Source of the DNA: Phycicoccus sp. Soil748 | Lineage (GTDB): Bacteria > Actinomycetota > Actinomycetes > Actinomycetales > Dermatophilaceae | Direction of reading: 5' to 3' | Assembly (NCBI RefSeq): GCF_001428025.1 | Contig: NZ_LMSC01000001.1 | Location: 140,424-177,423 of the forward strand | Length of the DNA: 37,000 bases | Part shown: one piece after another, positions 1-37,000 of the stretch | How the letters are laid out: each line of letters begins with the position of its first letter | Position numbering within the stretch: position 1 is the stretch's first letter | The notes under the pieces: model-generated | The model's database searches: none | What the model was told of the DNA's origin: nothing | The model's input: the letters and a program-made list of their open reading frames with translations, nothing else | Translations under genes and position numbers: made by a program

Positions 1-276
1 TCGCCTTCAGACCTCGAGAAGTGGCTGGGCACGGACGAGTCCAGGTCGGTCGGGCAGAAGGACGGAGGCGGTGAGAGCACCGGCCACGCCTCGGGCCGGC
101 GCATCATCGAGATCAAGCGCAAGAACAAGGACGATCTCACCGAGTCCGACTACGCCCACATGGAGAAGGTCGCCGGATACGTGAAGCGTCACCTCGCCCA
201 GCGTCCCGACGGCGACATCAGCGAGACCCCTTGGCGCTACTCGTTGATGAACTGGGGCCACGACCCCCAGAGCTGA
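1..276 (+). CDS. DUF3140 family protein, C-terminal 91 residues (5' end outside window)
   Basis: Frame 1 is open from the first base to TGA at 274-276. The product is small and hydrophilic. It contains DLEKWLGTDESRSVGQ near its start, then GRRIIEIKRKNKDDLTESDY, and ends RYSLMNWGHDPQS. I recognise this as the DUF3140 family of short actinobacterial proteins, which are usually a little over 100 residues, so only a short N-terminal piece should be missing. The function of the family is not known. The next gene starts 11 bases after this stop on the same strand, so the two could be co-transcribed. No signal peptide or membrane segment is visible in the part present. Confidence 0.8.
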   Translation, partial: SPSDLEKWLGTDESRSVGQKDGGGESTGHASGRRIIEIKRKNKDDLTESDYAHMEKVAGYVKRHLAQRPDGDISETPWRYSLMNWGHDPQS

Positions 277-287
277 CAGGCATCACC

Positions 288-1121
288 ATGGACCCGGCCT
301 GCCCGGAGAAGCAGAACGACGGACCCCACCTCGGCGACGACCTGGAGTGCATCGGACACTTCCTGGCCCGCCGTGACGTGGAGTCACTCGACCCGGACCG
401 CGTGGGCCGGAGGTTCGACGTCCTGGTCCTCTGCGGCAGCGCGGTCCTCGCCTGCCTCGATGTGGCTGCCAGAGCGTTCCACGACGGCCTGGTCGACCGC
501 CTCCTCGTGACCGGCGGGATCGGGCACTCCACCAGCTACCTCGAGGCAGCGGTACGTCAGCACCCGGCCTACTCGAATGTCCGGACGGCAGGAAGGCCCG
601 AGGCAGCGGTCTTCGCCGACCTCTTGCAGCGCCACCTCGACGTGCCAGCCGACGCCGTGGTCACCGAGACGGAGTCCACGAACTGCGGGGAGAACGCCGA
701 GCTCTCGCTGATGGAGCTGCGGCCCTGGTCGCCACCGGTGTCCAGCGTCCTGCTGATCCAGGACCCCACGATGCAGCGCCGCACCCACGCGGCCTTCGAC
801 CACCAGCAGCGCGAGGCCGCGGACCCCATCAAGATCGTCAGCCACGCACCATTCATCCCGGTCGTGACCACCGCCGGCGTAGGCGGGAACGCCATGACTG
901 ACAGCGCTTTTGGCGCTGAACCCGACAAGTCAGGCGCGGCCTGGACGCTGGACCGCTTCACCTCACTGGCCCTGGGCGAGGTCCGCCGACTGCACGACGA
1001 CGAGGGCGGGTACGGCCCGCGCGGCGCCAACTTCATCGGGCACGTCACCATCCCGGACGACGTCCTGGCCGCCTACCGCCGCCTGCGCAGCACCGCCCGG
1101 CCGGAGCTGCGCGACCGCTGA
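288..1121 (+). CDS. ydcF: YdcF-like DUF218 (ElyC/SanA/YdcF) protein
   Basis: This 277-residue protein resembles E. coli YdcF along its length. It shares GGIGHST, ESTNCGENAELS, the run QDPTMQRRT, and the C-terminal GYGPRGANFIGHV. The DUF218 fold is Rossmann-like; YdcF is reported to bind S-adenosylmethionine, but its physiological reaction is unsettled, so I assign only the family. I chose ATG 288 because the upstream in-frame ATG at 231 would overlap the DUF3140 gene by 46 bases and adds residues without family similarity. No signal peptide is seen, so it is probably cytoplasmic, as YdcF is and unlike the membrane-anchored SanA and ElyC. It is 11 bases downstream of the DUF3140 gene. Confidence 0.85.
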   Translation: MDPACPEKQNDGPHLGDDLECIGHFLARRDVESLDPDRVGRRFDVLVLCGSAVLACLDVAARAFHDGLVDRLLVTGGIGHSTSYLEAAVRQHPAYSNVRTAGRPEAAVFADLLQRHLDVPADAVVTETESTNCGENAELSLMELRPWSPPVSSVLLIQDPTMQRRTHAAFDHQQREAADPIKIVSHAPFIPVVTTAGVGGNAMTDSAFGAEPDKSGAAWTLDRFTSLALGEVRRLHDDEGGYGPRGANFIGHVTIPDDVLAAYRRLRSTARPELRDR

Positions 1122-1252
1122 GCTCAGCCACCCGTCAGACGAAGCACAACCGTTGGGGGACAAGGCATACGGCGAGCGGTGGATCCTTCCTGAGCGCTCG
1201 CTGAATACCGTGGTCCGGGCAGCACATGCCATGGCGTCGTCTGGAGGGGCTC

Positions 1253-2647
1253 ATGGAACTTGTCTTCGCCGCCGCCGTCATCCTCGTCGCGATCCCGGGG
1301 ATCGCGACCCTCGCCCGGCGACACCGACGCCACCGGCGCAGTGAGGTCGCAGGAGGGGCACGACACCGCGCCCTGTTGACGGCGGGCGCCGTCGCCGCAC
1401 CCGTCCTGGCGCTGGCGCTGGGGGTGACCTGGACGCAGGCGCCGTTGCCCGACGGCGCGGCGGCCAACGTTGTGGCAAACCCGCACGGATCGGCCCACCT
1501 GCACGCGGCCGGCGGATCCGCCGCACCCGCGGGGGCAGCGGCAGGCGCCAAGGCCGCCGCCCCGGACGCCGCCGGCGACGACGCCTACTGGGGCCAGGTC
1601 GCCGGGCAGGCGTTCCACCCGACGGGCGCGACGCGGACCTACTACATCGCCGCCGAGCAGGTGGAGTGGAACTACGCCCCCAACGGCCGCAACGGTGTGA
1701 CCGGCAAGCGCTTCGACGACGTCGCGGACACCTGGACCAAGCAGGACAAGTCCCGCATCGGCTCCACCTACGTGAAGTGCCTCTACCGCGGCTACACCGA
1801 TTCGACGTTCTCGACGGCGCAGTCGCGTCCCCCGGCCGACGCCTACCTCGGCTTCACCGGCCCGGTGATCCGCGCCGAGGTCGGCGACACGATCAAGGTG
1901 GTCTTCCTCAACCGCTGCTCCATCAGCGCCAGCGTCCACCCCCACGGCGTCTTCTACCAAAAGGCCTCGGAGGGAGCGCCCTACGCAGACAACACGACCG
2001 GCAAGGACACCCTCGACGACGCCGTCCCCCAGGGCGGCCGCCACACCTACACCTGGCTCGTGCCCGACCGCGCAGGTCCGGGGCCCCACGACGGCTCCTC
2101 GGTGATGTGGATGTACCACTCGCACACCGACGAGGTCGGCGACACGTACGCCGGGCTGCAGGGCTTCATGGTCGTCACCGCACGCGGGAAGGCCCGCCCG
2201 GACGGGACCCCGGCCGACGTGGACCGCGAGGTCTTCGAGCTCTTCGCCGTGATGAACGAGGGCATCAGCCCCTACCTGGGCGAGAACGTCGACAAGTTCA
2301 CCAAGGTCCCGCCGGCTCCTGACGACGAGGGTTTCGAGGAGGCCAACCTCAAGCACTCCATCAACGGCTACCTCTTCGGCAACCAGCCGGTGGTCACGCT
2401 GCGCAAGGGTGAACGCGTCCGGTGGTACGTCATGTCGATGGGTACCGAGGTCGACCTCCACACCCCCCACTGGCACGGCAACACCGTCGTCGTCATGGGC
2501 ACGCGGATGGACGTCATCAGCCTGCTGCCGGCGTCGATGGTGGTCGCCGACATGGTGCCGGACGACGTGGGCACCTGGCTCTTCCACTGCCACGTGAACG
2601 ACCACCTCACCGCCGGCATGACGACGAGGTACCGCGTCACCGGTTGA
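1253..2647 (+). CDS. Membrane-anchored two-domain multicopper oxidase
   Basis: The product has 464 residues. Two hydrophobic segments (about residues 2-18 and 40-62) are followed by an Ala/Gly-rich linker and two cupredoxin domains (about 105-290 and 320-462). All four trinuclear-cluster motifs are present: HPHG at 229-232, HSH at 289-291, HTPHWHG at 403-409 and HCHVNDH at 445-451. The type 1 copper ligands (His406, Cys446, His451, Met456) are complete only in domain 2, because the domain 1 HSH lacks the cysteine. This suggests a compact, probably oligomeric two-domain oxidase acting outside the membrane on copper, iron or phenolic substrates. The substrate cannot be read from sequence. The ATG at 1253 has GGAGGGG at 1242-1248; an in-frame ATG at 1226 lacks that spacing. 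No copper chaperone or exporter is adjacent. Confidence 0.9.
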   Translation: MELVFAAAVILVAIPGIATLARRHRRHRRSEVAGGARHRALLTAGAVAAPVLALALGVTWTQAPLPDGAAANVVANPHGSAHLHAAGGSAAPAGAAAGAKAAAPDAAGDDAYWGQVAGQAFHPTGATRTYYIAAEQVEWNYAPNGRNGVTGKRFDDVADTWTKQDKSRIGSTYVKCLYRGYTDSTFSTAQSRPPADAYLGFTGPVIRAEVGDTIKVVFLNRCSISASVHPHGVFYQKASEGAPYADNTTGKDTLDDAVPQGGRHTYTWLVPDRAGPGPHDGSSVMWMYHSHTDEVGDTYAGLQGFMVVTARGKARPDGTPADVDREVFELFAVMNEGISPYLGENVDKFTKVPPAPDDEGFEEANLKHSINGYLFGNQPVVTLRKGERVRWYVMSMGTEVDLHTPHWHGNTVVVMGTRMDVISLLPASMVVADMVPDDVGTWLFHCHVNDHLTAGMTTRYRVTG

Positions 2648-2653
2648 GCCCCC

Positions 2654-3289
2654 TCAGAGGCAGTTGGCCCCGACGCGCAGCTCGACGACCTCCGCCCCCG
2701 GCGGTACCGGGGCGACGTGCGCGCCCACCGGCCCCCATGTGGCCGGCGGCTTCCACGCCGAGACGTGGAAGTCCCCCTTGCACCAGGCCGGACCGTGCGC
2801 CAGACCCCGCGGCTGCCAGCCCTCAGTACGGAGCCGCGCATCGACGGCGCTCACCGCGCCGGCCGCGTCGTCGACGGCGTAGTAGCGCACCACGGTCGGG
2901 CAGCCGTCGCCGAAGCACCAGTCGTTGCCCTCCGACGTCTGGCCGAGGAACGTCGCGCCCGGTGGCGCGCCCCACTCGTCGGCGAAGGCCTCGACGCGCC
3001 CGAAGCCCGGCGTCGCCTGGGCCGGCACGCCCCATACCAGCAGCCAGATCACCAGCGCCATCCCGACCGCGACCGGCCTGCGATGGCGCAGCCGCCGGAC
3101 CAGTCCCCAAGTCGGCAGCGCGAGGGGGACGTAGGCCACCGCCGACCAGCGCCACGCCCCCGCCTCACCGGCCACGCCGGACAACACGAGCCAGGCCGTC
3201 GCGACGACGACCCACACGGCCCAGAGCGCCACCAGCCCCACCACCCGGGCCACGCGCCCGCCCCTCGTCAACGGCAGCGGCTCACCCAT
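2654..3289 (-). CDS. Hypothetical membrane protein, three TM segments plus extracytoplasmic domain
   Basis: The 211-residue product has hydrophobic segments at about 14-38, 48-60 and 76-92. A C-terminal domain of about 115 residues follows, with paired cysteines (DWCFGDGCPTVV, PAWCKG, ANCL) that suggest disulfides outside the membrane. I recognise no named family. The ATG at 3289 is preceded on the minus strand by GACAAT six bases upstream, compatible with a leaderless start. It converges with the multicopper oxidase, with 6 bases between the stops. No functional link to the oxidase is evident beyond proximity. Confidence 0.7.
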   Translation of the reverse strand: MGEPLPLTRGGRVARVVGLVALWAVWVVVATAWLVLSGVAGEAGAWRWSAVAYVPLALPTWGLVRRLRHRRPVAVGMALVIWLLVWGVPAQATPGFGRVEAFADEWGAPPGATFLGQTSEGNDWCFGDGCPTVVRYYAVDDAAGAVSAVDARLRTEGWQPRGLAHGPAWCKGDFHVSAWKPPATWGPVGAHVAPVPPGAEVVELRVGANCL

Positions 3290-3337
3290 GGGCGGATTGT
3301 CATCGCCGCGCGGCGGTCAGGGCATCGGTCCCCGTAC

Positions 3338-3538
3338 TCAGCCGTGCGCCTGCTGCTCGCGGCGGAGCCTGGCCGCGCGGGCAGCCTCGACCTTCGCCGC
3401 ACGCTCGCGCTTCATCTTCATGTGCGGGTCGTCCTCGGCCGTCAGCTGGGCCGGCCCGAAGAGGTGCCAGCCGAAGTACCGGATCCCGTACAGCAGCCGG
3501 TAGCCCAGCGAGAGCCCCTCGTTACTGCCCTTGGCCAT
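3338..3538 (-). CDS. Small conserved-type hypothetical protein, 66 aa
   Basis: This small protein begins MAKGSNEGLSLGYRLLYGIR and contains an aromatic stretch, YFGWHLFGPAQL. It ends in a charged, probably helical tail rich in Arg, Lys, Glu and Ala (about residues 38-66). It has no clear membrane segment or recognised domain. GAGGCGGTAGG precedes the ATG at 3538. It is divergent from the OhrR-like gene, and the 35-nt operator at 3552-3586 lies 13 bases upstream of its start, so the same repressor may control it. The codon bias matches the neighbours, which supports a real gene. Confidence 0.6.
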   Translation of the reverse strand: MAKGSNEGLSLGYRLLYGIRYFGWHLFGPAQLTAEDDPHMKMKRERAAKVEAARAARLRREQQAHG

Positions 3539-3551
3539 GCCTACCGCCTCG

Positions 3552-3586
3552 ATAGTTAGTACACGTATGATTCGTGCGCTAACTAT
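3552..3586. promoter_or_regulatory. Inverted-repeat operator between the 66-aa gene and the OhrR-like gene
   Basis: Two 17-nt arms (3552-3568 and 3570-3586) are complementary at 14 positions around one central base. The outer 8 nt (ATAGTTAG and CTAACTAT) and an inner CACG/CGTG match perfectly. It sits between divergent genes, one of which encodes a MarR/OhrR repressor, and it is an A/T-rich island in very GC-rich DNA. Binding and autoregulation by that repressor are inferred from position. Confidence 0.75.
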
Positions 3587-3599
3587 ACGCCACGCCTCC

Positions 3600-3605
3600 T
3601 AGGAT
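3600..3605 (+). promoter_or_regulatory. -10 element (TAGGAT) of the OhrR-like gene, leaderless arrangement
   Basis: TAGGAT fits the actinobacterial -10 pattern TANNNT and lies exactly 6 nt before the GTG at 3612, so transcription could begin at the start codon. No good Shine-Dalgarno sequence is present. Confidence 0.5.
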
Positions 3606-3611
3606 GACCTC

Positions 3612-4106
3612 GTGCCTCCCGCCACCCCCGCCGCGCAGGACGCGCCTGTCGACCTCCTCGCCCTCGACCGCCAGGTCTGCTTCGCCCTGGCCGTGGCGTC
3701 GCGCAACGTCATCGCGCTCTACCGCCCCCTGCTCGAGCCCATGGGCCTGACCCACCCGCAGTACCTCGTGATGCTCGCCCTCTGGGAGGAGGAGCCGCTG
3801 CGGGTCTCCGAGCTCGCCCGCCGGATCAGCCTCGAGCCGGCCACCCTGTCGCCGCTGCTCAAGCGTCTCGAGGCGAGCGGCATGGTCACCCGCACCCGCG
3901 ACCCCCTCGACGACCGCGCCCTAGCCATCTCCCTGACCACGCAGGGCCGCCGCGCGAGGTCGCGTGCCGAGAAGATCCCACCGGCGATCATGGCGCGCCT
4001 GGGCATGGACCTTGCCGAGCTCGAGGGCCTGCGCGACGGCCTCACCCGTCTCATCGACGCCGCCCGCGATGACTTCCCTCCGCGAGAGAGGTCTTCACGA
4101 GCATGA
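3612..4106 (+). CDS. ohrR: OhrR-like MarR family peroxide-sensing repressor
   Basis: This is a 164-residue MarR-family winged-helix protein. Its N-terminal half closely follows OhrR: LDRQVCFALAVASRNVIALY, then LTHPQYLVMLALWEEEPL and TLSPLLKRLEASGMVTRTRD. Cys23 aligns with the single reactive cysteine of one-Cys OhrR proteins (Cys15 in B. subtilis), and Tyr37 aligns with Tyr29, which contacts it. It should therefore bind DNA as a dimer and release it when Cys23 is oxidised by organic peroxides. There is no ohr gene next to it. The coupled gene encodes an alpha/beta hydrolase, so the regulon differs from the classical ohrR-ohr pair. The GTG at 3612 has a -10-like TAGGAT six bases upstream. Its stop overlaps the next start by 4 bases. 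Confidence 0.85.
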   Translation: MPPATPAAQDAPVDLLALDRQVCFALAVASRNVIALYRPLLEPMGLTHPQYLVMLALWEEEPLRVSELARRISLEPATLSPLLKRLEASGMVTRTRDPLDDRALAISLTTQGRRARSRAEKIPPAIMARLGMDLAELEGLRDGLTRLIDAARDDFPPRERSSRA

Positions 4107-4975
4107 CCACCACGCACTCCCTGCAGACCCCCGACGGCACCCTGGCCTACGACGTGCACGGCCCGCTCCCGACCGCGGACGGCCGCCCGCCGCTCTTCAT
4201 GGTCGGCGCCCCGATGGGTGCCGACGGCTTCTCGGCCCTGGTCGACCTGGTGCCGGACCGCACCGTCGTCACCTACGACGTCCGCGGCCTCGGTCGCAGC
4301 GTGCGCACCGACGGCAGCGACCGGCAGACGCCCGAGCAGAACGCCGCCGACCAGCACCGCATCATCGAGGCCCTGGCCGCCGGCCCGGTCGAGGTGTTCG
4401 CGAGCAGCGGTGGCGCGGTCAGCGCCCTGGCCCTCGTCGCCGCCCACTCCGAGGACGTGACGGTGCTCGTGGCCCACGAACCGCCCTGTCTCGCAGTGCT
4501 GCCCGACGCCGAGGCCGCCTTCGCCGCCGAGCGGGCCGTGCACGCCACCTACGCCTTACGGGGGTGGGCGGCGGGTATGGCGCACTTCATCGCCATGACG
4601 TCGGTGCAGGGCGAGCTCACCGAAGAGTTCGCGACAGCCCCTGCTCCTGACCCGGCGATGTTCGGCATGCCCATGCAGGACGACGGCACCCGCAGCGACC
4701 CGCTGCTGTCCGGGATGTCCGACGCCATCACCGCCTTCCGCCCCGACGTCGAGGCGCTGCAGTCGGCCCCGACCCGCATCGTGCTCGCGGCCGGCATCGA
4801 GTCCAAGGACACCCTCACGTGGCGGACCACCGAGGCCGTCGCGGCGCTGCTCGGCACCGGGGTCGAGGTCTTCCCCAGCCACCACGGTGGGTTCGTCGGT
4901 GGCGAGGGCGGGTATGCCGGCCAGCCCGAGGCGTTCGCCGCGAGGCTGCGCGAGGTGCTCGACGCCGGCTGCTGA
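4103..4975 (+). CDS. Alpha/beta hydrolase coupled to the OhrR-like repressor
   Basis: This 290-residue alpha/beta-fold hydrolase has an oxyanion-hole region near MVGAPMGADGF, a strand-turn YDVRGLGRS, and the nucleophile elbow FASSGGAVSALAL. The usual Gly-x-Ser-x-Gly is Ala-Ser-Ser-Gly-Gly here, with Ser as the probable nucleophile. The late catalytic His lies in PSHHGGF. There is no signal peptide, so it is cytoplasmic. The substrate is unknown; related proteins include esterases, haloperoxidase-like enzymes and lactonases. The ATG overlaps the repressor stop (ATGA), which indicates translational coupling and probably peroxide- or ligand-dependent induction through the same operator. I am confident of the fold and not of the reaction. 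Confidence 0.85.
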   Translation: MTTTHSLQTPDGTLAYDVHGPLPTADGRPPLFMVGAPMGADGFSALVDLVPDRTVVTYDVRGLGRSVRTDGSDRQTPEQNAADQHRIIEALAAGPVEVFASSGGAVSALALVAAHSEDVTVLVAHEPPCLAVLPDAEAAFAAERAVHATYALRGWAAGMAHFIAMTSVQGELTEEFATAPAPDPAMFGMPMQDDGTRSDPLLSGMSDAITAFRPDVEALQSAPTRIVLAAGIESKDTLTWRTTEAVAALLGTGVEVFPSHHGGFVGGEGGYAGQPEAFAARLREVLDAGC

Positions 4976-4980
4976 CGGCC

Positions 4981-5208
4981 TCAGCCCTCGGCGTTGGACA
5001 GCAGGGTGGCGTTGAAGAGGCTGATGAGGAACCCGACGACGAGGATCGCGTCCAGCACGCCGTAGGACATGAGGTGGAAGTTGGCGAGCTTCCACCGCAG
5101 GGGCGCGTCGGCATACCCGCGGGGCTTCCAGCGGCGCAGGCGCTGGACGAACCACACCACCAGCGCGATGCCGTAGCAGATCGCACTGAACTGCCACGCA
5201 CTCCGCAT
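4981..5208 (-). CDS. Small membrane protein, 75 aa, two TM segments
   Basis: The product begins MRSAWQFSAICYGIALVVWF and has a second hydrophobic stretch (YGVLDAILVVGFLISLF) near its C-terminus. A basic loop, VQRLRRWKPRGYADAPLRWK, sits between them. The frame stays open far upstream, but only the region downstream of the ATG at 5208 has this protein-like composition. I recognise no family. It converges with the alpha/beta hydrolase, 5 bases away, and is divergent from the 180-aa membrane protein. Confidence 0.6.
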   Translation of the reverse strand: MRSAWQFSAICYGIALVVWFVQRLRRWKPRGYADAPLRWKLANFHLMSYGVLDAILVVGFLISLFNATLLSNAEG

Positions 5209-5289
5209 GGAGACAGTGTGCCGCGCGGCAGTAGCGTCGAGGTCCCGGCCCCACCCGCCGCGGACCCGGCGAAGCCTGCGAGGACCCCC

Positions 5290-5832
5290 ATGACCCAGCT
5301 CGGCGCCCTGCTCGGCGCGGTGGCGACCGCAGCCCCGGCGGACGGCACGTGCTACGAGTCGAGCGCACCGGCGCAGTGGCTCGACTGGGGCCTCGTCGCC
5401 GGCACGACCACGGTGGCCACCGCGATGCTGGCGATGACGCTCTTCGTCCAGCCGTCGGGCCGCCGGGTGACGACCAGACGCGCGACGGCCTTCCGCCGGT
5501 GGTGGGCGCGCCTGCCGCAGCTGCTCGCGGTGGTGCTGGTGGTGGCGCTCATCGCGATCGGGGCGGGGACCGTGGCGCCCGGCCTCCGTGCCGGGTACGC
5601 CGTGCAGTCCTTGCTCCTCGTCCTCGCCCTGGTGCCGCTGGTCGTCGTCTCCACCCGGCGCGCGGCGACCCTGCGCCGCGGCGAGCCCCTCGCCTACCGG
5701 CAGCACGTCGTCGTCGCCTGCGCCCAGGTCCTGACGCTGACCGCGGCTGCCGCAGCCCTCGTCGTCACGGTGGCGGTCATCGTGGCCTACGCGCAGGCCA
5801 CGGTGCCCGTCGACTGCTCGCTGGTGCGCTGA
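5290..5832 (+). CDS. Hypothetical integral membrane protein, 180 aa
   Basis: Four hydrophobic segments are visible at about 34-52, 78-97, 104-122 and 145-168, joined by Arg-rich loops. A short extracytoplasmic loop after the N-terminus holds Cys21 and a Cys also lies near the C-terminus (VPVDCSLVR), so a disulfide is possible. No known family is recognised. The ATG at 5290 follows AGGA at 5280-5283. Longer in-frame extensions would overlap the hydrolase gene and were rejected. It is divergent from the 75-aa membrane protein with an 81-bp gap. Confidence 0.65.
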   Translation: MTQLGALLGAVATAAPADGTCYESSAPAQWLDWGLVAGTTTVATAMLAMTLFVQPSGRRVTTRRATAFRRWWARLPQLLAVVLVVALIAIGAGTVAPGLRAGYAVQSLLLVLALVPLVVVSTRRAATLRRGEPLAYRQHVVVACAQVLTLTAAAAALVVTVAVIVAYAQATVPVDCSLVR

Positions 5833-6011
5833 GACGGGACCACCTACGGCGAAAGGGCTCCGCCGAAATGCGGTGTCGCATGGTCCGACCGGGTCATTGC
5901 CGGGCGGTGGCACCGGGAGCATCGTTCGACGGAGGACGCCGTCGGCGTGCAGGGGAAGACCGCGGGACCCGCACTGTCCAGCGCAACCACCGGCCACCCC
6001 AGGAGGGCCAG

Positions 6012-7064
6012 ATGTTCCCCACTTTCCCCACGCTCCGACCCCGCAGAGCCGCAGCCGCCGTGGCCGTCATGGCCGTGGTGCTTGGCGCCCTCGTGGCAGC
6101 ACCCGCCTCGGCCACCACCCCCGGCACCAACGGACGCATCGCCTACAAGCAGTACCTGGACGCCGACCGGACGACCGGAGCCATCTTCACCATCCGGCCG
6201 GACGGGACGGGCACCCGCCAGCTCACCCGACCCGCGGCAGGCGTGGTCGACGACCAGCCCGACTGGTCGCCCGACGGGTCGCTGGTGGCCTTCCGGCGCT
6301 GCGTCCCCGACACCGTGTGCGCCATCTACACCGTGCACCCCGACGGCAGCCACCTGCGACGCCTCAGCCCGGAGTGCAACGCCACGGCTCCCGACATCGA
6401 GACCAAGTGCCCCGACGAGTCCGAGGTGGCGTTCATGCCGGACGGCAGGCACGTCATCTACACCCGCTCCACGGGACTCGTGCGCGAGTTCCCCGATGGA
6501 GAAGGCTTCATCGAGCACTCCGACGTCGTCATCCGGGACCTGTCGGGTGAGCACTCCCGCGTCATCCTGCGCTCCCGCCCCTTCGCCGGGGACAACAACG
6601 AGATGGTCGTCTCCCCCGACGGGCGGCAGGTCGCCTTCCGGCGCGAGAACTCCCCGCTGACCGAACCCGCCGGGGGGATCGCGCTGTTCGTGATGCGCAG
6701 CGACGGCAGCCACGTGCGGCGCATCACGCCGTGGTCGCTGCACGCCGGCGACCACCCCGACTGGTCACCCGACGGACGGTGGATCCTGTTCCGCTCCAAC
6801 GAGGACGGCGGCTTCCTCGACTCCCAGCTCTACGTCGTGCACCCTGACGGCACCGGACGTCGCCAGGTGACCCACGTGAGCGCGGACACGATGCTGCTGT
6901 CGGCCTCGTTCTCACCCTCCGGCACCAAGGTCGTCTACGCACGCTCCGGTGACGGCGGACAGCCGGACCTCTTCACTGCGCGGCTGGACGGCAGCCACGA
7001 GCAGCACGTCACGCACACGGCGCTCTGGGACAGCGCGCCGGACTGGGGCCCCGCTCGAAGGTAG
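6012..7064 (+). CDS. Secreted TolB-like beta-propeller (PD40 repeat) protein
   Basis: The 350-residue product has a basic start, a hydrophobic core and a probable signal-peptidase site after AAPASA (about residue 34). At least five PD40/WD40-like blades follow, marked by repeats such as QPDWSPDGSLVAFRR, VVSPDGRQVAFRR, HPDWSPDGRWILFRS and SFSPSGTKVVYARS, alternating with HPDGTGRRQVTH-type strands. Such propellers bind proteins or ligands outside the cell, and no catalytic domain is attached. The resemblance to TolB is only in the propeller, since no Tol-Pal system is expected in this kind of cell. The ATG at 6012 has a strong AGGAGG at 6001-6006. The upstream 179 bases (5833-6011) hold no gene. 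It is followed by the GH13 gene after 15 bases. Confidence 0.85.
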   Translation: MFPTFPTLRPRRAAAAVAVMAVVLGALVAAPASATTPGTNGRIAYKQYLDADRTTGAIFTIRPDGTGTRQLTRPAAGVVDDQPDWSPDGSLVAFRRCVPDTVCAIYTVHPDGSHLRRLSPECNATAPDIETKCPDESEVAFMPDGRHVIYTRSTGLVREFPDGEGFIEHSDVVIRDLSGEHSRVILRSRPFAGDNNEMVVSPDGRQVAFRRENSPLTEPAGGIALFVMRSDGSHVRRITPWSLHAGDHPDWSPDGRWILFRSNEDGGFLDSQLYVVHPDGTGRRQVTHVSADTMLLSASFSPSGTKVVYARSGDGGQPDLFTARLDGSHEQHVTHTALWDSAPDWGPARR

Positions 7065-7066
7065 GC

Positions 7067-7072
7067 CAGACT
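7067..7072 (+). promoter_or_regulatory. -10-like CAGACT before the GH13 start
   Basis: CAGACT lies 7 nt before the ATG at 7080 and there is no Shine-Dalgarno sequence. The same hexamer precedes the serC GTG by 6 nt. It matches NANNNT rather than TANNNT, so the evidence is modest. Confidence 0.35.
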
Positions 7073-7079
7073 GCTGCGC

Positions 7080-8798
7080 ATGACCGAAGCCCAGTGGTTC
7101 CGTGAAGCCGTCGTCTACCAGATCTACCCGCGCAGCTTCCAGGACAGCAACGGCGACGGCATCGGCGACGTGCCCGGCATCATCGCCCGGCTCGACTACC
7201 TCAAGACCCTCGGCGTCGACGTGGTGTGGCTCTCCCCGATCTACACGAGCCCGCAGGACGACAACGGCTACGACATCGCCGACTACGAGGACATCGACCC
7301 GACGTTCGGCACCCTGGCCGACGTCGACGAGTTCATCGCCCAGGCGCACGAGCGCGGCATCCGCATCGTCATGGACCTCGTGGTCAACCACACCTCCGAC
7401 GAGCACCCGTGGTTCGTCGAGTCCCGCTCCAGCAAGGACAACCCCAAGCGCGACTGGTACTGGTGGCGCCCCGCCCGCGAGGGCCACGAGACGGGCGCGC
7501 CCGGCGCCGAGCCGACCAACTGGGAGTCCTTCTTCAGCGGACCCGCCTGGGAGCTCGACGAGGCCACCGGCGAGTACTACCTGCACCTGTTCAGCCGCAA
7601 GCAGCCCGACCTCAACTGGGAGAACCCTGAGGTCCGCGAGGCCGTCTACGCGATGATGCGCTGGTGGCTCGACCGCGGCATCGACGGGTTCCGCATGGAC
7701 GTCATCAACATGATCTCCAAGGTCACCGCGCTGCCCGACGGCCAGCCGATCCCCGGCAACCCCCACCTCGGTGACGGCACGCCCCACTTCCTCAACGGCC
7801 CGCGCATCCACGAGTACCTCCACGAGATGCACGCCGCGGTCTTCGAGGGCCGCGCCGAGAAGCTGCTCACCGTCGGCGAGATGCCCGGCGTCACCGTCGA
7901 GGACGCCGTCCTCTACACCGACCCCGAGCGCCGTGAGGTCGACATGGTGTTCCAGTTCGAGCACGTGGGCATCGACCACGGCGACCACAAGTGGGACCGC
8001 CGCACCCTCGACCTGCGCGACCTCAAGCGCTCGCTCGGCCGCTGGCAGGACGCCCTCGCCGACGTCGGGTGGAACTCGCTCTACTGGAACAACCACGACC
8101 AGCCGCGCGCCGTCTCCCGGTTCGGGTCCGACGCGCCCGAGCACCGGGTCGCCTCCGCCAAGCTGCTCGGCACCGTCCTGCACCTGCACCGCGGCACGCC
8201 GTACGTCTACCAGGGCGAGGAGCTCGGCATGACCAACGTGCCGTTCGCCGCCCACGACGACTTCCTCGACATCGAGTCGGTCAACTACTACCGGATGGCC
8301 GTCGCGTCGGGCTCGGACGCCGAGGAGGTGCTGAGCGCCCTGCGCCTCGGCAGCCGCGACAACGCCCGCTCCCCCATGCAGTGGGACGCGAGCGACAACG
8401 CGGGCTTCACCACCGGCAGCCCGTGGTCGCGAGTCAACCCCAACCACACGGAGATCAACGCCGAGGCCGCCCTCGCCGACGAGGACTCGGTGTTCCACCA
8501 CTACCGCCGCGTCATCGAGCTGCGCCACACCGAGCCGGCCGTGGCGCACGGCGACTTCCACATGCTCGCCGCCGACCACCCCAGGCTCTACGCGTTCACC
8601 CGCGCCCACGAGGGCACCGAGCTCCTCGTGCTCGCCAACTTCTCCGGCGACGAGCTGCCGCTCGACGATGTCGACGGGCTCGACCTCGACGGCTGGTCGG
8701 GTGCGACGCTGTTGCTGGGCAACCTGGGCGACCCGACCGACCCCACCGGGCCGACCGCGTCGTTGCGCCCGTGGGAGGCCCGCGTACTGCGCCGCTGA
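7080..8798 (+). CDS. GH13 alpha-glucosidase, oligo-1,6-glucosidase-like
   Basis: This 572-residue glycoside hydrolase family 13 enzyme shows the conserved regions in order: the metal-binding loop DSNGDGIGD, DLVVNHTSDEHPWF, GFRMDVIN (nucleophile Asp207), LLTVGEMPG (acid/base Glu267) and YWNNHDQPR (Asp340). The sequence continues through the HRGTPYVYQGEELGM region and a C-terminal beta domain. The residue after the nucleophile is Val, which in this family goes with cleavage of alpha-1,6 bonds (isomaltase type) rather than only alpha-1,4. The enzyme probably releases glucose from isomaltose, panose or similar oligosaccharides in the cytoplasm, as no signal peptide is present. No sugar ABC transporter or LacI regulator is adjacent, so its inducer cannot be guessed. 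A strong hairpin follows the stop. Confidence 0.92.
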   Translation: MTEAQWFREAVVYQIYPRSFQDSNGDGIGDVPGIIARLDYLKTLGVDVVWLSPIYTSPQDDNGYDIADYEDIDPTFGTLADVDEFIAQAHERGIRIVMDLVVNHTSDEHPWFVESRSSKDNPKRDWYWWRPAREGHETGAPGAEPTNWESFFSGPAWELDEATGEYYLHLFSRKQPDLNWENPEVREAVYAMMRWWLDRGIDGFRMDVINMISKVTALPDGQPIPGNPHLGDGTPHFLNGPRIHEYLHEMHAAVFEGRAEKLLTVGEMPGVTVEDAVLYTDPERREVDMVFQFEHVGIDHGDHKWDRRTLDLRDLKRSLGRWQDALADVGWNSLYWNNHDQPRAVSRFGSDAPEHRVASAKLLGTVLHLHRGTPYVYQGEELGMTNVPFAAHDDFLDIESVNYYRMAVASGSDAEEVLSALRLGSRDNARSPMQWDASDNAGFTTGSPWSRVNPNHTEINAEAALADEDSVFHHYRRVIELRHTEPAVAHGDFHMLAADHPRLYAFTRAHEGTELLVLANFSGDELPLDDVDGLDLDGWSGATLLLGNLGDPTDPTGPTASLRPWEARVLRR

Positions 8799-8805
8799 CC
8801 TCGCG

Positions 8806-8845
8806 CGGCCCGGCTGTCCCGCGCAATCGCCGGACAGCCGGGCCG
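8806..8845 (+). terminator. Hairpin after the GH13 gene
   Basis: A perfect 14-bp stem (8806-8819 with 8832-8845) and a 12-nt loop begin 8 bases after the GH13 stop. No T-tract follows, as is common for actinobacterial terminators. The next gene starts at 8867, so it would insulate that gene. Confidence 0.6.
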
Positions 8846-8866
8846 GGCACCTGCCACCATCGGCCT

Positions 8867-9313
8867 GTGCTGATTCGTGGGGGCGTGGGGCTCGGGGTGA
8901 TCCTGACGGCGGTGTGGATCTACTGCCTGCTGGACGTGATCATGGCCGACGAGCACCGCATCAGGAACCTGTCCAAGGCGACCTGGGTCGTCATCGTGCT
9001 GTTCACCTTCGAGGTGGGCGCGGTGGCGTGGCTCGTGGCGGGACGACCCCAGGGGCCGGCGCGCAGCCTCCCCTACAAGGGCAACGCCGGGTACCCCGAG
9101 TACGACCGACCCGGCAGGTTCGTCGCCACCAACCCCGACGACGACGCCGAGTTCCTGCGGAAGGTGCGCGAGCGCGCCGAGGCCCAGCGCCAGGAGGCGA
9201 AGCGGCAGCGCGCCGAGCGCGAGGCCGCCGAGGAGCGCGCGCTCGAGCAGGAGCGCAAGCGTCGGCTGGGGCACGAGCGCCCCGACGAGACCACCGACCC
9301 CCAGCCGGGCTGA
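8867..9313 (+). CDS. PLDc_N domain membrane protein with charged C-terminal helix
   Basis: The 148-residue product has two TM segments. The first is at about residues 4-23; the second is within ATWVVIVLFTFEVGAVAWLV. The motif YCLLDVIMADEHRIRNLSKATW between and around them is typical of the PLDc_N domain found at the N-terminus of cardiolipin synthases and in stand-alone actinobacterial proteins. There is no phospholipase D catalytic domain. A long Arg/Glu/Ala/Gln-rich stretch (about 100-140) is likely helical or coiled coil and cytoplasmic. GTG 8867 was chosen because it starts just before the first TM segment; longer in-frame extensions overlap the GH13 gene and its hairpin. Its role is unknown. 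Confidence 0.8.
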   Translation: MLIRGGVGLGVILTAVWIYCLLDVIMADEHRIRNLSKATWVVIVLFTFEVGAVAWLVAGRPQGPARSLPYKGNAGYPEYDRPGRFVATNPDDDAEFLRKVRERAEAQRQEAKRQRAEREAAEERALEQERKRRLGHERPDETTDPQPG

Positions 9314-9332
9314 TACCCAGCCGGGCTGGACC

Positions 9333-10157
9333 TCAGGTGGTGGCTTCGCGCAACGCCGCCAGCACCTTCGCGTCGATGCCGTCGGGGCTCATCCGCATCT
9401 CGTAGTTCGCCTCGCCCGCCCACCGCTCCAGCGCCTCCGTGACGTCGTCACCACGATGGCCCAGCTGCGCCAGCCGAGCCGACACCTCGTCGGCGAGGTC
9501 GCCCGTCAGCGGCTGCACGTCCTCGGGCCGACCGAAGAGCAGGTCGTTGGTGCGCAGCAGCCGGGCGAGCTCGCGCGGTGCGTCCGGGTCGTCGTCGACG
9601 CGCACGTCCGCGAGCACCCCGCACGCGTCGTACCCCGCTCCCGGCGCGACCGCGTACAGGGCCGCGCCCTGGCGCCCGCGGGAGTCGCCGCCGGCCTCGT
9701 CCCCCGCGAGCAGCGCGGCGATGAGGCGGTCGGTGAGCGAGCCGCCGGCGGACCCCAGCCACGCGCGCTCCATGGCCTCGACGACCTCGGGACCGGTGAG
9801 GATGTTGCCCTGGATGGCGTAGCCGCCGGTGGCCTCGCGGCCACAGGCGCCACCGGCCCAGTCCATGCACTCGCCCCCGGTGTACGTCGCCTGCGAGTCG
9901 ACCCCGACGACACCGAGCTGCCGGTGCTCACGCGCGTCGTCCGGGGTGGTGCAGGCCTCGACGGCAGCAGCCGCGTCGTGGCCGTCGGAAAGGGCGGCGA
10001 GTGCGGTGCCGCGGTAGGACACCCGGGCCATGGCCTGCGTGGCGACGGCACCGACGCCGAGCCGCACCTCAGGCACCACGGCCCCGACGAAGGGGAACTT
10101 GCTCGCCACGGCGACGCCGAACGCGTCACCGACCTGGCCCACGATGGAGAACGTCAT
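9333..10157 (-). CDS. DUF1028 family protein (Ntn-hydrolase-like)
   Basis: The 274-residue product starts MTFSIVGQVGDAFGVAVASK, followed by FPFVGAVVPEVRLGVGAVATQ, which is the DUF1028 signature. Later conserved pieces include GGYAIQGNILTGPEVVEAM and GDSRGRQGAALYAV. The fold of this family is thought to be related to Ntn hydrolases, and its members are often near peptidases or amino-acid degradation genes, but the reaction is not established. Here it converges with the PLDc_N gene and is divergent from the chaA-like gene, so context gives no clue. It appears cytoplasmic. TAGGTT lies six bases before the ATG. Confidence 0.9.
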   Translation of the reverse strand: MTFSIVGQVGDAFGVAVASKFPFVGAVVPEVRLGVGAVATQAMARVSYRGTALAALSDGHDAAAAVEACTTPDDAREHRQLGVVGVDSQATYTGGECMDWAGGACGREATGGYAIQGNILTGPEVVEAMERAWLGSAGGSLTDRLIAALLAGDEAGGDSRGRQGAALYAVAPGAGYDACGVLADVRVDDDPDAPRELARLLRTNDLLFGRPEDVQPLTGDLADEVSARLAQLGHRGDDVTEALERWAGEANYEMRMSPDGIDAKVLAALREATT

Positions 10158-10163
10158 GGCCCG

Positions 10164-10169
10164 AACCTA
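10164..10169 (-). promoter_or_regulatory. -10 element (TAGGTT) of the DUF1028 gene, leaderless arrangement
   Basis: On the minus strand TAGGTT is separated from the ATG at 10157 by exactly 6 nt, and no Shine-Dalgarno sequence is present. Confidence 0.5.
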
Positions 10170-10238
10170 GACGCCCGCACCGGCGGGCGCCGCCCGGACC
10201 GATTGCGTGGGTTCGCCCCGGGTCTGGGAGACTTCCCC

Positions 10239-11336
10239 ATGGCCGCGCGAACGACCAATCCCCTGCTCACCTGGACCACCCTCGCCCCACCACTGGCACT
10301 CGTCGCCCTGGTCCTGGCGTGGGGCCGGGACCTCGGCGCCGTACCGGTGGTCATCGTGGCCGCTGCCCTCGCAGCCGCCGTCCTGGCCGCGGTGCACCAC
10401 GCCGAGGTCGTCGCCCACCGGGTCGGCGAACCCTTCGGTTCCCTCGTCCTGGCCGTCGCGGTCACCATCATCGAGGTGGCCCTCATCGTCACCCTCATGA
10501 TCTCTGGCGGCAAGGACTCGACCAGCCTCGCGCGCGACACCGTCTTCGCGGCCGTGATGATCACCTGCAACGGCATCGTCGGGCTGTCGCTGTTCGTGGG
10601 GGCGCGCCGCTACAAGCTCATCTCGTTCAACGCCGAGGGCACCGGTGCCGCGCTCGCGACGGTGACCACCCTCGCCGCGATGACCCTCGTCGTCCCGACC
10701 TTCACCACCGGGCAGGTCGGGCCCGAGTTCACCCCGAGCCAGCTGGCGTTCGCCGCGGTGATCTCGCTGATCCTCTACGGCATGTTCGTGTCCACGCAGA
10801 CCGTCAGGCACCGCGACTTCTTCCTGCCCGTCGGCAAGGAGGGCGAGCCCCTGTCCGACGAGCACGCCAACCCGCCGAGCGACCGCGAGACCTGGGCCTC
10901 CCTGGGCCTGCTGCTGGTCTCGCTCCTGGCCGTCGTCGGCCTGGCCAAGGTCGAGTCACCCGCGATCGAGTCGGCCGTCGCCGCGGCCGGGTTCCCGCAG
11001 TCGTTCGTCGGGGTCGTCATCGCCCTGCTCGTGCTGCTCCCCGAGACGCTTGCCGCGGTGCGCGCTGCGCAGCGCAACCGCATCCAGATCAGCCTCAACC
11101 TCGCCCTCGGCTCGGCGATGGCCAGCATCGGCCTGACCATCCCTGCCATCGCCATCGCGATGGTCTGGCTCGAGGGGCCACTGCTGCTCGGGCTCGGCTC
11201 CACGCAGATGGTCCTGCTCGGGCTCACCGTGCTCGTCAGCGTGCTGACCGTGGTGCCCGGCCGCGCCACCCGGCTGCAGGGCGGCGTGCACCTGGTGCTG
11301 CTCGCGGCGTTCGTGTTCCTCGCCGTCAACCCCTGA
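10239..11336 (+). CDS. chaA: ChaA-type Ca2+/H+ (Na+/H+) antiporter
   Basis: This is a 365-residue integral membrane protein of the CaCA cation antiporter superfamily with about 11 hydrophobic segments. Both conserved alpha repeats are present. The first is in HHAEVVAHRVGEPFGSLVL and continues as AVTIIEVALI. The second is in PETLAAVRAAQRNRIQISLN and runs on through LALGSAMASIGLTIP. The acidic residues in these repeats form the cation site. It should exchange cytoplasmic Ca2+ or Na+ (possibly K+) for external protons and help in salt or alkaline stress. ATG 10239 begins directly before the first TM region. It is divergent from the DUF1028 gene (81 bp gap) and convergent with the FrnE-like gene. 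Confidence 0.9.
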   Translation: MAARTTNPLLTWTTLAPPLALVALVLAWGRDLGAVPVVIVAAALAAAVLAAVHHAEVVAHRVGEPFGSLVLAVAVTIIEVALIVTLMISGGKDSTSLARDTVFAAVMITCNGIVGLSLFVGARRYKLISFNAEGTGAALATVTTLAAMTLVVPTFTTGQVGPEFTPSQLAFAAVISLILYGMFVSTQTVRHRDFFLPVGKEGEPLSDEHANPPSDRETWASLGLLLVSLLAVVGLAKVESPAIESAVAAAGFPQSFVGVVIALLVLLPETLAAVRAAQRNRIQISLNLALGSAMASIGLTIPAIAIAMVWLEGPLLLGLGSTQMVLLGLTVLVSVLTVVPGRATRLQGGVHLVLLAAFVFLAVNP

Positions 11337-11379
11337 GGCGTACGGCTCCGACCCCAAGGGCGTACGGCGTGTGGCCGGC

Positions 11380-12072
11380 TCAGGCGCGCGGAGCGGCCTG
11401 GGCTTCCTCGGCGTGCAGCGGGTGGTCGGCGGCGGCGCTCTCGATGAGCCGGCCCAGCACCTCGACGGTGTGCACGCCGGACAGCCCCACCTTGCGGTTG
11501 CCGATGAAGAAGGGCACCCCGGTGATCCCGATGTCGCGGGCGGCCTCCTCGTCGGCGCGGACCTCGGCGGAGTACTCCTCGCCGGCCAGCACCGCGGACA
11601 CCCGGCGGCCGTCGAGCCCCGCCTCGGCGCCGAGGCGCTGCAGGGTCTCGATGTCGTCGATGGCCCTGCCCTCGCTGAAGTGGGCGCTGAACATCCGCTC
11701 GAGCACCGCGGCCTGCAGGGCGTGGCCTCCCTGCGCGAGGCCGAGCGCCACGAGGCGGTGCGCGTCGAACGAGCTGGCCCGCAGCTGGGCGTCGACGTCG
11801 ATCTCGATGCCGTCGGGCCTGCCCATGATCGCCGGGCGCTCGGCCATCTCACGCGCGCCCTCGAGGTCCACGCCGTACCGCTGCGCGAGCCACGGCAGGA
11901 CGCGCTCCCCGCTGCCCCGCGGGGCCGAGGGGTCGAGCTCGAAGGCGTGGTAGGTGACGGCGACCTCGGCCGGGTGTGCGCTCTCCGCGATCGCGAGCTC
12001 CAGCCGGCGCTTGCCCAGGTAGCACCACGGGCAGACCACGTCGGCCCAGACGTCGATCTCCACAGCGTTCAT
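11380..12072 (-). CDS. FrnE-like DsbA family oxidoreductase
   Basis: The 230-residue product begins MNAVEIDVWADVVCPWCYLG, a thioredoxin-like strand followed by CPWC (Cys14 and Cys17). An alpha-helical insertion follows and then the cis-Pro region GITGVPFFIGNRKVGLSG. This is the FrnE / 2-hydroxychromene-2-carboxylate-isomerase-like branch of DsbA proteins. Members lack a signal peptide, as here, and act in the cytoplasm as dithiol oxidoreductases, often linked to oxidative stress. The ATG at 12072 has GGGGGAC just upstream; an alternative ATG three codons earlier (12081) cannot be excluded. It converges with the antiporter gene. Confidence 0.88.
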   Translation of the reverse strand: MNAVEIDVWADVVCPWCYLGKRRLELAIAESAHPAEVAVTYHAFELDPSAPRGSGERVLPWLAQRYGVDLEGAREMAERPAIMGRPDGIEIDVDAQLRASSFDAHRLVALGLAQGGHALQAAVLERMFSAHFSEGRAIDDIETLQRLGAEAGLDGRRVSAVLAGEEYSAEVRADEEAARDIGITGVPFFIGNRKVGLSGVHTVEVLGRLIESAAADHPLHAEEAQAAPRA

Positions 12073-12153
12073 GTCCCCCATACTCACACGACCCCACCGA
12101 GCGCGGTACGGGTCGGGGTGCCCCTCCGACGGCCCCGCACGCCGGCGGACACG

Positions 12154-12192
12154 GACGAGGCCCCCCACCTCAGTGCGGTGGGGGGCCTCGTC
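12154..12192 (-). terminator. Strong hairpin after the NlpC/P60 gene
   Basis: A perfect 16-bp stem (12154-12169 with 12177-12192) and a 7-nt loop lie 29 bases downstream of the NlpC/P60 stop on the minus strand. There is no T-tract. It separates that gene from the FrnE-like gene. Confidence 0.75.
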
Positions 12193-12220
12193 AGGGGCGC
12201 CGAAGGTGGGGCCGGGTTGG

Positions 12221-12958
12221 TCAGGGGCGACCGTAGGTCACGTCGCTGGACCAGATGGAGCGCAGCGCCACGGCCTTGCCGGTGCGCGGGCTGTCCCACA
12301 TCATGCCGTTCCCGGCGTAGATGCCCACGTGGTAGGCGGGCGAGCCGAAGAACACGAGGTCACCGGGCTGCGGGTTGGAGACCGGGGTGGTCGCCTGGCG
12401 CTGCGCCTCGGCCGTGCGCGGCAGGCTGATGCCGGCCTGGCGGAAGACGTACTGCGTGTAGCCGGAGCAGTCGAAGCCCGCCGGCGTCGTGCCGCCGTAG
12501 ACGTACATGATGCCGGCGTACTGGGCCGCGATGCCCAGGATGCCGCCGACAGCGGGCTTGGAGACGACCGGCGCGGTGCGCTGGGTCGACCGGCTCGCGA
12601 CCGGGGCCGTGCGCTGGGGCACAGCCACCACGACAGGCTTCGGCTTCGGCTTCGGCTTCGGCTTGGCCGTCGCCTTGAAGCCGATGACGCCGAACGCGTC
12701 GGCGGCCTGCGGGGCAGCGGTCTTCGGGGCCTGCACGGCCACGGGGGCGACCGCAGCCGGCGCACCCTTGGTCGAGGGGTGACTCGCCGGGGCCGCCGAG
12801 GCGGGGAGGGCGAACGAGGCCACGAGGCCACCGGACGCCGCGATGACGGCGGTCGTCTTGACGGCCGGCTGGGCGGACTTCGCCGCGATGCCAGCCAGCT
12901 CGGACACGGGGTTGAAACGACCTGGCGCGCGGTGGCGACCAGCAGCGTGAGATGACAC
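12221..12958 (-). CDS. Secreted NlpC/P60 peptidoglycan endopeptidase under a c-di-AMP riboswitch
   Basis: The 245-residue product has a long basic N-region with GRHRAPGRFNPVSELAG and a hydrophobic export segment (about 32-56, ending PASAAPA). A Pro/Ala linker with a Lys-Pro run (about 98-108) leads to a C-terminal NlpC/P60 domain (about 138-245). The catalytic Cys164 is in AGFDCSGY and His210 is in AYHVGIYAGN. It should cut stem peptides in the cell wall, in growth or daughter-cell separation. GTG 12958 was chosen because GGAGG lies 10 bases upstream, right after the riboswitch; upstream in-frame codons fall inside the riboswitch. Expression is probably switched off when c-di-AMP is high. Confidence 0.92.
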   Translation of the reverse strand: MSSHAAGRHRAPGRFNPVSELAGIAAKSAQPAVKTTAVIAASGGLVASFALPASAAPASHPSTKGAPAAVAPVAVQAPKTAAPQAADAFGVIGFKATAKPKPKPKPKPVVVAVPQRTAPVASRSTQRTAPVVSKPAVGGILGIAAQYAGIMYVYGGTTPAGFDCSGYTQYVFRQAGISLPRTAEAQRQATTPVSNPQPGDLVFFGSPAYHVGIYAGNGMMWDSPRTGKAVALRSIWSSDVTYGRP

Positions 12959-12973
12959 GGTCAGAGAACCTCC

Positions 12974-13167
12974 GACGCCTACGAGGTGAGCTGTCGGGTT
13001 CGGGTGGAGGTAGGTCACCCGGCCCTCACGGTTGCCTCCCGACCTTGCGGGCGCTCTGGTGAGGACTTCACCCCGAGGACCGTCCGGAGACGGACCAAAA
13101 GTGGGTCCCCCGCTCCTGCCAAGCGGTCTTGCTGGTGACCCGGGCGTGGTGACAGGACTAGGCGATC
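12974..13167 (-). ncRNA. c-di-AMP riboswitch (ydaO-yuaA class) in the leader of the NlpC/P60 gene
   Basis: On the minus strand, CGCCTA (13164-13159) pairs with TAGGCG (12981-12976) as the closing helix. Inside are elements I recognise from the actinobacterial ydaO class: GGCAGGAGCGGGGGACCC, then GGGGTGAAGTCC, and near the 3' end CGAACCCGACAGCTCACC followed by TCGTAGGCG. This class binds c-di-AMP and commonly precedes NlpC/P60 and Rpf wall-hydrolase genes in actinobacteria. The GGAGG of the gene starts at the 3' edge of the closing helix, so ligand-dependent masking of the ribosome site or premature termination are both possible. I see no clear intrinsic terminator. Confidence 0.9.
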
Positions 13168-13210
13168 CACATCGGGCCAACCACCTCTAGGGGGTGAGGA
13201 GGTCTGGGAC

Positions 13211-13240
13211 ACCGTACACAAGCGTGGCGCCCAATGTCAC
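13211..13240 (-). promoter_or_regulatory. Candidate promoter for the riboswitch-NlpC/P60 transcript
   Basis: On the minus strand GTGACA (13240-13235) and TACGGT (13216-13211) are separated by 18 nt and lie just upstream of the riboswitch, giving a leader of about 245 nt. The rest of the gap up to 13355 holds no gene. Confidence 0.45.
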
Positions 13241-13355
13241 GTTCGGGTCACGGCGGGTCAACAAAAGTCCATGAAAGCGCCCACAAATGGCAACGAAGAC
13301 ACGCTTCGCACCGGCGGTTCGTGCTCAGCGACCGCCGCCGCCTACCACAGGTCGG

Positions 13356-14054
13356 TCAGACCAGCGCGCCGAAGACGTGCTGCGCGACGTCGTCCGGCAG
13401 CGACACCGCCGTGGACTCCGGCGCACCCTCGCGCAGGGCCACGACGCGACCGTCGGCCCGGTGCACCCGCACCCGCTCGCCCGGAAGGAGCCGCGCGACG
13501 GTGAGCAGGCTCAGCGCCTCGTGGTCGACCTGGACGGGCTCCCCGATGCGGCGCACGAGGACGGTCTCGGGCGCCTCCTTCGCGAGCTCGGTGAGGGTGT
13601 GGAGCCCGAACCGGAAGTCCTCGCTCGGCTCCTCCTCGCCCAGCTCGTCGAGCCCGGGGATGGGGTTGCCGTAGGGCGAGTCGTGGTGGTCACGCAGCAG
13701 GGCGAGGATCTTGCGCTCCACCCGCTCGGACATCACGTGCTCCCAGCGGCAGGCCTCGTCGTGGACGTACTCCCACTCCAGGCCGATGACGTCGACGAGC
13801 AGCCGCTCGGCCAGCCGGTGCTTGCGCATGACACGGGTCGCGAGGAGCCGGCCCTCGTCCGAGAGCTCGAGGTGGCGGTCGCCGCCGAGGCTGAGCAGGC
13901 CGTCGCGCTCCATGCGGGCGACGGTCTGCGACACGGTGGGGCCCGAGTGCCCGAGACGCTCGGCGATGCGGGCGCGGAGGGGGACGATGCCCTCCTCCTC
14001 GAGCTCGAAGATCGTCTTGAGGTACATCTCGGTGGTGTCGATCAGGTCCGTCAC
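13356..14054 (-). CDS. ideR: IdeR/DtxR-type iron-dependent repressor
   Basis: The 232-residue product is a full-length DtxR family regulator. It has an N-terminal winged helix (VTDLIDTTEMYLKTIFELEE, then ARIAERLGHSGPTVSQTVAR), a dimerisation and metal domain, and a C-terminal SH3-like domain. Every metal ligand known from DtxR/IdeR is at the same position: Met10, Cys102, Glu105 and His106 for the primary site, and His79, Glu83 and His98 for the ancillary site. It therefore should bind Fe2+ and repress iron-uptake genes when iron is sufficient. The GTG at 14054 gives numbering identical to DtxR, which supports the start. It lies 25 bases downstream of the MFS gene on the same strand, so the two may share a transcript. 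Confidence 0.93.
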   Translation of the reverse strand: MTDLIDTTEMYLKTIFELEEEGIVPLRARIAERLGHSGPTVSQTVARMERDGLLSLGGDRHLELSDEGRLLATRVMRKHRLAERLLVDVIGLEWEYVHDEACRWEHVMSERVERKILALLRDHHDSPYGNPIPGLDELGEEEPSEDFRFGLHTLTELAKEAPETVLVRRIGEPVQVDHEALSLLTVARLLPGERVRVHRADGRVVALREGAPESTAVSLPDDVAQHVFGALV

Positions 14055-14079
14055 AGGGCCAAGCCTCTCATCCGGGACC

Positions 14080-15309
14080 TCACCCCGTGACCTCCCGACG
14101 CCGCAGCGGGTCGAACCGCGGCACCCAGTAGCCGAGCCAGCCCGTGCCGACCAGCGCCAGGGCGCCGAGCCCCACACAGGCGACCGCAAGGCTCGACCAG
14201 GCGGTCACGGCGCTGATGAGCAGGGGCGCACCGCTGCCGCCGACCACCGAGACGAACCGCCAGCCGCCGAGGAACTGCGAGCGCCCGACGGGCGGGGCGT
14301 TGTCGGCCCCCAGCGTCATGACGATGCCGGAGCCCAGGCCGTTGCCGACGGCGGCGAGCGAGGAGGCCGCAAGCACCGCCCACGCGGTGGTGGTGAGCGG
14401 CAGGAGCAGGAGGCCGACCCCGAGCAGGACCACGCAGGGTACGGCGACCCACACCCGGCCGAACCGGTCCATGACCGACCCCGCCGGGTAGAACAGGAGC
14501 ATCTCGACCCCGCCGGTGACGCCGAAGATCACCGCCGTCGCGCTCGCCGAAAGGCCGACGTGGGCCGCCCACAGCGGCACGAGGACCAGCCGGGAGGAGC
14601 GTGCGGCGCCGATGACCATGATCCCGAGGCCGAGGGTGAGGTAGGTGCGCCGGTGGTCCCAGATCACCCGCGCCGTCGACGACGAGGCCTGCGCGCGCTG
14701 CACCTCCTCGTGGGCTGCGGTGAGATCGGGAGCGCGCCAGACGAGCACCGCGGCGCAGATCCCGGCTGCCGCCGCGACGCCGAACCCGGCCTGTGGCCCG
14801 AACGCGTGGATGAGCGGCGCCCCCACGAAGGGCCCGACGAACAGGCCGATGCGGTTGACCCCGCCCAGCGTCGACAGGGCACGGGCCCGGAGCGCGAAGG
14901 GCACGGCGTCGATGAGGTAGGCCTGCCGCGCCACGAGGAACATCGAGGAGGTGAACCCCATCGCGAACACCGCGACCATGAGCACGACGACCGAGGGGGC
15001 GAGCAGCGCCGCCAGCGACGCGACGGCGTCGACCCCGCTCGCCCAGAGCAGCGCGCGGCGCTCGCCGATCCGGTGGACCATCGCCCCCGCCGGCACGGCG
15101 AAGAACAGCTCGGCCACCAGGGTCAGGCCCGCGGTGAGCGCGGCCACGGACGGCGACGCCCCGAGGGCGAGGGCGCTCAGCGCCACCACGGGAAGCATCG
15201 CGCCGGCGCCGACCGCTGCGACCACGGTCGGTCCGTAGGCCGACACCGCGATGCTGCGCAGGCGGAAGTCGGTGTCCGGGCCGGACGTCGGGGCGGTCGG
15301 TTGAGGCAT
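14080..15309 (-). CDS. Major facilitator superfamily transporter upstream of ideR
   Basis: The 409-residue protein has about 12 hydrophobic segments. Typical MFS loops include GAMVHRIGERRALLW after the second TM segment and PAGSVMDRFGRVW at the equivalent place in the second half. The linker HEEVQRAQASSSTARVIWDH separates the halves. Likely activity is drug or metabolite efflux, and the substrate is not readable. The ATG at 15309 starts just ahead of the first TM region (SIAVSAYGPTVVAAVGAGAM). It is divergent from the hotdog-like gene (61 bp gap) and is the possible first gene of a two-gene unit with ideR; that could mean iron-linked expression, but I see no iron box. Confidence 0.85.
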   Translation of the reverse strand: MPQPTAPTSGPDTDFRLRSIAVSAYGPTVVAAVGAGAMLPVVALSALALGASPSVAALTAGLTLVAELFFAVPAGAMVHRIGERRALLWASGVDAVASLAALLAPSVVVLMVAVFAMGFTSSMFLVARQAYLIDAVPFALRARALSTLGGVNRIGLFVGPFVGAPLIHAFGPQAGFGVAAAAGICAAVLVWRAPDLTAAHEEVQRAQASSSTARVIWDHRRTYLTLGLGIMVIGAARSSRLVLVPLWAAHVGLSASATAVIFGVTGGVEMLLFYPAGSVMDRFGRVWVAVPCVVLLGVGLLLLPLTTTAWAVLAASSLAAVGNGLGSGIVMTLGADNAPPVGRSQFLGGWRFVSVVGGSGAPLLISAVTAWSSLAVACVGLGALALVGTGWLGYWVPRFDPLRRREVTG

Positions 15310-15357
15310 CGTCGTCCATTCTGTCCCCTCCGCCGCGAGGACCTCGGCGCGGACGGG

Positions 15358-15363
15358 TACGTT
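15358..15363 (+). promoter_or_regulatory. -10 element (TACGTT) of the hotdog-SDR pair, leaderless arrangement
   Basis: TACGTT lies 7 nt before the ATG at 15371 with no Shine-Dalgarno sequence between. Confidence 0.5.
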
Positions 15364-15370
15364 GCCCGTC

Positions 15371-16111
15371 ATGGAGCTCGTCGTCCCTGCCCGGTTCTGC
15401 GGCCCGCCCGAGTCCGGCAACGGCGGCTGGACCAGCGGCCACCTCGCCCGCCAGGTGCGCACCACCCCGGAGCTGCCGGCCGTGACCGTGCGGCTGCGGA
15501 CGCCCCCACCGCTCGACCGGCCGATGACCGTGCGGGAGGTGCCGGGCGAGGGGGTGGTCGACGGCGCGGTCGAGCTCGTCGACGGCGACCACGTCGTCGC
15601 GCAGGCGTGGCCGGACCGCGGTCCGGGTCGCGAGGCCGTACCCGGCCCTGTCCCCTTCGAGGTGGCGGTCGCGGCCGGCGAGCGCTTCGAGGGGCTGGCC
15701 GACCACCCGTTCCGCACCTGCTTCTCCTGCGGCACCGGCCGCGAAGCCGGCGACGGCCTCCGGCTGCGTCCCGGCCGGCTCGAGGAGGACGAGGCTTACG
15801 CGTGCGCGTGGGTGCCTGACACCGGTGTGGACGTCGAGACGGTCTGGGCCGCCCTGGACTGCCCCGGCGGCTGGGCCTCCGGGATCGCCGGCCGGGCGAT
15901 GGTCCTCGGCACCATGACCGCACAGGTCGACGACCTTCCCGTCGCCGGAGCGCCCCACGTCGTCATGGCGTGGCAGCGCGGGTCGGAGGGGCGCAAGCAC
16001 CTGAGCGGCACGGCCCTGTATGCCGCCGACGGCCGCCTGCTCGCGCAGGCCGAGGCCACCTGGATCGCCGTCGACCCCACCACCGTCCGACCCGCAGGAG
16101 CGACCCGATGA
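15371..16111 (+). CDS. Hotdog-fold thioesterase-like hypothetical protein
   Basis: The 246-residue product appears to contain two hotdog-like halves. The N-terminal part runs from ARFCGPPESGNGGWTSGHLA to about residue 105. The second part starts at about 113 with FRTCFSCGTGREAGDGLRL, carrying the Cys117-Cys120 pair, and ends HLSGTALYAADGRLLAQAEA followed by TWIAV, which is typical of acyl-CoA thioesterase-like folds. I infer an acyl-CoA binding or hydrolysing role. I cannot place it in a characterised family, and the catalytic residue is unclear. Its stop overlaps the SDR start (ATGA), so the two are translationally coupled and probably act on related substrates. Confidence 0.6.
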   Translation: MELVVPARFCGPPESGNGGWTSGHLARQVRTTPELPAVTVRLRTPPPLDRPMTVREVPGEGVVDGAVELVDGDHVVAQAWPDRGPGREAVPGPVPFEVAVAAGERFEGLADHPFRTCFSCGTGREAGDGLRLRPGRLEEDEAYACAWVPDTGVDVETVWAALDCPGGWASGIAGRAMVLGTMTAQVDDLPVAGAPHVVMAWQRGSEGRKHLSGTALYAADGRLLAQAEATWIAVDPTTVRPAGATR

Positions 16112-16938
16112 CCAACCCGACCTCCCCCGCCACTCCCGGGTCCGCTGCCCTTCCGGGGTCCGATTCCGCTACCGCGCGCACCTCCCCCGGTGCAGCCGGC
16201 CGCCCCCTGGCCGTCGTCACCGGCGCCAGCAGCGGCATCGGCGCGGCCACGGCCCGCCAGCTCGCCGCCGTGGGGTACGAGGTGGTCTGCGCCGCCCGCC
16301 GCTCCGACCGGGTCGAGGCGCTCGCCGCCGAGATCGGCGGACGCGCGGTCACCTGCGACGTCTCCGACGCCGCCGACGTCGCCCGCCTCGCCGACGTCGT
16401 CGGTGACCGGCTCGACGTGCTGGTCAACAACGCCGGCGGCGCGCTGGGCCTCGCGCCTGCCGCACAGACGGACGTCGCCGACTGGCGTGGCATGTTCGAG
16501 TCCAACGTCGTCGGCACGCTCCAGGTGACCCAGGCCCTGCTGCCCGCCCTCGTGGCCTCCGGCGCCGGCACCATCGTCAACGTCGGCTCGATCGCCGGCC
16601 GCACCGTGTACGAGGGCGGCTCCGGCTACACCGCGGCCAAGCACGCGGTCGCCGTGCTCACCGAGACCCTGCGGCTCGAGCTCGTCGACCAGCCCGTGCG
16701 GGTCACGGAGGTCGCGCCCGGGATGGTGCGCACCGAGGAGTTCTCGCTGACCCGGTTCGGCGGCGACCAGGAGCGGGCCGACAAGGTCTACGAGGGCGTC
16801 AAGGAGCCACTGGTGGCCGAGGACGTCGCCGAGGCGGTCGTGTGGATGGTGCAGCGCCCGGCCCACGTCAACATCGACCTGCTCGTCATCAAGCCGCGCG
16901 CCCAGGCCGCTGCCCACAAGGTGCACCGCGAGTCCTGA
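16108..16938 (+). CDS. Short-chain dehydrogenase/reductase (YdfG-like)
   Basis: This 276-residue classical SDR has a roughly 30-residue low-complexity N-terminal extension (Thr/Ser/Pro/Ala). The cofactor motif TGASSGIG is at 38-45, NNAGG begins at 107, and the active site is Ser161, Tyr174 and Lys178. An Arg-Arg after the second strand (AARRSDRVEAL) favours NADP(H). The end, RPAHVNIDLLVIKPRAQA, resembles YdfG-type 3-hydroxy acid and serine dehydrogenases. It should interconvert a hydroxy acid or secondary alcohol and its carbonyl form. Coupling to the hotdog gene suggests an acyl or hydroxyacyl pathway, which is an inference. The next gene downstream is a malonic-semialdehyde-reductase-like enzyme. 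Confidence 0.88.
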   Translation: MTNPTSPATPGSAALPGSDSATARTSPGAAGRPLAVVTGASSGIGAATARQLAAVGYEVVCAARRSDRVEALAAEIGGRAVTCDVSDAADVARLADVVGDRLDVLVNNAGGALGLAPAAQTDVADWRGMFESNVVGTLQVTQALLPALVASGAGTIVNVGSIAGRTVYEGGSGYTAAKHAVAVLTETLRLELVDQPVRVTEVAPGMVRTEEFSLTRFGGDQERADKVYEGVKEPLVAEDVAEAVVWMVQRPAHVNIDLLVIKPRAQAAAHKVHRES

Positions 16939-17027
16939 GGTCGACCGGAGCGCAGCGTCGCCGCACCCTCCCGGGACGGGCCATGATGGCCATGACCTGC
17001 GGTGACGTGGTTGGGGAATGCAGCCAT

Positions 17028-17047
17028 GAAGTTGACGGTTCAACTTC
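17028..17047. promoter_or_regulatory. 20-nt inverted repeat at the start of the RutE-like gene
   Basis: Perfect arms GAAGTTGA (17028-17035) and TCAACTTC (17040-17047) flank CGGT and end 2 nt before the ATG at 17050. The TTGA/TCAA core is like those bound by dimeric MarR-type repressors. No regulator gene is next to it, so it may answer to a distant one. It could also form an RNA hairpin that covers the start. Confidence 0.55.
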
Positions 17048-17049
17048 AC

Positions 17050-17688
17050 ATGACCCAGACGCATGACGACCTGACCGAGCTCGAGGCCCAGTTCTCCGAC
17101 CACCTCGAGCTCTCTCACGAGGCTGCAGACCTGCTCTTCCGCGAGGCCCGGACCGCGAACACCTTCAGCGACGAGCCTGTCACCGACGAGCAGGTGCGCG
17201 CGATCTACGAGCTGGTGAAGTGGGCCCCCACCTCCATGAACAACCAGCCGCTGCGCATCGTCCTGGTCCGCTCGCCCGAGGCCCGCGCCCGCCTCGTCGA
17301 GCACATGGGCGGCAACAACAAGCCCAAGACCTCGACGGCCCCCCTCGTGGCGATCCTCGCCGCCGACGACGACTTCCACGACGAGCTGCCCAAGGTCTTC
17401 CCGATCTTCCCCGGTGCCCGTGACGCGTTCGCCGACGACGAGATGCGCCGCACCTCGGCCACCATGAACGCCACCCTGCAGATGGCTTACTTCATCCTCG
17501 GCGTGCGCGCTGCCGGCCTGGCCGCGGGCCCGATGACCGGGTTCGACGCCGCCGCCGTCACCAAGGAGTTCTTCCCCGACGGCAAGCACCGCGCCCTGGC
17601 CGTGGTCAACATCGGTCGCCCCGGCGACGGCGCGTGGTTCGACCGCCTGCCGCGACTCGACTACGACGAGGTCGTGACCACCGTCTGA
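17050..17688 (+). CDS. RutE-like malonic semialdehyde reductase (nitroreductase family)
   Basis: This 212-residue FMN-dependent nitroreductase-fold protein contains REARTANTFSDEPVTDEQVR followed by AIYELVKWAPTSMNNQPLR, then AGLAAGPMTGFDAAAV and HRALAVVNIGRPG. These match the RutE / malonic semialdehyde reductase group, which reduces malonic semialdehyde to 3-hydroxypropionate in uracil degradation and probably acts on other aldehydes or quinones. No rut genes are nearby, so the pathway link is weak and a general detoxifying role is possible. ATG 17050 was chosen to place the 20-nt palindrome upstream. An ATG at 17026, with GGGGA some 8 bases ahead of it, is a real alternative and would put the palindrome inside the coding region. 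Confidence 0.82.
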   Translation: MTQTHDDLTELEAQFSDHLELSHEAADLLFREARTANTFSDEPVTDEQVRAIYELVKWAPTSMNNQPLRIVLVRSPEARARLVEHMGGNNKPKTSTAPLVAILAADDDFHDELPKVFPIFPGARDAFADDEMRRTSATMNATLQMAYFILGVRAAGLAAGPMTGFDAAAVTKEFFPDGKHRALAVVNIGRPGDGAWFDRLPRLDYDEVVTTV

Positions 17689-17716
17689 CGACTGTCCTCA
17701 CCCTCCGGGCCACGAT

Positions 17717-17730
17717 CCGGACATGTCCGG
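17717..17730. promoter_or_regulatory. 14-nt palindrome upstream of the structured-RNA promoter
   Basis: CCGGACATGTCCGG is a perfect palindrome 8 bases before the -35-like hexamer at 17739. It could be an operator for the RNA transcript; at this GC content a chance palindrome is also possible. Confidence 0.3.
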
Positions 17731-17738
17731 TTATCCCG

Positions 17739-17767
17739 TTGCGCACGGCGCCCGCGCGACTTAGCGT
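17739..17767 (+). promoter_or_regulatory. Sigma-A-like promoter ahead of the structured RNA region
   Basis: TTGCGC (17739-17744) and TAGCGT (17762-17767) are separated by exactly 17 nt. Transcription would start near 17774, directly before the first predicted helix of the RNA. Confidence 0.5.
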
Positions 17768-17773
17768 CGGAGT

Positions 17774-17985
17774 ACACGGAAGGGAGGTGGTCCAGGAATT
17801 GATTTCATATTGGACGCGTGAGGTGACTGCGCGCTAGGTGCGCAACGTCGACTGCTTCGACGGCGCGACCCGCGCAATCCCAGCAGTTCACCGCAGCCCG
17901 CGGGCCGTGCAGGTCGTCCCCTGCACATGCTGAGCCGCTCGATTCGGCGAGGCGAGGCCCGCGGGCTGTTCCATGCCCCGGCCGG
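17774..17985 (+). ncRNA. Putative structured RNA (class not assigned) in the 356-nt gap before the DUF4232 gene
   Basis: No convincing gene lies between 17689 and 18044. Several helices can be drawn by eye: GTCCA 17790-17794 with TGGAC 17811-17815; a 9-bp helix with one bulge, 17822-17830 with 17883-17892; inside it a 10-bp hairpin at 17840-17866; and a 12- to 13-bp helix, 17894-17906 with 17956-17968. The last encloses a 7-bp hairpin (17907-17926) and a 4-bp hairpin (17934-17948). GGAGGTGG at 17783 precedes a possible TTG-started 12-codon frame (17799-17837, ending REVTAR), so a leader peptide is an alternative. The order of helices and a well-placed promoter favour a plus-strand structured RNA. 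I cannot name the class with confidence; the raiA motif is one candidate to test. Confidence 0.55.
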
Positions 17986-18044
17986 CCAACCCCGAGGTCG
18001 TCCCGGTCGTCCCAAGGGTGACGGCAATCGACAGGAGGCACGTC

Positions 18045-18737
18045 ATGGGAACCACGAGGCACTCCGCACGACGTCAGGTCTCGGGGCTCGCCCTCGTCGC
18101 GACGACGGGGCTGGCCCTGGCGGCCTGCGCCGGCAGCGGCGGCTCGGGCACGCCCGGCACGACGACCAGCAGCTCGGGACCGTCGTCGACCTCGACGACC
18201 TCGCCCTCGTCGTCGACCTCACCGAGCGCCGGGTCGTCCACCTCCGCGAGCAGCAGATCGTCGGGCACCAGTTCCGGCGGCACGTCCAGCTCGACCAGCG
18301 GCGGAGCCACGGCGGCGCACCGCTGCACCGCTTCCACAACCACGACCAGGGCCGTCACGCAGCCGGGCAGCGGCGCGGCGGGCAGCTTCGTCGTGGAGCT
18401 CGTCACGAGGAACACCGGGCGCAGCGCCTGCGACCTGCAGGGGTACCCCGGAGTCTCCCTCACGGCACCGGACACGGGGGCGCAGATCGGTGCCGCGGCC
18501 ACCCGGGACCTCGGCCAGTCCCCGTCCCGCGTGCGGCTCGCGCCGGGCGCCTCCGCCATGGCGCTCGTACGGGTCGCCCAGGCGGCCAACTACGGACCTC
18601 GCTGCCACGGGGCCAGGGCTGCGGGCTTCCGCGTCTACCTGCCCGGGGAGACCGCCGCCCAGTTCGCGCCATTCGCCGTCGACGCGTGCAGCAACACGGC
18701 AACACCCCTGCTGTCCGTGCGCCCCTTCCACCGCTGA
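18045..18737 (+). CDS. DUF4232 domain lipoprotein
   Basis: The 230-residue product has a lipoprotein signal ending LALAACAGS (lipobox cysteine about residue 28). A Ser/Thr/Gly-rich linker of about 60 residues follows, then a C-terminal DUF4232 domain starting near HRCTASTTTT, with NTGRSACDLQGYPGVSL and paired cysteines later. It is therefore probably anchored on the outer face of the membrane with a disulfide-stabilised beta-sandwich. The function is unknown; DUF4232 is widespread in actinobacteria. AGGAGG at 18033-18038 precedes the ATG at a good distance. The structured RNA region lies upstream and could be its 5' leader. Confidence 0.87.
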   Translation: MGTTRHSARRQVSGLALVATTGLALAACAGSGGSGTPGTTTSSSGPSSTSTTSPSSSTSPSAGSSTSASSRSSGTSSGGTSSSTSGGATAAHRCTASTTTTRAVTQPGSGAAGSFVVELVTRNTGRSACDLQGYPGVSLTAPDTGAQIGAAATRDLGQSPSRVRLAPGASAMALVRVAQAANYGPRCHGARAAGFRVYLPGETAAQFAPFAVDACSNTATPLLSVRPFHR

Positions 18738-18773
18738 CCGCTGCGGGAATTCCTCTGGTGCGGCGCGGGCGCC

Positions 18774-19432
18774 CTAGACCCGTAGCGCGGCGGCCTCGGC
18801 CGCGAGCGCCTCGATGCGTGCCCAGTCCCCTTGTGCCACCGCGTCCTTGGGGGTCAGCCAGGACCCGCCGACGCAGCCGACGTTGGGCAGGGCCAGCCAG
18901 TCGGCCGCCGTCTGCGACGTGATGCCGCCGGTGGGGCAGAACCGCAGCTGGGGGCACGGACCAGCGACCGCGGACAGGTAGGGCCGACCGCCGCTGGCCT
19001 CGGCGGGGAAGAACTTCATCGCCTCCAGCCCGGCCTCGGCCAGCGTCAGCATCTCGGTGAGCGTGCCTGCGCCGGCGAGCAGCGGCAGCCCGGATGCGAG
19101 CGCCGCCTCGAGCAGCCGCGGCGGCGACCCCGGCGTGACGATGAACTGGGCGCCGGCGTCCTGCACCTGCCGCACCTGCTCGGGCGTGACCACGGTGCCG
19201 GCGCCGACGACCATGCCCTCGACCTCGGAGGCCACGGCCTCGATGGCGCCGAGCCCTGCCGCGCTGCGCAGGGTCAGCTCGATGACGGGTATGCCGCCGG
19301 CGAGCAGGGCCCGCGCCAGCGGCACGGCCTGCTCGACGGAGTCGACGACCACGACGGGGACGACCGGGGCGAGGTCGAGCAGGTCGGCCTCGCTCGAGAT
19401 CACGGGCTTGGCGACAGGGGCGGTCGCGGGGG

Positions 19433-19436
<4 letters not shown>
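18774..19436 (-). CDS. eda: KDPG / 4-hydroxy-2-oxoglutarate aldolase
   Basis: This 220-residue class I aldolase is of the Eda type. The catalytic Glu53 and phosphate-binding Arg57 are in VIELTLRSA, VGAGTVVTPEQV follows, and the Schiff-base Lys141 lies in MKFFPAEASGG. FCPTGGI supplies the phosphate loop near the C-terminus. It cleaves 2-keto-3-deoxy-6-phosphogluconate to pyruvate and glyceraldehyde 3-phosphate, the second step of the Entner-Doudoroff pathway, in the cytoplasm. Its ATG overlaps the edd stop by 4 bases, so the two are translationally coupled and under the same upstream control. Confidence 0.95.
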
Positions 19437-21313
<1,877 letters not shown>

Positions 21314-21375
21314 GGGGCTCCTGGGGTTCGGCGGTCAGGTGATGGACCGCGCGAACGACGTCCTTGGCGTGCGCG

Positions 21376-21401
21376 TGTGATCTCCTTCACAAGTGTGAAG
21401 G
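21376..21401. promoter_or_regulatory. CRP/GlxR-like site overlapping a perfect palindrome upstream of edd-eda
   Basis: TGTGA (21376-21380), six bases, then TCACA (21387-21391) is a perfect CRP/GlxR consensus. It overlaps the perfect palindrome CCTTCACA-AG-TGTGAAGG (21384-21401). Together they form three alternating half-sites 63-88 bases upstream of the edd start. Competition between an activator and a repressor is an inference. Confidence 0.6.
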
Positions 21402-21490
21402 CGCCTGCCGGCCCTCCACCACGGCGTTCCGCCATGCGGACGGCGGGGCTCAGGGTCGTCTCAGCCCGTGGTTCGCCGTGCTCGTGCCCG

Positions 21491-22171
21491 TCAGGGCTGG
21501 CGGCGCGACAGGGTCCAGCTCGCGGCGTCGTCCAGCGTTCCCCTGCCGGTCCGGGTGAACACGAGCCGGTCGTGCAGGCGGTTGCGGCGCCCGCCCCAGA
21601 ACTCGACCTCGTCGCAGGCCACCCGCCAGCCGCCCCAGAAGTCGGGGACGGGCACGTCGTCGGGGTGCCCGTGGTCGGGGTACTGCGCGGCATACCGGTC
21701 GTAGGCGGCCTCGAGCTCGGCCCGTCCCTCGACGGGCTGGGACTGCTGAGAGGCCCAGGCCGAGATGCGCGAGGCCCACGGGCGGGAGGAGAAGTAGCCC
21801 TGCACCTCCTCGCGGGTCAGGGCCTGCGCCTGCCCGCGGAAGCGGATGGCCCGGAACATCGACGGCCAGGTGAGGGCGGCGGCGATCCCACCGGTGGCCG
21901 CGATCTCCTGGCCCTTGGCGGAGGTGGTCGCGGTGACGAACCCCGGTCCGCGGTCGTCGAAGAAGCGCATGAGGACGGTGCGGACGTTGGGCATCCCGGC
22001 CGCGTCGACCGTGGCCACGGAGATGGCGGTGGGCTCGGGGACGTCACCCTGCGCCTCCTGGCGCGCGATGGCCTCCTCCACCCAGAGCCGCGCCTGCTGC
22101 CAAGGGGTCGGCGCCACCTGCTCCTCGGAGAGACCCTCGCCGGTGTAGTCCACGCGCCGCGCACTTGTCAT
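21491..22171 (-). CDS. pdxH: Pyridoxamine 5'-phosphate oxidase
   Basis: The 226-residue product matches PdxH throughout: VDYTGEGLSEEQVAPTPWQQ at the N-terminus, PNVRTVLMRFFDDRG, the FMN-binding run TWPSMFRAIRFRGQAQ, SSRPWASRISAWASQQSQ, and at the C-terminus EFWGGRRNRLHDRLVF. It oxidises pyridoxamine or pyridoxine 5'-phosphate to pyridoxal phosphate with FMN and oxygen in the cytoplasm. It is followed by edd on the same strand after a 177-bp gap that holds the edd control region, so they are separate units. TAATCT lies six bases before the ATG at 22171, which fits a leaderless transcript. Confidence 0.95.
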   Translation of the reverse strand: MTSARRVDYTGEGLSEEQVAPTPWQQARLWVEEAIARQEAQGDVPEPTAISVATVDAAGMPNVRTVLMRFFDDRGPGFVTATTSAKGQEIAATGGIAAALTWPSMFRAIRFRGQAQALTREEVQGYFSSRPWASRISAWASQQSQPVEGRAELEAAYDRYAAQYPDHGHPDDVPVPDFWGGWRVACDEVEFWGGRRNRLHDRLVFTRTGRGTLDDAASWTLSRRQP

Positions 22172-22177
22172 GCCCCG

Positions 22178-22183
22178 AGATTA
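22178..22183 (-). promoter_or_regulatory. -10 element (TAATCT) of pdxH, leaderless arrangement
   Basis: On the minus strand TAATCT is followed by exactly 6 nt and the pdxH ATG, with no room for a Shine-Dalgarno sequence. Confidence 0.55.
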
Positions 22184-22218
22184 GGGTGAGGGAAAGACAG
22201 CAGCGACAGGAGTCACCC

Positions 22219-22614
22219 ATGCCAGGCACCGGCAAGGCCGTCGGCAAGGTCGTCCGCTGGGGCGTGAAGTACGGCCCCCACGCCATCGTGCTCGCGCAGC
22301 AGGCCAGGGAGCCCGCCATGGCCGCGGCGCAGAAGGCGATCGACCGGCAGAAGGCCAAGCGGCGGGCCATCGAGCACGCCAGCACGGTGCGCGAGGGGTC
22401 GGTCCTGAAGACGTTCGACCCGCGGGCCGACCACGGCGAGGCCGTCTGGGTGGTGTTCGCCGGCGACGACCCGATCGCGACGCACCCGAGCACCGCCACC
22501 CCCATCCCCGAGCTCATCGCCAACAGCGACCTGTCGACGCGCGTGCGTCCCGCCGACCTGCCCTCCCCGGCCGAGCGCCTCAAGCAGATCCCGCGGCGAC
22601 GCGGCGCGCACTGA
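22219..22614 (+). CDS. Hypothetical protein upstream of the MpaB-like oxygenase, 131 aa
   Basis: The protein begins MPGTGKAVGKVVRWGVKYGP and has an Ala/Lys/Arg-rich helical N-terminal half. A compact-looking middle contains LKTFDPRADHGEAVWVVFAG, and the end is Pro/Arg-rich (RLKQIPRRRGAH). There is no signal peptide or TM segment, and it is strongly basic near both ends. I do not recognise the family. AGGAG precedes the ATG at 22219. Its stop is one base before the GTG of the MpaB-like gene, so the two form an operon and might act together. Confidence 0.7.
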   Translation: MPGTGKAVGKVVRWGVKYGPHAIVLAQQAREPAMAAAQKAIDRQKAKRRAIEHASTVREGSVLKTFDPRADHGEAVWVVFAGDDPIATHPSTATPIPELIANSDLSTRVRPADLPSPAERLKQIPRRRGAH

Positions 22615-22615
22615 G

Positions 22616-23521
22616 GTGTCCGTCCTCGACCCGGTGACCAACGGCGCCCGCCGCCAGCTCGCCCATGCCCTGCGCTCCAAGGTCGCCGGCGACGACGCCC
22701 GCACCAAGGCCGAGCGCATCTGGGGCGCGGAGGGCCCGCGCTGGTTCACCCCCGCCGACCCGATCTGGCGCGTCCACGCCGACGCCTCGATGTTCCCCGC
22801 CGGCATCAGGGCCCTGCTCCTGCAGTCGCTGCACCCGCTGGCGATGGCGGGGGTCGCGGGCCACTCCGGGTACAAGGGCGACCCGTGGGGACGGCTCCAG
22901 CGCACCAGCGAGTTCCTCGCGACGACCACCTTCGGCACCATCGAGGACGCCGAGGCCCTCATCGCACGCATCCGCGGCATCCACGAGCGCGTGCGCGGCA
23001 AGGCTCCCGACGGGCGCCCCTACGCCGCGAGCGACCCGCACCTGCTCAAGTGGGTGCACGTCACCGAGGCCGACAGCTTCCTCACCGCCTACCAGCGCTA
23101 CGCCGTCGAGCCGCTGACCGACGCCGAGGCCGACCGGTACGTCGACCAGAGCTGCGTCGTCGCCCAGGCACTCGGTGTGGTCGACCCGCCGAGGACGGTC
23201 GCGGCGCTGCGCCAGGTCATCGAGGACTACCGCCCCGAGCTCGAGTCCACGCCCGCGGCACGGGAGGCGGCGCGCTTCCTGCTCGTGCACCCGCCCCTGC
23301 CCCTCGCGGCGCGGGCGGGGTACTCGGCCCTGGCCGCGGGCGCGGTGTCGATGCTCCCGTGGTGGGCCCGCCGCCCGCTCCGGCTCCCCTATCTCCCCGT
23401 CACCGAACGCGTGCTCGGCCGTCCCCTGGGTGGGGTCGCCACGGCGACGGTCCGGTGGGCCATGCACGACCCGGACGACGTTCGCCGCCGAGCGCTGGAG
23501 CAGCGCGACGCCGCGAGCTGA
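22616..23521 (+). CDS. MpaB-like oxygenase (DUF2236 family)
   Basis: This 301-residue protein belongs to the DUF2236 / latex-clearing-protein-like family. Diagnostic pieces are RVHADASMFPAGIRALLLQS followed by LHPLAMAGVAGHSGYKGDPW, then RLQRTSEFLATTTFGTIEDA, and HLLKWVHVTEADSFLTAYQR with a conserved His. Related proteins bind b-type haem (Lcp) or act in fungal mycophenolate side-chain cleavage (MpaB'), but bacterial members of this kind have no settled substrate. No signal peptide is seen. The GTG at 22616 follows the previous stop after a single base. It is convergent with the MFS gene. Confidence 0.82.
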   Translation: MSVLDPVTNGARRQLAHALRSKVAGDDARTKAERIWGAEGPRWFTPADPIWRVHADASMFPAGIRALLLQSLHPLAMAGVAGHSGYKGDPWGRLQRTSEFLATTTFGTIEDAEALIARIRGIHERVRGKAPDGRPYAASDPHLLKWVHVTEADSFLTAYQRYAVEPLTDAEADRYVDQSCVVAQALGVVDPPRTVAALRQVIEDYRPELESTPAAREAARFLLVHPPLPLAARAGYSALAAGAVSMLPWWARRPLRLPYLPVTERVLGRPLGGVATATVRWAMHDPDDVRRRALEQRDAAS

Positions 23522-23527
23522 GCGCGG

Positions 23528-24805
23528 TTACGGCGTGGGGTGGCGGGCGTCGTAGCGCAGGAAGCCCGGTTGCACCCGCGCCAGGACACCGATCGCAACG
23601 ACACAGGCGAGCCCGCCGATCACCGCGGTCCACGCCTCCCCCACCCCGGTCGACAGGAACCCGCCCGCGAGCTCCCCGAGCCGCGGGCCGCCGGCGACCA
23701 CCACGATGAACACGCCCTGCAACCGGCCCCGCAGGTGGTCCGGCGTGGCTGACTGCAGGATCGTCGTCCGGAACACCGCACTGACGGAGTCGGAGCCGCC
23801 GGCGACGGCCATGGCGACCAGGCCCAGCCAGAGCGCCGTACCCCGGCTCACGACCCCACCGGCGGCGAGCATCGCGGCCCCGAACCCGGCGATCGCGAAG
23901 CCCCAGCCGACGACGGCGACGAGGATCGCCAGGCCCTGCCGGCGGACGTGGCCGAGCCGACCCGAGAAGAACATCGCCCCGATGCCACCGACCGCCGCCG
24001 CCGCCGACAGCGCTCCGACCGTCTTGGCTCCACCGCCGAAGATCACCGCGCCGGCAGCCGGGAACAGCACCCGCGGCTGGGCCAGCAGCATGGCGGCGAT
24101 GTCGGCGACGAACGTCATGCGCACGTTGGGCCGGGTGCCGAGGAACGCGAACCCGTCGAGCACCGACCGCAGCCCGGGCCGGGTGGGTGCGGCGCCGTCG
24201 GCGGGCGGCTCGGGCGGCAGGGACGGGAGGGTGGCCAGGCCCCAGAGGGCAGCCGTGGTGATGACCGCGTCGGTCGTGTACGCCGCCTTGAACCCTCCCC
24301 AGTCGACGAGGACACCGGCCAGCAGCGGGCCCACCGTCATCGATGCGTTCATCGCGAAGACCGACAGGGCGTTGGCCGCGGGCAGCTGCTCGCGACGCAG
24401 GATGCGCGGGTAGATCGAGCTGCGCGCCGGGGACGCGACGGCGAACGCACCGTTCCACAGGGCGACCAGCAGGTAGAGGACCCAGACCTGCGTGTTGCCG
24501 AGCCACGCCTGCAGGGCGCACAGGATGCTCGTGGCGAACGCGACGCCCTGGGCCACCATCCCGACGACCCTGCGGTCGAAGTGGTCGACGAGGGTGCCGC
24601 CGTACAGGCCCATGACGACCAACGGCACGAGCGCGCAGAGCCCGACGATGCCGACCGCGGCGGTCGACCGGGTCAGGTCGTAGACCTGCAGGCCGATGGC
24701 GACCACCGCCAGCTGCGAACCGACGTTGGAGAGCGTGAACCCTGCATACAAACGCCGGTACGGCGCGTTCTCCCGCAGCGGGGCGAGGTCGAGCAGAAGC
24801 GGCAC
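23528..24805 (-). CDS. MFS transporter (EntS-like)
   Basis: The 425-residue protein has about 12 TM segments. It starts MPLLLDLAPLRENAPYRRLY, with GFTLSNVGSQLAVVAIGLQV next, in the style of the EntS / MFS_3 group. The loop GGTLVDHFDRRVVG and the motif NAGFAVASPARSSIYP-like NGAFAVASPARSSIYP are typical. Some members export siderophores and many are drug efflux pumps; no siderophore genes are near, so the substrate is open. I placed the start at GTG 24805 because longer frames run across the divergent NYN gene and TAGGGT lies 7 nt upstream of this GTG. It shares a 43-bp intergenic region with the NYN gene. Confidence 0.85.
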   Translation of the reverse strand: MPLLLDLAPLRENAPYRRLYAGFTLSNVGSQLAVVAIGLQVYDLTRSTAAVGIVGLCALVPLVVMGLYGGTLVDHFDRRVVGMVAQGVAFATSILCALQAWLGNTQVWVLYLLVALWNGAFAVASPARSSIYPRILRREQLPAANALSVFAMNASMTVGPLLAGVLVDWGGFKAAYTTDAVITTAALWGLATLPSLPPEPPADGAAPTRPGLRSVLDGFAFLGTRPNVRMTFVADIAAMLLAQPRVLFPAAGAVIFGGGAKTVGALSAAAAVGGIGAMFFSGRLGHVRRQGLAILVAVVGWGFAIAGFGAAMLAAGGVVSRGTALWLGLVAMAVAGGSDSVSAVFRTTILQSATPDHLRGRLQGVFIVVVAGGPRLGELAGGFLSTGVGEAWTAVIGGLACVVAIGVLARVQPGFLRYDARHPTP

Positions 24806-24812
24806 GACACGG

Positions 24813-24841
24813 ACCCTACGTCGCGCTCCGTGCCGTAGCGT
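24813..24841. promoter_or_regulatory. Back-to-back leaderless promoters of the MFS and NYN genes
   Basis: On the minus strand TAGGGT (24818-24813) precedes the MFS GTG by 7 nt. On the plus strand TAGCGT (24836-24841) precedes the NYN ATG by 7 nt. The two starts are only 43 bp apart, so the -35 region of each would overlap the other gene's promoter and early coding sequence. Confidence 0.55.
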
Positions 24842-24848
24842 CGCCGCC

Positions 24849-25715
24849 ATGGAAGCCCGTGCGCGCATCGCGCTGCTCATCGACGCGGACAACTCGTCGG
24901 CCAAGAAGCTCGACGTCATCCTCAGCGAGCTGTCCAAGTACGGCGAGACCAGCATCCGCCGCGCCTACGGCAACTGGACCAAGGCCAGCCTCCGGCCGTG
25001 GACCGAGGTCCTGCACCCCAACGCGATCCTGCCGATGCTGCAGTTCGACTACAGCCGCGGCAAGAACGCCAGCGACATGGCGATGGTCGTCGACGCGATG
25101 GCCCTGCTCTACACCGATCACCCCGACGCGTTCGGCATCGTGTCGTCCGACGCCGACTTCACGCCGCTCGTGATGCACCTGCGGGCCAAGGGCGCCCAGG
25201 TCTACGGCTTCGGCGACACCAAGACGCCCGAGGCGTTCCAGTCGGCCTGCACGAAGTTCCTGCTGCTCGACCAGATGACCGAGCAGGACGAGGACGGCTC
25301 GAACGGCGACGCGACCGAGCCGTCCCCCACGACCGGCAAGGGGAAGGCCAAGGCCGCCGTGGAGGCGCCGTTGAAGGGCGCTGCTCCCGCGGCCGGCAGG
25401 TCGACCGCCGCCTCGAGCAAGTCGTCCACGAAGAAGGCCGCCGCCGTCCCGGCCCGCAAGTCCATGGCCGAGCTGAAAGGAGACGCGAAGCTCGTGCGCC
25501 TGATGCGCAACGCGGTGGAGGCCGCGGCCGACGACGAGGGCTGGGCATCGGTCAGCACCGTCGGCAACCGCATCGCGAACCAGTCGTCGTTCGACTCCCG
25601 CAACCTGGGCTACGCCTCGCTGTCCAAGCTGCTCAAGGCCATCGACCTCTTCGAGTTCAGCGGAGAGGGCACCAGCAACTTCGCAGTACGCGACCGTCGG
25701 CGCGCCAAGGGGTAG
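24849..25715 (+). CDS. NYN-domain (LabA/DUF88) protein with C-terminal OST-HTH/LOTUS domain
   Basis: The 288-residue protein has an N-terminal NYN (PIN-like) nuclease domain, residues 5-145. Acidic active-site residues can be seen at Asp12 (ALLIDADNSS), Asp76 (NASDMAMVVDAM), Asp101 and Asp103 (SSDADFTPLV). A Lys/Ala/Ser/Thr linker (about 150-215) leads to a C-terminal OST-HTH/LOTUS domain (about 215-288, ASVSTVGNRIANQSSFDSRN then LGYASLSKLLKAIDLFEF). NYN domains are predicted RNases and LOTUS domains bind RNA, so an RNA-processing role is likely but unproven. It is cytoplasmic. ATG 24849 follows a leaderless -10. It converges with the pentapeptide-repeat gene. Confidence 0.88.
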   Translation: MEARARIALLIDADNSSAKKLDVILSELSKYGETSIRRAYGNWTKASLRPWTEVLHPNAILPMLQFDYSRGKNASDMAMVVDAMALLYTDHPDAFGIVSSDADFTPLVMHLRAKGAQVYGFGDTKTPEAFQSACTKFLLLDQMTEQDEDGSNGDATEPSPTTGKGKAKAAVEAPLKGAAPAAGRSTAASSKSSTKKAAAVPARKSMAELKGDAKLVRLMRNAVEAAADDEGWASVSTVGNRIANQSSFDSRNLGYASLSKLLKAIDLFEFSGEGTSNFAVRDRRRAKG

Positions 25716-25721
25716 GCGGTG

Positions 25722-26321
25722 TCAGTCGACCACGGTGAGGTCGAGCTCGGCGGCGAACACCTCGGCCAGGTCGATGAGCTGCAGGCGCGAGATCTTCGCC
25801 CCGGCCAGCCCGGAGACGCCGCGAGGAGCCGTCACCGCCGCCGTGCTGAGGTCGACGTCCTTGAGCTTGGCGCGCCCGAAGTCGGCCGTCAGCAGCCGGC
25901 CCCCGTCGAACCGGACCCGCGTCAGCGTCGCCTCGGCGAAGTCGGGCTCCACGAGCTGGCAGTCGACGAACTCGACGTCCGTCAGCCTGGCACCTCGCGC
26001 GTTGAGGAACTCGACCTTGCACCCCTCGAAGCGCACCCGGCGCAGCTCCGCGCCGTACAGCTGGACGGCGCCGAGCCGCGCCCCCCGGACGGTGCAGTCC
26101 TGCCAGGCCGTCTCGGCGAGGTCGACGCCTGCCCCGTGCACGCCCTCGAGGACGCAGTCGCTCCACCGCGCCCGCGGCGCGGTGAGGCCGGTCAGCGCGC
26201 AGCCCTCGAAGGTGCACTCGAGGAACCGCGCGTTCGCCGCCCTGGCCTCGGAGAGGTCGCCGTCGAAGGTGTCGCCGTCGTAGTCGCCGTCCGGAGTGAG
26301 CATGACGACATGGTGGCCCAT
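25722..26321 (-). CDS. Pentapeptide-repeat protein
   Basis: The 199-residue product consists largely of pentapeptide-type repeats with a small side chain, a variable residue and a central Leu or Phe in each five. Examples are FLECTFEGCALTGLTAPRAR, LYGAELRRVRFEGCKVEF and FAEATLTRVRFDGGRLLTADF-like units. Such sequences fold as a right-handed quadrilateral beta helix. Some family members mimic DNA and protect gyrase from quinolones, but nothing here shows that function. The start is uncertain: ATG 26321 is used, and ATGs at 26303 and 26366 are alternatives. It is divergent from the citrate synthase gene. Confidence 0.78.
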   Translation of the reverse strand: MGHHVVMLTPDGDYDGDTFDGDLSEARAANARFLECTFEGCALTGLTAPRARWSDCVLEGVHGAGVDLAETAWQDCTVRGARLGAVQLYGAELRRVRFEGCKVEFLNARGARLTDVEFVDCQLVEPDFAEATLTRVRFDGGRLLTADFGRAKLKDVDLSTAAVTAPRGVSGLAGAKISRLQLIDLAEVFAAELDLTVVD

Positions 26322-26420
26322 GGGGCCGACGGTGCAGAATGACCGCACCGGGCCGGTGCGCGACACTCAGGCACACCGCCCGCACCCCTCGCCGACGACG
26401 CCGACCAGATAGGGGACCCC

Positions 26421-27518
26421 GTGTCCGACAGTGACTTCAAGCCCGGGCTCGAGGGCGTCATCGCCTTCGAGTCGCAGATCGCCGAACCGGACAAGGAGGG
26501 CGGCTCGCTGCGCTATCGCGGCGTCGACATCGAGGACCTCGTCGGGCGCATGTCGTTCGGCCGCGTCTGGGGCCTGCTCGTCGACAACGCGTTCGACCCC
26601 GGTCTGCCGCCCGCCGAGCCGTTCCCGCTTCCCGTGCACTCGGGTGACGTGCGCGTCGACGTGCAGTCGGCCCTGGCCCAGCTCGCGCCGCTCTGGGGGT
26701 TCAAGCCGCTGCTCGACATCGAGCCCGAGGAGGCCCGCGACAACCTGGCCCGCGCCTCGGTCATGGCGCTGTCGTTCGTCGCGCAGTCCGCCCGCGGCCA
26801 AGGCCGGCCGATGGTCCCGCAGCGTGAGGTCGACAAGGGCCACACCATCACCGAGCGGTTCATGATCCGCTGGCGCGGCGAGCCCGACCCGGCCCACGTC
26901 GAGGCCGTCGACGCCTACTGGGTGTCCGCAGCCGAGCACGGCATGAACGCCTCCACCTTCACCGCCCGCGTCATCGCCTCCACCGGCGCCGACGTCGCCG
27001 CCTGCCTGTCCGGGGCGGTCGGCGCCATGTCCGGGCCGCTGCACGGAGGCGCCCCCTCGCGGGTGCTGCACATGATCGAGGCCGTCGAGGAGTCCGACGA
27101 CGCCCGCGCCTACGTCAAGGGAGTCCTCGACCGCGGCGAGCGCCTGATGGGCTTCGGCCACCGCGTGTACCGCGCCGAGGACCCCCGCGCCCGCGTGCTC
27201 CGCGCCACCTGCCAGCGGCTCAACGCCCCCCGCTACGAGGTCGCCGCGGCCCTCGAGCAGGCGGCCCTCACCGAGCTGCGCGAACGCCGACCCGACCGGG
27301 TCCTCGAGACCAACGTGGAGTTCTGGGCCGCGGTGGTCCTCGACTTCGCCCAGATCCCGGCCTCGATGTTCACGCCGATGTTCAGCTGCGCCCGCTCAGC
27401 CGGCTGGTCGGCCCACATCCTCGAGCAGAAGCTCACCGGCCGCCTCATCCGCCCCAGCTCCCGCTACATCGGCGAGGCTCCCCGCGGCGTCGAGGCAGTC
27501 ACCGGCTACCGCGACTGA
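26421..27518 (+). CDS. Citrate synthase, type-2 actinobacterial paralogue (CitA-like)
   Basis: The 365-residue product has the citrate synthase signatures: LRYRGVDIEDLVGRM at the N-terminus, GPLHGGAPSRVL with His208, MGFGHRVYRAEDPRA with His247, and the C-terminal SAGWSAHILEQKLTGRLIRP. The third catalytic residue, normally Asp in an N-V-D motif, is Glu300 in TNVEFWAAVVLDFA. From memory the same Glu occurs in mycobacterial CitA-type paralogues, so this is a family trait rather than damage. It should condense acetyl-CoA or propionyl-CoA with oxaloacetate. The GTG at 26421 has AGGGG upstream. It is monocistronic and followed by a 40-nt palindrome. Confidence 0.93.
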   Translation: MSDSDFKPGLEGVIAFESQIAEPDKEGGSLRYRGVDIEDLVGRMSFGRVWGLLVDNAFDPGLPPAEPFPLPVHSGDVRVDVQSALAQLAPLWGFKPLLDIEPEEARDNLARASVMALSFVAQSARGQGRPMVPQREVDKGHTITERFMIRWRGEPDPAHVEAVDAYWVSAAEHGMNASTFTARVIASTGADVAACLSGAVGAMSGPLHGGAPSRVLHMIEAVEESDDARAYVKGVLDRGERLMGFGHRVYRAEDPRARVLRATCQRLNAPRYEVAAALEQAALTELRERRPDRVLETNVEFWAAVVLDFAQIPASMFTPMFSCARSAGWSAHILEQKLTGRLIRPSSRYIGEAPRGVEAVTGYRD

Positions 27519-27548
27519 CCCACGCCCCGGCACCAACTGGGCGCCCGT

Positions 27549-27588
27549 TCACGGCAGCAACCTCTGCTAGCAGAGGTTGCTGCCGTGA
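27549..27588. repeat. 40-nt perfect palindrome, left copy
   Basis: Each 20-nt arm is the exact reverse complement of the other, centred on TGCTAGCA. The inner 30 nt (half-site GCAGCAACCTCTGCT) are identical to the palindrome at 28770-28799. It follows the citrate synthase stop by 30 bases and could act as a bidirectional terminator, but two identical copies flanking one gene are more than terminator function needs. Confidence 0.85.
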
Positions 27589-27591
27589 GCT

Positions 27592-27624
27592 CAGGTTGCT
27601 GCATACCCGCGCGGCAGCAACCTG
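27592..27624. repeat. Related inverted repeat with 11-nt spacer
   Basis: CAGGTTGCTGC (27592-27602) and GCAGCAACCTG (27614-27624) share the GCAGCAACCT core with the palindromes at 27549 and 28770 but are opened by an 11-nt spacer. With the left copy this gives four half-sites within 76 bp. Confidence 0.7.
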
Positions 27625-27711
27625 TCCTGAGTCACTGGCGAGGGCGCGAGGCAGCTCGAGTTGTCCACAGGGCTCCAGCGCCGGACCCGCTGACTGCGGC
27701 AGGCTGCCGCG

Positions 27712-28704
27712 ATGGAGCTGTACCAGCTGGCGCGCGACGACGTCGTCTCAGCGTCGGATGCCGCCCTGGTGGGGATCGGCCCGTCCGAGCTGCGCCGCCT
27801 GCGTAGGACCGGTCAGGTCCGCCGCCTCATCCGGGGCTGGTATGCCGTGCGCTCACCGACCTCGGACCACCCTCCGTGGGAGGGCAGGGACCGGTTCGAC
27901 ACCGAACGGCGGCAGCACCGCCTGCTGGCCATCGCCCTGTTGCGCTCCTTCGAAGGGCGAGTGGTGGCCAGTCACCAATCGGCCTTGGTGCTTCACGACC
28001 TACCCGTCTGGAAGTCGGACCTGCGCACCGCCCACCTCTCCCGGGCAGCAGATGACCACACCCGACAGCGGCCCTCGGCCGTCCTCCACCCTGCCTGCGG
28101 TGCAGCACCAGTTCACGCGTCTGGCGGCCACCCCACCGTCCCGGTGGCGCACGCAGTCCTCCAGGTGGGGATGGTGCCGACGGGGCCGGGACGGCGGCCC
28201 TTCCCGCTGGAGAGCCTCGTCGCCGCGGACGCTGCCCTCCATCAGCGGCTCATCTCCACGGCCGAGCTGGACGAGACGCTCGGGTCCTATGCCGGCCATC
28301 CAGGGATCACCGGAGTGCGCGCACTCCTCCAGCATGCGGACGGACGGCACGAGTCCGTGGGTGAGACCCGGTTGGCTCATGCGCTGCGGCTGCTGGGCTA
28401 CCGGTTCACGCCGCAGGTGGAGGTTGAAGCAGAAGGAAGGCGGTGGCGTACCGACTTCGAGCTCGACGACGAACCGGTGGTGATCGAGTTCGACGGGCTG
28501 GCGAAGTACTCCGGCGACGTCGTCCACCCGACCGCAGAGCAGCTGCGCAGGGCGCTCGCGGTCGAGAAGTGGCGCGAGGACCGGCTGAGGGACACCGGTC
28601 GCGAGGTCGTCCGGTTCGGCTGGGGGGAGCTGGATGACCTCCGGCTCATCCGATCTCGGGTCGACGCCGCGGTTCAGCGGTCGCGAAGGCGCGTTCGGGC
28701 GTAG
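27712..28704 (+). CDS. AbiEi-antitoxin-like N-domain fused to DUF559 (Vsr-like) nuclease domain, copy 1
   Basis: The 330-residue product has an N-terminal helix-turn-helix-like region (about 10-50, SDAALVGIGPSELRRLRRTG then RLIRGWYAVR) typical of type IV AbiEi antitoxin-like proteins. The middle contains VVASHQSALVLHDLPVW. The C-terminal DUF559 domain has nuclease-fold residues Asp248, Glu259, Asp261 and Lys265 in WRTDFEL and VVIEFDGLAKY, followed by VEKWREDRLRDTGREVVRFG. This fold is related to Vsr endonucleases. No AbiEii toxin is adjacent, and the role of these stand-alone actinobacterial fusions is unknown. A paralogue lies at 36028-36963. It is bracketed by GCAGCAACCT palindromes. The ATG at 27712 begins the recognisable domain. 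Confidence 0.8.
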   Translation: MELYQLARDDVVSASDAALVGIGPSELRRLRRTGQVRRLIRGWYAVRSPTSDHPPWEGRDRFDTERRQHRLLAIALLRSFEGRVVASHQSALVLHDLPVWKSDLRTAHLSRAADDHTRQRPSAVLHPACGAAPVHASGGHPTVPVAHAVLQVGMVPTGPGRRPFPLESLVAADAALHQRLISTAELDETLGSYAGHPGITGVRALLQHADGRHESVGETRLAHALRLLGYRFTPQVEVEAEGRRWRTDFELDDEPVVIEFDGLAKYSGDVVHPTAEQLRRALAVEKWREDRLRDTGREVVRFGWGELDDLRLIRSRVDAAVQRSRRRVRA

Positions 28705-30069
<1,365 letters not shown>

Positions 30070-30172
30070 TTCGCGCGCGGTGATCTCTCACCCCGCGTAA
30101 CCTCGGCCTCCACCACTCGTTGTCCCGGGTGACCACCCTGCGGTGGGGCGACGAAGCCGAGGAGCCGAAGAC

Positions 30173-31447
30173 ATGACCCGCGTGACGCGACTGCACTGGC
30201 GCAGAGCCGCCGCCGCCCTGCCTGCCGTGGCCCTCATCGGCTCCGGTATCGCGCTCGCGTCCACCGGGGGCACGCCCAGCACCGACGTGGTCGCCGACTC
30301 CAGCCCGCTCATCACCGTGCCCAAGCTCCCGGTCACGCAGCCGGAGGCCCCTTCGCTGCCGTCCCTCCCGGAGCTTCCGGCCCCGGCTGAAGCGTCGCCC
30401 ACCCCGGCGCTCGAAGCGGCCGGGTTGCCCGCTGCCTCCTCCGCCGGCAGCCCCAACGGCATCCCGGCAGCGGCGCTCGCTGCCTACCGGCGGGGAGCCC
30501 AGCTGGTCGACACGGCCGACGCCGAGTGCAACATCGACTGGGCCCTCGTCGCAGCCATCGGCAAGGTGGAGTCCGACCACGGCCGCTACGGCGGCAACGG
30601 CATCGACGCCAGCACCGGCGCGGTGCGCCCCGGCATCTTCGGCATCCCGCTCAACGGCACCAACGACACCGCGGCGATCCGCGACACCGACCGGGGCGTC
30701 TTCGACCGCGACACCACGTGGGACCGTGCGGTCGGCCCGATGCAGTTCATTCCCGGGACCTGGCGCTCGGTCGGGGTCGATGCCAACGGTGACGGCCAGA
30801 AGGACCCCCAGAACATCACCGACGCCGCGACCGCGACCGCCGTGTACCTCTGCTCCGGCCCCGGTGACCTCGGCACCGAGACGGGCGCCCGGTCGGCCGT
30901 CCTGCGCTACAACCAGAGCGACGCGTATGCCGACCAGGTCCTCGCGATCGCGCGCGCCTACCGCGGCGGGTTCACGGTCGTCCCGGACTTCGCGCTCACC
31001 GACGGCCAGCGCACCGGCGCGCCCTTCCTCCCCTCGAACGTGGCCCGGCCGGCCGGCGCCCAGGCGGCTGCCTCGAGCAAGCCGTCCAGCAAGCCCGCAG
31101 CGGCCAAGCCGTCCGCCAAGCCCTCCGCCAGCGGCGGGAAGGGTGGTCCCGGTGGCAGTGCGGTGGGTGGCGCGGGTGGCACGTCGGGCGGGGGCTCGAC
31201 GCCGGCACCGTCCACCACCGCGAGCGGCGGGGTCGTCGGCACCGTCACCGGTGTCGTGGGTGGCGTCGTCGGTGGGCTGACCGGGCAGACGCCCACGCCG
31301 AAGCCCTCCACCACGACTCCTACGCCCACCACGACGACCACGCCCGCACTGCCGCTCACGGTGCCGCTCCTGGGCAACGGGACGTGCCCGGACGGTTACG
31401 AGGTCGTGCTCCAGCTCGGCATCCCGGTCCTCTGCACCCGCTCCTGA
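30173..31447 (+). CDS. Secreted lytic murein transglycosylase (MltB/SLT_2-like) with low-complexity tail
   Basis: The 424-residue product has an N-terminal export signal (RRAAAALPAVALIGSGIALA) and a Pro/Ala/Ser-rich linker. The catalytic domain spans about 100-285, with Glu133 in LVAAIGKVESDHGRYGG, then AVGPMQFIPGTWRSVGVDAN and a late RSAVLRYNQSDAYADQVL. A long tail rich in Ser/Pro/Lys/Gly/Thr (about 295-395) leads to a short C-terminal end with two cysteines (NGTCPDGYEVVLQLGIPVLC). It should cleave glycan strands of peptidoglycan, forming anhydromuramic acid ends. The tail may span or bind the wall. GAGGAG at about 30159-30164 precedes the ATG at 30173. It converges with the 81-aa gene. Confidence 0.87.
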   Translation: MTRVTRLHWRRAAAALPAVALIGSGIALASTGGTPSTDVVADSSPLITVPKLPVTQPEAPSLPSLPELPAPAEASPTPALEAAGLPAASSAGSPNGIPAAALAAYRRGAQLVDTADAECNIDWALVAAIGKVESDHGRYGGNGIDASTGAVRPGIFGIPLNGTNDTAAIRDTDRGVFDRDTTWDRAVGPMQFIPGTWRSVGVDANGDGQKDPQNITDAATATAVYLCSGPGDLGTETGARSAVLRYNQSDAYADQVLAIARAYRGGFTVVPDFALTDGQRTGAPFLPSNVARPAGAQAAASSKPSSKPAAAKPSAKPSASGGKGGPGGSAVGGAGGTSGGGSTPAPSTTASGGVVGTVTGVVGGVVGGLTGQTPTPKPSTTTPTPTTTTTPALPLTVPLLGNGTCPDGYEVVLQLGIPVLCTRS

Positions 31448-31502
31448 CCGGCCGACGTTGACGTGTCGCCGTTGAACCCTTCGCCATTGACCGGCTGACG
31501 GC

Positions 31503-31748
31503 TCAGGTCGGCGGCCGGGGCACGGGTCTGCCCACACCCCGGCGGTCGGCAGCGGCCAGGCTGCCCGGGCCCACCTCGGAGTCCTCGAGCTCCGCGCCCG
31601 AGTCGTCGAGCACGGCGACATGGCCACCCCCGCAGTCGGACAGGTGCAGGCTCGCCCAGCGACGGGCACCCTCCAACGTGGCGAACCGGCGCACGACGCC
31701 GGGTCCCGAGACCTGCCAGGCCCCGGGTCCGAGCGGCCGGATCCTCAT
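31503..31748 (-). CDS. Small hypothetical protein, 81 aa
   Basis: The part from ATG 31748 begins MRIRPLGPGAWQVSGPGVVR and continues RFATLEGARRWASLHLSDCG, which looks like a small alpha/beta domain with a strand-helix pattern. An acidic and then Pro/Arg-rich end follows. The frame is open upstream to 31877, but those residues are Pro/Arg-rich and less protein-like. No family is recognised. It lies downstream of the MFS-micropeptide unit on the same strand with a 100-bp gap. Confidence 0.5.
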   Translation of the reverse strand: MRIRPLGPGAWQVSGPGVVRRFATLEGARRWASLHLSDCGGGHVAVLDDSGAELEDSEVGPGSLAAADRRGVGRPVPRPPT

Positions 31749-31848
31749 GCAGGCCGACGACGGTTCGCCTCCCACCCGCACAGGATCCCGCGGTGCCGGG
31801 CCAGCCGCCTCAACCAGATGGCGGATGCGGCCCGGCTGCGAGCGCCCG

Positions 31849-31935
31849 TCAGCGCACGAGGCTGGCGACCACCGCAACCGCCACGACGATCACGAGGACC
31901 GCGATGGTGACCCGGCGGCGGAAGACCGGCGTCAC
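31849..31935 (-). CDS. Single-TM micropeptide, 28 aa, coupled to the MFS gene
   Basis: The frame starts at GTG 31935, whose bases overlap the TGA of the MFS gene (GTGA). It encodes MTPVFRRRVTIAVLVIVVAV, then AVVASLVR. A short basic segment precedes one hydrophobic helix long enough to cross the membrane. The overlap is the usual translational coupling arrangement. It could be an accessory subunit of the transporter. Being so short, the frame could also be chance; the non-random charge and hydrophobic pattern is the main support. Confidence 0.5.
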   Translation of the reverse strand: MTPVFRRRVTIAVLVIVVAVAVVASLVR

Positions 31936-33227
31936 CGTACGGCCTCGGGCATCGGCTCGGACACGGGAGCGGGCACGGTGCGGATGCGCAGGCGCGGGCG
32001 GCGCTGGGACTCGTACGTCACCTGCACATTCTCGTGCCTCACGAGCCACCCCGACACCGCCACGGTGACCAGCCCGACGGCGATGGTGCCGATGCCGATC
32101 GTCCAGCGGGGTCCCCAGACGTCGCCGATCCAGCCGATGACCGGGGCACCGAGCGGCGTGCCGCCCATGAAGATCGCCATGTAGAGGGCCATCACCCGGC
32201 CGCGCATGGCCGAGTCGACGCTGAGCTGGACCATGGCGTTGGCGGTGGTCAACGCGGTCAGGGCCGACAGCCCGACCGGCACGAGCGCCAGGGCGAACAG
32301 GGCGTAGGTCGGTGCGAGTGCGGCGAGGCCGCTGGAGATGGTGAACCCGGCGAACGCCACGAGCAGGATGCGCAGGCGCGGACGGGCACGGCGGGCCGAC
32401 AACAGGGCCGCCGTGAGCGAGCCGATGGCCATGATCGACCCCAGCAGGCCGTACTCCTCGGGCCCCTTGCCGAACTCGCGCGTGGCCATCAGGGCCGTGG
32501 TGATCTGGAAGTTCATCCCGAAGGTGCCGAGCACGAACACCAAGGCCATCACCAGCATGATGTCGGGGCGGCTGCGGACGTAGGTGACGCCCTCCCGGAT
32601 GGCCCCCTTGCGGCGGTTGAGCATCGGGGCGGGCCGCAGCTCTGTACGCACCATCGACGCGAGGGCGATGAGCACCGCCACGAAGGTCAGGGTGTTGAGC
32701 ATGAGGGTCCAGCCCGTGCCGAAGGCTGCGATGGTGAGGCCGGCGGCGCCAGGGCCGATGAGACGGCCGGCGTTGAACGAGGCGCTGTTGAGCGAGACGG
32801 CGTTGGCGAGCCGGTCGCGCGGGACCATCTCGGAGACGAACGTCTGGCGCGCCGGGTTGTCGACCGCGGTCGCGACACCCGTGAACAGGGCGATGGCGTA
32901 GACCATCCACAGCTGGGCGGTGCCGGTGAGGACGAGCACGCCGAGCACGAGGGCCGACATCGCCAGCGCCGACTGGGTGATCGCGAGGATGACCCGCTTG
33001 GGGTAGCGGTCGGCGATCATCCCGGCCCACGGGGCCAGGAGGAGGAACGGCAGGAACTGCAGTCCCGTCACGATGCCGAGGGCGGTCGAGGAGTGGTTGG
33101 TCAGCTCGGTGAGCACCAGCCAGTCCTGGGCGACGCGGCCCATCCAGGTGCCGACGTTGGAGATGAACGCGCCGGTGGCGTAGATCCGGTAGTTGCGGAC
33201 GCTGAGGGAGGAGAAGGTGGGGCTCAC
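31932..33227 (-). CDS. MFS efflux transporter coupled to a MarR regulator
   Basis: The 431-residue protein has about 11-12 TM segments. Characteristic pieces are FSSLSVRNYRIYATGAFISN and VGTWMGRVAQDWLVLTEL at the N-terminus, APWAGMIADRYPKRVIL, TAVDNPARQTFVSEMVPRDR and DSAMRGRVMALYMAIFMGG. These belong to the MFS_3 (EntS/NreB-like) group. With a MarR-type regulator in the same operon it is probably a drug or toxic-compound exporter induced by its substrate. Its GTG overlaps the MarR stop by 4 bases, and its own stop overlaps the start of a 28-aa membrane peptide. Confidence 0.9.
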   Translation of the reverse strand: MSPTFSSLSVRNYRIYATGAFISNVGTWMGRVAQDWLVLTELTNHSSTALGIVTGLQFLPFLLLAPWAGMIADRYPKRVILAITQSALAMSALVLGVLVLTGTAQLWMVYAIALFTGVATAVDNPARQTFVSEMVPRDRLANAVSLNSASFNAGRLIGPGAAGLTIAAFGTGWTLMLNTLTFVAVLIALASMVRTELRPAPMLNRRKGAIREGVTYVRSRPDIMLVMALVFVLGTFGMNFQITTALMATREFGKGPEEYGLLGSIMAIGSLTAALLSARRARPRLRILLVAFAGFTISSGLAALAPTYALFALALVPVGLSALTALTTANAMVQLSVDSAMRGRVMALYMAIFMGGTPLGAPVIGWIGDVWGPRWTIGIGTIAVGLVTVAVSGWLVRHENVQVTYESQRRPRLRIRTVPAPVSEPMPEAVR

Positions 33228-33694
33228 TCGTTCGCCACCCTGGTCAGGATGACGGCGGCCTGCTGCAGGATGTCCTGCTCGGCGGGCGTCAGGTGACCGA
33301 CGCGGACGGACATCCAGGCGTCGCGCTTGCGGCGGATGTCCTTGAGCAGCGTGGTCGCCGCCGGCGTGAGCGACAGGATCACCTGTCGCCGGTCGGAGGG
33401 GTCGTCGGTGCGCTCGACGAGTCCGAGCTCGACGAGGCGGGCGACGGTACGGGTCATGCTCGGGGCGCTCACCCGCTCGATCTCGGCCAGCTCACCGGGC
33501 GTGCAGGGCGTGTGCTCGAGACGGTTCAGGACCGAGAACTGGTGCGGCGCAACCGCGTCCGTGCTCTCGAACCGAACCCGCCGGGAGATGCGCATGCACG
33601 CCAGGCGGAGCTCGCCGGCGAGACGCGACACGGCCGCGGGGGTGAGACCGGCCTCAGCGGTGCGGCGCGGGGCGCGCGCAGGCGGTGGGGTCAT
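33224..33694 (-). CDS. MarR family transcriptional regulator of the efflux operon
   Basis: The 156-residue winged-helix protein contains VAPHQFSVLNRLEHTPCTPG, ELAEIERVSAPSMTRTVARL as the recognition region, VELGLVERTDDPSDRRQVIL as the beta wing, and a C-terminal dimerisation helix. It is the first gene of a coupled MarR-MFS-micropeptide operon, so it most likely represses its own operon and is released by the transporter's substrate. A 9-nt inverted repeat with a 14-nt spacer lies 19 bases upstream. TAGGAGA is placed correctly before the ATG at 33694. Confidence 0.9.
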   Translation of the reverse strand: MTPPPARAPRRTAEAGLTPAAVSRLAGELRLACMRISRRVRFESTDAVAPHQFSVLNRLEHTPCTPGELAEIERVSAPSMTRTVARLVELGLVERTDDPSDRRQVILSLTPAATTLLKDIRRKRDAWMSVRVGHLTPAEQDILQQAAVILTRVANE

Positions 33695-33712
33695 GGCGTC
33701 TCCTAGGTCAGG

Positions 33713-33744
33713 TACTTAGCATAACTCATTACCTGTGCTAAGTA
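33713..33744. promoter_or_regulatory. Inverted-repeat operator upstream of the MarR-MFS operon
   Basis: TACTTAGCA (33713-33721) and TGCTAAGTA (33736-33744) are perfect 9-nt arms with a 14-nt spacer in an A/T-rich patch. The position directly before a marR gene supports autoregulation. The arms differ in sequence from the OhrR operator at 3552. Confidence 0.75.
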
Positions 33745-33775
33745 TTTCCCCGCGGGTCACAGGCCCCTCGGACGA

Positions 33776-33816
33776 CGTATGCCGCGTGGCCCCCGGACGG
33801 GGCCACGCGGCATACG
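33776..33816 (-). terminator. Strong hairpin after the purine permease gene
   Basis: A perfect 18-bp stem (33776-33793 with 33799-33816) and a 5-nt loop start 24 bases downstream of the permease stop on the minus strand. There is no T-tract. It insulates the MarR operon from readthrough. Confidence 0.8.
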
Positions 33817-33839
33817 GACGCGCTGGTGGTGCTGCGGGA

Positions 33840-35363
33840 TCAGGCGCCGAAGAGCTCCTTGATGGGAGTGATGGCGAAGTACAGGACGAACAGCGCGGAC
33901 ACGGTCCACAGCAGCGGGTGGATCTGGCTGCTCTTGCCACGGACCGCCTTGATGACGGTGTAGACGACGAAGCCCGCACCGATGCCGGCCGTGATCGAGT
34001 AGGTGAACGGCATGAGCACGATGGTGAGGAACGCCGGGATCGCGATCTCCAGGTCCTCCCAGTCGATGCCGCGCACCTGCTGCATCATCAGGAAGCCCAC
34101 GACGACCAGCGCCGGGGTGGCTGCCTCGTAGGGCACCACCTTGACCAGCGGGGCCAGGAACGTCGCGAAGAGGAACATCACGCCCGTGACGACGGAGGCC
34201 AGACCCGTGCGCGCGCCCTCGCCGACACCGGCCGCGGACTCGATGTAGGAGGTGTTGGACGACACCGACCCGGCGCCACCGGCGATGGCCGCGACCGAGT
34301 CGACGAGCAGGATCTTGTCGGAGTTCGGGGGGTTGCCGTTCTTGTCGAGCAGCCCGCCCTCGGCGCCGACGGCGACCATCGTGCCCATGGTGTCGAAGAA
34401 GTCGGCCAGCAGCAGGGTGAAGACGAGCAGCACCGCGGAGACGACGCCGATCTTGGTGAACGAGCCCAGCAGGTTGAAGTGACCGAGGAGGGAGAAGTCG
34501 GGGACGTCGACGATCTGCTTGGGCAGCGTCGGGACGTTGAGTCCCCAGCCCGCGGCGTTGACGAACTTGCCGGTGGCGTCGACCTGCGGGCCGACGTCGG
34601 CGATCGCCTCGACGATGATCGCGAGGACCGTGCCGCCGAGGATGCCGTAGAGGATCGCGCCCTTCACGTGCAGCACCAGCATGATGATGATGGCGAGGAC
34701 ACCGACGACGAAGACGAAGGTGGGCCAGCCGTTGAGGGCGCCGCCGATGCCGAGCTCGACCGGGACGGGACCGGTGCCGGTGCGGCGGACGAAGCCGGCG
34801 TCGACCAGGCCGATGATGGTGATGAACAGGCCGATGCCGACCGAGATCGCGGTCTTGAGCTCGGCCGGGATGGCGCGGAACACCGCCTGCCTGAACCCGG
34901 TGAGCACCAGCACGAGGATGATCACGCCCTCGATGACGATGAGGCCCATGGCGTCCGCCCACGTCATGTCGGGCAGCTTGGCGATGCCGAACGTGACGAA
35001 CGCGTTGAGCCCCAGTCCTGTCGCGAGCGCCAGCGGGTAGTTGGCGACGACGCCCATGAGGATCGTCATCACACCGGCGACGAGCGCCGTGCCCGCAGCC
35101 ACGAGGGTCTGCGCCTTGACGATGTCGCCGCCGCCGAGGAAGTGGCCCGAGCCGTCCTGCTGCGTGCCGATGATCAACGGGTTGAGGACGACGATGTAGG
35201 CCATCGTGAAGAACGTGACGAGGCCACCGCGGATCTCCCGCCCCGTCGTCGAACCGCGTTCGCTGATGCGGAAGAACCCGTCGAGACCGCCGGCTCGAGG
35301 TGCCGGTGCCGGGGTGTGAGCCTTGGGTGATGGCCGGGGGGACGTGGGTGAGGGCTTCGCCAT
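33840..35363 (-). CDS. NCS2 family purine permease (AzgA-like)
   Basis: The 507-residue membrane protein has a Pro/Ser-rich N-terminal tail of about 30 residues and then about 12-14 TM segments. AzgA-type motifs include GLDGFFRISERGSTTGREIR followed by GGLVTFFTMAYIVVLNP, YPLALATGLGLNAFVTFG, LADFFDTMGTMVAVG and NTSYIESAAGVGEGARTGLA. These place it with adenine/guanine/hypoxanthine proton symporters rather than uracil or xanthine permeases. The ATG at 35363 starts the recognisable protein; the frame upstream overlaps DUF2530. No purine riboswitch is visible in the 54 bp to the divergent gene. A strong hairpin follows the stop. Confidence 0.92.
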   Translation of the reverse strand: MAKPSPTSPRPSPKAHTPAPAPRAGGLDGFFRISERGSTTGREIRGGLVTFFTMAYIVVLNPLIIGTQQDGSGHFLGGGDIVKAQTLVAAGTALVAGVMTILMGVVANYPLALATGLGLNAFVTFGIAKLPDMTWADAMGLIVIEGVIILVLVLTGFRQAVFRAIPAELKTAISVGIGLFITIIGLVDAGFVRRTGTGPVPVELGIGGALNGWPTFVFVVGVLAIIIMLVLHVKGAILYGILGGTVLAIIVEAIADVGPQVDATGKFVNAAGWGLNVPTLPKQIVDVPDFSLLGHFNLLGSFTKIGVVSAVLLVFTLLLADFFDTMGTMVAVGAEGGLLDKNGNPPNSDKILLVDSVAAIAGGAGSVSSNTSYIESAAGVGEGARTGLASVVTGVMFLFATFLAPLVKVVPYEAATPALVVVGFLMMQQVRGIDWEDLEIAIPAFLTIVLMPFTYSITAGIGAGFVVYTVIKAVRGKSSQIHPLLWTVSALFVLYFAITPIKELFGA

Positions 35364-35405
35364 GGGCAGCAGAGTAGGGCCTGCGTGTTGCCCGGGTGTG
35401 AAAGA

Positions 35406-35411
35406 TAGGCT
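35406..35411 (+). promoter_or_regulatory. -10 element (TAGGCT) of the DUF2530 gene, leaderless arrangement
   Basis: TAGGCT lies 6 nt before the GTG at 35418 and no Shine-Dalgarno sequence is present, which supports that GTG as the start despite the repetitive N-terminus it adds. Confidence 0.5.
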
Positions 35412-35417
35412 GCCCCG

Positions 35418-35744
35418 GTGATCGAGTCGTCGAGCGAGCTGTCGGGCGGGTCGTCGAGCGAGCTGGCCGGCCGGTCGTCGGGCGAGCCGTCGGCCGAGTC
35501 GTCGGCCGAGTCTTCGGCCGAGTCTTCGGGCGAGCTGCAGCCGCTGGCCGTGAGCAGCGCGACGGTGACCCTCTGGGGTCTCGCCTGCTGGGTGGTCGCC
35601 CTCGTCGCGACCCTGGTCGTGCCGTCGCTGCACGAGGGCGAGCGGCACTGGTGGCCCTGGACCTGCGTGGCCGCCATCGTCATCGGCTCGCTGGGCTACA
35701 CCTACGTACGCCGCGGCCGCGGCAACGCCGCCAGCGCCACCTGA
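35418..35744 (+). CDS. DUF2530 small membrane protein with repetitive acidic N-terminus
   Basis: The 108-residue product has a Ser/Glu-rich N-terminal 40 residues encoded partly by four 12-bp tandem units (35484-35531, consensus GAGTCTTCGGCC). A typical DUF2530 body with two TM segments follows: TLWGLACWVVALVATLVVPS, HEGERHWWPWTCVAAIVIGS, then LGYTYVRR. DUF2530 proteins are small actinobacterial membrane proteins of unknown function, usually without such a long N-terminal tail. The tail is likely a local repeat expansion. GTG 35418 is supported by a leaderless -10. It is divergent from the purine permease. Confidence 0.82.
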   Translation: MIESSSELSGGSSSELAGRSSGEPSAESSAESSAESSGELQPLAVSSATVTLWGLACWVVALVATLVVPSLHEGERHWWPWTCVAAIVIGSLGYTYVRRGRGNAASAT

Positions 35745-35845
35745 CCACACCCCGTACCCCGCGCCGGCGGCCGCCGTCCGCACGCCCGCCGCCGTCCGCG
35801 CGCCCTACCCGCCCGCCCGCGCCCGCGCGCCCTGACGCTCGCGCA

Positions 35846-35908
35846 AAGCGGGTGTCCTTGTGCAACACGGGACTTATTTGTCACGGTTTCGCCGAACGAC
35901 ACCCGCTT
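35846..35908. repeat. 11-nt inverted repeat around an A/T-rich core
   Basis: AAGCGGGTGTC (35846-35856) and GACACCCGCTT (35898-35908) enclose 41 nt that include the only A/T-rich run of this region (GACTTATTTGTCAC). It lies in the 283-nt gap 35745-36027, where I find no convincing gene. It may be a dispersed non-coding repeat unit, which needs a genome search. Confidence 0.55.
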
Positions 35909-35977
35909 CGCGGGCTTCGCGGGCTTCGCGGGCTTCGCGGGCTCGCGGGGCTCGCGGGGCTCGCGGGGCTCGCGAGG
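35906..35977. repeat. Eight tandem 9-nt repeats
   Basis: Four copies of CTTCGCGGG (35906-35941) are followed by three of CTCGCGGGG (35942-35968) and one CTCGCGAGG (35969-35977). The array begins within the right arm of the inverted repeat at 35846-35908, so it may have grown from that arm. Copy number is likely to vary between strains. Confidence 0.85.
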
Positions 35978-36027
35978 CACGACCGTATGGCCCCCTCCCC
36001 GCCCTCCTCGACTGCGGAGTGGGGGCG

Positions 36028-36963
36028 TCAGGCGGCTCGGCGCAGCAGGGCTGTCCTGATGCGGGCGAGCACCCTTTCGGGGTGGGCCAGGTCGTCCCAG
36101 GTCAGCCGGACCACCTCGTAGCCCAGCGATCGCAGCCGGTCCTCACGTCTCTTCTCTGCGACGAGCTCGCCCCGGCCCTCTGCGCCGGCGTACTTCACCG
36201 CCCCGTCGAACTCGACGACAACCCGTCCGGCCACGAGGAAGTCCACCCGGCCGACGAATCCGCCGAGCTCGTCGCGGACAGTCACCTGCGAGGCCACGGG
36301 CAGACCGAGCGCCGAGATGACCAAGCGGGTCCTGCTCTCACCCGGCGACTCTGCACGCGGGTCCATCGCGGCCAGCACCCGTCGGACCCTCGCCCGCCCC
36401 CGCAGGCCGCCAAGGAGCCGGTCGGCCGCGGCATGCAGGTCGCTGGTCGTGGTCGATCGTCCATGCAGGGCTGCGTCGGCAGCGACCACCCCGGCCTCGA
36501 CCGACGTCGAACCGGTCAGGACGACGGCATCCGGGACCGCCAGGGTGGGCAGCCCGTCGACCTCGACCCCGGCAACCATCGACCGGAGAGGCATGACCCG
36601 GACGCCCGCCACCGTCGTGGACTGCTGGACGTCACTGCTGAGCACCACCAGTCGGCGGTCGACATGCCACAGGGGCAGCCGGTGGAGAGCCAGCGCTGAG
36701 TGGTGGCTGGCCAGCTCGACGGCACCCGCCACGGGCTCCGGCCGCGACCGCATCACCGCCATCACGGTCAAGCGGTACTGCTCGTCGCTGTCGGCCTCGA
36801 CCCAGCGTCGGCCGTCGACGAACGCCCCGCGCCGCAGCCGGCGCAGGCGTCCGCGGGCGACCGCCACCTGCACGTCATACGCGGAGACGCCCAGTCGGGC
36901 GAGCTGGGCGGCACCGACAACCCCACCCTGGGCCGTCATGAGGGCGGCTGCCTGCGAGTCCAT
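36028..36963 (-). CDS. AbiEi-antitoxin-like N-domain fused to DUF559 (Vsr-like) nuclease domain, copy 2
   Basis: The 311-residue product has the same architecture as the protein at 27712-28704. An N-terminal winged-helix-like segment (GGVVGAAQLARLGVSAYDVQ then GRLRRLRRGAFV) is followed by SHHSALALHRLPLWHVDRRL, and then a C-terminal DUF559 domain with GRVDFLVAGRVVVEFDGAVK and EKRREDRLRSLGYEVVRLTW. The acidic and lysine residues of the nuclease fold are present. ESPGESRTRLVI before the domain is a common marker of this group. No toxin gene is adjacent within the window. The ATG at 36963 leaves 37 bases to the window edge. Confidence 0.82.
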   Translation of the reverse strand: MDSQAAALMTAQGGVVGAAQLARLGVSAYDVQVAVARGRLRRLRRGAFVDGRRWVEADSDEQYRLTVMAVMRSRPEPVAGAVELASHHSALALHRLPLWHVDRRLVVLSSDVQQSTTVAGVRVMPLRSMVAGVEVDGLPTLAVPDAVVLTGSTSVEAGVVAADAALHGRSTTTSDLHAAADRLLGGLRGRARVRRVLAAMDPRAESPGESRTRLVISALGLPVASQVTVRDELGGFVGRVDFLVAGRVVVEFDGAVKYAGAEGRGELVAEKRREDRLRSLGYEVVRLTWDDLAHPERVLARIRTALLRRAA

Positions 36964-37000
36964 CCGTCGACAGTGCCCGGCAGGTCCCGCGGCATCGACA

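Follow-up and report, generated by a model that had tools for sequence, protein, structure and literature searches.

The interval from 17774 to about 17974 on the forward strand of the 37,000-nt stretch of Phycicoccus sp. Soil748 DNA analysed here (the window) encodes a stand-alone small RNA, a new member of the known Ms_IGR-5 family (RF02471). In a cmscan comparison of the window with Rfam, the RNA was matched with 86.4 bits (cut-off 45, E 5.7e-18) over the full model (1-184 of 184, not cut off). It was the sole Rfam match within the gap that separates the end of a nitroreductase-family gene (17688) from the start of a DUF4232 gene (18045), and the single Ms_IGR-5 match in the whole genome (3.97 Mb). 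The extent given is that of the model match, and both ends are therefore predicted. The first-pass annotation had placed a structured RNA in a gene-free gap at 17739-17990. Both were borne out, the RNA by the Rfam search it proposed, while the limits had to be refined. The raiA motif (RF03072), also a large conserved structured bacterial RNA and the class named there as the first to test, was rejected, as it gave no match at E<=1 in 17600-18150. Besides RF02471, a permissive Rfam search of that region yielded one match, with 17.8 bits against a cut-off of 50. The predicted fold of the RNA (-102.4 kcal/mol, z -4.1) was better than that of 200 out of 200 dinucleotide shuffles, and the longer interval starting at 17739 likewise folded better than its shuffles (z -3.3). 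The features on which the analysis rests are the following, all on the forward strand (+) and in window coordinates.

17739..17767, +: predicted promoter, TTGCGC (17739-17744), 17 nt (N17), TAGCGT (17762-17767); seen in the sequence, same layout in 136/149 relatives
17774..17974, +: Ms_IGR-5 family sRNA (RF02471), whole RNA as matched; cmscan and fold z -4.1
17775..17778, +: P1, 5' strand (CACG); covarying helix
17778..17793, +: 16-nt element that can pair with the presumed 16S rRNA 3' end GGAUCACCUCCUUUCU, G-U allowed; pairing count and genome pattern search
17799..17837, +: 12-codon frame, UUG start, UAG stop, MISYWTREVTAR; conserved start and stop, frame counts, tree
17812..17815, +: pseudoknot, 5' strand (GGAC, codons 5-6); covariation of the first pair
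17817..17820, +: P1, 3' strand (CGTG, codons 7-8); covarying helix
17822..17830, +: P2, 5' strand (GGTGACTGC, codons 8-11); fold and covariation
17883..17892, +: P2, 3' strand (GCAGTTCACC, one U bulged); fold and covariation
17894..17906, +: P3, 5' strand; 13 bp, fold and covariation
17907..17926, +: hairpin inside P3, its loop holding the pseudoknot partner; fold and covariation
17916..17919, +: pseudoknot, 3' strand (GTCC in the loop); covariation of the first pair
17956..17968, +: P3, 3' strand; 13 bp, fold and covariation

The promoter-like sequence noticed in the first reading of the DNA is present, and although a strict sigma-70 scan of the locus returned no site, its layout is conserved. 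Of 149 relatives, 136 have the arrangement TTG-N17..21-TANNNT at the expected distance from the RNA; letter shuffles gave 0.45 on average (149 of 153 rows were counted; the other 4 could not be anchored). Among the same relatives, two positions upstream of the -35 box are occupied by an A in 122/149 and 126/149 cases, and most of them carry an A-rich, UP-element-like patch at -43 to -41 that is not evident in the window itself. As far as abstracts and passages of the respective papers go, the homologue of S. lividans (SLIV_16488 in strain TK24) was validated by RNA-seq (PMC8079986), that of S. avermitilis forms a separate sRNA transcription unit (PMC8780764) and the family locus of M. smegmatis overlaps an observed sRNA (PMC10454040). 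Family membership, the conserved promoter layout and these published transcripts support the view that the RNA is transcribed as a stand-alone unit from its own promoter and would act in trans, which was one of the two options initially put forward.

The other option, in which the RNA would be a leader regulating the DUF4232 lipoprotein gene in cis, was suggested by the position of that gene, which in the window starts about 70 nt downstream of the RNA in the same orientation. The gene is present at 3 of the 11 loci of the genus (L001, L025, L033), whereas the RNA is present at all 11. Moreover, a crude gene caller, which errs in the window itself, placed the downstream neighbour on the opposite strand in 120 out of 180 loci, and neighbours differ between groups (gene names assigned by eye). 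Because the gene is not conserved together with the RNA and the neighbour is mostly on the opposite strand, we reject this reading; it is extremely improbable and already contradicted for the family. At all 11 genus loci a KDPG aldolase gene is found downstream on the opposite strand. In the window, the interval 18774-21313 (-) contains this gene (Pfam) and, beside it, a long ORF (19433-21313) that by eye looks like a dehydratase of the Entner-Doudoroff pathway. Elsewhere in the window, a c-di-AMP riboswitch (RF00379; 52.2 bits, cut-off 38) was found at 12961-13156 (-). It heads an ORF (12221-13180) that contains an NlpC/P60 domain; the start listed for this ORF is upstream of the riboswitch and has probably been set too early.

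With respect to setting, the Ms1 RNA offers a comparison. It is likewise a stand-alone structured sRNA that is widespread in Actinobacteria, and its sites adjoin HAD hydrolase and oxidoreductase genes, according to the passages available from PMC9130861. Here, a nitroreductase-family gene (an oxidoreductase in the wide sense) lies upstream of the RNA and DUF4232 or KDPG aldolase downstream; there is no HAD hydrolase among the identified neighbours. In the excerpted part of PMC10454040, Ms1 and IGR-5 of M. smegmatis are separate entries.

The family is spread over the phylum. RF02471 was found in 11 out of 11 genomes of the genus, including that of the window, in 70 of 396 genomes of the phylum (35 of these over the cut-off) and in none of 14 control genomes. 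A model (R1) built from 67 relatives including the window, with P2 and P3, matches 119 of the same 396 phylum genomes; one RF02471-positive genome (G100) is missing from the R1 list. In R1 the 16-nt element and the usual stop are represented as sequence; P1 and the pseudoknot are not modelled as pairs. Within the order, 57 of 119 genomes have an R1 match, so the RNA is dispensable for some, and the window's own family includes at least four genomes without one. Carriers have a single match each, with the exception of one genome with two (G224, 7% contamination), and those that are named include Streptomyces, Mycobacterium, Nocardia, Micromonospora, Amycolatopsis, Cellulomonas, Nocardioides and Geodermatophilus. 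A DNA pattern scan of viral contigs gave no match.

For the comparative counts we used 199 loci, in 194 of which the 5' module was recovered with a regular expression. The 190 distinct modules comprised 153 of the Actinomycetes type (the main set) and 37 others (the deep set, consisting of L028, L030 and the matching loci of L040-L079). A substantial part of the loci (L080-L199; 120 loci, among the matches listed) was obtained with a pattern demanding GGAGGTGRTYC and GGACDYGTGAGGTGRCT, and since the pattern fixes these two stretches they are conserved by construction in this part; the pattern set no condition on the start, the stop, the P1 5' strand, the P2 3' strand, P3 or the GUCC loop. A held-out set contained 50 loci, one for each genome that was found by R1 and missed by RF02471. 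The shuffle controls given below ignore relatedness, and the tree corrects for the start and stop only.

The window carries all elements of the fold. Two helices had been read from the sequence at the outset, and both stood: the bulged 9-bp helix corresponds to P2 (one bulged U) and the helix of 12 to 13 bp to P3, which has 13 bp, is 100% complementary and encloses two hairpins. The 13-bp 3' helix is shared with the Rfam consensus. The consensus structure of RF02471 has P3, but P1, P2 and the pseudoknot are absent from it: the 3' strand of P2 is unpaired, and the 5' strand of P2 and the 16-nt element are paired elsewhere. An absence of covarying pairs had been named as a point that would speak against a structured RNA; P1, P2 and P3 covary in shuffle-controlled counts. 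More explicitly, on an alignment of 67 sequences (A1) the fraction of paired cells was 97.6% for P1, 99.3% for P2 and 96.0% for P3, and 16 of 30 pairs had changed on both sides (3 in P1, 2 in P2, 11 in P3 and 0 in the pseudoknot). On none of five measures did any of 500 shuffles reach the observed value, and structures that were slid along the alignment paired in 33-46% of cells. On the basis of the covariation, P1, P2 and the pseudoknot are part of the structure of the family.

P1, which joins the 5' end of the RNA to codons 7-8 of the short frame, was first proposed by RNAalifold. In a fixed register, 116/120 cells of the deep set are paired and 39 cells show double changes; for the held-out set the figures are 157/160 and 47 (0/500 shuffles as high). 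The helix occurs in versions as different as CGAG:CUCG, CCAG:CUGG, CGAC:GUCG, CGGG:CCCG and CGUG:CACG. The main-set figure in the same register is low (292/384 cells, 76.0%, versus 72.0% in shuffles) because rows like that of the window miss one base between P1 and the 16-nt element. A similar effect was seen for P2. In a first count with a crude anchor (117/153 rows), paired cells were not in excess (0.882 versus 0.879; double changes 10 versus 3.9), because an extra base in some rows had shifted the register; the aligned counts replace it.

The pseudoknot, which takes the form GGACG:CGUCC in the window, had to be assessed outside A1, as GGAC:GUCC hardly varies there and the alignment is thus uninformative. 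For the deep and held-out rows, the best hairpin whose loop contains GUC was chosen without looking at the partner; 28 of 85 rows were excluded for a different 5' strand or for lack of such a hairpin, and 21 of these were of a GGACC type that is shifted by one base. The first pair is Watson-Crick in 47 of the remaining 57 rows against 17.9 in shuffles (0/5000 as high), and takes all four forms (GC 23, CG 10, UA 8, AU 6). A longer pseudoknot that would include the third base of codon 6 (88/124 paired versus 57 in shuffles) was discarded, being non-significant on independent branches of the tree, and the same holds for the base before GGAC. In the single-sequence fold of the window, the pseudoknot does not appear and part of the 16-nt element pairs with GGAC instead. 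A local hairpin between GGUCC at the end of the element and GGAC was considered as a general feature and rejected, since its last pair is impossible in lineages that have CGAC, UGAC or AGAC; in those lineages the P3 loop base changes along. For the RNA of the window itself, the hairpin may represent an alternative state.

The 16-nt element at 17778-17793 reads GGAAGGGAGGTGGTCC, with GGAGGTGG as its core, and is located between the P1 strands with the start codon after it. All 16 positions can pair with GGAUCACCUCCUUUCU when G-U is allowed. The latter sequence occurs once in the genome and we take it to be the 3' end of the 16S rRNA; the stretch matched presumably comprises all of the single-stranded tail that follows the last 16S helix. 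A pattern covering all 16-nt sequences able to pair in this way has two sites in the 3.97 Mb, one in the RNA and the other on the reverse strand of the 16S-tail site. In 60 genomes of the class, the number of sites that match the pairing pattern ranges from 0 to 8; 47 of these genomes have a match, and many of the sites read AGAAAGGAGGTGATCC, which is simply the 16S tail in reverse complement. Within the family, all 16 pairs are kept in 136/153 main, 35/37 deep and 46/49 readable held-out modules. The main set has 18 mismatches in total, of which 14 affect the outermost position. The other variable positions alternate between A and G or between C and U, so that pairing is preserved. The fiftieth held-out locus (L238) is without the second GAGGTG, and 15 of its positions pair.

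The element doubles as a very long Shine-Dalgarno sequence, and the partner that it offers to the 16S tail is far longer than initiation needs. One could argue that this is all there is to it, namely that heavy translation itself, by shielding the RNA or controlling its decay, is the point and that the pool of ribosomes is unaffected. The data that speak for this are the same as those that speak for an RNA that engages ribosomes to regulate them. We nevertheless regard it as unlikely, considering that all 16 positions are kept, far beyond what initiation normally requires, and that the element persists in lineages without the frame. It would also be conceivable that Ms_IGR-5 is an ordinary base-pairing sRNA that acts on particular mRNAs via its loops or its purine-rich stretch, the frame being secondary and serving, for instance, the control of RNA stability. 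The size of the RNA, its own promoter and the strong 3' stem fit such a role, and in the part of PMC4109619 that could be searched the M. smegmatis homologue is among the sRNAs co-purified with heterologous Hfq (a placement deduced from the name IGR-5 together with the excerpts of PMC10454040). The best-conserved accessible stretch, however, has the 16S tail as its obvious partner, and a stretch that resembles a Shine-Dalgarno sequence would be a poor means of selecting mRNAs, which makes this role unlikely.

The 12-codon frame that was tentatively pointed out earlier is present and belongs to the best-conserved features of the family. In the window it reads TTG ATT TCA TAT TGG ACG CGT GAG GTG ACT GCG CGC TAG and encodes MISYWTREVTAR followed by a stop. 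At the fixed position of the start codon, 152 of 153 main modules have NTG (62 AUG, 68 UUG, 22 GUG), and the sole exception (L176) has an AUG one codon later. All 153 have a stop at codon 13 (132 UAG, 11 UGA, 10 UAA). After removal of duplicates, an NTG-to-stop frame that ends at this codon was counted in 136/136 main, 16/34 deep and 35/45 held-out modules; neither of the other two frames gave a single case. A tree was made from 124 main rows with the start and stop traits masked. On it, the first base of the start changes at least 17 times and never to C, and at least 12 switches occur between the three types of stop. Given that the start and stop are kept in frame while their types change, the frame is likely translated. 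The start is located 8-11 nt past GGAGGUG in the main set (8-10 with a single 11, and one at 5, the place of L176) and 10-13 nt past GGAGG, a spacing longer than the usual Shine-Dalgarno optimum. The distance from start to GAG is 7 codons in the main set, with one case of 6; most modules of the other sets have 8 to 10, and two have 4.

Outside the main set the frame is less uniform. A near-cognate codon is the only start at the expected place in 15 deep and 6 held-out modules; such starts (CTG, ATT, ATC), with the stop kept, were seen in L042, L043, L048, L050, L051, L055 and others. The stop is absent in 7 held-out loci of the deduplicated count. In 8 of 49 held-out loci (L208, L214, L228, L234, L244-L246, L251) it is replaced by AGG, and these loci have a shortened 5' module in which the 16S complement is kept. 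In L065, L070 and L071 the frame is absent and the 16-nt element is kept; the RNA thus seems to exist without a frame in some deep lineages.

A conserved frame with a very long Shine-Dalgarno sequence ahead of it could also point to a minimal mRNA, in which the 12-residue peptide is the working product and the structure serves to protect the RNA or to tune its translation. The fact that start, stop and frame are kept is in line with this. Codons 2-4, however, are variable (21-30 different codons each in the main set), the constant residues 5-12 fall on positions of RNA pairing and residue 7 changes together with P1; moreover, some deep lineages retain the RNA without the frame. We therefore consider the minimal mRNA distinctly unlikely, although the peptide may matter. 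Given the free codons and the coincidence of the constant residues with pairing, it seems to be the act of translation rather than the peptide sequence that is conserved. According to the available passages of a Ribo-seq study (PMC4974804), the M. abscessus and M. smegmatis homologues are among the sRNAs with significant ribosome reads; the same passages state that many ncRNAs show footprints without clear evidence of translation, so that footprints need not mean translation.

Taking together what was computed, i.e. family membership, the promoter, the 16S complementarity, the presence of P1, P2, P3 and the pseudoknot in the family and the conservation of the frame, we infer a reading in which Ms_IGR-5 would act in trans on translation, via the anti-Shine-Dalgarno tail of 30S subunits or ribosomes, with its own frame opening the fold. 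We give this reading about an even chance. An RNA of about 200 nt, made from its own promoter, would fold into a compact scaffold of P1, P2, P3 and the pseudoknot, the latter joining codons 5-6 to the GUCC loop within P3. The 16-nt element would then engage, in the cell and in trans, the anti-Shine-Dalgarno tail of 30S subunits or ribosomes, and thereby affect translation at large or the state of the ribosome. In most lineages, the engaged ribosome would start on the 12-codon frame and, running through it, would open the pseudoknot, P1 and P2 and end at the fixed stop. As the frame threads the pseudoknot, P1 and P2 and ends at that stop, translation would unfold and release the RNA, and so reset the fold.

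Dual-function sRNAs, such as VcdRP (PMC8672173, as described in the excerpts of that paper), are alike in combining a trans-acting RNA with a conserved short frame, and a conserved translatable frame is indeed what the counts for Ms_IGR-5 reveal (152/153 starts, 153/153 stops; 35/45 held-out). Unlike in those RNAs, the frame of Ms_IGR-5 runs through its own fold and its residues track the RNA pairing. To our knowledge, a long 16S complement is not a known feature of dual-function sRNAs. The consensus structure of RF02471 contains neither the 16S complement nor the frame found in the window RNA. The family itself was known already; the 16S complement, P1, P2, the pseudoknot and the frame go beyond its annotation in Rfam. 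Among the listings, abstracts and passages covered, no paper was found to describe the 16S complement, the frame or the pseudoknot, and a function of Ms_IGR-5 was stated in none of the searchable literature on the family.

The revised structure raises the number of carriers from 70 to 119 in the same 396 genomes. The combination of a long complement of the 16S tail, a pseudoknot and a threaded frame leads to a directly testable hypothesis on the control of ribosomes by RNA, in a phylum that holds antibiotic producers as well as pathogens. More tentatively, and with doubt prevailing, Ms_IGR-5 could be the founder of a class of ribosome-capturing RNAs across the Actinomycetota, in which the 12-codon frame would serve as a timer or release switch and the RNA would determine how large the pool of 30S subunits is that are free or idle. 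Ms1 RNA binds the RNA polymerase core, and Ms_IGR-5 is likened to it as a regulator of a central machine by analogy only. If true, Ms_IGR-5 would be the ribosomal counterpart of the action of 6S and Ms1 on RNA polymerase.
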